From Alcanivorax sp. (GTDB lineage: Bacteria > Pseudomonadota > Gammaproteobacteria > Pseudomonadales > Alcanivoracaceae), in assembly GCA_017794945.1 (NCBI GenBank), contig CP051239.1, positions 2,408,692 through 2,472,691 of the forward strand: a stretch of 64,000 bases of DNA, written 5' to 3'. The notes beneath the pieces were generated by a model. That model was not told the origin of the DNA and ran no database searches. It saw only the letters and a program-made list of their open reading frames with translations. Position 1 is the stretch's first letter; each line of letters begins with the position of its first letter. The translations under genes were made by a program, and so were the position numbers. Shown here one piece after another: positions 1 to 64,000 of the stretch.

Positions 1-1
1 T

Positions 2-1225
2 AAAGAAACAGTGTTGGTTTTGGCCTCAACTTTCCCTAGGTGGCCTGGTGACGGCCAGCCACGGTTTGTTCTGGATTTATGTAAAAAGCTAAAATACGAA
101 TACAATATTATTGTGCTTGCTCCCGGTTGCCTGGGGGCAAAAGATGAAGAGGTGTTGGAAGGAGTATCCGTAACACGATTTCATTATGCCCCGCGGCGCT
201 TCGAAAGCGTAGCTTATGGTGGCGGTATCCTCTCCCAACTTCGGAGTAACAAATTCAGATTTTTTTGGTTGCCTTTTTTCTTTGTGTCGATGATTATCCA
301 TACTTTTTTTATTATTCGCCGTCATCGATGCTCAATTGTCCATGCTCATTGGATTGTTCCTCAAGGTTTGGCGGCTTGTATGGCCCTACTGTGTTTTCGC
401 CGTAAGAATAGACCAAGACTCGTGTTGACGTCTCATGGCGCTGACCTTTATTCGCTAAATGGCTGGCCTTTACGCATGTTAAAGGCATGGGTTTTGTCCC
501 GAAGCGTGAGAGTATCCGTCGTTAGCAATGCTATGAAAAACCGCGTTCTAGCGCTGGTGCCTGAGGCATCCAGTAAGCTTCGTGTGATTCCCATGGGTAC
601 AGATATTGTACAAAGATTTCGACCAGTTACCTCTGTAAAGACTATCCACCCGTCTTTTTTATTTGTAGGTAGGTTGGTCGAAAAAAAAGGAGTTCGCGTT
701 CTGCTTCGGGCTATGCGGGAAGTTTTAGTATCCATCCCCAATGCGGAATTGAAGGTTGTCGGGGACGGTCCGTTACGAGAATCATTGGAAGAGTACTGTT
801 TAGAGTTAAAAATTGAAAACTCCGTAGTTTTTGTTGGTGGCATGCAACAACATGAGCTTGTTAACTATTATTCAGAAGCACACGCTGCTGTTTTTCCTTT
901 TGTGGTGGCATCCAATGGTGATCAAGAAGGGCTTGGGCTGGTGGTAGTAGAAGCCCAAGCTTGTAAGACTTTAGTTATTACAACTGATATTCCCGCGACA
1001 GAGGACACTATGTTTTGTGACGATCAGAAGGAATGGCTCGTCCCAAAAAATGACTACTTGGCTCTGTCGGAAAAAATGAAAAAGGTTGCTATGCTCGATC
1101 AGGACGAGTTGACATCGAAACTAGAACATTGGCGTAACCAAGCCAAGCAGCGCTTTGATTGGTCGATCATAAGTAGTCGGTATTCGAAAGAGATCTATAG
1201 GTTCGAAAATGGACCCATTGAATAA
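2..1225 (+). CDS. glycosyltransferase family 4, 5' end outside window
   Basis: Retaining GT-B glycosyltransferase that probably adds a sugar to a lipid-linked surface polysaccharide at the inner membrane face. The N-terminal acceptor half opens with LASTFPRWPGDGQPRF. A C-terminal nucleotide-sugar half has GRLVEKKG near residue 220 and the GT4 E-x7-E region EGLGLVVVEAQA near residue 306. A GTG at 11 could start a 404-aa protein, but the frame stays open to the window edge (codons for K-E-T precede it). The true start therefore probably lies a few codons upstream and the gene is listed as partial. Its 3' end overlaps the next glycosyltransferase by 17 bases, so the two are likely co-transcribed. 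Base composition is clearly AT-richer than the DNA after 6 kb, consistent with a transferred polysaccharide locus. The sugar specificity cannot be read. Confidence 0.85.
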   Translation, partial: KETVLVLASTFPRWPGDGQPRFVLDLCKKLKYEYNIIVLAPGCLGAKDEEVLEGVSVTRFHYAPRRFESVAYGGGILSQLRSNKFRFFWLPFFFVSMIIHTFFIIRRHRCSIVHAHWIVPQGLAACMALLCFRRKNRPRLVLTSHGADLYSLNGWPLRMLKAWVLSRSVRVSVVSNAMKNRVLALVPEASSKLRVIPMGTDIVQRFRPVTSVKTIHPSFLFVGRLVEKKGVRVLLRAMREVLVSIPNAELKVVGDGPLRESLEEYCLELKIENSVVFVGGMQQHELVNYYSEAHAAVFPFVVASNGDQEGLGLVVVEAQACKTLVITTDIPATEDTMFCDDQKEWLVPKNDYLALSEKMKKVAMLDQDELTSKLEHWRNQAKQRFDWSIISSRYSKEIYRFENGPIE

Positions 1226-2261
1226 GTCGTTCTCGTTAGGCGTATGGTTTTTGGCTGTAAAAACCGGAACTGGGACTGACGTTTTTACGGAAACGTTGGC
1301 CGATTACTTGTCGAGCCAAGGTGTTAAAAATTCAATAACCTGGTTGCCGCATCGTGCTGAATACGCTCCTTGGTCAGTGGCTGTGCCTTCTCCACCGGAT
1401 TGGGCGACTGTCATTCACGTTAATACCTGGCTACCCCATAGATTTTTGCCGAAAAGCATTCCCATGATGGCGACAATGCATCTATGTGTACATGACCCTG
1501 AACTTCAGAAGTATAAAGGTTTTTTAAGAACGCTTTATCATCGTTTTTGGATAAAATATAATGAGAATAAAATAATAAAAGCCGCCGATGAATTGGTTGC
1601 TGTTAGCAAAAGCACAGCTCGGGTCACGAAACACGTGTTTGGGCTATCCGATGTGCCAGTTATTCATAACGGTATTACCACTAACAGCTTCAATAATCCG
1701 ATTGGTTGGAGGGTTAGAAAATCACCTTTTCGGTTACTTTACGTGGGTAGTTGGTCTAAACGCAAGGGAACAGATCTTTTGGCGCCGATAATGGAAGCCT
1801 TAGGACCTGGCTATGAACTTTGTTATACCGCTACACCTAGCGAGCAAAAACGTGGCCGGCCTATGCCTAAAAATTGTCGATGCGTCGGCCGATTGTCGAA
1901 AGGTCAGTTAGAACAAATGTATCTCGATGCTGATGCTTTCATTTTCCCATCGCGCTTGGAGGGCCTCGCCTTAGTTCTAGGGGAGGCGATGATTGCCGGT
2001 CTGCCTGTCATTGCATCTAACACTTCGTCGATGCCAGAAATTGTAGACAATGACACAGGTGTATTATGTAACACTGATAGTATTGAGGAGTTTGTGGCCG
2101 CCGCCAAGACTTTATCTTCCGAGGATCATCGTCGTTACTTAGATCGTTGTGTTAAAGCATTTGAGAAAGTAAGGAGTCAGTTTGATATCGCGAAGATGGG
2201 GCAGTCTTATCTAGAGCGTTACAAAGAAATTTCTTTGGCAAGGTGGAACTGTGAATCGTAA
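1209..2261 (+). CDS. glycosyltransferase family 4
   Basis: A 350-aa GT-B glycosyltransferase, probably the next sugar-adding step in the same glycan as the upstream enzyme. The donor-binding half is recognisable: YVGSWSKRKGTDLL around residue 178 and SRLEGLALVLGEAM around residue 248, the latter carrying the paired glutamates of GT4. The N-terminal half (HVNTWLPHRFLP, MATMHLCVHDPE) fits the acceptor domain. No signal peptide or membrane helix is evident, so it should be cytosolic or peripherally bound. The ATG lies inside the end of the upstream gene and the stop overlaps the sulfotransferase start by 11 bases, indicating translational coupling. Donor and acceptor are unknown. Confidence 0.85.
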   Translation: MDPLNKSFSLGVWFLAVKTGTGTDVFTETLADYLSSQGVKNSITWLPHRAEYAPWSVAVPSPPDWATVIHVNTWLPHRFLPKSIPMMATMHLCVHDPELQKYKGFLRTLYHRFWIKYNENKIIKAADELVAVSKSTARVTKHVFGLSDVPVIHNGITTNSFNNPIGWRVRKSPFRLLYVGSWSKRKGTDLLAPIMEALGPGYELCYTATPSEQKRGRPMPKNCRCVGRLSKGQLEQMYLDADAFIFPSRLEGLALVLGEAMIAGLPVIASNTSSMPEIVDNDTGVLCNTDSIEEFVAAAKTLSSEDHRRYLDRCVKAFEKVRSQFDIAKMGQSYLERYKEISLARWNCES

Positions 2262-3165
2262 GGTGATTAAACCAAACTTTTTTATACTGGGTGCGCCTAA
2301 ATGTGGCACGACGTCTGTCGCTGCATGGCTTTCTGAACACTCTGAAGTTTTTTTTTCACCCATAAAAGAACCTATGTTTTTCTATACAGATGCAGCAGTT
2401 CGTTATGTCAATCGGTTGGATAGGTATGAGCAGCTCTTCCAGGGTGCAAATTCAAGCCATCAAGCAATCGGAGAGGCGTCAACGCGATATTTATTTTCTG
2501 AGAATGCTGTTCCTGAAATACTCAAATATACGACTAAGCCCCGTTTCATTGTCATGCTCCGAAACCCCGTCGAAATGGCTCAGGCTTTACATCAACAGTC
2601 GCTTTTTGATGGGGATGAGAATATAAAAAGCTTTGATAAGGCTTGGAGTTTGCAGCGAGATAGGGAGAATGGAAGGAATATTCCTAAAGGTTGTTTTGAC
2701 GTTAATAGACTATTTTATGGCCAGGTCTGTCGTCTAGGTAGCCAGCTAAAACGACTGTATGAGCGTGTTCCAAAAGAAGACGTGCTCCTCATACGAAATG
2801 AGGATTTAAAGATCGACCCACAAGGACAGTACCGTCGAATACTTGGACATCTGAAGCTTAAAGACGATGGACGTCATATCTTTCCTATACATAACGAAGC
2901 CAAAGCTCATCGGTTCGGTGTGGTTTGGCATATTCTAAGAGCTATGCATCGCTATATTAGAAAATTTGGTGGCCCTCACATAAGGTCCAGGCTCGTTCAG
3001 CACTTATTTGAACTAGATCAGCAGCCGAGACAGAGAAAGCAATTATCAAATGAGACCGAAAGTCAAATGATAGAATATTTTTTTTCAGAGATTGAACTCT
3101 TAGAGGAGTTAACCGGCTGGGATCTGTCTGCCTGGAAGCGACCGATTATGTCATCGCGTGCGTAG
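2251..3165 (+). CDS. PAPS-dependent sulfotransferase
   Basis: A 304-aa sulfotransferase-fold protein that should transfer sulfate from PAPS to a hydroxyl, here most likely on the surface glycan built by its neighbours. The 5'-phosphosulfate-binding loop is GAPKCGTTS at about residues 14-22, and a 3'-phosphate-binding stretch VMLRNPVEMA lies near residue 101. The Lys-Cys-Gly-Thr-Thr form of the loop is typical of the bacterial family. Translation starts at a GTG overlapping the preceding gene by 11 bases. Length is normal. The substrate is inferred only from context, and a lipid or protein substrate is not excluded. Confidence 0.8.
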   Translation: MNRKVIKPNFFILGAPKCGTTSVAAWLSEHSEVFFSPIKEPMFFYTDAAVRYVNRLDRYEQLFQGANSSHQAIGEASTRYLFSENAVPEILKYTTKPRFIVMLRNPVEMAQALHQQSLFDGDENIKSFDKAWSLQRDRENGRNIPKGCFDVNRLFYGQVCRLGSQLKRLYERVPKEDVLLIRNEDLKIDPQGQYRRILGHLKLKDDGRHIFPIHNEAKAHRFGVVWHILRAMHRYIRKFGGPHIRSRLVQHLFELDQQPRQRKQLSNETESQMIEYFFSEIELLEELTGWDLSAWKRPIMSSRA

Positions 3166-3191
3166 TTCTATCAAAAGTCGATTTTTATATT

Positions 3192-3956
3192 ATGAAACCA
3201 AAACAAGATGCAATCGTCCCGAAAAATATTTTAAACCTTTTGACGGCATCATCGCGATTTGATTTGTGGGCTGGTTTTATAAAACAGCAGAAAATAAAGG
3301 TGATTGCTGAAGTTGGTGTTTATAGAGGATGTTTCTCCCAATTCATCTTAAAGGAATATCAGGGCATAGAAAAATACTACATGGTCGACCCCTGGCGGCA
3401 ATTGGATCGATGGTGCAAGCCAGCTAATCACGATAACTCGCGCTTTGAAAGCATAATGTCCGAAGCTCTGGATCGTAATAGTCGTTACATGGAAAAGATC
3501 AAAGTGCTAAGAGGAACCACTACTGAAGTTATAGAAGCAATAGCGGACGACGAACTGGATTTTGCCTATATAGACGGTGATCACACGTTAAGAGGTATCG
3601 CTATTGATTTGGTTCGGGTTTATCCTAAGATCAGGGTTGGGGGTTGGCTTGCCGGCGATGACTTCTCGAGCTCCATCTGGCAGCATCCCACCAGTTATGA
3701 ACCTACATTAGTGTTTCCGTTCGCCGTGTATTTTGCTGAGGCCGTCGGCGCGCGTATATATGCGTTGCCCCATTCTCAGTTCTTGATAGAAAAGCAAGAG
3801 GTGGATGAGTTTGAGTTTTTTGATCTCACTGGCAAATACACAGATTTATCTATAAAAAGTCATGTTGGCACGGTAAAGATTGTTCTCCTGAATGTTTTGA
3901 GTTTTCTACCCTTTTCTGACGCGATCTTTAAGGTGGTAAGGAAGTTTTTCCAGTAA
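3192..3956 (+). CDS. class I SAM-dependent methyltransferase-like protein
   Basis: A 254-aa protein with a Rossmann-type methyltransferase core: motif I VIAEVGVYRGCF near residue 37, an acidic motif YYMVDPW near residue 63, and FAYIDGDHTLRG near residue 124. The YIDGDH motif is characteristic of small class I methyltransferases (Methyltransf_24 style) found in polysaccharide loci, where they O-methylate a sugar. It starts 26 bases after the sulfotransferase and closes the plus-strand part of the island. Methylation of a sugar is inference from context. Composition is AT-rich like its neighbours. Confidence 0.7.
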   Translation: MKPKQDAIVPKNILNLLTASSRFDLWAGFIKQQKIKVIAEVGVYRGCFSQFILKEYQGIEKYYMVDPWRQLDRWCKPANHDNSRFESIMSEALDRNSRYMEKIKVLRGTTTEVIEAIADDELDFAYIDGDHTLRGIAIDLVRVYPKIRVGGWLAGDDFSSSIWQHPTSYEPTLVFPFAVYFAEAVGARIYALPHSQFLIEKQEVDEFEFFDLTGKYTDLSIKSHVGTVKIVLLNVLSFLPFSDAIFKVVRKFFQ

Positions 3957-4262
3957 GATCTCTGAAGCATAATTTTTTTCGTGTGCTCCGTTTGGGTTTT
4001 AGAACAAAAATTTTCGCTAGAAGTCGGAAAGATAAAGAGAGTTTTAGCGAATGCCTATTTCGGCGATCTGTAGTTGCGTGGCAATTGAGGCGAGACCGTG
4101 GCCTCCCTATCCCCTTCATTCTTATTTTCCGTCTTTTTTGCTAAGACTGCATGGCGCGCCTACCTTTCTAAATCACGCCCGGTTTTCTTAGTCGATCTAA
4201 GATGGTTGTTTAGAAAAATTTGTGTGTCGATGATGTCCTGTCTTGTGTCTCTGATTTCGATT
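3957..4262 (+). pseudogene. probable decayed coding remnant
   Basis: This 300-base stretch between the methyltransferase and the flippase has no intact gene. One plus frame is open from the end of the methyltransferase to about 4143 (FFRVLRLGFRTKIFA, then GLPIPFILIFRLFC). A second plus frame continues with similar character to 4262 (FFAKTAWRAYLSKSRP, then FLVDLRWLFRKI). One frameshift would join them into about 100 residues without a convincing start. I do not recognise the family. The remainder to 4307 holds nothing I can name. Confidence 0.3.
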
Positions 4263-4307
4263 TAGGCCTTTGGTTGGCCAGAAGAATTCAGGAAGGCATA
4301 GGATACA

Positions 4308-5558
4308 TTAAGACTGTTTTATTTTAGATACAATACTGAACCCAGACGCCGTAATCGTCCATTGGGAGATGACGTAGGAGAGTGCTAGACCGAGTACACC
4401 GAAGTATGGTGATAACGCGCTTGCACTGATTATCAAAACCAAGATGCCCAATAATTCGCATAGCACTCGTTTGAGCGGTTGGCCCAAAGACACAAGCGTA
4501 TTGTTGGCTACTACACGTAGCGCCATCGCAGGCACCGCCAAGCAGAAAACGCGAAAAATTTCCGTTAGTGACGCATAGCTATGGCCAAATAAATGGCTAA
4601 TAAAAGGCGCAAGCCACCATAACGCCATGGCGAGCACAAGAGAATAGGTGAAAGAGAATAAAATCGTGTGGCGCAAAAGGCGGTTGTCACGGCCAGGTGT
4701 CGCTGCACGAAATAATCGGGGCAGTGCCGAGAGCATCATGGCCGATACAGGCAGCGTCAAGGCCCCTGCAGTTCGTCCCGCCACGGCGTAAAGACCCGAG
4801 AGGTGTGGTGTTAAGAGATATGGCGCCATGGCTTTGTCTATTTCCGACGGGGCTGCTGTGACGATATCCATCACACCAAAACCTGCGGCTTCTTTTAATT
4901 CTATTAGACGGGGTGCCCTCCAGGTCCTTATATTTGGAGGGTTTGCGGCTTTGGTGGAAAGCATGGCCGTTAGAGTTATGGCCGATGTTCCGAGATATAA
5001 CGCAGCGTATAGCTGCAATGGCTGATCGGACTGTGTGGCGAGCAGCATGGTTGCTGCTAGAAAACGCAGTCCCAGGGGGAGGGTTTGAATTAGTTGTGAG
5101 CTCGCGATTCGGCCGCGGCCTACTTGCGCCATGGCAAAAAGGGTTATTAACGGAGCCGTAAGTAGCTCAGCAGTGGCTATAGCAAGTAATGGCCATATTC
5201 CAAAACCCAGTTGAGTTGGGATCAGACAGTACGCAGCCGGTAGGAATATCGAAAATAGAATTGAGCTGGTCGCTAGCGTGGTTGGTATGGCATAGCTAAG
5301 CACGGATGCCTCAGTATGACTGTCCTGTGCCGTGCTACGAAGAAGAGGGTATTGCGTGCCAAATGTCGCTAGTTTTCCGAGCAACATGGCCGATGCCATT
5401 ACCGCTGCAAGTAGACCAAACTGGGCGGGGCCCAGCAATCGCGCTAATACGATAAGGTGGCCTGCCTGAAAGAGCAGGCGCAGGCCTAAGACTCCTGTTG
5501 TCCGAATGCTTGCACTGGCAATAGGTCCTTTGAGGAATCGGATGAGCCTCTCAAGCAT
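4308..5558 (-). CDS. polysaccharide flippase (Wzx/MATE-like)
   Basis: A polytopic membrane protein of the oligosaccharide flippase class that would move lipid-linked glycan units across the inner membrane. The sequence is an almost continuous run of hydrophobic helices. The N-terminal signature is TTGVLGLRLLFQAGH followed by ARLLGPAQFGLLA, as in O-antigen flippases. The internal PSEIDKAMAPYLL region, with charged residues facing the pore, is also typical. The start is uncertain: the ATG at 5558 (MLERLIRF) matches family N-termini, while an in-frame GTG at 5597 would add 13 alanine-rich residues; neither has a good Shine-Dalgarno. It lies convergent to the glycosyltransferase block. Composition is intermediate between the island and the high-GC chromosome. 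Confidence 0.8.
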   Translation of the reverse strand: MLERLIRFLKGPIASASIRTTGVLGLRLLFQAGHLIVLARLLGPAQFGLLAAVMASAMLLGKLATFGTQYPLLRSTAQDSHTEASVLSYAIPTTLATSSILFSIFLPAAYCLIPTQLGFGIWPLLAIATAELLTAPLITLFAMAQVGRGRIASSQLIQTLPLGLRFLAATMLLATQSDQPLQLYAALYLGTSAITLTAMLSTKAANPPNIRTWRAPRLIELKEAAGFGVMDIVTAAPSEIDKAMAPYLLTPHLSGLYAVAGRTAGALTLPVSAMMLSALPRLFRAATPGRDNRLLRHTILFSFTYSLVLAMALWWLAPFISHLFGHSYASLTEIFRVFCLAVPAMALRVVANNTLVSLGQPLKRVLCELLGILVLIISASALSPYFGVLGLALSYVISQWTITASGFSIVSKIKQS

Positions 5559-5694
5559 GATAAAGGTTTGTTGATTTGCTGCCGCCGCAGCGCCCACGGG
5601 TATGGATAATCGGTTTGCCGTCCTGCCGGATCAGGTGGTGACTGTATGAAAGCACGCTACCTATTTTCTCGATTAACTCCCTAATGTCCATGAC

Positions 5695-5884
5695 TCAAGA
5701 TTCCTGCATGTGGCCGAGGCCCCGTAAGCCTGACTCCTCGTAGGTCCGCGCGAGAGGAAGCTCTAAGTAGTCCTGGTCGATGGTGCCGATGCGCGCCTCG
5801 CGGCGTTCCTGCTTTTTGATGAAAGAACCATGCGCGTCCGAAGTGTTCGTTCACCACAAAGTCTCGGAATGCCTTGTCGCCTGC
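5695..5884 (-). pseudogene. unidentified gene fragment with frameshift
   Basis: On the minus strand, two overlapping frames read as protein-like sequence. Upstream is KAFRDFVVNEHFGRAWFF; downstream, after a one-base shift, is KKQERREARIGTIDQDYLEL followed by PLARTYEESGLRGLGHMQES and a stop at 5695. The upstream frame is closed by a stop near 5885 and there is no credible start. It looks like the 3' end of a larger gene broken by a frameshift. I cannot assign a family. Stretches 5598-5694 and 5885-6078 show nothing I can support. Confidence 0.35.
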
Positions 5885-6078
5885 TTATTTCATCGTATCT
5901 TAACGTCTCTCAGGGAGTTGGCGATAGCACCTGACGCGGATTTAGTTCAAATCACGGGCAGGTAGATCCAATTTTAGCCTTTTGCGCCGCTAGCGAGTTG
6001 CTTGGCAGCTATTACTGGATGTTTTCCTGCAACAGGTGCGCGTCGACTTCGTCATTTCGCCGGTGAAAGGCGGTGAGC

Positions 6079-6298
6079 TCAGCACCCGGTAACCGCGCGT
6101 GCCTAATCATACAGTTCTTAATCGCCTAACCCTTCTCCTGCTCCGCGTCTCCGGCTTTGCCGCCGCCGATGCTGACTTCGTTCGCAACGGTGCGGCAGTC
6201 GGACAGATCCTATTGACATGGGGCTGCGTCGATGCCTTGCTTGTCAGCCATCACGCGCTTGGAGGAGGCGCAGGCGGTGGTGAGCAGGGCGGCGAGGG
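6079..6298 (-). pseudogene. decayed partial copy of the glycine-zipper lipoprotein gene at 7190-7549
   Basis: This segment aligns base by base with the intact lipoprotein gene on the other side of higBA. The last 47 bases (6252-6298) are identical to 7481-7527. The distal end (ACAGTTCTTAA, CTCCGCGTC, CCGGCTTTGCCG) matches 7194-7275 with scattered substitutions. About 120 bases coding for the glycine-rich middle are missing, and the start codon region is absent. It is therefore a truncated, mutated duplicate that cannot make the protein. The span 6299-6574 up to higB holds no gene I can support. Confidence 0.75.
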
Positions 6299-6574
6299 CG
6301 TTGCCCCGGGCATTGTTCCAGAGGCTGGCCATAGAGCAACCGGATCAGGCGGTATTTGGCGCGGTAGCGCCGCACGCTCTGATTGGGTACGCAGAGGCGC
6401 AAGCAGGATCATCAATATCGCATGTTGATTGAAGGCTCTGGCGGACAATCTGCTCCGATGCGCGAGGTTATGGTTAGAACCTTGGATGCGTTGAAAGGAC
6501 TACGAAATGGATCTGGTCACAGGGAAGCGGGCTTCATCGGTTGTAACATATATCGATACAGGGTACATTTGGCC

Positions 6575-6865
6575 GTGATTGCGTCGTTCAGAGATCAATG
6601 GCTGGATGACTTTTATTTTGCCGATCAGCCGTCGGCAAGGGTGCCAGGCAATATTGAAAGCGCCTTGCATCGGAAGCTGACTCTTTTGCACGTCGCCACG
6701 GCGGAAGGTGATTTGAAATGCCCACCCGGCAATCGTTTTGAGCATCTGAAAGGCAAACTGAAAGGTTGGTGTTCAATCCGGGTTAATAGGCAGTACCGCC
6801 TGATCTTCCAATGGAAGGCAGGTGTTGCGAGCGGGGTCTATCTGGACGCCCATGTGTACAGGTGA
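6575..6865 (+). CDS. higB: HigB-type toxin (RelE superfamily)
   Basis: A 96-aa mRNA-interferase-type toxin of the HigB branch of RelE, expected to cleave mRNA at the ribosome when not bound by HigA. The family pattern is visible: N-terminal FRDQWLDDFYF, then RKLTLLHVA, then LKGKLKGWCSIRVNRQYRLI near residues 62-81, and a C-terminal VYLDAHVY. I chose the GTG at 6575 (M-I-A-S-F) because HigB proteins are about 92-96 aa; an in-frame upstream extension to 6383 has no family support. Just upstream, TGTAAC and GATACA form imperfect inverted arms (6542-6560) that could be a HigA operator. The toxin gene precedes the antitoxin gene, which is the hig order. Catalytic residues were not assigned one by one. 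Confidence 0.85.
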   Translation: MIASFRDQWLDDFYFADQPSARVPGNIESALHRKLTLLHVATAEGDLKCPPGNRFEHLKGKLKGWCSIRVNRQYRLIFQWKAGVASGVYLDAHVYR

Positions 6866-6875
6866 GAGGTGAAGT

Positions 6876-7193
6876 ATGGCTGAAACATTAAGAGTGCCGG
6901 CTCGTCAGCCCACCAGCGTTGGCATGATGCTCAAAGAAGAGTTCCTTGCTCCGTTGGGCATCTCTCAGGGACAGCTCGCCAAAGCCATGGGCGTGAGCCG
7001 GAAAACGGTGAACGAGCTGTGTGGTAATCGCCGTGGTGTGACCGCCGAAACCGCGTTCCTGCTTTCAAAGGTGCTGGGCACTACTCCGGAATTCTGGCTT
7101 AACTTGCAGGTTATAAACGATCTATGGCTGGCCAAGCATAGCGAACGCTTGGCCGCCAAACTCAAGCTCGCGCACCCGCTGGTAGCGGCTTAG
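6876..7193 (+). CDS. higA: HigA-type antitoxin, XRE family
   Basis: A 105-aa antitoxin with a helix-turn-helix domain (ISQGQLAKAMGVSRKTVNEL, residues about 29-48) followed by the HigA signature FLLSKVLGTTPEFWLNLQ. It should bind HigB and repress the operon through DNA binding. It starts 10 bases after higB behind a GAGAGGTGA ribosome site. Its TAG overlaps, tail to tail, the stop of the opposite lipoprotein gene (shared TTAG, 7190-7193). That tight abutment, plus the decayed lipoprotein copy on the other side, suggests the pair arrived by insertion next to that gene. Confidence 0.9.
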   Translation: MAETLRVPARQPTSVGMMLKEEFLAPLGISQGQLAKAMGVSRKTVNELCGNRRGVTAETAFLLSKVLGTTPEFWLNLQVINDLWLAKHSERLAAKLKLAHPLVAA

Positions 7194-7549
7194 TTCAACA
7201 CCCGATAACCCCGCCCGCGCATACAGTTCTTAACCACCTGGCTCTTTTCCTGCTCCGCGTCCCCGGCTTTGCCGGCGGCACCGATCACGGCGCCGCCGCC
7301 GGCCATGCGTCCGGCCGTGCTCGAGTTGCCGAAGATGGCGCCCAGGATGCCGCCGATGATGGCGCCGCCGGCGGCGCCTTCGGCGGCGTCGCGGCCGGTG
7401 CTGACTTCGTCGGCGATGGCGCGGCAGTCGGTAAGGTCTTGCTGGTACTGGGCTTCGTCGATGCCTTGCTTGTCCACCACCACGCGCTTGGAGGAGGCGC
7501 AGGCGGTGGTGAGCAGGGCGGCGAGGGTGATCAGGGCGATGCGGTGCAT
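7190..7549 (-). CDS. glycine-zipper lipoprotein
   Basis: A 119-aa envelope protein with a signal peptide ending in a lipobox-like LLTTAC, so Cys17 would be the acylated residue. The middle contains a glycine-zipper segment (GAAGGAIIGGILGAIFGN, then GRMAGGGAVIGA) that forms a short membrane hairpin in outer-membrane lipoproteins of the YMGG/SlyB style. The C-terminus has CMRGRGYRVL, common in these proteins. The start at 7549 has a strong AAGGAGG site; an upstream GTG extension is not credible. Role unknown. It is convergent with higA, sharing the 4-base stop overlap, and a partial decayed copy lies at 6079-6298. Confidence 0.8.
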   Translation of the reverse strand: MHRIALITLAALLTTACASSKRVVVDKQGIDEAQYQQDLTDCRAIADEVSTGRDAAEGAAGGAIIGGILGAIFGNSSTAGRMAGGGAVIGAAGKAGDAEQEKSQVVKNCMRGRGYRVLN

Positions 7550-7641
7550 GGTGCCTCCTTGCCGGGTTGGCCGGTGCTTCACTGCGTTGGACCTTTTATA
7601 GCACGGCTTGGTTCGGAAGGTCAGGGGCCGCGAGGCGGCCT

Positions 7642-8499
7642 TCAGCCGAGCCGCAGCGACAGGTCGATGGCCTGCACGTGCTTGGTGAGCGCGCCGGCGG
7701 AGAGGAACAGGTCGCGGGCGCCGGGCAGGTTTTTGACGTCGTCCAGGGTGCGGTTGCCGGACACTTCCAGGGCGCTCTGGCCGGCCAGGTCGAGGGCGGT
7801 TTCCAGCATTTCCGGGGTGAAGTTATCCAGCATGATCTGGTCCGGGGCGAGGGCGGCGGCTTCGCGCAGCTCGTCCAGGTTTTCCACCTCGATAATGATC
7901 TTCTTGCCGGGGCCCTGTTCGCGGGCGGCGCGGATGGCGGCGGTGATGGAGCCGCAGGCGGTGATGTGGTTTTCCTTGATCAGGAAGGCGTCGTAGAGGC
8001 CCACCCGGTGGTTCTGGCAGCCGCCGCACAGCACCGCGTACTTCTGCGCGGCGCGCAGGCCGGGCAAGGTTTTGCGGGTGTCGAGCACGGTCACCCGGGT
8101 GCCGGCCACGGCGTCGGCGTAGCGGCGCGCGGTGGTGGCGGTGGCCATCATCGTCTGCAGGAAGTTCAGGGCGGTGCGTTCACCGGTGAGGATGCGCCGG
8201 GTGTTGCCGGTAAGCGTGCAGAACACGTCGCCGGCGGCCAGCCGGTCGCCGTCCTGGGCGTGCCATTCCAGGCTCACGCCGCCGAGCTGGCGGAACACTT
8301 CCTCGGCCCAGGCGGTGCCGCACAGCACCGCGTCCTCGCGGGTGAGGATGGTGGCGGTAGCGGTGTCGTCCGCGGCGATCAGGCCGGCGGTGAGGTCGCC
8401 GTCGCCCAGGTCTTCTTCCAGGGCGAAGGCGACCGCGCGGGTCAGGTGGTCGCCGACATAGTCGGGCAGGGCGCTTGCGGGGGAGGTGTCTTTATCCAT
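7642..8499 (-). CDS. nadC: nicotinate-nucleotide pyrophosphorylase (carboxylating)
   Basis: Quinolinate phosphoribosyltransferase: quinolinate plus PRPP to nicotinate mononucleotide, CO2 and PPi, in de novo NAD synthesis in the cytosol. The 285-aa length is typical. Family motifs: EEDLGDGDLT (28-37), GERTALNFLQ (106-115), LDTRKTLPGLR (139-149), NHRVGLYDAFLIKENHI (163-179), and IIIEVENLDEL later. Residues 159-162 read G-G-C-Q where many homologues have G-G-G, a minor variation. The ATG overlaps the end of the upstream symporter gene by 8 bases, so they probably share a transcript although no functional link is obvious. Confidence 0.95.
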   Translation of the reverse strand: MDKDTSPASALPDYVGDHLTRAVAFALEEDLGDGDLTAGLIAADDTATATILTREDAVLCGTAWAEEVFRQLGGVSLEWHAQDGDRLAAGDVFCTLTGNTRRILTGERTALNFLQTMMATATTARRYADAVAGTRVTVLDTRKTLPGLRAAQKYAVLCGGCQNHRVGLYDAFLIKENHITACGSITAAIRAAREQGPGKKIIIEVENLDELREAAALAPDQIMLDNFTPEMLETALDLAGQSALEVSGNRTLDDVKNLPGARDLFLSAGALTKHVQAIDLSLRLG

Positions 8500-9826
8500 T
8501 CGTTTTGAAGAACTCGTTGCTCAGACGGACCACCACCGGCGCCAGCAGCAGCAGCGCGATCAGGTTGGGAACCGCCATTAGAATGTTCATGATGTCCGCC
8601 AGGGCCCACACCAGGTCCAGCCCGACGATGGCGCCCACCGGCACCACCAGCACCCAGACTATCCGGAAGGGCAGCAGGGCTTTGTCGCCGAACAGGTACT
8701 GGGTGCAGCGCTCGCTGTAGAGGCTCCAGCCCAGCAGGGTGGTGAAGGCGAACACCGCCAGGCCGCAGGCCACCACTACATTGCCGAGGGTGCCGAAGGT
8801 GCTGGAAAACGCCAGCGCGGACAGCGGCGCGCCTTCCTCGCCGCTGGTCCAGGCCCCGGTGGCGACGATGGCCAGGCCGGTGACGGAGCATACCACGATG
8901 GTGTCGATAAAGGTGCCGAGCATGGCGATGCTGCCCTGGCGGGCGGGGTGGTCGGTGTGCGCGGAGGCGTGGGCGATGGGCGCGCTGCCCAGACCCGCTT
9001 CATTGGAGAAGATGCCGCGCGCCATGCCGAAGCGGATCGCTTCTTTCACGGCGGCGCCGGCGAAGCCCCCGGCGGCGGCGGTGCCGGTGAAGGCGTCGTT
9101 GAAGCACAGGGCGATGGCGGCGGGCAGGGCGCTGGCGTGGTCGGCGAGCACGAACAGGCCGGCCAGCAGGTAGGTCAGCGCCATGAAGGGCACGATGAAG
9201 GTGGCCACCTTGGCGATGCGTTTCATGCCGCCCAGCACCACCAGGCCCACCAGCACCGCCAGGGTCAGGCCGGTGGCCCAGGTGGGCACGCCGAAACTGT
9301 CACTGAGGCCGTGGGCCACGGAGTTGGCCTGCACGGTGTTGCCGATGCCGAAGCCGGCGATCATGCCGAACACGGCGAACAGCAGCGCCAGCCAGGCCCA
9401 GTTTTCGCCCAGGCCCTTGCGGATGTAATACATCGGGCCACCGATGTACTGGCCGAGGCTGTCTTTTTCCCGGTAGTGCACGGCGAGCACCGCCTCGGCG
9501 TACTTGGTGGCCATGCCCACCAGGGCGATCAGCCACATCCACACCAGCGCGCCGGGGCCGCCGGAGTGAATCGCGGTGGCCACGCCGACGATGTTGCCGG
9601 TGCCGATGGTGGCGGACAGCGAGGTGGCCAGCGCCGCGCCGGCGCCGATGGTGCCCACCCCGGTGGCCGGGGCCACGATCTGCCGGAAGCCGAAGCCCAG
9701 CCGTCGGATCGGCAGGAACGCCAGGCGCACGGTCAGGTAGATGCCGGTGCCGGCAATCAGGATCAGCGCCGGCCAACCCCACAGCACGCCGCTGATCTGT
9801 TTCAATAACTCAACAAATTCGGTCAT
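8492..9826 (-). CDS. alanine/glycine:cation symporter family protein
   Basis: A 444-aa inner-membrane transporter of the AGCS family, which imports alanine or glycine with sodium or protons. Many hydrophobic helices are visible. Diagnostic stretches are GTGNIVGVATAIHSGGPGAL near residue 77, YIGGPMYYIRKGL near 128, and the family signature NEAGLGSAPIAHASA near 275. Some relatives depend on glycine riboswitches, but I see no such fold upstream. The 5' region (9827-10091) has a short hairpin TTCACGG/CCGTGAA at about 9868-9889 and is shared with the divergent DUF1631 gene. nadC follows with an 8-base overlap. Confidence 0.93.
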   Translation of the reverse strand: MTEFVELLKQISGVLWGWPALILIAGTGIYLTVRLAFLPIRRLGFGFRQIVAPATGVGTIGAGAALATSLSATIGTGNIVGVATAIHSGGPGALVWMWLIALVGMATKYAEAVLAVHYREKDSLGQYIGGPMYYIRKGLGENWAWLALLFAVFGMIAGFGIGNTVQANSVAHGLSDSFGVPTWATGLTLAVLVGLVVLGGMKRIAKVATFIVPFMALTYLLAGLFVLADHASALPAAIALCFNDAFTGTAAAGGFAGAAVKEAIRFGMARGIFSNEAGLGSAPIAHASAHTDHPARQGSIAMLGTFIDTIVVCSVTGLAIVATGAWTSGEEGAPLSALAFSSTFGTLGNVVVACGLAVFAFTTLLGWSLYSERCTQYLFGDKALLPFRIVWVLVVPVGAIVGLDLVWALADIMNILMAVPNLIALLLLAPVVVRLSNEFFKTNG

Positions 9827-10091
9827 CGCCGGTCTATCCTTTTTAGGTGTCCCCGATTAGCTTTCCTTCACGGTCCCTCAACCGTGAAAAAGCCAGAGTA
9901 GGCAAATTGGCGAGTCAGGGGAAGCGGTCCAGATTGAGTCCGATAGGGGTTTTTTGTACGGTGTTGCCAGATATTCCCCGAATCGCGGATTGGTTCAAAC
10001 TTCTCGGCACAGGGCGGTGCTAAGGTACTCTTCGTACGGAAAGTAGTAGCGGGCTTCGTAGTCCACATTTGTCGCCGCCAAGGTGTGTGCC

Positions 10092-12401
10092 ATGTCCAAA
10101 GTTACCCGCCTCAAGCCGCTGGAAGGTGGTAAAGGCCGCGCGCTGAGCCTGCCCAGGCCGCTTGAGCGCGTCCGTGACCGCATTACCGAGCGTGCCGGCG
10201 GACTGTTGGCGGACATGCTCGATGGCGCCGACGACACCCTGTTCGACCTGGCGGAGAAAGAGACCGACAGCGAGCGCGACCGCTATTTCGACGCCATGCG
10301 CGAGCTGCGGCTGCAGCGCGGTGCCCTGGAGACCGGCTTCCGGCAAGCGTTGGGCAATCTGTTCCAGGACAGCGTCCGCACCCCGGATGACCGGGAGCAC
10401 GCCACCGGCAAGGTGGCGGTGGAAGACCTGGCGCTGGTCAAGCACGAAGAGCTGGAAACCACGGTGGCGCTGGACAACCTGGCCCGCCGCGCCCGCAAGG
10501 GCCACGACGAAGCCCTGCGCGCCTTTCAGCATCGCCTTGAGTACCTGTTCGAAAGCAAGGTCGACATCACCGAACGCAACAACCCCCTTGAGCCGCGCAA
10601 CCTGGCGGCGTGTTTCTCCGCCTGCCTGGAGCGGCTGTCCCTGGATATCCGTGCCCGCCTGATCGTGCTCAAACTGTTTGAGCGGGTGGTGATGGATGAA
10701 GCCGGCGCCATGGTCAACGAGGCCAATCAGGTGCTGGCCGACGCCGGCGTGCTGCCGGACATGAAAACCGTGCCCGTGCCCCGGGGCCGCCCGGCGGGAG
10801 AGGGCGGCGGCGCCACCGGCGCCTCCGGCTCTGGCGCTTCGGCGGCCCCGGAAGAGCCCCGCGTCGGCGGCGCGCCCCCGGCGGGGGATGCCTCCGCTGC
10901 GGCGCCGCCGGCGGATAACGCCATGTTTGGCCTGCTTCAGGAGTTGCTCACCACTCTGCGTGGGCTGGGCCCCGCCGGCGGCGCGCCGGTTTCCGGTGCG
11001 CCCGCGCCCGCCGGCGCGCCCGTGTCCGGCGGTGGCGCCGTGCCCACGTCCGGCATGGCGATCATGCACAACGGCGTGGCCCACCTGAACGGCGCTCCGC
11101 TTACCGCAGACGCGCCGGTGCAGGCGGTCAGCAGCCAGGACCTGTTCGGCCTGCTCACCCGTCTGCAGCGCCTCGAACATGCTCTGGACGAGGGCGGCGC
11201 CGAGGCACAGGACCGCAGCGTCAAGGACGAGCTCTCGGACTTGCTCGAGAGCGAGAACAGCGAGGCCATCCATGCCTTGGATCAAGCCGACGACGACGTC
11301 ATCAACCTGGTCGCCATGCTGTTCGACTTCATTCTCGACGACGACGGCCTGCCCTCGGAAATCAAGGCGCTGATCGGTCGGCTGCAGATCCCACTTTTGA
11401 AAGTGGCGATCGCCGACAAGACCTTTTTCAGCAATGAAGAACACGACGCCCGCCTGCTGCTCAACACCCTGGCCCGCGCCGGCTGCCAGTGGGACCCGCA
11501 GCAGGGTTACGACGACGAGACCTACCAGCGCATCGACCGGGCGGTGCACGCCATCATCGACGATTACGACGAAGACACCGCCCTGTTCAGCGAGCTGCTG
11601 GCGGAGTTCGAATCGTTCTTCAGCGACCAGCGGGCCCGCGCCGAGCGTGTCGCCGAGCGGGTGCGCGAAGCCGAGGAGGGCAAGGCCCGCGCCGAGCAGG
11701 CCGCCGAAGCGGTGCGCGGCTATATCGACGCGCGTCTGGCCGGCCGTCAGGTGCCGGACGTGGCGGTGCGTCTGCTGCGCCAGGGCTGGCAGCAGGTGCT
11801 CTACCTGACCTGGCTGCGCCAGGGCGAGGACAGCGACACCTGGCGCCGCTACGCCAAAGTGGTGGACGCGCTGGTGTGGAGCGTGATGCCCCACCGCGCG
11901 CCGGCGGACCTGGAGAAGCTGCGCGACCTGAGCCCGAAAGTGGTGCGCGCGCTGGAGCACGGCCTGGAATCCATTCAATACGACGCCGGCGAAACCCGCG
12001 CTCTGCTGGACGACCTGCTGGCCGTCCACGACAGTCTGATCAAGGGGCTGGAGACCGAACGGGTGGCGGTGCCCAAGGCGCCGGAGCCGGAGCCACCGGC
12101 ACCTTCGGCGCTGCCCGACGATCACGAGCTGGTGGTGCGGGCCCGCCGGCTGCGCGCCGGCCAGTGGCTGGAAATCGGCGACGGCGAGGACGCCCAGCGC
12201 GCCAAGCTGGCCGCTAACATCCGCGACGGCGCCAAGCTGGTGTTCATCAACCGGCGCGGTATCAAGGTGCGCGAATACGACGCCGCCGGCCTGGCCCAGG
12301 CGCTTCACGACGGCGAGGTCAAACTGATCGAGGACGGCGCCCTGTTCGACCGCGCCCTGGAAGCCGTGATCAGCGACCTGCGCCGCATGCAAAGCGCCTG
12401 A
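10092..12401 (+). CDS. DUF1631 family protein
   Basis: A 769-aa soluble protein of the DUF1631 family, widespread in Pseudomonas-like bacteria and without an established biochemical role. An N-terminal helical region contains RYFDAMRELRLQRGALETGF and NNPLEPRNL. A low-complexity Gly/Ala/Pro linker spans about residues 235-335, and a second conserved helical part follows (ALDQADDDVINLVAMLF, EHDARLLLNTLARAG). The C-terminal 80 residues (RARRLRAGQWLEIGDGEDA to GIKVREY) look like a small beta domain. I chose the ATG at 10092 (MSKVTRL) over the in-frame GTG at 10083 because AAGG sits about 9 bases upstream. It stands alone, divergent from the symporter. Confidence 0.8.
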   Translation: MSKVTRLKPLEGGKGRALSLPRPLERVRDRITERAGGLLADMLDGADDTLFDLAEKETDSERDRYFDAMRELRLQRGALETGFRQALGNLFQDSVRTPDDREHATGKVAVEDLALVKHEELETTVALDNLARRARKGHDEALRAFQHRLEYLFESKVDITERNNPLEPRNLAACFSACLERLSLDIRARLIVLKLFERVVMDEAGAMVNEANQVLADAGVLPDMKTVPVPRGRPAGEGGGATGASGSGASAAPEEPRVGGAPPAGDASAAAPPADNAMFGLLQELLTTLRGLGPAGGAPVSGAPAPAGAPVSGGGAVPTSGMAIMHNGVAHLNGAPLTADAPVQAVSSQDLFGLLTRLQRLEHALDEGGAEAQDRSVKDELSDLLESENSEAIHALDQADDDVINLVAMLFDFILDDDGLPSEIKALIGRLQIPLLKVAIADKTFFSNEEHDARLLLNTLARAGCQWDPQQGYDDETYQRIDRAVHAIIDDYDEDTALFSELLAEFESFFSDQRARAERVAERVREAEEGKARAEQAAEAVRGYIDARLAGRQVPDVAVRLLRQGWQQVLYLTWLRQGEDSDTWRRYAKVVDALVWSVMPHRAPADLEKLRDLSPKVVRALEHGLESIQYDAGETRALLDDLLAVHDSLIKGLETERVAVPKAPEPEPPAPSALPDDHELVVRARRLRAGQWLEIGDGEDAQRAKLAANIRDGAKLVFINRRGIKVREYDAAGLAQALHDGEVKLIEDGALFDRALEAVISDLRRMQSA

Positions 12402-12440
12402 CGTCCTGTGCGAGCGGGCCTTTGTGGGAGTGTGGGCTCT

Positions 12441-12466
12441 TGTGGGAGCGGGCCCCGCCCGCGAAA
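12441..12466. repeat. REP-like palindrome, family A
   Basis: TGTGGGAGCGGGCCCCGCCC followed by GCGAAA forms a GC-rich hairpin immediately upstream of ampD. A partial second core (GAGCGGGCC, then TGTGGGAG) lies at 12412-12430. It belongs to the family catalogued across this window. Confidence 0.8.
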
Positions 12467-12474
12467 ATAGCCCC

Positions 12475-13005
12475 ATGCTGACTCTCACCAATCACTGGGT
12501 GGACCAGGCGCGCAAAGTGCCGTCCCCCAACTTCAACGCCCGCCCGGACCCGGAAGACATCTCCCTGGTGGTGATCCACAACATCAGCCTGCCGCCGGAG
12601 GAATTCGGCGGTCCCTACGTGGAAGCGTTTTTCCAGAACCGTCTGGACCCGTCCGTGCACCCGTATTTCGAGGAAATCCGCGACCTGAAGGTGTCCTCCC
12701 ACTTTCTGATCCGCCGCGACGGCGAGCTGGTGCAGTTCGTCGCCTGCGACCAGCGCGCCTGGCACGCCGGCGTGTCCCGCTGGCGCGACCGCGACAACTG
12801 CAACGACTTCGCCCTCGGCATCGAGCTGGAAGGCGCCGACCACGTCCCCTTCGAGGACGCCCAGTACGCTACTCTGCGGGCGTTGCTGGATAGCTTGATC
12901 GCCGACTATCCACGGCTCTCCAGAGACGCCATTACAGGCCACGAGCACATCGCCCCAGGGCGCAAAACCGACCCCGGCCCCGCTTTCGACTGGACGCGGC
13001 TGTGA
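12475..13005 (+). CDS. ampD: 1,6-anhydro-N-acetylmuramyl-L-alanine amidase
   Basis: Cytosolic zinc amidase of peptidoglycan recycling: it cuts the lactyl-amide bond of anhydromuropeptides imported by AmpG, keeping AmpR-type inducers low. The 176-aa protein shows VVIHNISLPP with zinc ligand His35, the central LVQFVACDQRAWHAG, and GHEHIAPGRKTDPG, where His156 and Asp166 match the other metal ligands of the AmpD family. The ATG at 12475 gives the family N-terminus; an upstream in-frame extension is REP sequence, not protein. ampE lies downstream beyond a REP composite, the usual ampDE order. Confidence 0.95.
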   Translation: MLTLTNHWVDQARKVPSPNFNARPDPEDISLVVIHNISLPPEEFGGPYVEAFFQNRLDPSVHPYFEEIRDLKVSSHFLIRRDGELVQFVACDQRAWHAGVSRWRDRDNCNDFALGIELEGADHVPFEDAQYATLRALLDSLIADYPRLSRDAITGHEHIAPGRKTDPGPAFDWTRL

Positions 13006-13011
13006 CGGCCT

Positions 13012-13156
13012 TGTGGGAGCGGGCCTAGCCCGCGAAAGGCCGGTGCAACCGGCCGGCAGGATCCCAGAGCCCCTTCTAAGACGACTATCAAGACACCTCT
13101 CTGGAATCCTGCCGGCAAGCATTGCTTGCCTTTCGCGGGCTGGGCCCGCTCCTACA
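13012..13156. repeat. 145-bp composite inverted repeat of REP family A
   Basis: Two opposed REP cores (TGTGGGAGCGGGCCTAGCCC at the left, GGGCCCGCTCCTACA at the right) flank inner palindromes (GGCCGGTGCAACCGGCC and GGCAAGCATTGCTTGCC). They surround a pair of inverted segments, GGCAGGATCCCAGAG and CTCTGGAATCCTGCC. The same architecture is found at 27249-27388. It lies between ampD and ampE and would fold into a long branched hairpin. Confidence 0.85.
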
Positions 13157-13187
13157 ATTCCTTGGCCGACGTGGTATAAACGGGGGT

Positions 13188-14027
13188 ATGAAACTACTCG
13201 TCATTCTGCTTGTGCTCGCCCTGCGCCGTCGTGACGGCGGCTGGCCGCTTTGGTTGACCCGCGAGGAGCGCCATCAGCGCTTTATCGACCGGCTGTCGCC
13301 GGGCGGCGGCGCATTGGCCTGGTGGCTGGCGGTGGCGTTGCCGACGCTGCTGGTGGCGTTGCTGTTCAGTTGGCTGTGCGGTTTGGCGGGCGCGCTGCTG
13401 ACCCTGCTGCTGGGCGGCGGGCTGCTGCTCTGGCTGATCGGCGTGGAGAGCGAGTTCCGGCGCATGGATACCCTGCTGGTGCGCGGGCGCATGAACGACC
13501 GCGACGCCCTGGCCGGCAGCGCCGCCCGGGCGTTCGACACCGGCCCGCTGGATGACGGCCCGGACAGCGAGCGAGCCTGGTTCAACGCTCTGGCCGACCG
13601 CTTCGTGCTGCGCGCCGGCGACCTGTTCGCGGTGCTGTTCTGGGTCACGGTGCTGGGCTTCGGCGCGGCGCTGCTGTTCGTGCTCAACCGGGCCTGGCTG
13701 CGCCGCCACCCGGAACACAGCGACTGGGCACGCAGCCTGGACATCGCCCTGGCCTGGATACCGGCGCGCCTGACCACCCTGGCGCTGGCCCTGGTGGGGC
13801 ATTTCGGCATGGTCGCCCAGGCCGTGAGCGGGCGCATCTGGCGGCTCGACGACAGCCGCGCCCTGCTGACACTGGCCGCCGGTGCCGCCCTCGGTGGCGA
13901 CGCCGACAGCAACGAGCCCGCCTTCCAGGCCGGCGTCAACCGCCTGGAAGGTCTGCAAGAGCTGATGCTCCGCGCGCTCGCCGTGTGGCTGATCTTCGCC
14001 GCCCTCTGGGCTGTATTGCCCACCTGA
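13188..14027 (+). CDS. ampE: AmpE-like inner-membrane protein
   Basis: A 279-aa membrane protein of the AmpE/CobD-CbiB-related family, genetically linked to beta-lactamase regulation and often encoded right after ampD; its biochemical role is not established. Features: LLVILLVLALRRRDGGWPLW at the N-terminus, hydrophobic helices around residues 45-85, RAWFNALADRFVLRAGDLFAVLFW about mid-protein, and a final hydrophobic segment. The ATG at 13188 was chosen because the upstream in-frame codons (from 13122) lie inside the REP composite. A degenerate REP core follows the stop. Confidence 0.88.
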   Translation: MKLLVILLVLALRRRDGGWPLWLTREERHQRFIDRLSPGGGALAWWLAVALPTLLVALLFSWLCGLAGALLTLLLGGGLLLWLIGVESEFRRMDTLLVRGRMNDRDALAGSAARAFDTGPLDDGPDSERAWFNALADRFVLRAGDLFAVLFWVTVLGFGAALLFVLNRAWLRRHPEHSDWARSLDIALAWIPARLTTLALALVGHFGMVAQAVSGRIWRLDDSRALLTLAAGAALGGDADSNEPAFQAGVNRLEGLQELMLRALAVWLIFAALWAVLPT

Positions 14028-14030
14028 TCT

Positions 14031-14057
14031 TTGTGCGGGCGAGGCCCGCTCCCACAA
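14031..14057. repeat. REP-like palindrome, family A (degenerate)
   Basis: TTGTGCGGGCGAGGCCCGCT followed by CCCACAA. It is an inverted repeat just after ampE and may stabilise or terminate that transcript. A plausible -10 hexamer TATGAT for aceE lies further on at 14096-14101, without a clear -35. Confidence 0.65.
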
Positions 14058-14204
14058 GCGACCTTCGTGGACATGAAGCTGTCCGTTCTTGCTGCTATGA
14101 TCGGGTAACGAGACGGCCTATATACCCCGCGCCGTTTCCGTCGTTTACCCCGCCGTCGCGGCGATCCCGCGCCGGCCAGGCACTGCGAAAAAGGACGCGC
14201 GCCC

Positions 14205-16880
<2,676 letters not shown>

Positions 16881-16890
16881 GGAGCCTGCC

Positions 16891-18681
16891 ATGAGCAAGG
16901 AAACCATCCGGGTACCCGATGTGGGCAGCAGTGATCCTGTTGACGTCATCGAGGTGTCCGTCAAGAAAGGCGACAGCGTCGAAGCCGAAGACACCATTGT
17001 GGTGTTGGAGTCCGACAAAGCCTCCGTGGAAGTGCCGTGCCCGAAAGCCGGCACCGTTCTCGAATTGCTGGTGAAAGCCGGCGACCGGGTCAAGGAAGGC
17101 GACCCCCTGTTGGAGCTGGACACCGAAGCCGGCGCCGACGACCAGGCCTCCGATGACGGCGGCTCCGCTGAGAGCGATTCCGGTGGGAGCGGGCCTGCCC
17201 GCGAAGAGTCAGGTGAGACCGCCCAGGCTTCTGAAACGAAAGACGATTCAGGATCCAGGATTCAGGATACAGGGGAGGGCGCCGGGGAAGCCCCCAAGGG
17301 CGGCGGCGAAACCCGCGAGCAGACCATCCCCGCCCCGGATCTGGGCGACATCGACGAAGCGGAAATTATCGAACTGTCGGTGAGCGAAGGCGATACCGTG
17401 GAAGCGGAGCAGACCATCCTGGTGCTGGAATCCGACAAGGCGTCCTTGGAAATCCCCAGCCCGGCCGCCGGCACGGTGAAAAAGCTGCTGGTAAAAACCG
17501 GCGATAAGATCACCTCCGGCACCGAGCTGATGGTGCTGGAAACCACCGGCGGCGGCGAAGACGAATCCAGTGATGACCAAGCCGCCGAGGAGAAGTCTGG
17601 CGACAGCAAGCCCGGTGACAGCAAGTCCGGTGACAGCAAGTCCGGTGAAAGCGAGTCTGGTGGGAGCGGGCCTGCCCGCGAAGCTTCGCGGAAGGCCTCC
17701 CAGGCTTCTGAAACGTCGGAGACGCCCGGAGGCATCGGCGAGCACCCGGCCAAATCCGGCGCCGCCGCGGCCAGCCGGCCGTCCAGGAACGTGCATGCCG
17801 GCCCGGCGGTCCGCAAGCTGGCCCGGGAAACCGGCGTCGACCTGGGCGCCGTGCCGCCCAGCGGTCCCAAGGACCGCATTCTCAAGGAAGACGTGCACGC
17901 GCACATCAAGCAGCGCATGGAACAACCGGCCGCCGCCGGCGGTGGCGGCGCGCCCGACCTGCCCGAGATCGACTTCAGCGAATTCGGGCCGGTGGAACGG
18001 GACGAGCTCAACAAGCTGCGCAAGGTGGCGGCGAAAAATCTGCACCGCAGCTGGGTCACCATTCCCCACGTCACCCAGTTCGACGAGGCGGATATCACCG
18101 AGCTGGAAGCGTTCCGCAAAAGCCAGAACAAGGCGCTGGAAAAAGAGGGCGTCAAGCTCACCATGCTGGCGTTTCTGGTGCAGGCCTGTGCGCGGGCGTT
18201 GCGCAAGTTTCCGAGGGTGAACAGCTCGCTGGAGCCGTCCGGCGAAGCGCTGATCCTGAAGGACTATGTGCACATCGGCATCGCCGTGGACACGCCCAAC
18301 GGCCTGGTGGTGCCGGTGCTGCGCGACGCGGACAAGAAAGGGCTCAGCCAGATCGCCACGGAAATCGGTGAGCTGGCGGCCAAGGCCCGCGACCGTAAAC
18401 TGTCACCGGCGGACATGAAGGGCGCCAGCTTCAGCATCTCGTCGCTGGGCGGCATCGGCGGCACCGCCTTTACGCCCATCGTCAACTGGCCGGAGGTGGC
18501 GATTCTCGGGGTCAGCCGCTCCGACACCAAACCGGTGTGGGACGGCAACGCCTTCCAGCCCCGGCTGATGCTGCCGCTGTCGTTCTCCTACGACCACCGG
18601 GTGATCGACGGCGCCGACGCGGCGCGCTTCACCACCTACCTCAGTGGCCTGCTAAGCGACATGCGGCGCGCCCTGTTGTAA
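16891..18681 (+). CDS. aceF: dihydrolipoamide acetyltransferase, E2 of pyruvate dehydrogenase
   Basis: E2 core of the pyruvate dehydrogenase complex; transfers acetyl from lipoyl-lysine to CoA. The 596 residues give two lipoyl domains (ESDKAS with Lys43 and Lys183), a peripheral subunit-binding domain (about 300-340, AVRKLARETGVDLGAV), and a catalytic domain ending in SFSYDHRVIDGADAARF with the active-site His and Asp. E. coli has three lipoyl domains, so two is a common variant. Both linkers after the lipoyl domains contain GGSGPARE, encoded by REP palindromes at 17182-17207 and 17659-17684, followed by a shared QASET. The second linker also has a micro-repeat of G-D-S-K units. A terminator follows. 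Confidence 0.96.
   Translation: MSKETIRVPDVGSSDPVDVIEVSVKKGDSVEAEDTIVVLESDKASVEVPCPKAGTVLELLVKAGDRVKEGDPLLELDTEAGADDQASDDGGSAESDSGGSGPAREESGETAQASETKDDSGSRIQDTGEGAGEAPKGGGETREQTIPAPDLGDIDEAEIIELSVSEGDTVEAEQTILVLESDKASLEIPSPAAGTVKKLLVKTGDKITSGTELMVLETTGGGEDESSDDQAAEEKSGDSKPGDSKSGDSKSGESESGGSGPAREASRKASQASETSETPGGIGEHPAKSGAAAASRPSRNVHAGPAVRKLARETGVDLGAVPPSGPKDRILKEDVHAHIKQRMEQPAAAGGGGAPDLPEIDFSEFGPVERDELNKLRKVAAKNLHRSWVTIPHVTQFDEADITELEAFRKSQNKALEKEGVKLTMLAFLVQACARALRKFPRVNSSLEPSGEALILKDYVHIGIAVDTPNGLVVPVLRDADKKGLSQIATEIGELAAKARDRKLSPADMKGASFSISSLGGIGGTAFTPIVNWPEVAILGVSRSDTKPVWDGNAFQPRLMLPLSFSYDHRVIDGADAARFTTYLSGLLSDMRRALL
17182..17207. repeat. REP-like element inside aceF, linker 1
   Basis: GGTGGGAGCGGGCCTGCCCG followed by CGAAG lies in frame within aceF and encodes G-G-S-G-P-A-R-E. 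The palindrome is complete, apart from the leading T-to-G change relative to intergenic copies. Confidence 0.8.
17598..17658. repeat. 15-bp in-frame tandem repeat in aceF linker 2
   Basis: About four imperfect units of the form GGTGACAGCAAGTCC encode successive G-D-S-K-S/P units ending in G-E-S-E-S. The tract lies directly before the second internal REP element. It lengthens a flexible linker and could vary in copy number. Confidence 0.75.
17659..17684. repeat. REP-like element inside aceF, linker 2
   Basis: Second in-frame copy of GGTGGGAGCGGGCCTGCCCG plus CGAAG, again encoding G-G-S-G-P-A-R-E. About 30 bases further on is CCCAGGCTTCTGAAACG, also found after the first copy, so the linker segment itself was probably duplicated with the lipoyl domain. 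Confidence 0.8.
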
Positions 18682-18698
18682 AGAAAATGTTGTGGTAT

Positions 18699-18728
18699 AA
18701 AAAACCCGGCCTGAGGCCGGGTTTTTTA
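18699..18728. terminator. intrinsic terminator between aceF and the Spy-like gene
   Basis: ACCCGGCC-TGA-GGCCGGGT stem flanked by an A-tract on the left and a T-tract (GTTTTTTA) on the right. It lies between convergent genes and can serve both strands. Confidence 0.9.
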
Positions 18729-18750
18729 TTGAAGATAAGAAAGATCGCAA

Positions 18751-19071
18751 TCAATCTTTACCGTGGCGCTCTTTCCACTTTTCCTTCTTTTCCTGCCATT
18801 TTTCCATACGGTCTTTCTGGTGCTGATCGTACTGGGCGCGTTGCTCCTCATTGAGCACGTCACGGATTTCTTCCTGGGTTTCCTCGTGCAGTTCGCGCAT
18901 CTCTTCGCCTTTCTCGCGGTAGATTTCGCGCACTTCCTGCTGCTGTTCCTGGGTCAGGTTCAGCTCCTGGGTCATTTTTTGAACGTGACGGTCGGCGCCT
19001 TTTTCCATCGGCGAGCCGGCGAAGGCCGCGGTGGAGAACAGCGCCAGCGTGACAATCATCAGTTTTTTCAT
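18751..19071 (-). CDS. Spy/CpxP-like periplasmic protein
   Basis: A 106-aa secreted protein. Residues 1-18 (MKKLMIVTLALFSTAAFA) form a signal peptide cleaved at AFA-G. The mature part is all-helical and very charged, with LTQEQQQEVREIYREKGEEM and a second LNEEQRAQYDQHQ. These resemble the LTxxQ motifs of Spy/CpxP periplasmic chaperones and metal sensors, although the final KWQEKKEKWKERHGKD tail is unusually lysine-rich. An AAGGAG site precedes the ATG. It lies next to baeRS, and Spy is a known BaeSR target in enterobacteria, so envelope-stress control is likely but not shown here. Confidence 0.75.
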   Translation of the reverse strand: MKKLMIVTLALFSTAAFAGSPMEKGADRHVQKMTQELNLTQEQQQEVREIYREKGEEMRELHEETQEEIRDVLNEEQRAQYDQHQKDRMEKWQEKKEKWKERHGKD

Positions 19072-19179
19072 CGTCTTGCTCCTTGAGTAACGCTCCGGAG
19101 TATCCGGATTCCCTTATAGATTGGACTGAATTTGTGCAGCTACTGTGCAGCGAATGTGGAAACAAACGCCGCAATTCAC

Positions 19180-19210
19180 GTAGGTCGGGTTAGCGAAGCG
19201 TAACCCGACA
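19180..19210. repeat. REP-like palindrome, family B (single unit)
   Basis: GTAGGTCGGGTTAGCGAAGC followed by GTAACCCGACA: inverted arms TCGGGTTA/TAACCCGA around GCGAAGCG. Same family as 24403-24480, 43224-43295 and 46210-46291. Confidence 0.8.
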
Positions 19211-19264
19211 CGGTCTGTGCGACACAGTCTGTGCGACACGGTCCGTGCGACACGGTCTGTCGGA
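19209..19264. repeat. 14-bp tandem repeat, four units
   Basis: Units CACGGTCTGTGCGA, CACAGTCTGTGCGA, CACGGTCCGTGCGA and a terminal variant CACGGTCTGTCGGA follow the family B palindrome without a gap. The array lies between the Spy-like gene and the end of baeR in non-coding DNA (19072-19302). Confidence 0.85.
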
Positions 19265-19302
19265 TGCACAGGCTTCACACTGGCGCCGGGAGGCGAGGAG
19301 GT

Positions 19303-19989
19303 TCAAGTCTCTTCATCAGGATTTTGCAATCGATAGCCGACACCGTAGACGCTGCCGATCCAGTCGTGGTCGCCGGTCAGGCCTTCGCTGAGTTTGCGCC
19401 GCAGCTTGCGGATATGGCTGTCGATGGTGCGGTCGGACACCACCCGGTGGTCGGAGTAGATCACGTCCATCAGCTGGTCGCGGGTCCAGATGCGCCCGGC
19501 CTGGCGGGACAACGCCGCCAGCAGCTCGAATTCAATGGCGGTGAGCGCCACCCGGGCGCCGTCGTGCACCGCTTCGAAGCGGTGCCGGTCCAGTTCCAGG
19601 CCCCCTTCGGCGGTGGGCTGGGTGGCGTTGCCGGTACGGCGCAGCACCGCTTTCACCCGCGCCACCACTTCCCGGGGGCTGAACGGCTTGCAGATGTAGT
19701 CGTCGGCGCCGATTTCCAGGCCCAGCAGGCGGTCCACCTCTTCCACGCGGGCGGTGATCATCAGAATCGGCACCTGGGAGAAACGGCGGATCGCCTTGCA
19801 CACTTCCATGCCGTCGCCGTCGGGCAGCATCAGGTCCAGCAACACCGCGTCGAAATCACCGTCGCGCACGCGCTGTTCGGCCTCCACGGCGCTGGCGGTC
19901 TGCTCCGGCTCGAAATGGCTGTGGCGAAGATAGTCCGCCAGCAATTGCGCCAGCCGGGGCTCATCCTCGACGATTAGAATTTTCGCCAT
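19303..19989 (-). CDS. baeR: response regulator, BaeR-like (OmpR family)
   Basis: A 228-aa two-component transcription factor. The receiver domain has acidic residues in VEDEP, the phospho-acceptor Asp52 in LLDLMLPDGDG, and Lys101 in ADDYICKPFSPREVVARVK. The last stretch is nearly the same as in enterobacterial BaeR, which is why I use the symbol. The C-terminal winged helix shows LTAIEFELLAALSRQAGRIW and DRTIDSHIRKLRRKL. It should act on envelope-stress genes, such as the Spy-like neighbour. The kinase gene lies upstream, separated by about 60 bases that hold a REP element. Confidence 0.9.
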   Translation of the reverse strand: MAKILIVEDEPRLAQLLADYLRHSHFEPEQTASAVEAEQRVRDGDFDAVLLDLMLPDGDGMEVCKAIRRFSQVPILMITARVEEVDRLLGLEIGADDYICKPFSPREVVARVKAVLRRTGNATQPTAEGGLELDRHRFEAVHDGARVALTAIEFELLAALSRQAGRIWTRDQLMDVIYSDHRVVSDRTIDSHIRKLRRKLSEGLTGDHDWIGSVYGVGYRLQNPDEET

Positions 19990-20024
19990 GTTCCGTTCCT
20001 TTCATTCGCTGTGGAAGCCCACCT

Positions 20025-20053
20025 TGTGGGAGCGGGCATGGCCCGCTCCTACA
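20025..20053. repeat. REP-like palindrome, family A, providing the baeS stop
   Basis: TGTGGGAGCGGGCATGGCCC followed by GCTCCTACA. The TAG stop codon of baeS (minus strand, 20049-20051) is formed by the TGTAGGAGC arm, so the element abuts and completes the coding sequence. Confidence 0.85.
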
Positions 20054-21404
20054 ATGGCAACCGCACCGTAATTCGAAGGCCGCCCAGGGGGCTATGGTCC
20101 GCTTCCATCGTGCCGCCGTGCGCTTCGACGATGCGCCGGGCGATGGCCAGCCCCAGGCCGGCGCCGCCGGTCTGGCGGTTGCGGGAGCTTTCCACCCGGT
20201 AGAGGTGATCGAACAGTTTCGGCAGGGCGTCGTCGGGCACGCCGGGGGCGCTGTCGTTCAGCGTCAGGCGCCAGTGGTCGCCGTCGCGGCCCAGGGTAAG
20301 CTGCACCTCGCCGCCTTCGTCGGTGTACTTGAGACTGCTTTGCAGCAGGTTGTCCAGCAGCTGGCGCAGGCGCACCGGATCGCCGTTGATCCGCGCCGGA
20401 TTCAGATCGGTGCGCAGGCGCACACGACGCCGGCCCAGTGCCGGGCGCACCGCGTCCACGGCGTCCTCGCAGAGCGCGTCCAGGTCCAGCGCGGTGAAGT
20501 GATAGCGCAGGTTCCCGGCGTCGGCCAGGGCCAGGTCATGCAGGTCGCTGACCAGATGGGTGAGCTGTCGCACCTCGGATTCCAGCGCCGCGATGGTCTC
20601 ATGGTTGAGCGGTCGCACCCCGTCGACCACCGCCTCCAGCTCGCCCTGCAGTACCGACAACGGCGTGCGCAGCTCGTGGGCGATGTCCGAGAACCAGCGC
20701 TGGCGGGCTCTCTGGCCCTGGTCCAGGCGCTCGCCCAGGCTGTCCACGTGGCGAATCAAATCACCCAGTTCGTCGCGGCGCCGGCTGCCCAGCCGGGTCT
20801 GGTAATCCCCCTCTCGCAACCGTCGGGTGTGGGCGCTGAGCGCCGTCACTGGTGCCACCAGGTGGCGCGCCAGCAGCCAGGACACCAGCAGCGACAGGGC
20901 CAGCCCCACCAGGGCCATCCAGCCGGCGAAGTTGAGCTGGCGCTCCTGGAAGCGCCGGTCAAGTTTGTCGCGGATGGCTTCCTGGTCGGGGTAGGCCAGC
21001 CAGCCCACCAGATCGTTATCGGTGCGGATCGGCACCAGGCGGCTGAATCGTTGCGGCGGTGGCGGGCCGAGCAGAGGGCGCTGGTCCGCCGTCAGCAGGG
21101 TCAGATGGCGGGGGGCGTCACGGCGGTCGCGCTTGCCCGGTTCGGTGTCGGTGTTGCGGTCACCGGCCAGCCAGTACAGCCGGCCCAGCACCCGCGGGTC
21201 GCTGAGCAGGAAGTCCCAGCTGCCCCGTTGCGCGTACAGCACGCCAAGGTGGTCGGCCAGACGCTCCACCTGGGCCTGCTGGCGCTCGTCGATGTACTTG
21301 CGCAGGCTCTGCTCGAAGGCAAAGAAATAGAAACCGCTGGCGGCCACGATCAGCACCACGAAGGTGCCGAGAAAGGTGAGGAAAAGCTTGTTGCGGATGC
21401 CCAT
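20049..21404 (-). CDS. baeS: sensor histidine kinase, BaeS-like
   Basis: A 451-aa membrane kinase that should sense envelope stress and phosphorylate BaeR. Two membrane segments (about residues 7-30 and 160-180) bracket a periplasmic sensor of about 130 residues. A HAMP segment follows (HLVAPVTALSAHTRRLREGD). The dimerisation/phosphoacceptor box is FSDIAHELRTPLSVLQGELE with His243, and the ATP-binding domain has LLDNLLQSSLKYT and GGAGLGLAIARRIVEAHGG. The start at 21404 (MGIRNKLFLTF) gives the first membrane helix; an extension to 21482 has no support. The stop codon lies within a REP element. Confidence 0.9.
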   Translation of the reverse strand: MGIRNKLFLTFLGTFVVLIVAASGFYFFAFEQSLRKYIDERQQAQVERLADHLGVLYAQRGSWDFLLSDPRVLGRLYWLAGDRNTDTEPGKRDRRDAPRHLTLLTADQRPLLGPPPPQRFSRLVPIRTDNDLVGWLAYPDQEAIRDKLDRRFQERQLNFAGWMALVGLALSLLVSWLLARHLVAPVTALSAHTRRLREGDYQTRLGSRRRDELGDLIRHVDSLGERLDQGQRARQRWFSDIAHELRTPLSVLQGELEAVVDGVRPLNHETIAALESEVRQLTHLVSDLHDLALADAGNLRYHFTALDLDALCEDAVDAVRPALGRRRVRLRTDLNPARINGDPVRLRQLLDNLLQSSLKYTDEGGEVQLTLGRDGDHWRLTLNDSAPGVPDDALPKLFDHLYRVESSRNRQTGGAGLGLAIARRIVEAHGGTMEADHSPLGGLRITVRLPL

Positions 21405-21525
21405 GGTCGGCCGGCGGACCTCGCCAGAATAACGGAACCGCCAGTCTAAGCCCTGCCGGGCCCGGGCCCCAGGGCCTTGCACATTCTTTCAAAATCGCCG
21501 GCAGGCCCGCGCCGACACGGCTTGG

Positions 21526-22095
21526 TCAACGATCTTGGCGCTGGACCCATTGCGGTTCGTCGGTGCCGGTGCGCAGGTTGATGGCGCGGGCCATCACGAA
21601 CAGCAGATCGCCGACGCGGTTGAGCACGGCGCGGCTCACCGGGTTGACCTGGTCGTCGTCGCCGACCGCGATCAGATCCCGCTCCGCGCGCCGGGCCACG
21701 GTGCGGCAGTGATGGCACCAGGCGGCGTCGGGGTGACCGCCTGGCAGTACGAATTCCTTGAGCGGTGTCAGTTCCGCGTTGAGGGTGTCGGCCTGGGATT
21801 CCACCTCCACCAGGTCGGCGTCGGTGAGGGTGACGGTGCCGGGCACCGCCAGTTCGCCGCCCAGGTCGAACAGCAGCTGCTGAATCCGCTCCAGCAGCGC
21901 GTCCAGATCATTGTCCAGGGCCCGGGCGCGTAGCACGCCCAGGCCGCTGTTGAGCTCGTCCAGCGCACCCAGGGCCTGGATGCGCGGGTGATCCTTGGCG
22001 ATGCGGCTGCCGTCGGCCAGGCCGGTGCGGCCGTCGTCACCGCTGCGTGTGATCACCCGGTTGATGCGGGTTTTATCGTCCTTGCTGTCACTCAT
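21526..22095 (-). CDS. cob(I)yrinic acid a,c-diamide adenosyltransferase, PduO type
   Basis: A 189-aa ATP:cob(I)alamin adenosyltransferase that makes adenosylcobalamin in the cytosol. The N-terminal ATP-binding loop is TRSGDDGRTGLADGSRI (residues about 16-32). The C-terminal half has the conserved FVLPGGHPDAAWCHHCRTVA and ARRAERDLIAV, then LNRVGDLLFVMARAIN. It begins 2 bases after the btuB-like stop, so both genes lie under the cobalamin riboswitch. A slight oddity is a short charged tail (EPQWVQRQDR). Assignment to the PduO rather than CobA or EutT type rests on these motifs. Confidence 0.92.
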   Translation of the reverse strand: MSDSKDDKTRINRVITRSGDDGRTGLADGSRIAKDHPRIQALGALDELNSGLGVLRARALDNDLDALLERIQQLLFDLGGELAVPGTVTLTDADLVEVESQADTLNAELTPLKEFVLPGGHPDAAWCHHCRTVARRAERDLIAVGDDDQVNPVSRAVLNRVGDLLFVMARAINLRTGTDEPQWVQRQDR

Positions 22096-22097
22096 GG

Positions 22098-24140
22098 TCA
22101 GAATTCCATGCCCAGGCTTACCCGGTAATGCCGTTCCGGCAGGGGGTAGGCGTTATAACTGAGGTTGTTGGTGGCTTTGATGCCGTAATCCGCCGCCAGT
22201 TCATCCTCCAGGTTATAGGCCCCGATGCGCAAGTAAGCCTTTTGGTAGCGGGCGGTGGCTTCCAGGTCGGTCATCCGGTAGCTGTCGATCTGCTGGAAGT
22301 TGTTGGGCTGGTCGTTGTCGAAGCGGCGCTTGCCCACGTAGCGGTGCGCCAGGGACAGCTCCAGCCAGGGCAGCGCCTGCCAGTTGGCCTGGGCGTAGAA
22401 CAGCTGGCGCGACACCAGCGGCACGTCGTTGCCTTCCCATTCGCCCTCGTCGAACTCGGCCCGTTGCAGGGTGCCGTTCAGCACCAGCGTGAGGTCCCGG
22501 TCCAGCCGCCAGCGGCTGTTCAGGCTCACGCCACGGCGCCGGGTGCGGTCTTCCAGGTTAACGTTGGCCCCGAAGGCGCCGGCATAAGGGTTATAGACGA
22601 TTTCGTTGTCGAAGCGCCCCTGCCAGGCGGTCAGCGTGGAGGTCTGGATGCCTTTTTGCCAGCTGGCGCCCAGGGTGTACTGCTCGCCGGTTTGCGGCTC
22701 CAGCAGTTGGTCGTCCGGGGTGATTTCGTCGGCGTTGACGATGCGCACGCTGCGCTGGGCGCCGGCGAACACGTCCAGGCCGCCGTCAAAGTGGTAGCGC
22801 ACGCCCCCTTCGTACATCTCCGCGTCCTGGCTGTCCTCGCCCTGGCCGGCGCCGAAGCCGGTGGTTTCCGTCTCGGTGTCCACGTCCAGACGGCGCGCGC
22901 CCAGGGTGAAGGACCAGCGGTCCAGGGTCATCACGTCGTGGAAATACCAGGCGGTTTGCCGCTGGTCCACGTCCTTGGTGCCGGTGGGGTCGCCGATCTG
23001 CGCCCGCGAGCCGGCGCTGCGGTTCTCCAGGCGGTAGTCGTACAAATCCCAGCCCACCGTGGTGTTGTGGGTCAGGCCGGCGGCCTGGAACTGGCTGGTA
23101 AAGCGCGGGTTGACGCTGTAGCTGTCCACGTCGGTTTCGCCGTAGGTGGAGAAGCCCGGGAAGTAGAAGAAGTAGCTCTGCTCCTTGCGGCGGCCGGAGA
23201 AATCCAGGTGCAGGCGGCTGTGGTCGCCGATGCGCACGTTCATGCCCGGCATCACCGTAACGGTGTCCTGGTCGGCCCAGTCGACGGGGGTGGCGGCGCC
23301 TTCCGGATCGTTCTCGAACTGGTTTTCGCCGGTGGCCAGGTTGACCGTGCGGCCGCCGGGCAGGTCCAGGTTCTGTCGCTCGCCGGTGGCGGTCAGGTAG
23401 AAGGTAAGATCGTCGCGGCGGGTGCGCAGGTCGGCGAAGGCGTTGCGCTGCTGCAGGTCGTTGTTCTCCCGGTAGCCGTCACTGTGCAGGGCCTGCACCG
23501 AGGCGGCGGCGCTGGTGTGGTGGTCGCCGCCGCCTTCACCCTGATGGTGGCCGGTGGCCCACAGGCTGCCGCCGGTGGTGCTGAAGCTGCCGCCGGTGAC
23601 TTCCACGCCGGCCTGATTCTCGTAGCGATCGCGGGTGACGATGTTGACCGCGCCGCCGACCACGCCGTTGCCGTACAGCGCGGCACCGGCGCCGGGTAGC
23701 ACTTCGATGCGCTCGATCGCCGCCAGCGGGATCGAGGCGATGTCCGGCCCGGACAGGTCCACGTTGCTGTAGCGGCGGCCGTTAAGCAGCACCAGGGTGT
23801 TGGAGGTGGCGCTGGCGCCGAAGCCCTGCATATCAATGGTGGCGCGGGCGCCGTTGATGCCGAAATTGCGACGCACCTGGACGCCGCCCAGGGTGTCCAG
23901 CACGTCCGCCAGATTATTGGCGGGCATCGCGCGGATCGCGTCGCGATCCAGGATCAGGGTCCCGGTGGGCAGTTCCCGCGCCACGCTGGCGGTGCGCGAA
24001 CCGGTCACTTCCACGGGGCTGAGCAGATTGTCGGTTGTGTCGTTGTCGGACTGAGCGGCCTGAGTAACAGGCACGTACAGGCAAGCCGTGGCCAGAGCCA
24101 GCTTTACAGCGGCGGCCACCTTAAGGGGGTGGGTATGCAT
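22098..24140 (-). CDS. TonB-dependent receptor, BtuB-like
   Basis: A 680-aa outer-membrane receptor, probably for cobalamin or cobinamide. The signal peptide covers about residues 1-29 (ACLYVPVTQAAQ). The plug domain has a TonB-box-like SPVEVTGSR, then MPANNLADVLDTLGGVQVRR and IERIEVLPGAGAALYGNGVV. The barrel ends in the aromatic C-terminus RHYRVSLGMEF. The start ATG at 24140 has a GGGAGGA site. Substrate is inferred from the cobalamin riboswitch in its leader and the adenosyltransferase directly downstream. Confidence 0.9.
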   Translation of the reverse strand: MHTHPLKVAAAVKLALATACLYVPVTQAAQSDNDTTDNLLSPVEVTGSRTASVARELPTGTLILDRDAIRAMPANNLADVLDTLGGVQVRRNFGINGARATIDMQGFGASATSNTLVLLNGRRYSNVDLSGPDIASIPLAAIERIEVLPGAGAALYGNGVVGGAVNIVTRDRYENQAGVEVTGGSFSTTGGSLWATGHHQGEGGGDHHTSAAASVQALHSDGYRENNDLQQRNAFADLRTRRDDLTFYLTATGERQNLDLPGGRTVNLATGENQFENDPEGAATPVDWADQDTVTVMPGMNVRIGDHSRLHLDFSGRRKEQSYFFYFPGFSTYGETDVDSYSVNPRFTSQFQAAGLTHNTTVGWDLYDYRLENRSAGSRAQIGDPTGTKDVDQRQTAWYFHDVMTLDRWSFTLGARRLDVDTETETTGFGAGQGEDSQDAEMYEGGVRYHFDGGLDVFAGAQRSVRIVNADEITPDDQLLEPQTGEQYTLGASWQKGIQTSTLTAWQGRFDNEIVYNPYAGAFGANVNLEDRTRRRGVSLNSRWRLDRDLTLVLNGTLQRAEFDEGEWEGNDVPLVSRQLFYAQANWQALPWLELSLAHRYVGKRRFDNDQPNNFQQIDSYRMTDLEATARYQKAYLRIGAYNLEDELAADYGIKATNNLSYNAYPLPERHYRVSLGMEF

Positions 24141-24208
24141 AGTATTGTCCTCCCGATGCACCCTCCGTACATGGGGTGCGCCCCCGGCCGTGGTCGGACG
24201 TGGGCGCG

Positions 24209-24366
24209 CCAGTGGCAACAGGCCGGTCTCCGGGCTCGAGGGGTGACGCCGTTACCGCCTTCCCAGGACGTGCCTGGTGGCGTCGTGGTAACGACTACCT
24301 CATACCGTTGCGGGGGCAGCGCCGGCCTTTCACCGGCTTCCCGTACACCTGAAGCGGTGGCAAACA
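24209..24366 (-). promoter_or_regulatory. cobalamin riboswitch
   Basis: Read on the minus strand, the leader contains the conserved core GGGAAGCCGGTGAAAGGCC, then GCTGCCCCCGCAACGGTA, then a variable arm, then GAGCCCGGAGACCGGCCTG, followed by GCCACTGG. These are the standard landmarks of the cobalamin (B12) riboswitch. It lies 70 bases upstream of the btuB-like start and should shut off receptor and adenosyltransferase expression when adenosylcobalamin is abundant. Confidence 0.92.
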
Positions 24367-24402
24367 TAGAGCAACGCCGGCCTCGGCACAACTGATCGCT
24401 TT

Positions 24403-24480
24403 TGTCGGGTTACGGCCTTTGGCCTAACCCGACCTACGCGGCGGGCGCCGTAGGTCGGATTAGCGAAGCGTAATCCGACA
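24403..24480. repeat. REP family B composite (two opposed units)
   Basis: TGTCGGGTTACGGCCTTTGG with CCTAACCCGACCTACG is followed by CGTAGGTCGGATTAGCGAAG with CGTAATCCGACA. The two units are palindromic and face each other. It separates the riboswitch region from the end of panE. Confidence 0.85.
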
Positions 24481-24485
24481 ACCAC

Positions 24486-25406
24486 TTAAGGATGCCGAGC
24501 TTTGACCGCCGCAATAATGCGGCGATGCGCGGGCAAATCGATTTCAAGCGCTTCCGCCTGGCGCAGCAGCCAGCCGTTGATGGCGTCGATTTCGGTGACG
24601 GCGCCGGCCTGCATGTCGGCGCGCATGGAGGAGGTGTTGCCGGCGGTGGCCTCGGCCAGGGCGCGCACGCCGGGCAGGGAATCGCCGGGCCAGGTCGGGT
24701 CCAGGGTGGTGAGTACCTGGTCCGCTTCGCGGGCCAGCTGTTCGGCCTCGGTGGCCAGCGCCGGGTCCTGGAAGATGTGCCCGTTGGCCACGTCGTGCAG
24801 GCCGGTGAGCGGATTGATCACCGCGTTGCCCACCAGTTTGCGCCATTGGCGGTGGCGGAAGTCGTCGGGCCAGTGCAGTTTCGGCCAGTGCCCGGCGAGG
24901 GCGCCGTACCAGGCCGGCGGGCCCCCGTCGGCGCGGTCCCCCATCCAGGTGTCGTTCTCGGCGACCACGCGGTGGGCGTCGCCGTCGCGCTTCACCGCCG
25001 AGGCGCTGACCACCTCGATCATGCGGGCGCCCTCGGGCAGCAGCCCCTCCAGGCTGCCCAGACCGTTCTGCAGCCGCAGCACGGTGGCGTCCGCCGCCAG
25101 CGGCACGCCGCTAAGCGCCGCTGCCGAAAACGGTGCCTTGCAGGCCACCACCAGCCGCCGGATGGGGCCCGCTCCCACAAGCGGCTCCGTTTCGCTAGCG
25201 GGCGCGCGCTGGCAGCGGAGTTGCAGTGACACCGGGTCGCCATTCGGGAGAATCAGGGTACGTTCCAGGGTCGGCGTGGCGTCGCGGCGCAGGGCGATGA
25301 CGGTGAAGCCGGCGCGCTGCAGGTAATGGGCGGCGAGCAGGCCCATGTTGCCGGCGCCCAGCAGGTACCAGGGTTCGGCGTGATCGGGGGAGGCTGGCGT
25401 GGTCAT
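24486..25406 (-). CDS. panE: ketopantoate reductase (2-dehydropantoate 2-reductase)
   Basis: NADPH-dependent reductase of pantothenate synthesis, 306 aa. The N-terminal dinucleotide-binding motif is LLGAGNMGLLAAHYL (about 16-30). The middle has VVACKAPF where the family binds cofactor, and the C-terminal helical domain has RKLVGNAVINPLTGLHDVANG, including the conserved Lys and Asn. The peptide P-L-V-G-A-G-P at roughly residues 76-82 is encoded by a REP half-element (25165-25180) and looks like an insertion compared with the usual spacing. Other ApbA/PanE paralogues exist, so the exact substrate is inferred. Confidence 0.85.
   Translation of the reverse strand: MTTPASPDHAEPWYLLGAGNMGLLAAHYLQRAGFTVIALRRDATPTLERTLILPNGDPVSLQLRCQRAPASETEPLVGAGPIRRLVVACKAPFSAAALSGVPLAADATVLRLQNGLGSLEGLLPEGARMIEVVSASAVKRDGDAHRVVAENDTWMGDRADGGPPAWYGALAGHWPKLHWPDDFRHRQWRKLVGNAVINPLTGLHDVANGHIFQDPALATEAEQLAREADQVLTTLDPTWPGDSLPGVRALAEATAGNTSSMRADMQAGAVTEIDAINGWLLRQAEALEIDLPAHRRIIAAVKARHP
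25165..25180 (-). repeat. REP half-element inside panE
   Basis: On the coding strand the sequence TTGTGGGAGCGGGCCC matches the left arm of the family A REP core and is translated as L-V-G-A-G-P. The second arm is missing. Confidence 0.7.
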
Positions 25407-25575
25407 GGCGCTATGCTAGGCGCGCCGGCGGCCGGCCACAATCGCGGCGTGGCGCCCGGGCGGCGCGGCGGTTGTTAAATGTGGCCGGGGCCGTGTTGTG
25501 CTGCGCCTCGCAAACCGGGACTATGTCCGCTTTCGCCGACCGAACCGAACAAAACCGAATAAGTACGGGAAAGCC

Positions 25576-26904
25576 ATGCCTCCCCTGAGCGATACGTTCC
25601 GCACCGCCTGGCAGCTTTACAGTCACCCCCGCGTGGTGGTGATGCTGTTCTTGGGGTTTTCCGCCGGGCTGCCCTACCTGCTGGTGTTCTCCACCCTGTC
25701 CGCCTGGCTGGCGGACGCGGACGTGGACCGCGCCGCCATCGGTTATTTCAGCTGGGTGGGCATCATGTTTTCCATCAAGGTGTTCTGGGCGCCGGTGGTG
25801 GACCGGCTCAAGCTGCCGCTGTTGAACCGCCTGTTCGGCCAGCGGCGCGGCTGGCTGCTGCTGGCCCAGGTGGGCATCGCGCTGTCGCTGGCGGCGATGG
25901 CGCTGGTGGAGCCGGTGGGCCACCTGGAGCGCTTCGCCCAACTGGCGCTGCTGGTGGCGTTCTGCTCCGCCACCCAGGATATCTGCATTGACGCCTACCG
26001 CATCGATTCCGCCGACGAATCCTTCCAGGGCGCCATGGCCGCCACCTATATTTTCGGCTACCGCACCGCCATGCTGGTGGCCGGCGCTGGCGCCTTCTAC
26101 ATTGCCAGCTACGATTCCTGGAACGGCGCTTACCATGCCATGGCCTGGCTGATGGGCGTGGGCATCGTCACCACCCTGATTATCCGCGAGCCGGACACCC
26201 CGCCACGGGAAAGCTTCGGGCGCGACCCGAAACAGTGGCTGGAAACCGCCCTGATCGCCCCGTTCCGGGACTTTTTCGGTCGCTACGGGCGAATCGCCCT
26301 GGGCCTGCTGGCTCTGGTGGCGATCTACCGGATCAGCGACATCACCATGGGGGTGATGGCCAACCCCTTCTACCTGGATATCGGCTACACCAAGAACGAG
26401 ATCGCCACGGTGGCCAAGTTCTTCGGCTTTTTCATGACCATGCTGGGGTCCGCCGTGGGCGGGCTGGCGGTGCTGCGTTACGGCCTGGGCCGGTCCTTGC
26501 TGGTGGGTGCCGTGGGCGTGGCGCTGACCAACCTGCTGTTCGCGGTCATGGCCACCTATTCGCCGGTGACGGAGGTGCCGGTGGACCCGGACCAGGTGCG
26601 CTGGGTGTCGCTGGCCTGGCTGGCGGCGGTGATCAGCGCCGATAACCTCTTCGGCGGCTTTGCCAACGTGGCGCTGATCGCCTTTATGTCCAGCCTCACC
26701 AACCGCAATTTCAGCGCTACCCAGTACGCCCTGTTCAGCTCTCTGATGACCCTGCCGGGTAAGTTCATCGGGGGCTTCTCGGGTGAAGTGGTGAAAGCGT
26801 CCGGCTACACGGTGTTCTTCAACTACGCCGCGCTGCTCGGCGTGCCGGCGATCCTGCTGACGATTTGGTGGTTGCGGCGCCGCGACGAAACCACCGCGCG
26901 TTAG
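25576..26904 (+). CDS. ampG: AmpG-type muropeptide permease (MFS)
   Basis: A 442-aa inner-membrane permease that imports anhydromuropeptides for recycling. The N-terminus VVMLFLGFSAGLPYLLVFST with SAWLADADVDRAAIGYFSW is the AmpG signature, and SATQDICIDAYRID near residue 135 is also diagnostic. Roughly 12-14 hydrophobic segments are visible. I chose the ATG at 25576 (MPPLSDTF), preceded by GGGAAAG, over an upstream in-frame codon. It is divergent from panE. Its TAG stop overlaps tail to tail with the alkyltransferase-like gene (TTAG, 26901-26904). With ampD and ampE in the same window, the cell has the core recycling route. Confidence 0.93.
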   Translation: MPPLSDTFRTAWQLYSHPRVVVMLFLGFSAGLPYLLVFSTLSAWLADADVDRAAIGYFSWVGIMFSIKVFWAPVVDRLKLPLLNRLFGQRRGWLLLAQVGIALSLAAMALVEPVGHLERFAQLALLVAFCSATQDICIDAYRIDSADESFQGAMAATYIFGYRTAMLVAGAGAFYIASYDSWNGAYHAMAWLMGVGIVTTLIIREPDTPPRESFGRDPKQWLETALIAPFRDFFGRYGRIALGLLALVAIYRISDITMGVMANPFYLDIGYTKNEIATVAKFFGFFMTMLGSAVGGLAVLRYGLGRSLLVGAVGVALTNLLFAVMATYSPVTEVPVDPDQVRWVSLAWLAAVISADNLFGGFANVALIAFMSSLTNRNFSATQYALFSSLMTLPGKFIGGFSGEVVKASGYTVFFNYAALLGVPAILLTIWWLRRRDETTAR

Positions 26905-27203
26905 GGCTGCCAGAAACAGGACTTGGGGACGCGGTTGCCGAGCACGGTGACGCCTTCGTCGGTCAGCCGCTGGATCTGGAGCTCGCCGCTGGGCGTGCCG
27001 GCCAGCGGCAGGCCGCCGTCGCCGCGAATGACCCGGTGCCAGGGCAGGGTGGAGCCTTTCGGCAGCCGCCCCATCAGGCGCCCCACGAAGCGGGCATGGC
27101 GGGGGTAGCCGGCCTGGCGTGCCACCTGCCCATAGCTGGCCACCCGGCCGGCCGGGATGGCCGCCACGATCTGATATACCGCATTCGTGAATTCTTGGTT
27201 CAT
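26901..27203 (-). CDS. alkyltransferase-like protein (MGMT family without the acceptor cysteine)
   Basis: A 100-aa DNA-binding protein of the ATL branch of the O6-alkylguanine transferase family. The helix-turn-helix part is IPAGRVASYGQVARQAGYPR, and the active-site loop reads PWHRVI with Trp55 in place of the catalytic Cys of PCHRV. ATL proteins bind O6-alkylguanine, flip it, and recruit nucleotide excision repair instead of removing the alkyl group. The ATG at 27203 matches the usual length; seven more codons upstream are possible. Convergent with ampG. Confidence 0.9.
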   Translation of the reverse strand: MNQEFTNAVYQIVAAIPAGRVASYGQVARQAGYPRHARFVGRLMGRLPKGSTLPWHRVIRGDGGLPLAGTPSGELQIQRLTDEGVTVLGNRVPKSCFWQP

Positions 27204-27248
27204 GAGACTAGCTTCAGGCTTCAAGTCGCAAGCTACAAGCCGATGGAT

Positions 27249-27388
27249 TGTGGGAGCGGGCCCCGCCCGCGAAAGGGCGCGAAGCGCCCGGCAGGATGCC
27301 AGAGACCTAAAAAGCGGAACACCATCGGCGTCTCTGGTATCCCGCCGGCCGGCTTTGCCGGCCTTTCGCGAGCAGGCTCGCTCCCACA
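27249..27388. repeat. 140-bp composite inverted repeat of REP family A
   Basis: Same design as 13012-13156. The left core is TGTGGGAGCGGGCCCCGCCC, with inner palindromes GGGCGCGAAGCGCCC and GGCCGGCTTTGCCGGCC. The inverted pair GGCAGGATGCCAGAG / CTCTGGTATCCCGCC surrounds a short variable centre, and the right core ends GGCTCGCTCCCACA. It fills the gap between the ATL and fabG-like genes. Confidence 0.85.
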
Positions 27389-27408
27389 GTCCTTTGGCCC
27401 CGGCACGT

Positions 27409-28170
27409 CTAGCGGAGGCCGCCGTCGGTTTCGATCACGCGGCCGGTGAAGTAGTCGTTCTCGAAGATGAACCGCACCGAGCGGGCGATGTGTTCCGGCT
27501 CGCCGAGCCGCTTGAGCGGTACCGCGCTCACCAGCCGGTCGCGGGCCTCGGGCTTCATGGCGGCGATCATGTCGGTGTTGATGGTGCCGGGTGCCACCAC
27601 GCCGGTGCGGATATTATAGCGTGCCAGTTCCCGCGCCCAGGCTTCGGCCATGGCCACCACGCCGGCTTTGGCGGCGGCGTAGTTGGTTTGTCCGAAGCTG
27701 CCCTGGCGCGCCAGCGAGGAGATATTGACGATCACGCCTTCCTCGGCGCCGGTTTCCAGCATGCAACGGGCCGCCTCGCGACCGCACAGGAACACCCCGG
27801 TCAGATTGACGTCGATCACCGCCTGCCACTGCTGCAGGCTCATGGACGATTGCAGCGCGCCGTCCTTGAACTTCACCAACAGGCCGTCGCGGGTGATGCC
27901 GGCGTTGTTCACCAGACCGTGCAGGGCGCCGAAATCCGCCACGACGCCGTCGAACAGGGCGGTGACCTCTTCTTCCTTGGCGACATTGACCCGGTAGCTC
28001 TTCGCCTCGCCGCCGGCCTGCTCGCAGCGGGCCACGGTGTCGCGCAGGTCGTCCTCGTTGAGATCCACGCAGGCGATGCGGGCGCCACGGCCCGCCAGGC
28101 TCTCGGCGATGCCGCGTCCCAGGCCCCGACCGGCGCCGGTCACCACCACTACTTTGTCTTTCAAATCCAT
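27409..28170 (-). CDS. FabG-like 3-oxoacyl-ACP reductase / SDR oxidoreductase
   Basis: A 253-aa classical short-chain dehydrogenase. The cofactor loop is VTGAGRGLGRGIA (10-22), NNAG lies at 88-91, and the catalytic set is Ser151/Ser152 in NISSLARQG, Tyr164 and Lys168 in NYAAAKAGV. The C-terminus EPEHIARSVRFIFENDYFTG is typical of FabG-annotated enzymes. It stands outside a fatty-acid operon, so beta-ketoacyl-ACP is the best guess but acetoacetyl-CoA or another ketone is possible. The start at 28170 has a GAGGAG site; the frame is open further upstream but without family sequence. Confidence 0.85.
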   Translation of the reverse strand: MDLKDKVVVVTGAGRGLGRGIAESLAGRGARIACVDLNEDDLRDTVARCEQAGGEAKSYRVNVAKEEEVTALFDGVVADFGALHGLVNNAGITRDGLLVKFKDGALQSSMSLQQWQAVIDVNLTGVFLCGREAARCMLETGAEEGVIVNISSLARQGSFGQTNYAAAKAGVVAMAEAWARELARYNIRTGVVAPGTINTDMIAAMKPEARDRLVSAVPLKRLGEPEHIARSVRFIFENDYFTGRVIETDGGLR

Positions 28171-28263
28171 GCGTCGCTCCTCGTCAGATCGGATCAAAGG
28201 CCGGAGTATGCCCAGGGTCGGGCGGCGGGCCAATGACCGAAAAAATAGCCTGGGGTCACAAGC

Positions 28264-28289
28264 TGTGGGGGAGCAGGCTCGCCCCCACA
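28264..28289. repeat. REP-like palindrome, family A
   Basis: TGTGGGGGAGCAGGCTCGCC followed by CCCACA, a perfect inverted repeat with a four-base centre, located between the fabG-like gene and the groES promoter. Confidence 0.75.
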
Positions 28290-28380
28290 ATGGCCGACCT
28301 TGCCTGTCGCCGCTTGAAAGCGGGCGTATCGCCCCCACCTCGCGGGGCACGGCGACGAAACAGATTTCGTCGACCACCTA

Positions 28381-28408
28381 TTGACTGCCGTGAAGCGGTA
28401 ACTATGAT
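28381..28408 (+). promoter_or_regulatory. sigma-70-type promoter of groESL
   Basis: TTGACT (28381-28386), 16-base spacer, TATGAT (28403-28408). The -10 ends where the CIRCE operator begins, so repressor binding would cover the start of transcription. Confidence 0.85.
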
Positions 28409-28434
28409 TAGCACTCGACTCGTTAGAGTGCTAA
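28408..28434. promoter_or_regulatory. CIRCE operator (HrcA site)
   Basis: TTAGCACTC-N9-GAGTGCTAA, a perfect match to the CIRCE consensus, placed directly after the groESL promoter. HrcA repression with heat-shock release is therefore expected. hrcA itself is not in the window. Confidence 0.95.
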
Positions 28435-28492
28435 TTCCGGTTTGCGGGGCCTGGCCCCGGTGACCTCAGAGCCAACTTGGAGAATGGAGACC

Positions 28493-28783
28493 ATGAAAAT
28501 TCGTCCTTTGCATGATCGCGTGCTGGTGCGCCGCGAGGAGGAAGAGACCAAAACCGCCGGTGGCATCGTGCTGCCCGGTTCCGCCGCCGAGAAGCCGTCC
28601 CGTGGCGAAGTGATCGCCGTGGGCAATGGCAAGATCCAGGAGAACGGCGACGTTCGCGCCCTGGACGTTAAGGCCGGCGACAAGGTGATTTTCGGTCAGT
28701 ACTCCGGCAACACCGTGAAAGTCGACGGTGAAGAGCTTCTGATCATGAGCGAAGCCGAGATTCTTGCCGTCATCGAAGGTTGA
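28493..28783 (+). CDS. groES: co-chaperonin GroES
   Basis: The 96-aa lid subunit of the GroEL chaperonin. It starts [20 protein letters not shown] and has the mobile loop [11 protein letters not shown] (about residues 22-32) that contacts GroEL. The core [20 protein letters not shown] is conserved. The ATG at 28493 is 59 bases after the CIRCE operator; an in-frame upstream GTG-type extension is not supported. groEL follows after 76 bases in the same operon. Confidence 0.98.
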
Positions 28784-28856
28784 GAGCCGAAGGTCGAGAA
28801 TTAACAGGGAATACAGGCTCCGGGTTCCGGTGCCGAGAATACTGCAGAGGTATTGA

Positions 28857-30506
<1,650 letters not shown>

Positions 30507-30530
30507 ATCAGCCGGTCCCACGACCTCCCA

Positions 30531-30566
30531 AAAGCCCCGGCGGGTTCTCCCGCCGGGGCTTTTTTA
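30531..30566 (+). terminator. intrinsic terminator of groESL
   Basis: AAAGCCCCGGCGGG-TTCT-CCCGCCGGGGCTTTTTTA: an 11- to 13-bp GC-rich stem followed by a T run, 25 bases after groEL. Confidence 0.93.
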
Positions 30567-30582
30567 TGGGTATCCTGCACTG

Positions 30583-31200
30583 ATGCAAACCCGCGACCCG
30601 AAATTACTGGCCCACGCTCTGGTGTTCATCGCCGTCGTCCTGGTGCTGGGCCTGGCCCACCAGTGGGTGAACCCCTGGCTGCGCTACGACCGGGCCGCCG
30701 TGGCCGGCGGCGAGGTCTGGCGCCTGGCCACCGCCCATCTGGTGCACCTGAATCTCTGGCATGCGCTGCTCAACCTGGGCGGCCTGGCGCTGATTCTGTT
30801 CTTTTTCCGCGACCTGCTGGACCGGCGGCGGTTCTGGCTGTGGTTCGCGGTGAGCGCGCCGCTGGTGGGGGCGGTGTTCTTCGTGCTGGATCGGGATCTG
30901 GGCTGGTACGTGGGGCTGTCGGGGCTGCTGCAGGGGCTGCTGGTGCTCTGTCTGGTGATCGGCTGGCGCGGCAATCCGGTGCTGCACAGCCTGGTGCTGG
31001 CGGTGGTGGCCGGACGTCTGGTGTGGGAGCAGCTGCCCGGCTACGACGTGGACTATCTGCGTGCCTGGATCAACGGGCGCGTGTACGTTAACGCCCATCT
31101 CTACGGGGCGCTCAGCGGCGCGCTGCTGGCGGCGGCTCTACTGGTGGCCGGTCGCCGCCGGCGCGGCACGGCCCTCGGACGGCGCTCGGACATTTGCTAA
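30583..31200 (+). CDS. rrtA: rhombosortase (rhomboid-family protease)
   Basis: A 205-aa inner-membrane rhomboid-like serine protease. The sequence follows the rhombosortase pattern: WLRYDRAAVAGGEVWRLAT, then AHLVHLNLWHALLNLGGLAL. The nucleophile is Ser113 in GLSGLLQG and the catalytic His172 is in AHLYGALSG. Rhombosortases process secreted proteins with a GlyGly-CTERM tail. About six hydrophobic helices are visible. No GlyGly-CTERM protein is encoded in this window, so targets must lie elsewhere. It follows the groESL terminator and precedes the HolD-like gene by 31 bases. Confidence 0.85.
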   Translation: MQTRDPKLLAHALVFIAVVLVLGLAHQWVNPWLRYDRAAVAGGEVWRLATAHLVHLNLWHALLNLGGLALILFFFRDLLDRRRFWLWFAVSAPLVGAVFFVLDRDLGWYVGLSGLLQGLLVLCLVIGWRGNPVLHSLVLAVVAGRLVWEQLPGYDVDYLRAWINGRVYVNAHLYGALSGALLAAALLVAGRRRRGTALGRRSDIC

Positions 31201-31231
31201 GCTGTACGGCCGGTCGCACAGGAACCTCACC

Positions 31232-32029
31232 ATGAATGAAGCGCAGCGTCAGAGTTATCTCCGCGCCCTGGGTTTGACGCCCTGGGTGGCGCGCACGACG
31301 CTGCCCGGCGCGGCGCCGTCCGAGCCGCTGGACTGGGCCGCCGAGACCGACGCCGGAGAAAATCTGGCGGCGGCCCCGGTGGAAGCCACGCCGGTGCGAA
31401 CCGCGCCGGGTGTCGGCGACGCCGAGCAGCCCGCCAGGGAGTCCGTAGCGGCCGGTGCCGCGGCGGCGGACACCTCCGCCGAGGCACCGGTAAGCCGGGC
31501 CCCGGCGCCCCGTGACAGCGTCGCCGAGACGCCGACCCGGGCGCCCGCCCCGGACAACGCGGCGGGCCTGACCTTCACCCTGGAGGCGCACCTGGCCGGC
31601 GACACCTGGGTGGTGTTCCAGCAGGAAGACCCCCAGGCGCCGGAGCTGGGCCGCTACACCGGTGCCCTGGCCGCGTCCCTGCTGGCGGTGTTCGGCGCCG
31701 CCCCGGACCGCCCGCGCCGCTTCTATTGCCCGCTCACCAAGCAGCCCATGAATGCCGGCGAGGCCGCCCAGGCGCTCACCGCCTTCTTCGCCGGGCTGAG
31801 TCGGCGGCACGGCGGTCGCCGGGCGCTGCTCTGCGTGGACGAGACCCTGGCCAGGTCGGTGCTGGGCGGTGACCGCTTCGAGACCGTGACGCTGGGCGAG
31901 ATGCCGGCGCTGGCGGTGGACAGCCTGCAGGAAATGCTCGACCGGCCGGCGCTGGCCAAGAAGCGCAGCTGGCAGGCGATGGTGGCGCACGGCTTCGTGG
32001 CGCACGGTTTCGCCGGGTCGCGTGGATGA
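31232..32029 (+). CDS. HolD-like protein (putative DNA polymerase III psi subunit)
   Basis: A 265-aa protein whose ends resemble HolD. The N-terminus YLRALGLTPWVART matches the chi-binding LQQLGITQW region of psi. The C-terminal part has MPALAVDSLQEMLDRPALAKKRSWQAM, similar to the end of E. coli psi. A low-complexity Ala/Pro-rich linker (about residues 45-110) separates them and makes it almost twice as long as E. coli HolD. The position immediately before rimI, with ATGA start/stop overlap, is the same as holD-rimI in E. coli, which strengthens the call. Psi would connect the clamp loader to chi and SSB. The assignment is my inference; the protein is often left hypothetical. Confidence 0.5.
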   Translation: MNEAQRQSYLRALGLTPWVARTTLPGAAPSEPLDWAAETDAGENLAAAPVEATPVRTAPGVGDAEQPARESVAAGAAAADTSAEAPVSRAPAPRDSVAETPTRAPAPDNAAGLTFTLEAHLAGDTWVVFQQEDPQAPELGRYTGALAASLLAVFGAAPDRPRRFYCPLTKQPMNAGEAAQALTAFFAGLSRRHGGRRALLCVDETLARSVLGGDRFETVTLGEMPALAVDSLQEMLDRPALAKKRSWQAMVAHGFVAHGFAGSRG

Positions 32030-32496
32030 CGGTGGGGCCGGACGGCGCCCGCATGCGGGCCATGACCAGCGCGGACCTGCCGGCGGTGCTGGCGATCGAA
32101 ACCGCCAGCCAGCCCACCCCGTGGAGCGAAGGCAATTTCCGCGACTGTCTGCGGGGGGCGTACCGTTGCCGGGTGGCCGCCGTGGACGGCGAGCCGGTGG
32201 GCTTCATGATTCTTTCCAGCGTGCTCGATGAGCGGCATCTGCTTAACGTGGCGGTGGACCCGACGCGTCAGCGTCGCGGCCTGGCGCTATGGATGCTGGC
32301 GGACGAGCTCGACCAGGCGCGCGCGGCCTCCATGTCGGTGATGTATCTCGAGGTGCGCGCCGGCAACGACGGTGCCCAGAGCCTCTACCGGCGCCTCGGT
32401 TTCGTGGAGAACGGCCGCCGCAAGGGCTACTACCGGGCCGGCACCGGCCGCGAGGACGCGGTGCTGATGATGCTGGAGCTGCTTGGGCACAAGTAA
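32026..32496 (+). CDS. rimI: ribosomal protein S18 alanine N-acetyltransferase
   Basis: A 156-aa GNAT acetyltransferase. It has PWSEGNFRDCL near residue 32, typical of RimI, the acetyl-CoA loop VDPTRQRRGLALWML near 78, and LEVRAGNDGAQSLYRRLGF with the RimI-type LEVR and the YxxLGF ending. It acetylates the N-terminus of ribosomal protein S18. The start at 32026 overlaps the stop of the HolD-like gene (ATGA); a later in-frame Met ten residues on is an alternative. A REP element follows the stop. Confidence 0.92.
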   Translation: MTVGPDGARMRAMTSADLPAVLAIETASQPTPWSEGNFRDCLRGAYRCRVAAVDGEPVGFMILSSVLDERHLLNVAVDPTRQRRGLALWMLADELDQARAASMSVMYLEVRAGNDGAQSLYRRLGFVENGRRKGYYRAGTGREDAVLMMLELLGHK

Positions 32497-32516
32497 AACA
32501 GGCGAGAAGCGGGCCT

Positions 32517-32544
32517 TGTGGGAGCGGGCAAGGCCCGCTCCCAC
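32517..32544. repeat. REP-like palindrome, family A
   Basis: TGTGGGAGCGGGCAAGGCCC followed by GCTCCCACG, between the convergent rimI and lipoprotein genes; likely a bidirectional transcript-end hairpin. Confidence 0.8.
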
Positions 32545-32550
32545 GAAGTG

Positions 32551-32991
32551 CTACGAATCCGGGCCGGTTGGGGCGTCTGGTTGGGCTACGCGCCAGCCGT
32601 CCTCCGTGCGTTCCAGCATCAGCCGGCGTTCCTGTTCGAAGGTGTCGCCTTCGGCGAAGTTGCCGAATTCCACCCGTACCGCCGCCAGGGCCATGACCAT
32701 GGCGAAGCGGTCCATGGCGTCCCGCTCCTCGTCGCGCTTCACCGCCTTGCTGTACTCGGACAGATCCCGCTGCGCTTCCATGGTGTAGCGCACGTCCAGG
32801 GCGACGTGGTCGTCGTCTTCCGGGTAGCGGCCGGCGGTTTCCACCTCGGTGACGCGAAACAGCTCATCAAGATGGGCCTGCTTGAGTTCCTGGTTGAGGG
32901 CGTCGCGGATCACAGCGTCGTCGGGGGTGTCGCTGCAAGCCGCCAGCAGGGCGATAAGCAACAGGGCGGGGGCCAGATAAAAGGCGCGCAT
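32551..32991 (-). CDS. small uncharacterised lipoprotein
   Basis: A 146-aa protein with a short signal peptide and lipobox LLAAC, so Cys19 should be lipidated. The mature part is acidic and helical (DALNQELKQAHLDELFRV, RDLSEYSKAVKRDEERDAMD) and ends in a Trp-containing segment TEDGWRVAQPD. I do not recognise a family. The ATG at 32991 gives a normal lipoprotein N-terminus; the 21 upstream in-frame codons do not. It ends next to a REP hairpin and is the first minus-strand gene before the flagellar cluster. Confidence 0.7.
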   Translation of the reverse strand: MRAFYLAPALLLIALLAACSDTPDDAVIRDALNQELKQAHLDELFRVTEVETAGRYPEDDDHVALDVRYTMEAQRDLSEYSKAVKRDEERDAMDRFAMVMALAAVRVEFGNFAEGDTFEQERRLMLERTEDGWRVAQPDAPTGPDS

Positions 32992-33065
32992 GGGATCATC
33001 CTTGTTCTTGATTGTCAGTATGTTGATCGCATTCCGTGCGACGAACTCTAACACGACCGCGACGC

Positions 33066-34328
33066 TTAGTCCTGATACCCCATGGCCTGCTGTACCTGGC
33101 GGGCCCAGGCGGTGCTGTGGCGATAGGCTACTTCGTAGTAAGCGCGCTCGCCGAGCAGCGAGAGCGCGTCGAAACGCCCGGCCTCGTAGGCTTCCACTTC
33201 GGTAAGTACCGCGCCCAGCGGGCCGCGCCGCTCCAGCAGCGCGCTTTTTACGTCCTGACTGAGCGGCACCTGCTCCATCAGTTCAGGCATGGCGATGTCC
33301 ATCAGGGCATCCAGTTGGGAAAGCAGCCCGACGATAAAATGATTCACCGAGGTGCTTCGCTGGCTGTCTTGCTGGTCGCCGAGCTCGGCGAGCACTTCGC
33401 ACATCCGCCCACGTATCAGCATGCCTCGGGTGAGCGCCTCCGGCTTGTGCATCTCGCCATCGATCAGGAACAGGTTGGCCCAGCGTTTGATTTCCTCCAG
33501 GCCGAGCAGGGCGATGGCGTCGGACAGGGAATTCACTTCCCGGCGCAGGCCCATGGCGGCGGAGTTGACGGTTTTAAGCAGACGGTAGGTAAGGCCGGCG
33601 TCCTTGATGGCGATTTCTTCCAGCCGCGTCGGCGAGGCGTCCGGGCTGTGCAGTTCGGTGAGCAGTTGCAGCAGCAGCAGCTTGTTGCCGGCGATCTTCT
33701 TGCCTTTCACCGGTGACGGCGTGCTCAGGAAATCGCCCTGGTAATAGTCGAAGCCCAGCTCCATGCATTGCTGGAACCGGGTGCGGTCGGCGATCTGGTC
33801 GGCGAGCAGTTCAACGCCGTGGCCGCGCAGTTTTTCCGAGGTGCGCCGCAGGCTGTCGGCGTCGCCGTCGCGGACGTCGATCTTGACGATGTGGACAATA
33901 TCCAGCAGCACGTCCAGTTCGTCGTCGCCCGGGTCATAGCCGTCCATGGCCAGTCGGTAGCCGCGCCGCGCCAGCGCCTTGAGGCGGTCCACCAGCTCCG
34001 AGGTGAGCATCAGGTTCCGGGGAATTTCCAGAATGTACTGCTTCTTCGGCAGGTTAGGCAGCTCCGGCGCCATCAGCACTTCGTGGGTGACTTTCAGGAA
34101 GCTGGGTACCGAGCGGGTCTTGCCGCCCTGGAAGACGTGGGTGTAGGTGCCCAGGATCACGGTATTGGTGGCTTCGATGTCGGACAGCGACGCGCCCTCG
34201 GCGGGCTTTTCGCCGTGCAACAGCAACTGGAACGCGGCCACGTCCTGGTTGCGGGTGTATACCGGCCGGCAGGCCAGTATCACGTCGAGCTTGTCTTCCG
34301 CCTCGATGGCGTCCCGTGCTCTGGTCAC
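33066..34328 (-). CDS. EAL-like/HDOD signalling protein
   Basis: A 420-aa cytosolic regulator with an N-terminal EAL-related domain and a C-terminal HDOD domain. The first motif reads QLLLHG instead of E-A-L-x-R, and other catalytic residues are not evident (PKKQYILEIPRNLM, YRLAMDGYDPGDDELD). It is therefore probably not an active c-di-GMP phosphodiesterase. The HDOD part contains GNKLLLLQLLTEL, AIKDAGLTYRLLKTVNSAAM and LSDAIALLGLEEIKRWANL. The start is a GTG at 34328 preceded by AAGGGGGA. It lies 27 bases downstream of flgN, so a motility-related signalling role is likely but not demonstrated. Confidence 0.8.
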   Translation of the reverse strand: MTRARDAIEAEDKLDVILACRPVYTRNQDVAAFQLLLHGEKPAEGASLSDIEATNTVILGTYTHVFQGGKTRSVPSFLKVTHEVLMAPELPNLPKKQYILEIPRNLMLTSELVDRLKALARRGYRLAMDGYDPGDDELDVLLDIVHIVKIDVRDGDADSLRRTSEKLRGHGVELLADQIADRTRFQQCMELGFDYYQGDFLSTPSPVKGKKIAGNKLLLLQLLTELHSPDASPTRLEEIAIKDAGLTYRLLKTVNSAAMGLRREVNSLSDAIALLGLEEIKRWANLFLIDGEMHKPEALTRGMLIRGRMCEVLAELGDQQDSQRSTSVNHFIVGLLSQLDALMDIAMPELMEQVPLSQDVKSALLERRGPLGAVLTEVEAYEAGRFDALSLLGERAYYEVAYRHSTAWARQVQQAMGYQD

Positions 34329-34355
34329 TCTTGGGGGTCCCCCTTTGCTAGCGTC

Positions 34356-34805
34356 TCAGACGCGGCTGCTCACATGGCCGCCGGCGGCACGGGCCTGGCC
34401 GTCGGGCCCGTACAGGCCCTTGCCGGCGGCTTCCTCGATAAAGTTGAGCATTCGCTGGTTGTGCTCCAGACGAATGCCGATCAGCACGCCGTTGGTGCGG
34501 TTCAGACGCGCGGCCTGGTCAGCGCGTTCACGGATCGACGCCCACAGATCGGCGCAGCCGGCATCGGACGCGGCCAGGGCGTCGCCGGCGCGGTCGTCAT
34601 CGTAGCCGAGCCGCCGCTGTACCTGACGGCGCTGGGTCTCGAAGCGCTCCAGGGCCTGGAATTGCGCCTGCTTCGCCTGCGCCACCCGGGCCAGGCCGTC
34701 ACCGTCCACGCCGCCGTCACCCAGCAACCGGCGCTCCTCGTCGAGAAGGTCGATCAGGGCGTCCAGGCGCGACCGGTGGCGCTCCAGGTGCTCCGCCAGG
34801 CTCAT
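34356..34805 (-). CDS. flgN: flagellar export chaperone FlgN
   Basis: A 149-aa cytosolic helical chaperone that escorts the hook-filament junction proteins FlgK and FlgL to the export gate. Helical heptads such as LAEHLERHRSRLDALIDLLD and LARVAQAKQAQFQALERFE dominate. The C-terminal half has LNRTNGVLIGIRLEHNQRMLNF, the conserved FlgN region. The ATG overlaps the flgM stop (ATGA). The assignment rests on the FlgN-like end plus position beside flgM. Confidence 0.88.
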   Translation of the reverse strand: MSLAEHLERHRSRLDALIDLLDEERRLLGDGGVDGDGLARVAQAKQAQFQALERFETQRRQVQRRLGYDDDRAGDALAASDAGCADLWASIRERADQAARLNRTNGVLIGIRLEHNQRMLNFIEEAAGKGLYGPDGQARAAGGHVSSRV

Positions 34806-35089
34806 TGCGAATCCGCGTCCAGCAGGTCGCGGACGCTTTCGATCAGGCCGTCGGCGATCTTGTCGGCGCGAATTTCCAGGCGTCCTTCGGAGATCGCCTG
34901 GCGGATCTCGTCGACCCGCGCGGTGTTAATGTCCTGGCCGCTATCGGCGGCGGGCTGGCGCAGATGGGCCACCTCGCCGGCGGTCGCATTGCCGCTTTGC
35001 TTGGGCGCCTCGGTGGAAACCTTGTCGCCGCCTTTGCCCTGATTCACCGTGCCCGGTTGGGTCAGGGGGGTAATGTTGTCAATCTTCAA
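34802..35089 (-). CDS. flgM: anti-sigma-28 factor FlgM
   Basis: A 95-aa anti-sigma factor that holds FliA until the hook is complete and FlgM is exported. It begins M-K-I-D-N-I and has a disordered N-terminal half. The sigma-binding C-terminal helices are VDEIRQAISEGRLEIRADKI and ADGLIESVRDLL. The start codon is TTG at 35089, 6 bases after GGAGGG. A well-formed sigma-28 promoter lies 30 bases upstream (35120-35146), giving the expected feedback. It is coupled to flgN by an ATGA overlap. Confidence 0.92.
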   Translation of the reverse strand: MKIDNITPLTQPGTVNQGKGGDKVSTEAPKQSGNATAGEVAHLRQPAADSGQDINTARVDEIRQAISEGRLEIRADKIADGLIESVRDLLDADSQ

Positions 35090-35119
35090 GGGAAGCCCTC
35101 CGTCACGCGTTCATCCCGG

Positions 35120-35146
35120 TTATCGGCAGCGCCGGGAAAACCTTTA
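35120..35146 (-). promoter_or_regulatory. sigma-28 promoter of flgMN
   Basis: On the minus strand: TAAAGGTT-N11-GCCGATAA, an almost perfect FliA consensus with correct spacing, between flgA and flgM. Confidence 0.9.
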
Positions 35147-35150
35147 GTCT

Positions 35151-35870
35151 TTAAAACACCACCCGGGCGCGGCCGGGACCGGTGACCCGCGCGGTCACCA
35201 CTTCCCGGTTGGAAAGGCGCACCCGCACCTGGCCACCCAGGGCGCCGTCATCCAGGGCGCGCCCTTCGCGGCTGATGCGGAAGCCCTCGCCGCCGGCCAC
35301 CAGAGTGACCGCCTGGCGGCGCGCCACCAGGGCCGGCTTACGCAATTGATGGCTCTGTATCACGGTGCCGGCGGACAGCGGCCGGGCGGCCTCCTGGCCG
35401 AGGATACGATCCCGGTCCAGTACCGCGTTGGCGGGCAGGCGGCTCAGGTCGCCCCGTTCGGCGCTGAGCATCCCGGCCCGGATCGGCGTGCCCGCCGGCA
35501 GTTCGCCGGCACTGACCCAGTACCGCCCGGTGACGGTCACCCGCGCCTGCATATAGCGCACGCGGCGCTGTTGCTCGCCGCAGCGCACGCCCACGGAAAC
35601 CCGCCCCCAGGGCTTCTGGCCGTGGCCCGGCAGGAACACTTCCGGGGCCACGCACGGCGGCAGGTGGGCGCTCGGTGTACGAACCTCCACGGCGACGCTG
35701 TCACCCAGCCCGTCGGCCCGCTCCAACAGAAACGCGCGCACCGCGCCGACCGCCGCGGGCTCGGTCGGGGCCGCCGTCGGCTGGCCGGTGGCGGCCAGGG
35801 CCGGCGCCATGGCGAACACCGCCAGCGATACGGCGATCCGTGCAATGTGATGGAACAGGGGGCCTGGCAT
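35151..35870 (-). CDS. flgA: flagellar basal-body P-ring formation protein FlgA
   Basis: A 239-aa periplasmic chaperone for P-ring (FlgI) assembly. The signal peptide is about residues 1-26 (LAVFAMAPALAATG). The SAF-type domain includes GELPAGTPIRAGMLSAE and AARPLSAGTVIQSHQLRKP, and the C-terminus has GRALDDGALGGQVRVRLSN, all typical of FlgA. It is divergent from the flgB operon and just upstream of flgM. Normal length. Confidence 0.94.
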   Translation of the reverse strand: MPGPLFHHIARIAVSLAVFAMAPALAATGQPTAAPTEPAAVGAVRAFLLERADGLGDSVAVEVRTPSAHLPPCVAPEVFLPGHGQKPWGRVSVGVRCGEQQRRVRYMQARVTVTGRYWVSAGELPAGTPIRAGMLSAERGDLSRLPANAVLDRDRILGQEAARPLSAGTVIQSHQLRKPALVARRQAVTLVAGGEGFRISREGRALDDGALGGQVRVRLSNREVVTARVTGPGRARVVF

Positions 35871-36036
35871 AGCGCGCCTCGGGGTAACGGGTTTTTCCAG
35901 TCAGGGCCTTATTCTAGGCAACCGGCCGCCTGGTGAATAAACGAATTGGAATCAAAATGGTGGCCTGTTTGTGCCTTTGACCTGACCGCGCCGGTATTAG
36001 TCTCCACTCTGACCTACAAGCCATTGGAGCTTCGGC

Positions 36037-36450
36037 ATGATCGACCGACTGGCCGCCGCCCTGCAATTCGACCAGGAAGCACTGAACCTGCGCCACCAGC
36101 GTCAGCAGGTTTTGGCCAACAACATCGCCAACGCGGACACACCCAACTTCAAGGCGCGGGATTTTGATTTCGCCAGCGAATTGTCCCGCGCCATGGACAG
36201 CGGCCGGCCGGCCGGTGGCGGGCTGTCGTTGTCCACCACCTCCGCCGGGCACATCGCCGGCGGCAGTGGCTCGGCGCCGGTGGGCGACCTGCTTTACCGG
36301 GTGCCGGACCAGCCCAGCCTGGATGGCAACACCGTGAACATGGACGTGGAGCGCACCCGCTTCGCGGATAACTCGGTGCGTTATCAGGCGGCGCTGACCA
36401 TGCTCAATGGTCGCATCCAGGGTCTCAAGTCCGCCATGCAGCCTGAATAG
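36037..36450 (+). CDS. flgB: flagellar proximal rod protein FlgB
   Basis: A 137-aa rod subunit exported by the flagellar type III system. It carries the axial-protein N-terminal signature RQQVLANNIANADTPNFKAR (residues about 27-46) and the C-terminal helix DNSVRYQAALTMLNGRIQGL. First gene of the flgBCDEFGHIJ operon. I see no convincing sigma-54 or sigma-28 promoter in 35871-36036. Confidence 0.97.
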   Translation: MIDRLAAALQFDQEALNLRHQRQQVLANNIANADTPNFKARDFDFASELSRAMDSGRPAGGGLSLSTTSAGHIAGGSGSAPVGDLLYRVPDQPSLDGNTVNMDVERTRFADNSVRYQAALTMLNGRIQGLKSAMQPE

Positions 36451-36473
36451 CCGTCTGAATAGGAACCCAAGCC

Positions 36474-36881
36474 ATGTCCATGTTTTCGATTTTTGAGATT
36501 TCCGGTTCGGCGATGACCGCCCAGGCGCAGCGCATGAACGTCACCGCCAGCAATATGGCCAACGCCGACAGTGTCGCCGGGCCCAACGGCGAGGCGTACC
36601 GCGCCAAGCAGGTGATGTTCGAGGCACGCGGCCAGAACGGCACCGGCGTGGGCGGCGTGGCGGTGCGCGAAGTGATCGAGGACCCATCGCCCCTGCGCCG
36701 TGAGTTCCGCCCCGACCACCCGCTCGCCGACGACCAGGGCTATGTGTCCATGCCCAACGTGGAGCCGGTCAATGAAATGGTCAACATGATCTCCGCGTCA
36801 CGCTCCTACCAGGCCAACGTGGAAGTGCTGAACACCAGCAAGCAACTGATGATGAAGACCCTGACGCTGGGAGAAAACTGA
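36474..36881 (+). CDS. flgC: flagellar proximal rod protein FlgC
   Basis: A 135-aa rod subunit beginning [20 protein letters not shown] with the axial motif [18 protein letters not shown]. The C-terminal [20 protein letters not shown] is the FlgC/FlgG-type helix. It starts 23 bases after flgB and shares its last base region with the flgD start. Confidence 0.97.
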
Positions 36882-37567
36882 TGTCGACGATTGGCTCCAA
36901 CGTGCTCAATTCGGTGAATGGCAACGCCGCCGCCCAGGCCGCCGCCGCGGCGAGCAAGTCCAACGGCGCGGATCTGCAGGACAGCTTCATGACCCTGTTG
37001 GTGACGCAGCTTAAGAACCAGGACCCGATGAACCCTATGGAAAACGCCGAGATGACCTCGCAGCTCGCGCAGATCAACACCGTCAGCGGCATTTCCGAAC
37101 TCAACAGCACCCTGGAAGGCATCACCGGCCAGCTTGACGCCAGCCAGGCGATGCAGGCCGCCGGTCTGATCGGCAGCGGCGTGCTGGTGCCCGGTAACCG
37201 GGTACTGGTGGGTGAAGACGGCTCCACCACGCCGTTCGGCGTGGAGCTGGGGCAGGCCGCCGACGAAGTGCGGATCACGGTGCGCAATGACAGCGGCGAG
37301 GTGGTGCGCCGCTTCGAGCCGTTCGCCATGGACGCCGGCAGCGAGTCCTTCACCTGGAACGGTGAAATGGACAGCGGCGAGAACGCCCCCAAGGGTGCTT
37401 ACACCGTGTCCGTTGAAGCCAGCGCCGACGGTGAGCCTCTGGAAGTGGTCAATTTGAACTACGCCCTGGTCAGCGGCGTAAGCCTGGATGACAACGGCGC
37501 GCCGTTGCTGGATCTGGGCGGCGTTTCCGAACAGGTCAGTCTCGGCGATATCCGCCAGATTCTTTAA
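36881..37567 (+). CDS. flgD: flagellar hook assembly (cap) protein FlgD
   Basis: A 228-aa scaffold that caps the growing hook. The N-terminal FMTLLVTQLKNQDPMNPMEN (about residues 37-56) is the FlgD signature, followed by EMTSQLAQINTVSGI. A C-terminal FLN-like/Ig domain follows (ESFTWNGEMDSGENAPKG, YTVSVEA). Overlaps flgC by one base. Confidence 0.97.
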   Translation: MSTIGSNVLNSVNGNAAAQAAAAASKSNGADLQDSFMTLLVTQLKNQDPMNPMENAEMTSQLAQINTVSGISELNSTLEGITGQLDASQAMQAAGLIGSGVLVPGNRVLVGEDGSTTPFGVELGQAADEVRITVRNDSGEVVRRFEPFAMDAGSESFTWNGEMDSGENAPKGAYTVSVEASADGEPLEVVNLNYALVSGVSLDDNGAPLLDLGGVSEQVSLGDIRQIL

Positions 37568-37605
37568 ACACGCTTTCGTAAAGAATAACTTCTAGGAGCA
37601 CGAAG

Positions 37606-38796
37606 ATGGGTTTTTCACAGGCACTCAGTGGTCTTAACGCGGCCGCCACCAATCTCGACGTGGTCGGTAACAACATCGCCAACTCCCAGACCGTGGGGTT
37701 CAAGGGCTCCGGCGCGCAGTTCGCCGACGTCTACGCCGGCGCCCAGGTGGGCCAGGGCGTGCGCGTGTCCACGGTGCTGCAGGATTTCTCCAACGGCACC
37801 CTGGAAGCCACCGGCCGTAATCTGGACCTGGGCATCAACGGCAGCGGCTTTTTCCGTTTCACCCAGGGTGACCAGACCGTGTACTCGCGCAACGGCCAAC
37901 TGACCCTGACCGCCGACGGCTACCTGGAAAACGCCCAGGGCGCGCGGCTCACCGGCTTCCCCGCCGGCGTCGGCACCGGCGGTCAACCGGAAACCCTGCA
38001 GGTCCCGGCCGGCGCCATGGCCGCCACCGCCACCGATCAGGTGCGGGCGTCGTTCAATCTGGACGCCACCGTGGATAACATCGACCGTGCCGCCACGCCG
38101 TTCGACGCCACCGACGGGGGCACCTATTCCTACGCCAACACCGGCACCGCCTACGACTCCCTGGGCGTGCAGCACACCATGACCACTTACTTCACCAAGA
38201 CCGGTGAGAACCAGTGGGAAGTGCGCGTGTCCCTGGACGGCAACGCGGACGCCACCAATGTGGGCCAGCTGGCGTTTAACAGCAACGGCACCCTGGATGA
38301 AGGCGCCAGCACCTTCCCCGACTATGCGTTTACCCCCGGGGGCGGCGCGGACCCGATGAACTTCGGCATTGATTTCGACGGCACCACTCAGTTCGGTGAG
38401 GATTTCGCCCTCGATTCCCTCACCCAGAACGGCTACGCCTCCGGCTCCCTGGTGGGCATCGCCTTCGATGAAGTGGGCAATATCGTCGGCAACTATTCCA
38501 ACGAACAGTCCCAGGTGCTGGGCACCATCGCCCTCGCCAATTTCCGTAACCCGGAAGGTCTCAAGCCGGCGGGCGACAACGCCTGGACGGAAACCGGGGC
38601 TTCCGGTCAGCCGCTGCTGGGCCTGGCCGGCGCCGGCCAGTTCGGCAGCCTGGAAGCGGGCACGGTGGAAACCTCCAACGTGGACCTGACCAGCGAGCTG
38701 GTGGACCTGATCGTTGCCCAGCGCAACTACCAGGCCAACACCCAGACCATCAAGGTCCAGGACGAGGTGCTGCAGAGCGCCGTGAACCTGCGCTAA
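37606..38796 (+). CDS. flgE: flagellar hook protein FlgE
   Basis: The 396-aa hook building block. N-terminal MGFSQALSGLNAAATNLDVV with GNNIANSQTVGFKGS and the C-terminal TSELVDLIVAQRNYQANTQT are the conserved axial helices. The central domain (YDSLGVQHTMTTYFTKTGEN) is the exposed D1/D2 region. It follows flgD after 38 bases with an AGGAGCA site. Length is near the common 400 aa. Confidence 0.97.
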   Translation: MGFSQALSGLNAAATNLDVVGNNIANSQTVGFKGSGAQFADVYAGAQVGQGVRVSTVLQDFSNGTLEATGRNLDLGINGSGFFRFTQGDQTVYSRNGQLTLTADGYLENAQGARLTGFPAGVGTGGQPETLQVPAGAMAATATDQVRASFNLDATVDNIDRAATPFDATDGGTYSYANTGTAYDSLGVQHTMTTYFTKTGENQWEVRVSLDGNADATNVGQLAFNSNGTLDEGASTFPDYAFTPGGGADPMNFGIDFDGTTQFGEDFALDSLTQNGYASGSLVGIAFDEVGNIVGNYSNEQSQVLGTIALANFRNPEGLKPAGDNAWTETGASGQPLLGLAGAGQFGSLEAGTVETSNVDLTSELVDLIVAQRNYQANTQTIKVQDEVLQSAVNLR

Positions 38797-38817
38797 CCGC
38801 GTTACAGGAGAGCCCGG

Positions 38818-39555
38818 ATGGATCGCATTCTTTACACCGCCATGAGTGGCGCGCGCCAGAGCATGGACCAGCAATCGGTGGTCAGCAATAACCTGGCCAA
38901 CGCCTCCACCGCCGGCTTCCGTGGCCAGATGCAGGCACTGCGCGCTGTGCCGGTGCTGGGCGACGGTGCCCTGGCGACCCGCACCTCGGTGATGGCGTCC
39001 ACGCCGGGCGCTGATTTCAGCGCCGGGCCCATGAACGCCACCGGCCGTGATCTGGACGTGGCCATGCAGGGCGACGCCTGGCTGGCGGTGCAGGCCACCA
39101 ACGGCGACGAAGCCTACACCCGCCGTGGCGATCTGCAGGTGGACGGCGACGGCGTGCTCAACAGCGCCGGCCGTCCGGTGATCGGCGAAGGCGGACCGAT
39201 CATCGTGCCGCTGGGCGCCAAGCTGTCCATGGGCGCCGACGGCACCCTGAGCGCCATCGGCGCCGGCGAGGACCCGGACGCGCTGGTGCAGATTGGCCGC
39301 GTCAAACTGGTCAACGGTGGTGAGGCCGACCTGCAGCGCGGCGAGGACGGCCTGTTCCGGGCCGCCGGCGGTGCCCTGGGAATGGACGAGAACGCCCGGC
39401 TGGTGTCCGGGGCGCTGGAAGGCAGCAACGTCAGCCCGGTGGAATCCATGGTGGCGATGATCGACAACGGTCGCCGCTACGAAATGCAGATGAAGGTGAT
39501 CGACAGCGCCGACCAGAACGCGCAACGCGCGGACAGTCTGCTGTCGATCCAATAA
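38818..39555 (+). CDS. flgF: flagellar proximal/distal rod protein FlgF
   Basis: A 245-aa rod protein. It begins [20 protein letters not shown] and has [18 protein letters not shown], typical of FlgF. The end reads [20 protein letters not shown]. It lies 21 bases after flgE. Confidence 0.97.
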
Positions 39556-39583
39556 GCCTGGCAGCCAGGCGGAGGGGAACGAA

Positions 39584-40366
39584 ATGATTAAATCCTTGTG
39601 GACGGCCAAGACCGGTCTGGAATCCCAGCAGGTCAAGATGGATGTGATATCCAACAACCTGGCCAACGTCAGCACCAATGGTTTCAAGAAATCCCGCGCG
39701 GTGTTCGAAGACCTGCTGTACCAGAACCTGCGCCAGCCCGGCGGCGCCAACGACGTGCAGAACACCCTGCCGTCCGGCATGCAGGTGGGCAGCGGCGTGC
39801 GCCCGGTGGCCACCGAACGGCTCCACAGCCAGGGCGGTTTGGAAAACACCGGCAATTCCCGCGATCTGGCGATCAACGGCAAGGGCTTCTTTCAGGTGCG
39901 CATGCCCGACGGCAACGTAGCCTTTACCCGTGACGGCAGCTTCCAGCTCGACCAGAACGGCCAGATGGTCACGTCCAGCGGTTACCCGCTGGAACCGGCG
40001 GTGATGATTCCGGAAAACGCCCTGTCGGTGAGCATCGGCAAGGACGGTCTGGTGACGGTCACCGAGCCGGGTTCCAGCCAGAGCGTGGAAGTGGGCCAGC
40101 TGACGGTATCCACCTTCGTGAACCCCGCCGGCCTGGAAAGCATCGGCGAGAACCTCTACCTGGAAACCACCGCCTCCGGCATGCGCACCGAAAGCATGCC
40201 CGGCATGAACGGTGCCGGCGGCCTGTACCAGTCCTACGTGGAAACCTCCAACGTCAATGTGGTGGAGGAAATGGTCAACATGATCCAGACCCAGCGCGCC
40301 TACGAAATCAACAGCAAGGCGGTGAAGACCTCCGACGAAATGCTGTCCCGTCTGGCGCAGCTCTGA
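39584..40366 (+). CDS. flgG: flagellar distal rod protein FlgG
   Basis: A 260-aa distal rod subunit. It starts [20 protein letters not shown], has [20 protein letters not shown], and contains the FlgG-specific [15 protein letters not shown]. The C-terminal [20 protein letters not shown] helix is intact. Length is the family standard. Confidence 0.98.
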
Positions 40367-40371
40367 TTCCG

Positions 40372-41064
40372 ATGCGGGAGACTCTGGTGGACGCCATCGT
40401 TAAACCGTGCCGCATCGGCACCGCTGTGCTGCTGCTGTTGCTGGGCGGCTGCGCGCAACTGCCGCGGCCCTCGGTGGTCGGCGAGCAGGAAAGCGTGGAA
40501 ATTCCGCAGCCGCCGCCGGCGCTGTCCAACGGTTCCATCTACCAGGCCGGGCGCGGCCAGCAGCCCCTGTTCGAGGACCGCCGGCCGCGCGCCGTGGGCG
40601 ACGTGCTGACGGTGATGGTCAATGAGCAGGTGAGCGCCAGTAAAAGCTCGCAAAGCAATGCCGACCGCAAAGGCTCGGCGTCCTTCACGCCCACCGCGGT
40701 GCCCAAGGGCCTGGAAGATCTGAGCGACTACGGCTTCGACCTCTCCGGCGGCAACGACTTCGAAGGCGGCGGTGGCTCCCAGGCGGAGAACACCTTTACC
40801 GGCACCATCACGGTGACGGTTCTGGAAGTGCTGACCAACGGCAATCTTCGCGTGCGCGGCGAGAAACAGATTCTGATCAACCAGGGAACCGAATTCATCC
40901 GCTTCTCCGGGGTGGTGGATCCGCTGGAGATTTCCGACACCAACACGGTGCCGTCCACCCAGGTGGCGGACGCGCGCATCGAGTACGTGGGCGACGGGTA
41001 CATCAACGAGGCGCAGCACATGGGCTGGCTGCAGCGCCTCTTCCTGAACATTTCGCCGTTTTGA
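40372..41064 (+). CDS. flgH: flagellar L-ring lipoprotein FlgH
   Basis: A 230-aa outer-membrane ring protein. The signal peptide ends in LLLLGGCAQ, a lipobox with the acylated Cys near residue 27. Family stretches are [39 protein letters not shown] and [18 protein letters not shown], and the end is [17 protein letters not shown]. Starts 6 bases after flgG. Confidence 0.97.
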
Positions 41065-41081
41065 GCAGGGGAGTGACGGTC

Positions 41082-42197
41082 ATGGCACGGTTGCGTGGGG
41101 TCGCGCTGATAGTATCGCTGGGTTTGCTGCTGGGCTTTTCCAGCTCGCCGGCGCGGGCGGAATCCCTGCGCGAACTGGCGGACTTTTCCGGGGTGCGCGA
41201 TAACGTGCTGGTGGGCTACGGCCTGGTGGTGGGCCTGGACGGCTCCGGTGACCAGACCATGCAGACCCCGTTCACCACGCAAAGCCTGACCAATATGTTC
41301 TCGCAGCTGGGCATCGCGATTCCGCCGGGCACCAACATGCAGTTGCGCAACGTGGCCGGCGTGATGGTCACCGCCGACTTGCCGCCGTTCTCCGCCCCCG
41401 GCCAGCGCATCGACGTGGTGGTGTCCTCGATCGGTAACGCCCGCAGTCTGCGCGGCGGCACCCTGCTGATGACCCCGCTCAAGGGCGCCGACGGGGCGAC
41501 CTACGCGCTGGCCCAGGGCAATCTGCTGATCGGCGGCGCCGGTGCCGAAGCCGGCGGCAGCAGCGTGCAGATCAACCAGCAGGCCAGCGGCCGTATCGCC
41601 GGCGGCGCGGTGGTGGAGCGGGAAGTGCCGCTGCAGCTGGGGGCCAATGGCGGCCTGCTGGAACTGCAACTGAAAACCGCCGACTTTGGCACCGCCGAAC
41701 GCGCGGTGCGCGCCATCAATCAGGAATTCGGCAGCACCGTGGCGGCGGCGCGCAACGCCCGCACCATTCAGTTGCGCGGCCCGGAAAATGAAAACGACCG
41801 GGTCAGTTTCATGGCGCGGGTGGAGCGCGTCTACGTCACGCCCACGGACGCCCCCGCCAAGGTGATCATCAATGCCCGCACCGGCTCGGTGGTGCTGAAC
41901 GGCCGCGTCACCCTGAAACCGGCGGCGGTGGCCCACGGCAACTTGTCCGTGGTGATCGACACCGAGTTCGGCGTCAGCCAGCCGGCGCCGTTCGGCGACG
42001 GCGAGACCGCCGTGGTGCCCGACAGTGACATCAGCATCCAGCAGCAACAGGGTTCGCTGCAGTTCGTCGAAGGCGCCGATCTGATGGAAGTGGTGGACGC
42101 CCTGAACGCGCTGGGCGCCACCCCCCAGGAACTGATGTCGATACTGGAAGCGCTGAAAGCCTCCGGCGCCCTGCGCGCGGAACTGGAGATTATCTGA
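41082..42197 (+). CDS. flgI: flagellar P-ring protein FlgI
   Basis: A 371-aa periplasmic ring subunit around the rod. The signal peptide is MARLRGVALIVSLGLLLGFS up to PARA. Then comes the conserved RELADFSGVRDNVLVGYGLV and QSLTNMFSQLGI. I chose the ATG at 41082, about 9 bases after AGGGGAG; in-frame TTG 41061 and GTG 41073 are alternatives, the former overlapping flgH. It ends adjacent to flgJ. Confidence 0.96.
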   Translation: MARLRGVALIVSLGLLLGFSSSPARAESLRELADFSGVRDNVLVGYGLVVGLDGSGDQTMQTPFTTQSLTNMFSQLGIAIPPGTNMQLRNVAGVMVTADLPPFSAPGQRIDVVVSSIGNARSLRGGTLLMTPLKGADGATYALAQGNLLIGGAGAEAGGSSVQINQQASGRIAGGAVVEREVPLQLGANGGLLELQLKTADFGTAERAVRAINQEFGSTVAAARNARTIQLRGPENENDRVSFMARVERVYVTPTDAPAKVIINARTGSVVLNGRVTLKPAAVAHGNLSVVIDTEFGVSQPAPFGDGETAVVPDSDISIQQQQGSLQFVEGADLMEVVDALNALGATPQELMSILEALKASGALRAELEII

Positions 42198-43243
42198 TGG
42201 CCGGTCTGGACGGTTCCATACAGGGCCAATTCGCGCTCGACGTGCAGGGGCTCGACCGGCTCAAGCACAGCGCGGCCCGCGACCCGCAAAAACAACTGCG
42301 CAGCGCCGCCGAGCAGTTCGAGGCGTTGTTCCTGCACCGCATGATCAAGAGCATGCGCGACGCCTCGCCGCGTTCCGAACTCACCGACAGCTCGCAGATG
42401 CGGTTTTATCAATCGCTGTTCGATCAGCAGATGTCGCAACACATGGCCGGTCGCGGCCTGGGCCTGGCGGACCAGCTGGTGGCGCAGCTTTCCGGTAAGG
42501 GTGTGTCGCCCGATGCCGCCCGGGCCACCAACGAGGCTTCGCCGCTGGACGCCATTCCGCGCGGCGAGCCCCGTCGTCTGCCCGGTGTGGATCCTGCGGC
42601 AGGCGTCCCTGCGGCAGGCGATCCCGCGGCAGGCGCACCGAATAGCACCGCGTCGTCCGTGACCGATGGCGTCGGTAAGCCCGCCGCGGGCGTGGAACGC
42701 GCCGAACGGCCGCGCCCGCCGCTGCTGAGCGCGGCCAACCCGGCCACGCCGGGCGTCGCCACGCCCACTGACTTCGTGCACCGGCTGTCCGAGCCGGCCC
42801 GGGAAGCGTCCCGGCGCACCGGCATGCCGGCGCCCCTGATCCTTGCCCAGGCGGCCCTGGAGACCGGCTGGGGACGTCGGGAAATCCCCACGGCCGAGGG
42901 CGCCAACAGCCATAATCTTTTCGGCATCAAGGCCGGCGCCCATTGGGACGGCCCCACCACCGAGGTGGTCACCCACGAGTACATCAATGGCCAGCGCACC
43001 CGGGTGGTGGACCGCTTCCGCGTTTATGACTCCTACGCCGACGCGTTCGAGGACCATGGACGCCTGATCAGTGACAACCCGCGCTATGCGCCGGTACTCG
43101 AAGCCGCCGACGCGAAGCAGGCCGCCCGGGCGCTACAGAGCGGCGGCTACGCCACCGACCCGGCCTATGCCGACAAGCTGGTGGCGCTGATGGATCAGAT
43201 CGGCGGGCTGGCGAACGACGCCAGTCGGATTACGCTGCGCTAA
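42197..43243 (+). CDS. flgJ: rod-cap / peptidoglycan hydrolase FlgJ
   Basis: A 348-aa two-domain protein. The N-terminal part (AAEQFEALFLHRMIKSMRDA) is the rod cap. The C-terminal part is a glucosaminidase (PAPLILAQAALETGWGRREI, then NSHNLFGIKAG) that opens the cell wall for the rod. A long linker contains a threefold D-P/V-P-A-A-G repeat encoded by a 15-bp tandem (about 42588-42638). The last residues, including R-I-T-L-R and the stop, are encoded by a family B REP palindrome (43224-43243), so the C-terminus may have been altered by the repeat. Confidence 0.95.
   Translation: MAGLDGSIQGQFALDVQGLDRLKHSAARDPQKQLRSAAEQFEALFLHRMIKSMRDASPRSELTDSSQMRFYQSLFDQQMSQHMAGRGLGLADQLVAQLSGKGVSPDAARATNEASPLDAIPRGEPRRLPGVDPAAGVPAAGDPAAGAPNSTASSVTDGVGKPAAGVERAERPRPPLLSAANPATPGVATPTDFVHRLSEPAREASRRTGMPAPLILAQAALETGWGRREIPTAEGANSHNLFGIKAGAHWDGPTTEVVTHEYINGQRTRVVDRFRVYDSYADAFEDHGRLISDNPRYAPVLEAADAKQAARALQSGGYATDPAYADKLVALMDQIGGLANDASRITLR
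42588..42638. repeat. 15-bp in-frame tandem repeat in flgJ linker
   Basis: Three units of the form GATCCTGCGGCAGGC / GTCCCTGCGGCAGGC / GATCCCGCGGCAGGC, giving D-P-A-A-G, V-P-A-A-G, D-P-A-A-G. Each unit contains the palindrome CCTGCGGCAGG or a close variant. Confidence 0.7.
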
Positions 43244-43295
43244 TCCGACCTACGGAGCCGCGTAGGTCGGGTTAGGCCGAAGGCCGTAACCCGAC
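43224..43295. repeat. REP family B composite overlapping the flgJ 3' end
   Basis: GTCGGATTACGCTGCGCTAA with TCCGACCTACG, then CGTAGGTCGGGTTAGGCCGA with AGGCCGTAACCCGAC. Two opposed units as at 24403 and 46210. The flgJ stop TAA lies in the first unit. Confidence 0.85.
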
Positions 43296-43306
43296 ATTAT
43301 CCCGAT

Positions 43307-43333
43307 TAAAGAAAACGGGCATGTGGCCGATAT
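43307..43333 (+). promoter_or_regulatory. sigma-28 promoter of flgKL
   Basis: TAAAGAAA-N11-GCCGATAT, correct FliA spacing, 30 bases before the flgK start and just after the family B composite. It makes flgKL a separate late transcript. Confidence 0.88.
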
Positions 43334-43362
43334 AAAAGGGTATGGGTTAAAGGGATAAAACG

Positions 43363-44982
43363 ATGAGCATGTTTTCCATCGGGCTCAGCGGGCTGAACGC
43401 CGCGCAGAACGCCCTGAACACCACCAGTAACAACATCAGCAATGTCTATACGCCCGGTTACAACCGCGAACTGACATTGCTCGGCGAGCGCAACGCCAGC
43501 GGCGGTGTGCGCGTTAACGATATCCAGCGCCAGTTCGACTACTACGTGGCCGACCAGCTCAACGCGGCGGGCAGTAAAAGCAGCGCGCTGCAGGCCTACC
43601 AGACCCAGGTCAGTCAGATCGATAACCTGCTGGCCGACCAGGAGGCGGGCCTGGCGCCTTTGATGCAGGATTTCTTCTCGTCGCTGGAAGACCTGGCCAG
43701 CTCGCCGTCCGATCCGGCCGCCCGCCAGGGCGTGATCGGCGCGGCGGACACGCTCAGCGCCCAGTTCCGGTCCTTCGACGGCTATCTGCGCGATATGCAG
43801 AGCGGCATCGACGGCAATATCCGCGATGAAATTACCCAGATCAACAACAGCGCCGATCAGATCGCCAACCTGAACCGGGAGATCGCGCTGGCCAAGGCGA
43901 AAACCGGCAAGGCGCCCAACGGTCTGCTCAACCAGCGCGACCAGCTGGTGGCCGAGCTTAATGAGCGTGTCGACGTGCGCTTAACCGTTCAGGAAAGCGG
44001 CACCTATAACCTCTCCATTGGTAACGGTCAGCCGATTGTGGCCGGCACCCGCAGCTTCTCACTGGAAGCGATGTCGTCCTCCTCGGATCCCACCCGCACG
44101 GTGGTCGGTTACAACGACTCCGCCGGCAACCAGGTGGAGCTTGACGAGGGCGCGATTACCGGGGGGGCGTTGGGCGGTTTGCTGACGTTCCGTTCCGAGA
44201 CCCTGGATAAGACCCAGAACCAGATCGGCCAATTGGCGGTGTCCCTGGCCACCGCGTTAAACGCGCAGCACCAGGCCGGTTTCGACCTTAATGGCGACCC
44301 CGGGGAAGCGATGTTCTCGGTGGGCCAGCCGCGCGCCTTTTCCAATGAGAACAACGCCGGCGCGGCCACCATCGACGCCGCGTTCGGCGATGTCGATCAG
44401 CTCACCACCGGTGACTACGACCTGGTGGTCACCGACGCCGCCGCGGGGGAGTTCGAGATCACCCGACGCGACACCGGCGAGCGTGTCACCGCCACCCTGG
44501 ACGGTAGCGATCAGCTCAACGTGGGCGGCGTGGTGGTGACCATCGGCGACGCCGGCACCCTGGCCAACGGCGACCGCTTCCAGCTGCAGCCCACGCGACA
44601 GGCCGCCGGCGGTCTCGAGAACCGCATCAGTGAACCGGCGCAACTGGCGGCCGGGCAGGGTGGCGGCAGCGGCGACAACGAGAACGCGCTGGCCTTGCAG
44701 GATCTGCAGGACAGCCTGCTGGTGGGCGGCGGTGCCACGCTGAGCGGCGCCTACGCGGCGATCGTCGGCGACGTCGGCAACCGCACCAATATCGTTCAAG
44801 CCAACCTGAGCGCCCAGCAGGGGCTGACCGAGCAACTGGAAGCGGTGCAGCAGTCGGAATCCGGCGTCAACCTGGACGAGGAAGCCGCCAACCTGATTCG
44901 TTATCAACAATTTTACCAGGCCAACGCCAAGGTGATTCAGACCGGCTCCACCATCATGGACGCCATCCTCGGCCTGCGTTAA
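43363..44982 (+). CDS. flgK: hook-filament junction protein FlgK (HAP1)
   Basis: A 539-aa junction protein. It begins MSMFSIGLSGLNAAQNALNT with TSNNISNVYTPGYNRE, and ends with LDEEAANLIRYQQFYQANAK and VIQTGSTIMDAILGL, all HAP1 signatures. The middle (AAAGEFEITRRDTGERV) is the variable domain. Exported with FlgN. Own sigma-28 promoter. Confidence 0.97.
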   Translation: MSMFSIGLSGLNAAQNALNTTSNNISNVYTPGYNRELTLLGERNASGGVRVNDIQRQFDYYVADQLNAAGSKSSALQAYQTQVSQIDNLLADQEAGLAPLMQDFFSSLEDLASSPSDPAARQGVIGAADTLSAQFRSFDGYLRDMQSGIDGNIRDEITQINNSADQIANLNREIALAKAKTGKAPNGLLNQRDQLVAELNERVDVRLTVQESGTYNLSIGNGQPIVAGTRSFSLEAMSSSSDPTRTVVGYNDSAGNQVELDEGAITGGALGGLLTFRSETLDKTQNQIGQLAVSLATALNAQHQAGFDLNGDPGEAMFSVGQPRAFSNENNAGAATIDAAFGDVDQLTTGDYDLVVTDAAAGEFEITRRDTGERVTATLDGSDQLNVGGVVVTIGDAGTLANGDRFQLQPTRQAAGGLENRISEPAQLAAGQGGGSGDNENALALQDLQDSLLVGGGATLSGAYAAIVGDVGNRTNIVQANLSAQQGLTEQLEAVQQSESGVNLDEEAANLIRYQQFYQANAKVIQTGSTIMDAILGLR

Positions 44983-44994
44983 CAGGAAAAGACC

Positions 44995-46206
44995 ATGCGT
45001 ATCAGCACCGTCACCATGTATGAGCAGAGCATGAACACCCTGAACCAGCAGCAGGGCGAGTTCATGAAGGTGGGCCAGCAGATCGCCACCGGGCGCAAAG
45101 TGGTCAACCCCTCCGACGATCCCCAGGCGGCCGCGCGCGCCGTGCAGGTGGCGCAGTCCATGTCGGTTACCCAACAGTACAGCGACTCGCGGATCAGCGC
45201 GCGTAACGCCTTGTCCCAGGAGGAGAGCGTACTGAACAGCGTCAGCGACGCCATCGCCAGCGCCAAGACCCTGATGATTCAGGCCGCCAGCGATACCCTG
45301 AGTGACGCCGACCGCGCCTCGGTGGCCAGCGACTTGCGCGGTGTCTATGAAACCGTGATCGGGCAGGCCAACGCCACCAACGGCAACGGCCGCCATTTGT
45401 TCGGTGGTTATCAGGACGCCAGCGAACCCTTCGTGCGTGCCGCGGACGGCAGCGTCAGCTATGTCGGCGACACCAACACCCGCGAACAACGCATTGATGC
45501 CTCCCGCCTGATGCCGGTGGCCGACAACGGCCGGACCATTTTCCAGAGCGTGCACGCCAGCGCCGGCTATGTGGCGGAAGCGGATGCCGGCAACAGCGGC
45601 AGCCTGACGTTCAAGGGCCCGCAGATCATCGATGAAAGCGATCCGGATTTCGGCAACAGCTTCCAGATCGAATTCTCGGTGACCGGTGGCGCCACCACCT
45701 ACTCGGTGGACGGCGGTCCGGCGCAGACCTATGAAGCCGGGCAGCCCGTGGAAGTCGGCGGCTTGTCGATCACGCTCAACGGGCAGCCCGCCGACGGCGA
45801 CCGCCTGGATATGGGCAAGGCGGAGAACATGAACACCGACTTGTTCAAGACCTTTGAAAAGGCGCTGGCGGTACTCGATAAGCCCGCCGTCAGCGACGCC
45901 GAGAAAGCGGCCCGTGCCAATACCATCAATACCGCTATGCGCGAGTTCGATAACAGCCTGGACAATGTGCTGACGGTGCGGGCTTCCGTGGGCTCGCGCC
46001 TGAACGAGCTGAAGGTGGTGGACGGCGTGGCCGATAACCGCCAGCTCAACTACACCGAAACCTACTCCAATCTGATCGGCGATCTCAGCGACCCGGCCAA
46101 CTTCGCGGAAGTGGTGTCCCAGTACAGCCTGCGCCAGGTCAGCCTGCAGGCGGCCCAGAAAGCGTTCGTCGATATCAAGAGCATGAGCCTGTTCGACCGC
46201 ATGTAG
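44995..46206 (+). CDS. flgL: hook-filament junction protein FlgL (HAP3)
   Basis: A 403-aa junction protein, flagellin-like at both ends. It begins MRISTVTMYEQSMNTLNQQQ and has QIATGRKVVNPSDDPQAAAR. The C-terminal end is SQYSLRQVSLQAAQKAFVDI. It follows flgK by 12 bases. Immediately after the stop is a family B REP composite, beyond which the opposite fliR gene ends. Confidence 0.96.
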   Translation: MRISTVTMYEQSMNTLNQQQGEFMKVGQQIATGRKVVNPSDDPQAAARAVQVAQSMSVTQQYSDSRISARNALSQEESVLNSVSDAIASAKTLMIQAASDTLSDADRASVASDLRGVYETVIGQANATNGNGRHLFGGYQDASEPFVRAADGSVSYVGDTNTREQRIDASRLMPVADNGRTIFQSVHASAGYVAEADAGNSGSLTFKGPQIIDESDPDFGNSFQIEFSVTGGATTYSVDGGPAQTYEAGQPVEVGGLSITLNGQPADGDRLDMGKAENMNTDLFKTFEKALAVLDKPAVSDAEKAARANTINTAMREFDNSLDNVLTVRASVGSRLNELKVVDGVADNRQLNYTETYSNLIGDLSDPANFAEVVSQYSLRQVSLQAAQKAFVDIKSMSLFDRM

Positions 46207-46209
46207 CAT

Positions 46210-46291
46210 GTAGGTCGGATTAGCGAAGCGTAATCCGACATCCCCAGGCCTTTTGTCGGGTTACGGCCTTCGGCCTAACCCGACCTACGCG
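46210..46291. repeat. REP family B composite between flgL and fliR
   Basis: GTAGGTCGGATTAGCGAAGC with GTAATCCGACA, a 13-base spacer, then TGTCGGGTTACGGCCTTCGG with CCTAACCCGACCTACGCG. It separates the convergent ends of flgL (46206) and fliR (46306) and is a plausible two-way terminator. Confidence 0.85.
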
Positions 46292-46305
46292 ACTCCCGCA
46301 AGCCG

Positions 46306-47094
46306 TCAGGAGAGAGGGGCAAGCGCCTCGACCAGCTGGCTGAGAAACTGCAAACCTTCCGAGAACAGCCCCTGCAGAAAGCGGCCGAAGTCGGTCATCA
46401 GCACCAGCAGCAGGAACAGGCCCAGGGTCAGAGAGGTGGGGAAGCCCACCGAGAACACGGTGAGCTGGGGCGCCGAGCGGTTGAGGATGCCCAGTGACAG
46501 GTTGACGATCAGCAGCGCCGCCACCAAGGGCAAGGCCAGCAGCAGACCGGACACGAAGATGGTACCGCCGTAGCGCACCAGCATCTCGAAGCCGTTGGGG
46601 TTGAGCCCGCTGGTGCCCACCGGCAGGGTCTGGAAACTGGTGGCCAGGGTATTGATCACGATCAGGTGGCCGTTCACCGCCAGGAACATCAGCAGCGTGA
46701 TCATGTAGAACAACCGGGACAGGATCATGGTGTTGGCGCCGTCCGGGCTCACGAAGGTGGCGAACGCCAGCCCCATCTGCAGACCGATGAATTCCCCCGC
46801 CGCCTGCACCACCGTGAACATGACGCGCAGCGCCAACCCCATGGCCACGCCGATCAGGGTTTGTTCCACCACGATGCCGAGGCCGGCCCAGGACCACACC
46901 GGCGCCGTCGGCAACGGCGGCAAGCCCGGCGCCACCACGATACACAGCAAAGCGGCGAGGCCGATTTTGACACGGTTGGGCACGGCGCTGTGGCCGAGCA
47001 ACGGCGCTGCCATGAAGAAACCGGAAAGCCTCATGAACGGCCACAGAAAGGCGGTCAGCCAGGCGTGCAGTTGGTCAAAGGAGACATCGACCAT
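46306..47094 (-). CDS. fliR: flagellar export gate protein FliR
   Basis: A 262-aa polytopic export-gate subunit. Conserved pieces are FLWPFMRLSGFFMAAPLLG near the start, GEFIGLQMGLAFATFVSPDG in the middle and LTVFSVGFPTSLTLGLFLLL near the end. It is the last gene of the fliF-R operon. flhB, often next, is absent because flgL lies across the REP spacer. Confidence 0.96.
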   Translation of the reverse strand: MVDVSFDQLHAWLTAFLWPFMRLSGFFMAAPLLGHSAVPNRVKIGLAALLCIVVAPGLPPLPTAPVWSWAGLGIVVEQTLIGVAMGLALRVMFTVVQAAGEFIGLQMGLAFATFVSPDGANTMILSRLFYMITLLMFLAVNGHLIVINTLATSFQTLPVGTSGLNPNGFEMLVRYGGTIFVSGLLLALPLVAALLIVNLSLGILNRSAPQLTVFSVGFPTSLTLGLFLLLVLMTDFGRFLQGLFSEGLQFLSQLVEALAPLS

Positions 47095-47103
47095 GACGCC
47101 GGC

Positions 47104-47373
47104 TCAGGAGACCAGAAACGGAATGTTCTGGAACAGGGTGCGGGTGAAATCAATGATCAACGACAGCAACCAGGGTCCGGCCACGATCAGCACCGCGAAC
47201 ACCCCCAGGATTTTCGGAATGAACGACAGGGTCATCTCGTTGATCTGGGTGGCGGCCTGGAACAGGCTCACCAGCAGACCGATCAACAGGGCGGTGAGCA
47301 GCAGCGGTGCGCCCAAATAGAGCGTCACCATCATCGCCTGGTAGGCGATGCTCATAACCGTTTCGGGCGTCAT
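47104..47373 (-). CDS. fliQ: flagellar export gate protein FliQ
   Basis: An 89-aa two-helix gate subunit: [20 protein letters not shown], then [20 protein letters not shown]. Its start overlaps the end of fliP by 4 bases and fliR follows after 9 bases. Confidence 0.97.
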
Positions 47374-48146
47374 ACGAAAAAGCTCTCCGCCAGGGATCCG
47401 ATAATCAGTTGCCAGCCGTCGACGAGCACGAACAGCATCAGCTTGAACGGCAACGAGATGGTCGCCGGCGGCACCATCATCATGCCCAGTGCCATCAATA
47501 CACTGGCCACCACCAGATCAATGATCAGGAACGGAATAAAGATGGTGAAGCCGATCTGGAAAGCGGTTTTCAGTTCGCTGGTGACAAAGGCGGGCAGCAG
47601 CACGCGGAACGGCAGGTCCTCGGGGCCGGCCATGGGGCCCACCTCGGCGAGCCGTGCGAACAGGGCGATATCCGGCTCGCGGGTCTGCGCCAGCATGAAT
47701 TCGCGGAACGGCTGGGCGCCGCGCTCCACGAATTCGGGGAATTCAATTTGTTCTTGTTCCAGCGGTACCCAGGCCTGGTCGTAGACCTTGTTGAATACCG
47801 GTGACATGACGAAAAAGGTGAGAAACAACGTCAGGCCCAGCAGCACCTGGTTAGGCGGCGCCGATTGCGTGCCCATGGCGGTGCGCAGCAGGCTGAGCAC
47901 GATGATGATGCGGGTGAAGCAGGTCATCATCAGCAGCACGGCGGGCAGGAACGCCAGGCTGCTGAGCAGCAGCAGGGTCTGCAGTTTGATGGACCACTGC
48001 TGACCGCCGCCGGCGGTGGGTTCGCTGGTAATGCCCGGGATAGTGGCCTGGCCCCAGGCCAGATCGGGCAGCGCGCAAATCAGCGCCAGCGCCAGCCAGG
48101 GCAGGGCGCGGCGCAGGGTGCCGGGCAACCGGAGCGTATTCATCAT
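47370..48146 (-). CDS. fliP: flagellar export gate protein FliP
   Basis: A 258-aa gate subunit. The cleavable signal region is residues about 1-32, then [40 protein letters not shown] and the C-terminal [20 protein letters not shown], all conserved. The ATG at 48146 overlaps the fliO stop. The frame is open upstream through fliO, but the FliP N-terminus and a GGGGAAA site fix the start here. Confidence 0.97.
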
Positions 48147-48580
48147 GGTTTCCCCGGTCCGCCGCGCAGGTTGGCTTTCAGCGCCTGGGCGAAACGGCTG
48201 GCGAAGCCGTCTTCCGGATTCACCGCTTGGCCGGCGGGCGCCGGCTCGGGTTCCGGCGGGCGCTGTGGCGCCGGTCGCTCGTGCAGTTTGGTGACCTTGC
48301 CGCCGCCCACGCCCAGTACCAGCCAGGTGTCTTCCAGCTCCAGCACCACCACCCGTTCCTTGGCGCCCACCGCGCGGCTGGCGACCAGTTTCAGGGTTTG
48401 ACCGGCGGCCATCTGGCCCGGGCCGAAACGCTTGAGCAGCCAGCCGCACAGCAGGATCAGCCCCACCATGGCCACCAGCACCAGCGCGGTCTTGCCGAAC
48501 GCCGCCATGCCCAGCATGGCGTCGCCGCCGGCCTGTACCGCTTCGATGCCGGTCTTGGTCTGGGCGTCGGCGCTGCTCAT
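48143..48580 (-). CDS. fliO: flagellar biosynthesis protein FliO
   Basis: A 145-aa protein with one membrane helix ([20 protein letters not shown]) and a cytosolic FliO domain ([20 protein letters not shown], then [18 protein letters not shown]). FliO assists assembly of the FliP ring. It overlaps fliN at its start and fliP at its stop. The proline-rich tail is typical. Confidence 0.92.
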
Positions 48581-49071
48581 CGGTTGAGCTTCTGCACCCG
48601 CTCGGAGGGTGTAATGATTTCGGTGATACGGATGCCGTATTTGTCTTCCACCACCACCACTTCACCCTGGGCGATCAGGTAGCCGTTGATGAGAATGTCC
48701 ATGGGCTCGCCGGCCAGGCCGTCCAGCTCCACCACCGAGCCCTGTGCCAGTTCCAGCAGCTGTTTGATGGTAATACGGGTGCGCCCCAACTCCACGCTGA
48801 GCTTGACCGGAATATCCATGATCATTTCCAGGTCGCGGGCGGCGCCGCTGCCCGCGCCGGCGTCGAACGGCTTGAACACCCGGTCGTCGGCGTTGCGCAC
48901 GGCGTCACCGGCATCGGCCGGGGCATCGTCCCCGGCGGCTTCCTGTTCGGCCAGCGCCTCGGCCCAGGGATCGGCGTCGTCGCCGCCGGCTTCTTCGCCC
49001 TGCTGCTCGGCCATGGCCTTTTCCCAGTCGTCGTCGCTGGCGTTTTGATCGGGTTTGTTGGGGTCAGTCAT
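48577..49071 (-). CDS. fliN: flagellar motor switch protein FliN
   Basis: A 164-aa C-ring protein. A variable acidic N-terminus of about 80 residues precedes the SpoA domain: [40 protein letters not shown] and [20 protein letters not shown]. It overlaps fliM by 8 bases. The long acidic N-terminus resembles the Pseudomonas-type FliN rather than the short E. coli one. Confidence 0.96.
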
Positions 49072-50074
49072 TGCTCGGCTTCCTCGGTGCCGCCGCCGCG
49101 TGGGCGTTGGCGTGGTCGATGACGCGCTGTACGCGCAGCGCCCGTTGTTCGTCGCGGCTGCCGTAATCGCATTCCAGCACCGGCACGCCGTCCACGCGGG
49201 CGGTTACGGTGTCGGGCAGATCGATGGGCAGCACATCGCCTTGTTTGAGGCTCATTACCTGCGAGATGCGGCTGGGCACGTTGACGAATTCGGCCACCAG
49301 CTCCACCTCCGAACGGCGGATTTCCCCCGCCATGCGGTGGCTGAACGCCTGATCACCGGCGTCGCGGCCATCGGCGATCGGGTTGTTGAGCTGCTCGCGC
49401 AGCGGCTCGATCATCGAGTAGGGCATGCACACCTGGAAATCGCTGGCCAGGTTGCCCACTTCCAGATGGAAGGTGGTGTTGACGATGATCTCGTTGGGCG
49501 AGTTGGTGATGTTGGCGAACTTGGCCTGGATCTCCGAGCGCAGGTAGCTGATGTCCAGGGCGTACACCGACTTCCAGGCGTCCTGGTAGGCATCGATGGC
49601 CAGCTTCAGCAAACGCTGGATGATGCGCTGCTCGGTGTTGGTGAACTCGCGCCCCTCGGATTTGGTGACGAAGCGGCCGTCACCGCCGAACAGGTTATCC
49701 ACCACCATGAATACCAGGCTGGGCGGGAACACCACCAGCCCGGTGCCGCGCAGCGGCTTCATGGCGATCAGGTTCAGGTTGGTGGGCACCGGCAGATTGC
49801 GGGCGAAGTCCTTGAAGCTCTGGTAGCGCACCGAATCCACGGTGATGTCCGCGCTGCGACGGATCAGGTTGAACAGGCTGACGCGGAAATGGCGCGCGAA
49901 GCGTTCGTTGATGATGTCCAGGCTGTGCAGGCGCTCGCGAATAACCCGGTGCTGGGACGCGGGGTCATAGGGGCGCATGCGCGGCTCATTGCTGGCCGGT
50001 GACTCGTCGTCACCGCCGGGCCCGTTGAGCAGCGCATCGATTTCTTCCTGGGATAGCAGATCGTCTTGTGCCAT
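49064..50074 (-). CDS. fliM: flagellar motor switch protein FliM
   Basis: A 336-aa C-ring protein that binds phospho-CheY. The N-terminal peptide LLSQEEIDALLNG is the CheY-binding segment. The middle has FARHFRVSLFNLIRRSADIT and LVVFPPSLVFMVVDNLFGGD, and the C-terminal SpoA-like part ISQVMSLKQGDVLPIDLP. fliL precedes it by 15 bases. Confidence 0.97.
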   Translation of the reverse strand: MAQDDLLSQEEIDALLNGPGGDDESPASNEPRMRPYDPASQHRVIRERLHSLDIINERFARHFRVSLFNLIRRSADITVDSVRYQSFKDFARNLPVPTNLNLIAMKPLRGTGLVVFPPSLVFMVVDNLFGGDGRFVTKSEGREFTNTEQRIIQRLLKLAIDAYQDAWKSVYALDISYLRSEIQAKFANITNSPNEIIVNTTFHLEVGNLASDFQVCMPYSMIEPLREQLNNPIADGRDAGDQAFSHRMAGEIRRSEVELVAEFVNVPSRISQVMSLKQGDVLPIDLPDTVTARVDGVPVLECDYGSRDEQRALRVQRVIDHANAHAAAAPRKPSND

Positions 50075-50089
50075 TGGCGTCCACCCGGT

Positions 50090-50569
50090 TTATTGCACGA
50101 TGAACTCGGTGAAGAGCACATCATCCACTTGCAGTTCGGGCTGGCCGTTGTCGCGCGGCTGGGCGAACAGTTCGAGAATCTCGGTCTTGAGCTGCTCCTT
50201 GCCCTGTTGCGTGGCCACGGTTTGCGAGCTCTGCCCGGACAACAGCATCAGCATGCGGCTGCGCAGTTGCGGCATATGCTCAAGCAGGTAGCTCTCGGTC
50301 TCGGTATCGGCGACCTGCAGGGACAGGCCCACGTACAAGAGCCGCTGGCCACACAGCTCGCCCTGCAGATTGACGGTGAACGGTTCCAGCTTGACGTAGA
50401 GCACCGGCCGCGGCGCTTCCACCTGCTCCACTTTTTCCGCTTCGTTGTCGTCGTCGCTGTCATCGGACAGCAGCAGGTACATATTGATGGCCACCAGCGC
50501 GACGAGCAGGATCACCATCAAGGCGATCAACCATCCAAGTTTGCTCGACCGGTTCGGGGAATCCGCCAT
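50090..50569 (-). CDS. fliL: flagellar basal-body-associated protein FliL
   Basis: A 159-aa single-span membrane protein around the stator. It has SSKLGWLIALMVILLVALVA, an acidic linker (DDSDDDNEAEKVEQVE) and a periplasmic domain (YVKLEPFTVNLQGE, YVGLSLQVADTETESYLLEH). It ends with LQVDDVLFTEFIVQ, typical of FliL. It lies 127 bases after fliK. Confidence 0.93.
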   Translation of the reverse strand: MADSPNRSSKLGWLIALMVILLVALVAINMYLLLSDDSDDDNEAEKVEQVEAPRPVLYVKLEPFTVNLQGELCGQRLLYVGLSLQVADTETESYLLEHMPQLRSRMLMLLSGQSSQTVATQQGKEQLKTEILELFAQPRDNGQPELQVDDVLFTEFIVQ

Positions 50570-50651
50570 GGGTTGTGCCTTCCATCCTGAATAAGGGTTG
50601 CCGTTTCAGAGTGCAGTATGCCGCTGGCGCGGGGGCCGGCATGGCCGGAAA

Positions 50652-50670
50652 AGGCCCCGCTAAAGGGCCT
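50652..50670. promoter_or_regulatory. hairpin in the fliK-fliL gap
   Basis: AGGCCC-CGCTAAA-GGGCCT: a six-pair stem in the only sizeable gap of the fliF-R operon. It has no T run and may be a processing or attenuation site. Function unknown. Confidence 0.3.
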
Positions 50671-50696
50671 ATCTTCGCGTTTTGACGGGGTACGCC

Positions 50697-51905
50697 TCAG
50701 GCGTAAAGGTCCACGCCGCCGGTGTCGCCGCCGATGATGCGGCTCACCGGCACGCTCTCTTCAGTGGCGGCGGGTTCACCGGCCAGGCCACGGCCGGCCG
50801 GGGCGCTGCCCTGTTGGCCGGGCTGGCCGTCGCCGTTACCGGCGAAGCCCTGGCGGTGCTCGCCGACCATCGCTTCACCCAGGGCGATGCCCTGTTCCGC
50901 CAGTGCTTCCCGCAGTTGCGGGATGGCCTGTTCCACCGCGCCCCGCACCGTGGAATGACTGGAGAAGAAATGCGCCTGGGCGCCCTGGTCATCGAGCTTC
51001 AGACTCACCGACAACGGCCCCAGCTCGCGCGGGTTCAGGTGCAACTCCATGTGCTGGTCGCCGCGCTGCGCCAGGCCCACCATTTGCTGGCCCAGTTGCT
51101 GCTGCCAGGGGGCGCTGGCCACCGGCGCCTGCAAGGTGAACTGGGCCGCCGGGCTGGCCGCGCCGGCCGCGCCGGTCTGGCCGCTGGCGCCGGTGGTGCC
51201 CAAGAGTCCGGCGTGCTGCGCGCCACCGTCCTGGTTAGCGGCCAGGCGCGTTTCCAGTGGTGACCGGTCCTGAGTGCCATTAAGCGCCTGGGCCTCGGCC
51301 GCCCAGGCGGGCAGGGCGGGCTTGGCCTCGCCGGTGGTGGCCGGTGCCGGGGCCAGGGTATTGGCGGTGATGCCCTCAGCAGGGCCGCCGGACTGGGTAG
51401 CGACCCCAACGGACGGGGCCGGCGCGCGCATCACCGGCAGGTCCCGCGCGGCGTTCGTCGCACCGGCCGCGGTCAGAGGCGCGGCCACGGCCAAGCCACC
51501 GACCAGGGAATTATCGGCGGCGGTTGGCGCGGTGTGCTCAGCGCTGTTCTTATCGGTGCCCTCGCCAGCAAGGCCCTGGCCGGCCAGGTCCGCTAGTGTG
51601 GCGTCCAGGTCGGCCAGGGCGTCCATCTCGTCGGCACCGTCACCGGTTTTAAGGCGGCTGCCGGCCAGCGCTTCCAGCGCGTTGCGCAGGGCGTCGCTGG
51701 CTTCGCCGCTGAGCGGGCGGTCGCCGCCGGCGTCGAGCAGCGCCAGGGTGGCGTCGCCGGCGGTGCCGTTTTGCTCGGACGCGGCCAGCAGTGTGGCCGC
51801 CGCGTTCCGCAGAGCGCCGGCGAAGGCCTGGCCGTCGGCGGCCGACGGTTGTCCGGTGGGGCCGGACTTGGCGAGATTCTGGCTAAGCAAGGCGGTGATA
51901 TCCAT
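50697..51905 (-). CDS. fliK: flagellar hook-length control protein FliK
   Basis: A 402-aa exported molecular ruler that switches export from hook to filament. The N-terminal two thirds is low-complexity Ala/Gly/Thr-rich. The C-terminal core is the conserved Flg_hook domain: MELHLNPRELGPLSVSLKLD, AHFFSSHSTVRGAVEQAIPQ and LREALAEQGIALGEAMV. It is the sixth gene in the operon, after fliJ. Identity rests on this C-terminal domain and position. Confidence 0.92.
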   Translation of the reverse strand: MDITALLSQNLAKSGPTGQPSAADGQAFAGALRNAAATLLAASEQNGTAGDATLALLDAGGDRPLSGEASDALRNALEALAGSRLKTGDGADEMDALADLDATLADLAGQGLAGEGTDKNSAEHTAPTAADNSLVGGLAVAAPLTAAGATNAARDLPVMRAPAPSVGVATQSGGPAEGITANTLAPAPATTGEAKPALPAWAAEAQALNGTQDRSPLETRLAANQDGGAQHAGLLGTTGASGQTGAAGAASPAAQFTLQAPVASAPWQQQLGQQMVGLAQRGDQHMELHLNPRELGPLSVSLKLDDQGAQAHFFSSHSTVRGAVEQAIPQLREALAEQGIALGEAMVGEHRQGFAGNGDGQPGQQGSAPAGRGLAGEPAATEESVPVSRIIGGDTGGVDLYA

Positions 51906-51919
51906 GGGTTATCCTCCCG

Positions 51920-52369
51920 TCAGTCCCGGCGCGCGCGGCGGGCCATCGCGTTGTTGGTCAATTCGTCGTTGTCGCGCCGTTCGCGGCGCTGTTCCTGACG
52001 GCGCTCCTGCTCGGCGCGGCGCGCGGCCAGGGTGTCGTAGGACGACAGCTGGCGTTGCCGTTGCTGCCAGTGCTGCTGGCTGGCGGCCACTTTTTCCTGC
52101 TGCTGGTCGAGCGCTCGCAGGGCGGTGTCGATGGCATCGTCCAGGGAGCGGATAAAGCGCCGGTAGTTGGCCAGGGTGGCGGCGTCGATGCCGCGGCTCA
52201 TGGCGTCCTGCAGGCGCCGGCAGTACTCCTGCCGGTAGCGTCGCAGGGCGTCCAGCTGCGCGGCGCTTTGCGCCTGGCCACGGCGGTCGTCGGCGAGGTT
52301 GCGGCCGGCGTGGTCGCGGGCTTTGCGGCTTTGCTCGATTAATGTGTCCAGCGGGTTGGACGCGTTCAT
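51920..52369 (-). CDS. fliJ: flagellar protein FliJ
   Basis: A 149-aa coiled-coil protein that couples the FliI ATPase to the export gate. The whole length is helical and rich in Gln/Arg ([40 protein letters not shown]). The Gln/Arg-heavy C-terminus is usual. It overlaps fliI by 4 bases. Confidence 0.9.
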
Positions 52370-53751
52370 GGCACACCTCCAAGCAAGGCACCCAGTGCCT
52401 GTTGCGAATCATCGATATCGGCGCGCTCGCCGATACCCTGCTGCAAAAAGTGTTCAATCGACGGGTACAGTTCCACCGCCCGGTCCAGCGAGGGGTCATG
52501 ACCGGGGCTGTAGGCGCCCACGCTGATCAGATCGCGGTTGCGCTGGTAGCGCGAGAACAGCTGCTTGAATTGCTGGGCGCGCTGCTGCTGTCCGCCGCCG
52601 ACGATGGCGGTCATGGCGCGGCTGATCGACGCTTCGATGTCGATGGCCGGGTAGTGGCCGGACTCCGCCAGGGCGCGCGATAGCACCACGTGACCGTCGA
52701 GGATGGCGCGGGCGGAATCGGCGATCGGGTCCTGCTGGTCGTCGCCCTCGGTGAGCACGGTATAAAAGGCGGTGATCGAGCCGCCGCCGGTTTCACCGTT
52801 GCCGGCGCGCTCCACCAGCCCCGGCAGTTTGGCGAACACCGACGGCGGATAGCCCTTGGTGGCCGGCGGTTCGCCGATCGCCAGGGCGATTTCCCGTTGC
52901 GCCATGGCGTAGCGGGTCAACGAATCCATGATCAGCAGCACGCTGAGGCCGGCGTCGCGGAAATGCTCCGCCACCCGGGTGGCGTAGGCCGCCCCCTGCA
53001 GGCGCTGCAGCGGCGAGGTGTCGGCCGGGGCCGCCACCACCACCGAGCGGCGGCGGCCTTCCTCGCCGAGAATATTGTCGATGAAGTCCTTCACTTCCCG
53101 GCCGCGCTCGCCGATCAGGCCGACCACGATCACGTCGGCGCCGGTGTAGCGGGCCATCATGCCCAGCAGCACGGATTTGCCCACGCCGGAGCCGGCGAAC
53201 AGACCCATGCGCTGGCCCCGGCCGATGCTCAGCAGGGTATTGATGGCGCGGATGCCGACGTCGATCTGGGTGTCGATGGGCGCCCGCGCCAGCGGGTTCA
53301 TGGGCGGCGAGGCCAGGGTGCCGTGGGGTACGTCATCCAGCGGCGCGCCGCCGTCCAGAGGGCGGCCGTTGCCGTCCACCACCCGGCCCAGCAGCGCGTC
53401 GCCGAGCGGGAACCGGCGGGCACCGGTGTCCTCGCCATCCCCCAGCGGAAACACCCGGGCCCCCGGCACCAGGCCGCTGATCTCCGCCAGCGGCATCAGA
53501 AACAACTTGTCCCCGGAGAACCCCACCACTTCCGCTTCGGCGAAGTCCGGGCGGTCGCTGCCCGGCGCCGTGATCTCGATGCGGCAGGCGCTGCCCAGGG
53601 GCGTGCGCAGGCCCACCGCCTCCAACACCAGGCCGGTGGCGCGCACCACCCGGCCGCTGGCCTGGTAGTGGGGCGCCGTCGCCACGCGCCGGGTGACGCT
53701 GTTGAGCGTGCGGCGCCATTGCGCCTGATGGAGGTTCTCCGCGCCGGTCAT
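52366..53751 (-). CDS. fliI: flagellum-specific ATPase FliI
   Basis: A 461-aa export ATPase. The Walker A region is [20 protein letters not shown], followed by [20 protein letters not shown] and Walker [21 protein letters not shown]. ATPase-family [20 protein letters not shown] and a C-terminal [20 protein letters not shown] complete it. The ATG at 53751 overlaps the fliH stop; the upstream open frame is fliH DNA out of frame. Confidence 0.97.
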
Positions 53752-54473
53752 GGTTGCTCCCCGCTGTCTTCCCCGTCGGTTTGCGGCCGGCGGCTGCGCC
53801 GGCGCACTCGTGCCGCTAGGTTTTCCCAGCGGCTTTCCAGGGTGGCGTCCAGCTCCCCGCTGGGGCTGGTGACCCGGCAGCCGCCGCGGCTGAGCTGATC
53901 GTCCGGGTGCAGTTTCCAGCCGGCGGCGTGGAATTCCGCGTGCAGTTCCTGTTCCACCAGCGCGAGATCGTCCGGGTGCAGCCACAGGCGGGTTTTGCCG
54001 TTCAGCGCCGGTTCTTCCTGAATCAGGGTGCGCACCAGGTTGAGAATCTCGGCGGGCTCTTCGCGCAGCGCGTCGCCGGCCAGCTGGCGCCCGGTGGCCA
54101 GGGCCAGGTCCACCAGGTCCTCGGCGATGGCGTGGTCCAGGTCGGCCAGGGCGCGGCGGAATTCGTCCACCAGATCGGCCAGTGGCGCCAGGGCTTGCTG
54201 GCGCTGCCGGGCAGTTTCGTGCTCGCCGGCGCGGCGGCCTTCTTCCAGCCCCTGGGCGTGGCCTTCCTGGCGGCCGGCCTCGAAGCCTTCCCGGTGGCCT
54301 TCGCGGCGCGCTTGTTCGCGGGCTTCATCGCGCAGCGCCTGCAGCTCGGCCTGATGCTGAAACGCCTTGCGCTGTTCCGCGTTGACCTTGGCGGGGCGGG
54401 CGGCGCCCGGGTCGCGGGCGCTGTCCAATTCCCCCATCCGCCAGCGGCGCCAGCTTGAGTGGGCGCTAGACAT
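53748..54473 (-). CDS. fliH: flagellar assembly protein FliH
   Basis: A 241-aa stator-like regulator of FliI. The N-terminal half is charged with Gly-rich heptads ([20 protein letters not shown], the GxxxG-type repeats of FliH). The C-terminal domain has [20 protein letters not shown], similar to V/F-ATPase delta/E subunits. It overlaps fliG by 8 bases and fliI by 4. Confidence 0.93.
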
Positions 54474-55461
54474 AGGCGTCGTCCCCGCCGCTCAAAACGA
54501 TTTCGCCGCTGTCCGCCAGGCGCCGCACCACCTGCAGAATGGCCTTCTGTTCGCTTTCCACCTGCGACACCCGGATCGGGCCGCTGGCTTCCATGTCCTC
54601 GCGCAGCAGGGTGGCGGCGCGGGTGGACATGTTGCGCAGGAATTTCTCTTTGAGTTTTTCGTCGGAGCCTTTCAGGGCCACCATCAGGGCGTTGGTGTTG
54701 ATCTCCTTGAGCAGCAGCTGGATGCCGCGGTCGTCCACGTCGAGCAGGTTTTCGAACAGGAACATTTCGTCGATGATCTTTTGCGCCAGATCCTCGCTGT
54801 GCGCGCGCACCGTCTCGATCACGGTCTCTTCGGCGCTGGAGTTCATCAGGTTGAGAATTTCGGCGGCGGTGCGGGCGCCGCCCATCTTGCTGCGCTTGAG
54901 GTTCTGGCCGTCGAGCATGCCGCCCAGCACTTCGGTGAGCTCCTGCAGGGCGGCGGGTTGCACGCCGCTGAAGGTGGCGATGCGCAGTACCACGTCGTTG
55001 CGCAGCTTGTCGTCGAAGTATTCCAGCACGTCGGCGGCCTGGCGCCGCTCCAGATGCACCAGAATAGTGGCGATGATCTGCGGGTGTTCGTCGCGGATCA
55101 TCTCGGAAACGATATTGGCTTCCATCAGGTTGAGGGCGTCGATGCCGGAATTGGCCCCGTTCTGTTCGAGGATGTCCTCGAGCAGGCTGGACGCGCGTTC
55201 GTTACCCAGTGCCTTGGTCAGCACCGAGCGGATATGGTCGCTGGAATACAGGTTCAGCGCGGCGAACTGCTCGGACTCGTCATAGAAGTCGTCCAGCACC
55301 TGGCGCATCTGGTCGTGGGAGATATTGCCCAGTGACGCCATCTCCTGGCTGATTTCCTGCACCTCGCGGGCGGACAGATGCTTGAATACCTCGGCGGCGC
55401 TGTCCTCATCCAGGGCCAGTAGCAGTACGGCGGCCCGCTGGGTGTTGTTGAGCTCACTCAT
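54466..55461 (-). CDS. fliG: flagellar motor switch protein FliG
   Basis: A 331-aa rotor protein contacting MotA. It has [20 protein letters not shown] near the start, the [20 protein letters not shown] middle domain, and the C-terminal torque helix region [20 protein letters not shown] with charged residues. Starts 8 bases inside the fliF end. Confidence 0.97.
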
Positions 55462-57127
55462 TCCGATTCATCCAGTTACGCACGATCATCGCCACCATGG
55501 CCGGATCTTCCTGGGCCATGTCCTGGAGGTCCTGGCGGTTCTGTTCGTAGGCCGAGGAGCGGCGCCGGCGGCGGCGCGGCACCGGTTCCGGCTCGTTACC
55601 GGCCTCGTTGGCGGCGGCCGGCGCCGGCGTCGGCGCCTGTGCCGGACGCGCCACCGGTGCCGGGGCCTGCCCGGCGTAGCGCTTGAGCATCGGCCGCAGC
55701 ACCAGCAGGAACAGCAGTAGCGCGCCCAGGCCCACCAGCAGCCAGCGGCCCATGGAGAACAGGAAATCCTGCCAGAACGGGTCCTGCCACCAGTCGCGCT
55801 GTTGGTCCTCGGATTCCATCCGGGTGAAGGGGCTGTTGACCACTTCCAGGCCGTCGCCGCGTTCCACCGAGAAGCCCATCGCCTGCCGGGCCAGTTGATT
55901 GACGCGTTCCAGCTGGTCGTCGCTTAACGGCACGGGGGTCGGTTCGCCGTCCTCGTTCACGCCGTCGCGGTAATCCACCACCACCGCCACGGACAGGCGC
56001 TCCACCTGACCGCGCTCGTGCTGCACATGGGTGATGTTGCGGTCCACCTCGTAATTGATCACGTCTTCGTGGTTGAGGCGCTTGCTGGTGTCTTCGGTGT
56101 TCTCGGTATTGGCGCCGTCCTGCTGGTCGTCACCACCCTGCTGGACCGGAGAGGCCGCGGCGCCGGGGGGCGTGTTGGTGAGCGCGCCGGGCACGCCCTG
56201 GGCCAGGTCTTCGCCGCCACTGTAGACCGCCCGGGTCTGGCTGCTGCGCACCGCCGCCGGGTTGCCGCCCTGGTTGGGGCCGTAGCGCTCGCTGGTTTCC
56301 TCGCGGCGGGCGAAATTCACCTCCGCGGTGACCTGGGCCCGCACGTTCTCCGGGCCCAGGATCGGCGCCAGAATGCTTTCGATGCGCTGGCGGTAGACGC
56401 GCTCCACTTCGCGCACGTACTCCAGCTGGGTGCCGTCCAGGCCACCGCCGCTGCCGGAGGGGCGCGACAGCAGGCGGCCGGCCTGATCGACCACGGTGAC
56501 GTCCTCCAGCGCCAGTTCCGGCACGCTGCTGGAGACCATATGCACGATCGCGTCGACCTGGCCGTTGCCCAGCGCGCGACCCGCTTCCAGGGTCAGCACC
56601 ACGGAGGCCTTGGCGGGCTCGCGGTCGCGGATGAAGACCGACGGCTTGGCCATGGCCAGATGCACCCGGGCCCGCGATACCGGGCCCAGGGCTTCAATGG
56701 AACTGGCCAGCTCGCCCTGCAGACCGCGCTGGAAATTCACCTGCTCGGCGAACTGGCTGATGCCGAACGCCTGATTGTCCATGATCTGGAAGCCCACGTT
56801 GCCGCCTTCCGGCAGGCCCTGTTCGGCGAGTTGCAAACGCAGTTTGTGGACCTGATCGCCGGGCACCATCAGGGCGCGACCGCCCTGGCTGAACTGGTAG
56901 GGCACCGCGCGGCTTTCCAGTTCACTGATGATGCGGCCGCCGTCGGCTTCGCTGAGGTTGCTGTAGAGCACGCGGTATTCCGGCGCGCTGGCCCACATCA
57001 GCATGGCCGCCACCAAGGCGATCACCGCGGCCCCGGCCACCAGCAACGGCACCAGCGGGTTGGCACGCAGCCGCGCCAGCATCTGCTCGATGCCGTTGTT
57101 GTCCGGGCGGGTCTCGCCGTTGCTCAT
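55454..57127 (-). CDS. fliF: flagellar MS-ring protein FliF
   Basis: A 557-aa ring protein in the inner membrane. It has a first membrane span ([20 protein letters not shown]), the YscJ/FliF domain ([40 protein letters not shown]), and a C-terminal span ([20 protein letters not shown]) with a FliG-binding tail. The ATG at 57127 (MSNGETRP) fits the family; an upstream in-frame extension to 57226 is not conserved-looking. First gene of the fliF-R operon, divergent from fliE. Confidence 0.96.
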
Positions 57128-57329
57128 GCGTGCCCCCCGGGGAAACGGGAATAGTGTTGAAAAGGCATTGCTGCTTTCCGGTGGTATTGCGACGCATGCC
57201 ATTATGAGCAGCGCCGGGACACACAAAGGAAAGAAAAGCCCGCCTTTTTGCCGTCATTTGCCCGCTTGGCTCAAGGCGGAGGCTGGTAATCTTGCCGTTC
57301 GAATAGCGGGTAACGCAGAGCGATACGTT

Positions 57330-57677
57330 ATGAGCACACCGACCATCAATCCGGCCATGCAGGCCGCGCTCAACCAGATGCAGGAGCTTGCCGGCCAGGC
57401 GGCGGGCGCCGCGCCGCGGGCCGGCGGGCAGAACCTGGACACCACCGTGGGCAGCGGCGGCTTCAGCGAGGCGCTGCAATCCAGCCTGGAGCGGATCAAC
57501 CAGATGCAGACCGAGGCCGGTGATAAAGCCAAGGCGTTCCAGGCCGGTGAGCCCGGCGTGTCCTTGCACGACACCATGATCACCAGCCAGAAAGCGAGCA
57601 TCGCCTTCGAAATGGGCGTGCAGATGCGAAACCGGCTGGTCAGCGCCTATAAAGACGTTATGAATATGCAGGTCTAG
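57330..57677 (+). CDS. fliE: flagellar MS-ring/rod junction protein FliE
   Basis: A 115-aa export-dependent adaptor between ring and rod. The C-terminal half has SFHD-like SLHDTMITSQKASIAFEMGV followed by QMRNRLVSAYKDVMNMQV, the FliE signature. The ATG at 57330 was chosen because the upstream open frame (from 57003) runs through the fliF start region. A TTGGCT-N15-TAATCT pair near 57273-57299 could be its promoter, weakly. Confidence 0.95.
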   Translation: MSTPTINPAMQAALNQMQELAGQAAGAAPRAGGQNLDTTVGSGGFSEALQSSLERINQMQTEAGDKAKAFQAGEPGVSLHDTMITSQKASIAFEMGVQMRNRLVSAYKDVMNMQV

Positions 57678-57683
57678 AAAGAG

Positions 57684-57725
57684 CAGTTAACGGTTAATAG
57701 TTAACAGTTAACAGTTAACAGCTAA
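57684..57725. repeat. 7-bp tandem repeat, six units
   Basis: CAGTTAA, CGGTTAA, TAGTTAA, CAGTTAA, CAGTTAA, CAGCTAA in direct succession between the convergent ends of fliE (57677) and flaG (57758). AT-rich in a GC-rich neighbourhood. Confidence 0.9.
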
Positions 57726-57757
57726 AGAGCGGGCCGTGCCGGAGGCAGGGCCCAAGC

Positions 57758-58123
57758 TTAGACTTCAAGGCTGAAGAGGCGGCCTTTTACTTCTTCCAGG
57801 CGCTGGGCGGCGTTGAGGGCCTCTTCCGGGGGGATCTGGCGGATCAGTTCGCCGTTGTCGCGGTCGATCAGGCGGATGATGGTGCGCCCGGAGTCCTCGC
57901 TCAGTTGAAACTCCACACCGTAGCGGCGCAGCACGTCGTTGATCCGCTGGACCGGTTTGACCAGCTCCTCCCGTTCTACCATCCGACCTTCCGAATCGCT
58001 TTCCTGCGCCGCGCCGGCGGCGGGCAGCTGCGCCAACACCTTTTCCACGCGCTGGCGCGCGGCCTGGTAGGAGAATTGCGAAGGCAGCGATGAAACGCTG
58101 TTGTTGTCCACGGGCGTGGTCAT
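57758..58123 (-). CDS. flaG: FlaG family protein
   Basis: A 121-aa small cytosolic protein of the FlaG family, which in polar-flagellated bacteria affects filament length. The conserved region is LVKPVQRINDVLRRYGVEFQ followed by SEDSGRTIIRLIDRDNGELI and RQIPPEEALNAAQRL. The ATG at 58123 was chosen over an upstream in-frame codon at 58186. In many relatives flaG sits between fliC and fliD; here it is separated from fliC by the large glycosyltransferase gene and fliD is absent. Confidence 0.88.
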   Translation of the reverse strand: MTTPVDNNSVSSLPSQFSYQAARQRVEKVLAQLPAAGAAQESDSEGRMVEREELVKPVQRINDVLRRYGVEFQLSEDSGRTIIRLIDRDNGELIRQIPPEEALNAAQRLEEVKGRLFSLEV

Positions 58124-58242
58124 GGGCGGGCCCTCAGCCGATAGTGATATGCACAGGTTTGTACCTGTATCGACCGCCGCGCCCATAACTTTATGCCGCC
58201 ACCCGCCCAGGCTCGTAGAAGCGGGCCTTATGGAAGCGGGCT

Positions 58243-58316
58243 TGTGGGAGCGGGCTCCGCCCGCGAAAGGCCGGCAAAGCCGGCCGGCAAAGGTTGCCCC
58301 TCAGGATCCCGGAGTC
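58243..58316. repeat. half of the composite REP family A element
   Basis: TGTGGGAGCGGGCTCCGCCC, then GGCCGGCAAAGCCGGCC, then CAGGATCCCGGAGTCC. This is the left half of the 13012 and 27249 composites, stopping just before the end of the TPR gene at 58323. Partial cores (GAAGCGGGCC, GGAAGCGGGC) lie at 58215-58242. The region 58139-58322 holds no gene. Confidence 0.75.
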
Positions 58317-58322
58317 CTATAT

Positions 58323-61300
58323 CTAAGCCGGCTGGAACCGATACTCTTCCAGCACCATGTCGATCCGTTCCGGATCAATGTCCTCGGCGATACGGAATAC
58401 CCCGGCGGTTTCCGCCGACTCTTCTTCCACCAGGAATTCGAGCACGGCGTGATAATGTGGCCGATTCCAGAAATCGTGGATGAACAGACGCGTCTCGCCG
58501 GGCTGGTCCGCGACGTTCAGCGTATGCCGGATCGCATTCAGCACGCAGGCGACGCGGAAACGGCCGTCCACCAGAATCAGATCGAAGGCCTGATCGTGGC
58601 GGTGGATGGCCTCGCTGTAGGCCGGGAAACGGTGACGCTCCGCATCCGAAGCGGGGAAGCCCCACGCCTTGGTGGGACCGATGTCCTCGGCGTGGACCTG
58701 ACAGGCTTCGCCGAGACGCTGCTTCAGTCCGTCGACCCAGGCGGCGTCGCTCTCCACGCCATGGACGGTCAAACCGGCCTGGCTTGCCCACACCGTGGAG
58801 CCGCCGGAGCCGAATTCGAAATAGCGGCCGGCCCGCTCCAGACTCTTTTTGAACAGCGCCTTTTCCTCCTCGGACATAAAGGGGGCGTCGGGAATGTCCG
58901 GTGTCCGCGGCGTCGCGGCATCACCGTTCAGGTCAGCCAGGTAGCGCGCCGCCTGCGTTTGATCCACCTCGTTGAGCAGGGCATAGGCGAGATCCTGGAT
59001 GCCGTAGACGGTATGCAACAAGAAAGCGAGCCGCGTTTTGCGGTTGTGGTCCAGTTCCGCCAGGCGCGAGGGCGCCGGCAACAGGAGCGCCTTGGCGGTT
59101 CTCAGCTCCGAGGCCTGGCGTTGCGGCCCCAGGTCCTCCGGCAGATGACTGACGTGCCCAACAGGATCAAGACGATAGAGGCGGAAGCCGTGTTCGTCGG
59201 CCCACCGGCACAACCCGGCCAGGTCTGGTTGGTTCGCCGGGCCGGGGCCGAAGCACACGGTGGCCTGGATCATCAGGGTGTGTTCCAGGGCGCGGGCGCC
59301 GTTGCACAGGGTGGCGAGGCTGTCGTTGCGGTGGTCCAGTACCAGCCAGTCCAGGCTCGGTAGTCCCTCGATGCTGTCCAGCGCCACTGTGTTGACCGGC
59401 AGTTCGGCGAGTACCCGGGCGCCCGGTCCGGATTCCGGCGCGGGCTTGAGGGTGCCGCTGAGCGTCGGGTCCAGGCACGCATAGTGGGTCGCCGGGTTGC
59501 CATCGCCGAGGGTGGTGCGCGGAAACACCTGCAGGCCGGTGCGTTGGCCGGCCGCCTGTGCCGCGTGCTCACCGAGCGGATCGAACACCAGCAGTTCGAA
59601 CGCGCCCAGCGGCAGCAGTGAGTCGGCCGCGCCGGCTGCCAACAGCTGCCCGCCGTTATCCAGGGCGACGACCTTACCGCTGAAATCAAACTGGAACCGA
59701 CCGGCGTTTTCCCGTCGTGCCGCCGCCTTGGCCAGGGTGATGAAAGGCATTCGCGGTTCCGGTACCGGAACCGCCTGATCCTCGAATTGGCCGGTGCCGT
59801 CCTGAGCGAAAGTCAGCGCGGCGGGTGGCAGGTCACGGCAATAGCGGTGCCAGATGCCCCGCAGGGCCGCGCTCAGGTGGGCGGCGAAGCGGGGCGCGTC
59901 GCACACCGGCGACCGCAGAAGCGTATCGCGAAGGTGGCGCCGCACGGTGGCCAGATTGTCCAGGTCGCTCGCCAGATCGCGGGCCCGGGCCCGGTAGGCG
60001 TCCCAGCTGTCCACCACCAGTTCCGGCAGGCCGGCGTTGACCAGGTGGGAGGCGGCGTGCCGGCCGGCGAAGGTAGGGCCGGGCAAGGTGATCACCGGTA
60101 CCCCCATCAACAGGGCTTCGCAGGTGGTCAGGCCGCCGGAGTAAGGCCACGGGTCCAGGGCGATGTCGATGCGGTTGTAGGTGTCCAGGAAGGCGGTGTG
60201 GTTTTCCGGGCCCTCCAGGCGCACACGCTGGCGCACGATACCCCGGTGCTCGAACTGTTCGTGCAGCGTTTCGCGGAAATCCGCGTCGCCGTATTGGGCG
60301 CCTTTCAAGAGTAGCCGGCTTTGCGGCACCTCTTCCATCAGACGGACCCACTCGTCGATCAGTCGTGGATTGATCTTGGCGGGGTTGTTCAGGCAGCCGA
60401 AGGTCACGTAGCCGTTGCGTAGGGCGGGCAGAGCCTCGACCGCCGGCGCGTAATGCGGTGGCTGATAACAGATGTAGTCGTCGGGCATGCGGATCAGCTT
60501 CTCCAGATACTGATCATCGTATCCGGCGGGTGTTTCCACGCTGTCGCTGATCAAATAGTCGATCGCCTCGAGGCCTGTGGTATTGACCAGGCCGCCGACC
60601 CATTTGACCAGCAACGGCGCCGGTTCGTCCGCCAACAGGCGCAGACGGTTGCCGTCGGTGTGGCCGTTGAGGTCGATCAGGATGTCCACCTGATCGTCCC
60701 GGATCAGGGAGGTCAGGGTGTCACGACGCGCGGTGGCGACCGAATGCCAACGGTGGCTGATCCGGCGTAATCGCGCGCTGATATGATCCTCGGTATTGCT
60801 GGTCGCATAGGCGATGAGCTGAAAATCATCCGCCGACAGATGCTCCAGGGCGGCCGTGATCATTTGGCCGACCGGGTGGCTTCGCAAGCCGGAGGAGAGC
60901 AAGCCGATGGTAAGCGGGCGGCCTTCGTCGCGGTTACCGGCGCGCTGACGAGACGGCCTGGGCCGGGGCTCGAAGGTGTCGCGCCACTGAAGCACCAGAT
61001 CGAGAATGTGTGCCCGGCTCAGAGCCGGGTTGTAATGGGCATTGAAGATGCGGTTGGAGAACGCCACCGCGTGTTGCGGATGGAGTCGCAGCGCTTCGCG
61101 ATAGTGGTGTTCGGCCTGTTCGAAGTGCCCCTGGTCGTTATACGTCGATCCCACCAGGTTGTGATAGTCCGGATTGTCGCTCCGCAGGGCGATCAGGCGT
61201 CGGCAATCCGCGAGCAGGCCGTCCATCCGCCGGGCGCGACCACGAATCTTGATACGGCGGTAGAGGATGTCCGCGTTGCTATTGTCCAGATCCCAGGCCC

Positions 61301-61676
61301 GATCAATGCATGCGACCGCCGCTTCGTGGTCGTTCAGCGTTTGCCAGGCTTCGGCCAGTTGCACCTGGGTGTAGGCGTGGTCGGGTCGCAGTTTCGCGGC
61401 TTGATTCAGCCGGGTCACCGCGGCGCGCCAGTGGTTCAGCGCCAGCTGACACTTGCCCAGTAAGTACAGGGTTTGTGCGTTATCGGCGTCGTGTTCAAGC
61501 GACGTTTCCAACGCCTGAAGGGCTTCCTGAGGACGACGCTGATTCAGCCGTGACGCGCCCAACCCCTGCCAGGCCATGGCATCGCGCCGGTCACGCTCGA
61601 CCAGGGCGATGGCGAGCTTCTCGGCTTCGACAAAGTTGCCGGCGTGGTAGGCACGCGCGAATTGTTTTGCGGACAT
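58323..61676 (-). CDS. TPR / GT41 O-GlcNAc-transferase-like / methyltransferase-like multidomain protein
   Basis: A 1117-aa cytosolic protein with several domains. Residues about 1-225 are TPR repeats (ALQALETSLEHDADNAQTLY). Residues about 245-610 resemble the OGT/SPINDLY GT41 domain: GLRSHPVGQMI, DILIDLNGHTDGNRL, TFGCLNNPAKINPRLIDEW, DPWPYSGGLTTCEALLMGVP and HAASHLVNAGLPELV. Around 760-840 lies an FkbM-like half domain (VALDSIEGLPSLDWLVLDH). Residues about 925-1117 form a class I methyltransferase fold (YFEFGSGGSTVW, FDLILVDGRFRVA). Its place directly downstream of flagellin suggests O-glycosylation of the filament; activity of the methyltransferase-like parts is unproven. The stop adjoins a half REP composite. 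Confidence 0.8.
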   Translation of the reverse strand: MSAKQFARAYHAGNFVEAEKLAIALVERDRRDAMAWQGLGASRLNQRRPQEALQALETSLEHDADNAQTLYLLGKCQLALNHWRAAVTRLNQAAKLRPDHAYTQVQLAEAWQTLNDHEAAVACIDRAWDLDNSNADILYRRIKIRGRARRMDGLLADCRRLIALRSDNPDYHNLVGSTYNDQGHFEQAEHHYREALRLHPQHAVAFSNRIFNAHYNPALSRAHILDLVLQWRDTFEPRPRPSRQRAGNRDEGRPLTIGLLSSGLRSHPVGQMITAALEHLSADDFQLIAYATSNTEDHISARLRRISHRWHSVATARRDTLTSLIRDDQVDILIDLNGHTDGNRLRLLADEPAPLLVKWVGGLVNTTGLEAIDYLISDSVETPAGYDDQYLEKLIRMPDDYICYQPPHYAPAVEALPALRNGYVTFGCLNNPAKINPRLIDEWVRLMEEVPQSRLLLKGAQYGDADFRETLHEQFEHRGIVRQRVRLEGPENHTAFLDTYNRIDIALDPWPYSGGLTTCEALLMGVPVITLPGPTFAGRHAASHLVNAGLPELVVDSWDAYRARARDLASDLDNLATVRRHLRDTLLRSPVCDAPRFAAHLSAALRGIWHRYCRDLPPAALTFAQDGTGQFEDQAVPVPEPRMPFITLAKAAARRENAGRFQFDFSGKVVALDNGGQLLAAGAADSLLPLGAFELLVFDPLGEHAAQAAGQRTGLQVFPRTTLGDGNPATHYACLDPTLSGTLKPAPESGPGARVLAELPVNTVALDSIEGLPSLDWLVLDHRNDSLATLCNGARALEHTLMIQATVCFGPGPANQPDLAGLCRWADEHGFRLYRLDPVGHVSHLPEDLGPQRQASELRTAKALLLPAPSRLAELDHNRKTRLAFLLHTVYGIQDLAYALLNEVDQTQAARYLADLNGDAATPRTPDIPDAPFMSEEEKALFKKSLERAGRYFEFGSGGSTVWASQAGLTVHGVESDAAWVDGLKQRLGEACQVHAEDIGPTKAWGFPASDAERHRFPAYSEAIHRHDQAFDLILVDGRFRVACVLNAIRHTLNVADQPGETRLFIHDFWNRPHYHAVLEFLVEEESAETAGVFRIAEDIDPERIDMVLEEYRFQPA

Positions 61677-61789
61677 ATCCGGACCCCGATAACACGGAAA
61701 GATGGCATTGGAATCAGCCTAGCAAGCGCGGGGCCGGAGTGATGGCCCGAATAGGCGGGGTGTAAGGGGCTATTCGTGGGATTTGATGG

Positions 61790-61822
61790 ATAAAAAAAGG
61801 GCCCCGAAAGGGGCCCTCTGGT
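61790..61822 (-). terminator. intrinsic terminator of fliC
   Basis: On the minus strand AGGGCCCC-TTTC-GGGGCCCT followed by TTTTTTTA, 16 bases after the fliC stop. It separates flagellin mRNA from the large TPR/GT41 gene, so the latter relies on read-through or its own promoter. Confidence 0.92.
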
Positions 61823-61837
61823 GGTACCGGAACCGGC

Positions 61838-62989
61838 TTAACCCAGCAGGGAAAGCACGCTCTGCGGTACCTGGTTGGCCTGTGCCAGTACGGAGGTGCC
61901 GGCCTGCTGCAGGATCTGCGCGCGGGTCATGTTGGACACTTCCACCGCGTAGTCGGCATCTTCGATGCGCGAACGGGCCGCGGACAGGTTGGTTTCGGTG
62001 GTGCTCAGGTTGGTGATCGCGGAATCGAAACGGTTCTGCATGGCACCCATTTCGGAGCGCAGGCTGTCCACGTCGCTGAGCGCGGAGTCCAGGGCCGCCA
62101 GCGGGTTCTCGGTGGCTACCTTGGTGGAATCGTCGGTCACGCCGCTCACTGCTTTGGCATCGGCGGCCACGGTGTAGCTGATGGTCGCGGAATCGGTGCC
62201 GTCGGCCGCGGTGCCGGACAGTTCCGCTTCGTAGTAACTTACTTCACCGCCGTTTACGTTCTTCACGAAGGCGTTGCCGTCATCGTCGATCACCAGGCTG
62301 TTGGTGCCGCTAGCCACGGGGGTGCCGGTCACGGTGCCCTCGGTGATGTCGGCGGCTTCCACTTCCAGATCACCGGAGGTGGTGGACGCGGTGGCCACCA
62401 CGGAGTAGCTGGCGCCGTCGATTTCGATGGAATCACCGGTCGCGGGCGCTTCGGCCAGACGGGTGTTCACGTTGAAGTCGTCCAGACCCAGGGTCTCGGC
62501 GTTGATTTCCTTCAGGTTCATGGTGATCTTCTCACCATCGTTGGCGCCGACCTGGATGGAGAATGCCTGATCTTCAGCCAGCACTTTCACGCCGTTGAAG
62601 TTGGTTTCACCGGAGATACGGTCGATCTCGCCCAGACGCTGGGTGATTTCGTCCTGGATAGAGTTCAGATCTTCCGGAGAGTTGGTGTCGTTCTGTGCCT
62701 GAACGGTCAGCTCACGGATGCGCTGCAGGTTGTCGTTCACCTGGTTGAGCGCGCCTTCAGCGGTCTGCGCCACGGAGATACCGTCGTTGGCGTTACGCTG
62801 GGCTTGTGCCAGACCGGTGGTCTGGGCGGTCATGCGGTTGGCGATGGCCTGGCCGGCGGCGTCGTCGGCGGCGCTGTTGATGCGCAGGCCGGAAGACAGA
62901 CGCTCCATGGAGGTCTGCAGAGCACTCTGGGATTTGCCCAGGTTCTGTTGGCCGATCATGGCCGTGATGTTGGTGTTGATAACTGACAT
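61838..62989 (-). CDS. fliC: flagellin
   Basis: The 383-aa filament subunit. The N-terminal D0/D1 region MSVINTNITAMIGQQNLGKS with LSSGLRINSAADDAAGQAIA and the C-terminal RSRIEDADYAVEVSNMTRAQ with ILQQAGTSVLAQANQVPQSV are intact. The central domain is short and rich in Thr/Ser/Ala (SYSVVATASTTSGDLEVEAA), offering possible O-glycosylation sites for the neighbouring GT41 protein. The ATG at 62989 was chosen over an in-frame upstream codon. It has a sigma-28 promoter 64 bases upstream and a strong terminator. Confidence 0.98.
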   Translation of the reverse strand: MSVINTNITAMIGQQNLGKSQSALQTSMERLSSGLRINSAADDAAGQAIANRMTAQTTGLAQAQRNANDGISVAQTAEGALNQVNDNLQRIRELTVQAQNDTNSPEDLNSIQDEITQRLGEIDRISGETNFNGVKVLAEDQAFSIQVGANDGEKITMNLKEINAETLGLDDFNVNTRLAEAPATGDSIEIDGASYSVVATASTTSGDLEVEAADITEGTVTGTPVASGTNSLVIDDDGNAFVKNVNGGEVSYYEAELSGTAADGTDSATISYTVAADAKAVSGVTDDSTKVATENPLAALDSALSDVDSLRSEMGAMQNRFDSAITNLSTTETNLSAARSRIEDADYAVEVSNMTRAQILQQAGTSVLAQANQVPQSVLSLLG

Positions 62990-63052
62990 AGCAAATGTCC
63001 TTTTGTGATTCACCGTTTGGTTTGAGAGCAACGGCGCTGGCCGTTACACCGT

Positions 63053-63079
63053 CTTTCGGCGGATTCGCGTTTCGCTTTA
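63053..63079 (-). promoter_or_regulatory. sigma-28 promoter of fliC
   Basis: Minus strand TAAAGCGA-N11-GCCGAAAG, correct FliA spacing, in the fliC-ycgR intergenic region. Confidence 0.88.
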
Positions 63080-63113
63080 GGGCTGGCGACAAAAAGTTTT
63101 GCCGGGCGCCTGT

Positions 63114-63140
63114 TAAAGGCCGTCCGTGCCTTGCCGATAG
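63114..63140 (+). promoter_or_regulatory. sigma-28 promoter of the ycgR-like gene
   Basis: TAAAGGCC-N11-GCCGATAG on the plus strand, 37 bases upstream of the ATG at 63178 and divergent from the fliC promoter, 35 bases apart. Confidence 0.85.
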
Positions 63141-63177
63141 AGACGGTCGTAGTAATCAAAAGGCGAGGGCCGTTGGC

Positions 63178-64000
63178 ATGACGTCGCAGGATGACGCGTT
63201 CAGCCGGGTGGAACATCCCCCGGAAATACAAGAATTACTGGAACATTTGAGCCAGCCAGGGGCGGCGTCCCTGGCGTTGGATAAGAATGGCGGTGAGCCG
63301 ATGCCGGTGGTGGTGTTCGAGGTGAACCCGGGGGAGAGCTTGCTGCTGGATATCAGCGCGATCCGGCATATCGCCGCTGATTTACGGCGCGGCGCCGGCT
63401 TTCGGTTGATGGGGCTGGCCCGCGGCGGGGTGTTACGTACGCCTTTGTTAAGCGCGGATATGTGCTTTGAGCGCGATGACAGAATGCTGTGCCGCTGCGA
63501 TTACCCACCGGAGATGGAGATTCTGCAGCGCCGGGATACCTTCCGGGCCGAGCTGCGGCTGGGCATGGAGGTGGGCGTGGTCCTGCGCGACCGGGACAGC
63601 GGCCTGTCCGCCCAGGGGGATCTGCGCGATCTGTCCTTGCAGGGCTGTCTGGTGGAGCTGTCGGCCAGTGCGATGACCGCGCTGATGTCCAATGCGGCGG
63701 TGTTCGAGCTGGAGTTGTTTTTCCCCAACGGCAGTCGTTTCGTGGTGCGTGGCAGTCCGCGTCATCAGAAGGCCGATGCGCAGCGCGGGCTGGTCAAAGT
63801 GGGGTTTCTGTTCGCCGAGCGCGGCGCCGAGGACGACCGGCGTTTGTGGTTCATGGTCCGCGAGATCGAGCGCGAGGCGGCGCGTATGGGGGGGACGTCG
63901 CGTACGCCCCTGGCGCCCTCGCAATTGTTCCAGGGCAAGAAAAACGAAGAGCACGGCACCGTGAGCCGCCGCCAGACGCACGATTACGCCACCGCGATGA
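63178..64000 (+). CDS. ycgR: YcgR-type PilZ flagellar brake protein, 3' end outside window
   Basis: At least 274 residues, open to the window end. The N-terminal YcgR domain (about residues 10-112) begins MTSQDDAFSRVEHPPEIQEL and includes EVNPGESLLLDISAIRHIAA. The PilZ domain starts with the c-di-GMP-binding motif R119-D-T-F-R123 (R-x3-R) and continues with D151-L-S-L-Q-G156, the second motif D/N-x-S-x-x-G. YcgR bound to c-di-GMP acts on the rotor/stator and slows swimming. A sigma-28 promoter precedes it. After the PilZ domain the frame continues at least 35 residues (TPLAPSQLFQGKKNEEHG), so the tail is longer than in many relatives. Confidence 0.88.
   Translation, partial: MTSQDDAFSRVEHPPEIQELLEHLSQPGAASLALDKNGGEPMPVVVFEVNPGESLLLDISAIRHIAADLRRGAGFRLMGLARGGVLRTPLLSADMCFERDDRMLCRCDYPPEMEILQRRDTFRAELRLGMEVGVVLRDRDSGLSAQGDLRDLSLQGCLVELSASAMTALMSNAAVFELELFFPNGSRFVVRGSPRHQKADAQRGLVKVGFLFAERGAEDDRRLWFMVREIEREAARMGGTSRTPLAPSQLFQGKKNEEHGTVSRRQTHDYATAM

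Follow-up and report, generated by a model that had tools for sequence, protein, structure and literature searches.

A TPR-GT41 protein beside flagellin in Alcanivorax carries a degenerate FkbM domain and an exchangeable methyltransferase-like tail

The gene behind the flagellin gene fliC in a 64,000-nucleotide stretch of Alcanivorax sp. DNA, hereafter the window, encodes a protein of 1117 amino acids, which we consider a rather probable flagellin-modifying enzyme composed of a TPR reader, a GT41 writer, a pseudo-FkbM socket that joins and an exchangeable tail that decorates. In the mechanism proposed here, the TPR superhelix would recognise the variable central region of flagellin and the GT41 domain would attach the first sugar to serine or threonine. 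An FkbM-derived domain that has lost its signature residues would act as a constant socket joining this writer to whatever follows, here a 3CVO-like SAM methyltransferase tail that would methylate the attached glycan, and in relatives a sulfotransferase, a glycosyltransferase, another methyltransferase or no tail is found in the same place.

The gene (58323-61676, minus strand) is a single unbroken frame with an ATG start and lies between fliC upstream and flaG downstream, all on the same strand. Homologues with the same core were found behind fliC across many genera, which is why the frame cannot be a chance one. The gene of the probable acceptor, fliC (61838..63031, minus strand), was identified by Flagellin_N (PF00669) and Flagellin_C (PF00700); its coordinates are those of a mechanical frame from TTG, and the real start is probably an ATG 14 codons in. 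The neighbour flaG (57758..58186, minus strand; PF03646) lies within a flank sharing 93.8% identity with the sister species, A. venustensis. AlphaFold2 prediction of the whole protein yielded a mean pLDDT of 86.2 and a pTM of 0.66, with low-confidence stretches at residues 852-854 and 918-925. The order of the domains is TPR, GT41, FkbM-derived domain and 3CVO-like tail. A preliminary description of this DNA had named an uninterrupted frame beside flagellin, this order of domains, the GT41 identity and a link to flagellin, all of which are borne out by the data presented here.

The TPR superhelix comprises residues 1-204 (61065..61676, minus strand) and is followed by a GT41 catalytic domain of the SPINDLY/OGT type at residues 205-611 (59844..61064, minus strand). 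Pfam returned several TPR families and Glyco_transf_41 (PF13844, E 2.4e-36) above cut-off, in line with the modelled helices, and the PDB sequence search matched SPINDLY over residues 66-619 (E 4.8e-85). The arrangement of TPRs followed by a split catalytic domain is that of GT41 enzymes, and both SPINDLY (7Y4I, 8DTF) and OGT were matched by sequence and fold. K434 corresponds to K665 of SPY, described in the portion of the literature available to us as an essential phosphate-binding lysine, and is kept in 78 of 81 GT41 members, two of the exceptions being gaps in interrupted copies. Phase variation was considered as the origin of the two interrupted copies (L125 and L130) and rejected, as no repeat tract was seen at their breaks. 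The donor-discriminating positions, here K458, T499 and Y512, are SPINDLY-like (K689, A731 and Y744 in SPY; L866, R904 and C917 in OGT). These three markers would fit GDP-fucose as the donor, but we did not adopt this candidate: the fucose/ribose contacts S496, T747 and T748 of SPY are replaced by P268, G515 and L516, and in the window's genome (estimated to be ~86% complete) the best match to gmd reached 52 bits, far below the cut-off of 415. Among 16 genomes checked, two contained gmd above cut-off.

To place the protein among its relatives, we used 120 distinct proteins (128 rows minus 8 identical ones) from stretches for which the middle domain, rather than fliC, served as the selection criterion; from 99 of 114 matching genomes 100 regions were taken, 15 genomes being left out, and the counts cover the family of those 114 genomes plus the window's genus. 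The middle domain itself (residues 612-913; 58938..59843, minus strand), when searched alone (about 612-913), had no match in Pfam and PDB sequence searches, and PF05050 gave nothing for the middle domains of the window's protein and of L032 and 14.1 bits, below the cut-off of 22.7, for that of L050. Its origin is apparent from hhalign comparison with the intact FkbM domains of relatives (probability 99.8, E 3.2e-29, 239 columns) and from the predicted fold, for which the crystal structure of an FkbM protein, 2PY6, ranked first among structural matches (Z 10.4, rmsd 2.9 over 151 residues), with the next rows tied. As the FkbM signature we defined the five positions fixed in 9/9 intact FkbM domains, i.e. 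N of motif I, E of FEP, and K, G and E of KIDxxGxE. They are retained in 6, 0, 0, 3 and 0 of the 120 middle domains, respectively, and in 111 of these, including the window's, none of the five is left. The middle domain is an FkbM fold from which the signature of working FkbM enzymes has been lost.

Throughout the 120 proteins, heads and tails differ but the middle domain stays constant, and from this constancy a role as socket is suggested. We term it a socket only, because a covariation test opposed the idea of a flagellin-docking hub: its divergence does not covary with that of the centre of fliC (partial r -0.09, as compared to 0.30 for the TPR), and the hub was rejected. The socket is dispensable for fusion as such, since GT41 is fused to a 3CVO tail in L051 and to GT2 in L052, the middle domain being absent from both; these two and L054, also a GT41 protein lacking the middle domain, stand outside the 120. 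The middle domain was also met as a free-standing protein behind fliC, devoid of head and tail, in L165, L178 and L185, all from one genus. A serious, if somewhat doubtful, alternative to the socket is that the domain binds another ligand or catalyses another reaction in a rebuilt pocket, e.g. by holding the glycan for the tail. Strands 1, 2 and 4 end in newly conserved residues (D673 in 119/120, N674 in 108/120, D699 in 120/120, D781 in 117/120 and D785 in 110/120) for which a mere scaffold would have no use, and the free-standing copies point in the same direction. However, fold and sequence searches hint at no other function, and there is no known ligand.

The linker behind the middle domain (residues 914-931; 58884..58937, minus strand), with pLDDT below 50 at 918-925, is the place of tail exchange. 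The tail that follows (residues 932-1117; 58326..58883, minus strand) has a class I methyltransferase fold like that of 3CVO, which was matched over residues 938-1084 within the full protein (E 3.6e-17) and over the whole domain when the tail was searched alone (E 3.6e-18; 2.1e-34 with a profile). Searching the window's own genome with the tail profile retrieved this gene as the sole match. The SAM motif of the tail is intact. Across 28 tails of the 3CVO type, E954, G956, G958, S960 and D977 are present in all and G959 in 27; the stretch E954-F-G-S-G-G-S, which we take to be motif I, D977, presumably the acidic residue after strand 2, and D1037 are invariant or nearly so. The tail may methylate the attached glycan. 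We consider it unlikely that the tail is no methyltransferase at all and binds SAM or a glycan without transfer, or moves another group. Such an activity would be compatible with 3CVO having no assigned function, with Methyltransf_24 of Pfam staying below its cut-off on the tail, and with the motifs DIGPTxxWGxP and DGRFR, which are not known as classical methyltransferase motifs. The near-invariance of motif I, D977 and D1037 speaks against it, as does its replacement, at this very position, by other transferases in related proteins.

The preliminary description had offered two readings of the C-terminal half, one in which the FkbM-like segment and the terminal fold both methylate a flagellin sugar and one in which both are non-catalytic glycan-binding modules, and had proposed to look for intact SAM sites. 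The SAM motif is intact in the tail, and the middle domain has lost its signature residues; a non-catalytic module is the reading that fits the middle domain best, but it does not fit the tail. That both are working methyltransferases is very improbable, even though the class I fold is present in both and the pocket residues D673 and D781 remain in 119/120 and 117/120 proteins: E of FEP and K and E of KIDxxGxE, present in 9/9 intact FkbM domains, occur in 0/120 middle domains, and seven of the nine intact FkbM copies are fused, within the same proteins, behind a degenerate one and its helical extension.

Several lines of evidence connect the protein to flagellin. In 106 of the 120 distinct proteins fliC lies directly upstream on the same strand, and this linkage spans several families of Gammaproteobacteria as well as Bordetella/Achromobacter, with differing surrounding genes. 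As in flagellin glycosylation islands, a GT41 protein with a methyltransferase-fold domain stands beside fliC. Moreover, TPR divergence tracks that of the flagellin centre with a partial r of 0.30, which was matched by 0/500 permutations in a partial Mantel-type test that overstates significance among related rows, and for which 72 of the 81 GT41 members, those with an intact head and an adjacent same-strand fliC, were used. Of TPR, GT41 and middle domain, the TPR is the only one to behave in this way, which makes it the probable reader of the acceptor. We infer that flagellin is this acceptor and that the sugar would be O-linked; the protein would probably glycosylate flagellin first and afterwards finish the attached sugar. 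GT41 enzymes elsewhere act on many proteins, and linkage and covariation are indirect, so that fliC proximity could in principle reflect operon history and the substrate be another protein. The recurrence of fliC upstream in different families and gene surroundings, together with the TPR covariation, renders this highly unlikely.

Behind the constant middle domain the tail varies between methyltransferases, sulfotransferases, FkbM, GT2, GT56 and GT1/GT4 types, or is missing. It is not essential, as 25 of the 120 proteins are tailless. Tail classes are single-linkage clusters to which Pfam was applied on representatives or single members, and the mixMT/GT class is heterogeneous; the 21 counted 3CVO tails include L137, L143 and L145, which have an extra stretch in front, and in L137, the sole one of these run through Pfam, Sulfotransfer_4 was matched. 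On the middle-domain tree, at least 67 tail changes face 6 head changes. The GT41 tree, like the former a quick search, implies 50 tail changes, and a single origin of the 3CVO tail was rejected (AU p 0.0023). Tail labels on the GT41 tree are hardly less scattered than shuffled ones (50 vs 53.6 changes; equally low in 8/200 shuffles), a near-random scatter that fits rapid exchange and gives little tree signal.

The exchange is also visible in the DNA. In A. venustensis the core is the same but the tail is a sulfotransferase, and homology to the window stops at the first base of the linker and resumes behind the tail at 93.8% identity. As compared to L066 (two copies) and L067, homology ends at -23 to -28 and resumes at +849. 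In 15 comparisons, chosen from the tree and not at random, pairs with different tails had a sharp breakpoint at the junction in 11/11 cases and homologous flanks in 7/11, whereas homology continued through the tail in 2/2 same-tail controls. The tail is exchanged at a sharp junction. In one case, L037, a separate tail frame stands behind a tailless core. A plasmid as mobile vector was rejected, since tblastn with the middle domain (E 1e-10) found no match in 72,556 plasmid records. The clustering, the Pfam assignments, the quick trees and the mixed class might suggest that the variety of tails merely reflects how classes were defined, tree error or misassembly. Unless the assemblies are wrong, this is refuted by two agreeing trees from different domains, by sharp breakpoints between homologous flanks, such breakpoints being absent from the same-tail controls, and by the many independent genomes.

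GT41 proteins with AdoMet methyltransferase domains are already published from flagellin glycosylation islands of Enterobacteriaceae (De Maayer and Cowan 2016, PMC4875605). As far as the accessible parts of that paper go, these islands share with our locus a TPR/SPINDLY-type GT41 and one or more methyltransferase domains in one protein beside fliC, and are horizontally exchanged. The sugar inferred there, GlcNAc, is not supported by the donor-site residues of the 1117-aa protein, and the same parts mention neither lost FkbM residues nor a middle domain that stays constant, nor do they describe different tails joined to one core or tails of the sulfotransferase type. In the open-access literature we found no report of these remaining features. 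By its description, the 1127-aa Spy beside fliC in Erwinia flag-3a loci, with a methyltransferase domain termed pfam13649, is nearly identical in size, place and domain make-up, and the sections of the paper at hand give no module analysis (PMC7526173). SPINDLY O-fucosyltransferase shares the TPR-GT41 fold and K, Y and a small residue at the donor-discriminating positions; our protein differs in its sugar contacts, in the extra domains behind GT41 and in a genome in which gmd stays below cut-off. From FkbM methyltransferases (PF05050; 2PY6) the middle domain has kept fold and profile homology, whereas the SAM-site and motif IV signature is gone. With 3CVO, a methyltransferase-like protein, the tail has whole-domain sequence and motifs in common, but it is fused to a flagellin-linked GT41 core. 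Both trees and DNA breakpoints reveal a front that stays constant and a C-terminal cassette that is replaced at a well-defined junction, an arrangement that resembles polymorphic toxins, whose C-terminal catalytic cassettes are, according to the part of the source at hand, exchanged by recombination behind a constant front (PMC3482391). The protein would work like these without being a member: its presumed target is the cell's own flagellin, and nothing points to a toxin or immunity partner.

Taken together, a broader principle of polymorphic self-decoration is conceivable, though we put it forward tentatively: the degenerate FkbM fold may be a nearly universal socket behind fliC, with writers in front (GT41, GT4 and TPR-sulfotransferase heads were found) and finishing enzymes behind. 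As relatives replace the tail with other enzymes or with nothing, the chemistry of the flagellar surface could be changed by swapping one cassette, and a single recombination event would re-code this surface, most likely, as we can only surmise, under attack from phages, predators or hosts that recognise the flagellum. The window's tail being one of many interchangeable cassettes, which could be recognised only with the help of relatives, methylation would therefore be particular to the window's version. If this holds true, a pseudo-methyltransferase serving as constant joint for unrelated transferases would be an uncommon solution for constructing enzymes that act in several steps, and could offer a chassis for protein-glycan engineering. 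Flagellin glycan chemistry is hard to read off genomes, and the last cassette of one gene would then predict whether the flagellin glycan carries a methyl group, a sulfate, an extra sugar or nothing.

The minus strand of the window carries a gene (58323-61676) that is open over 1117 codons and lies, with both neighbours on the same strand, between fliC upstream (61838-63031) and flaG downstream (57758-58186). In the 1117-aa protein, TPRs and Glyco_transf_41 were above the Pfam cut-off, and PDB sequence searching assigned residues 66-619 to SPINDLY and residues 938-1084 to 3CVO, a methyltransferase-like protein of unknown function. The AlphaFold2 model of the full-length protein (28 rows; mean pLDDT 86.2, pTM 0.66, low at 852-854 and 918-925) had SPINDLY as top Foldseek match, followed by TtOGT and further OGTs. 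The preliminary description of one long frame with TPR, GT41, FkbM-like and methyltransferase-fold parts beside flagellin is confirmed. A divergent PilZ-domain gene (62995-63999) beside fliC runs off the window and has relatives at the equivalent place in several loci (586 aa in L032). At the start of the window lies another glycan cluster, of low G+C content (1-5597; 0.436 in 1-4000 vs mostly 0.63-0.68 elsewhere). It comprises two glycosyltransferases of GT4 type and a sulfotransferase, together with a Methyltransf_24 protein and a weak match to a polysaccharide exporter.

The earlier reading of the protein as a glycosyltransferase combined with methyltransferases is partly supported: the GT41 identity and the SAM motif of the tail agree with it, whereas a working FkbM enzyme in the middle is spoken against by lost signature residues. 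Modelled alone (24 rows; pLDDT 86.1, pTM 0.79), the middle domain (612-913) gave 35 Foldseek matches at E ≤0.001, with titles mostly of methyltransferases or enzymes with that fold. FkbM protein 2PY6 ranked first in a second structural comparison (Z 10.4, rmsd 2.9, 151 residues), tied with other methyltransferases, and profile comparison with the relatives' FkbM domains extended over 239 columns, terminal helical extension included (probability 99.8, E 3.2e-29). We aligned 120 distinct middle domains, window included, with nine intact FkbM domains that are tails within the same family. Five positions are fixed in all nine, i.e. N of motif I, E of F-E-P and K, G and E of K-I-D-x-x-G-x-E; they are kept in 6, 0, 0, 3 and 0 of the 120 middle domains, respectively, and 111 retain none. 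Conservation was gained or kept at other residues of this pocket, namely D673 (119/120), N674 (108/120), D699 (120/120), D781 (117/120) and D785 (110/120); in the model, D673, D699 and D781 are located where strands 1, 2 and 4 end. The middle domain therefore looks re-used rather than decaying. Free-standing middle domains of ~300 aa occur near fliC in three loci (L165:5980-6939, L178:5917-6831, L185:5986-6894), followed in L165 and L178 by a frame of ~400 aa with weak (26%) resemblance to a GT41 head.

Scanning one genome per species returned 33 loci. They come, among others, from Alloalcanivorax, several Halomonas-type genera, Parahaliea, Zobellella, Oceanimonas, Oceanisphaera, Siccibacter, Bordetella and Achromobacter; the weakest have GT41 or TPRs alone in common. 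At 1e-20, the middle-domain profile matched 114 of 275 genomes of one family, presumably that of Halomonas, and 16 of a sample of 390 from the window's order. The long match is present in 3 of 12 other genomes with the window's genus code. Of the 114 genomes, 99 supplied a total of 100 stretches, none longer than 17 kb. For 106 of the 120 distinct proteins, fliC lies directly upstream on the same strand within 600 bases. Of the 14 exceptions, three have an upstream fliC on the opposite strand, and in six fliC lies farther away or downstream; no fliC occurs in the stretch of two others, two genes are interrupted and one is a second tandem copy. Two tandem copies of the GT41 gene in one genome (L066:6372-13409) both have tails of the sulfotransferase cluster. 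Two genomes have the GT41 frame broken at a similar position (L125:4143-8697, L130:5866-8750), with no repeat tract seen at these breaks. A Geobacteraceae MAG encodes six GT41 domains in a 3763-aa frame (L058:3091-14382). The GT41 protein of Fodinibius sediminis (L054:9791-14299; 1502 aa) has two FkbM domains, lacks the middle domain and lies some 4 kb from a flagellin-like frame.

The middle domain is preceded by TPR-GT41 (81 of 120), GT4 (23), TPR-sulfotransferase (8), TPRs of unclear kind (4) or no head (4). It is followed by fewer than 80 aa in 25 proteins, by a 3CVO-type tail in 21 and by other tails in 74. Pfam typing of representatives of the latter revealed sulfotransferases (PF13469, PF17784, PF03567), FkbM (PF05050), further methyltransferases, GT2, GT56 (PF07429), GT1/GT4 types and a glycerophosphotransferase-like domain; two representatives had no Pfam match. 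In L051 and L052, GT41 is joined straight to a tail without a middle domain. The TPR-sulfotransferase heads form a sister architecture of eight loci (L159:4354-8241, L160, L163, L166, L167, L168, L171, L197) with the same middle domain and a tail cluster whose representative, L160, has TPR and methyltransferase matches.

A maximum-likelihood tree was built from the 120 middle domains. At least 67 changes are needed on it to explain the 20 tail classes (minimum possible 19; mean of 85.1 after shuffling), as against 6 for the head classes; the 3CVO class needs 17, of which 14 are forced by well-supported branches. On a second tree of 79 GT41 domains, the tail classes need 50 changes, as compared to a shuffled mean of 53.6, and the 3CVO class 16 (14 forced); a single clade of 3CVO-tailed proteins on this tree is rejected (AU test, p 0.0023). 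The nearest row to the window on both trees, Alloalcanivorax venustensis, has a sulfotransferase tail. DNA agreement between the two is 85.9% in fliC and its upstream side; the TPR part cannot be aligned, and agreement of 75.7% then extends to the first base past the middle domain. With unrelated tails in between, agreement resumes behind them at 93.8% over 3.3 kb. In 13 further close pairs, homology stopped -139 to +30 bases from the same junction in all 11 with different tails, resuming downstream inside the fetched stretch in 7, whereas it continued through the tail in both same-tail controls. Siccibacter colletis (L037) encodes the 3CVO tail as a frame of its own, downstream of a core that lacks a tail; this tail shares 89% identity with the one fused to the core in S. 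turicensis. At the end of the L189:4471-8211 tail, part of the middle-domain profile is matched a second time (89 bits), which may be the scar of an exchange.

The tail of the window's protein matches 3CVO at E 2.1e-34 (profile search), and profile comparison found no relation to FkbM domains (probability 0.5). Among the 120 tails, 27 match the 3CVO-type profile; with the separate L037 frame, this makes 28 sequences. E954, G956, G958, S960, D977, D1037, G1038, R1039 and R1041 are present in 28/28 and G959 in 27/28, so that the SAM motif proposed for the C-terminal methyltransferase fold is intact; this conservation supports SAM binding by the tail. Regarding the sugar donor, three residues separate SPINDLY from OGT according to PMC10027727, and GT41 here is SPINDLY-like, with K458 (K in 54, R in 26 of 81), T499 and Y512 (80/81); OGT has Arg in place of T499, a position read off the alignment from the PDB search. 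However, the SPY contacts to fucose or ribose are replaced by P268, G515 and L516, and gmd had no match above cut-off in the source genome, a single contig of 3.14 Mb with an estimated completeness of 86%, which leaves fucose not secure. Nor is GlcNAc secure, the donor that PMC4875605 (section 8) infers for the GT41s of islands.

GT41 enzymes with AdoMet methyltransferase domains are reported from enterobacterial fliC islands (194 strains, fifteen types; De Maayer and Cowan, PMC4875605), and, in Erwinia, a Spy protein of 1127 aa that lies beside fliC contains a methyltransferase domain (PMC7526173). Thus, the fusion is already known; FkbM and other methyltransferases are also listed for flagellar loci (PMC5109656, PMC6993521). 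In the open-access literature searched, we found neither the loss of FkbM residues nor the constancy of the middle domain mentioned, nor any exchange of tails or tails of sulfotransferase type; it is this construction with a constant middle domain and exchanged tails that we found undescribed there.

Finally, the window and A. venustensis proteins share 36% identity in the TPRs, 77% in GT41 and 72% in the middle domain, and their flagellins 81% overall and 50% in the centre. Among 72 GT41 members with adjacent fliC, the middle domain as acceptor reader is spoken against by a partial r of -0.09 with flagellin-centre distance, and GT41 showed no correlation either (-0.14). After allowing for GT41 and the flagellin ends, TPR distance correlated with flagellin-centre distance at a partial r of 0.30, reached in 0 of 500 permutations, a significance that is overstated among related rows. 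This covariation fits a role of the TPR part in recognising the acceptor.
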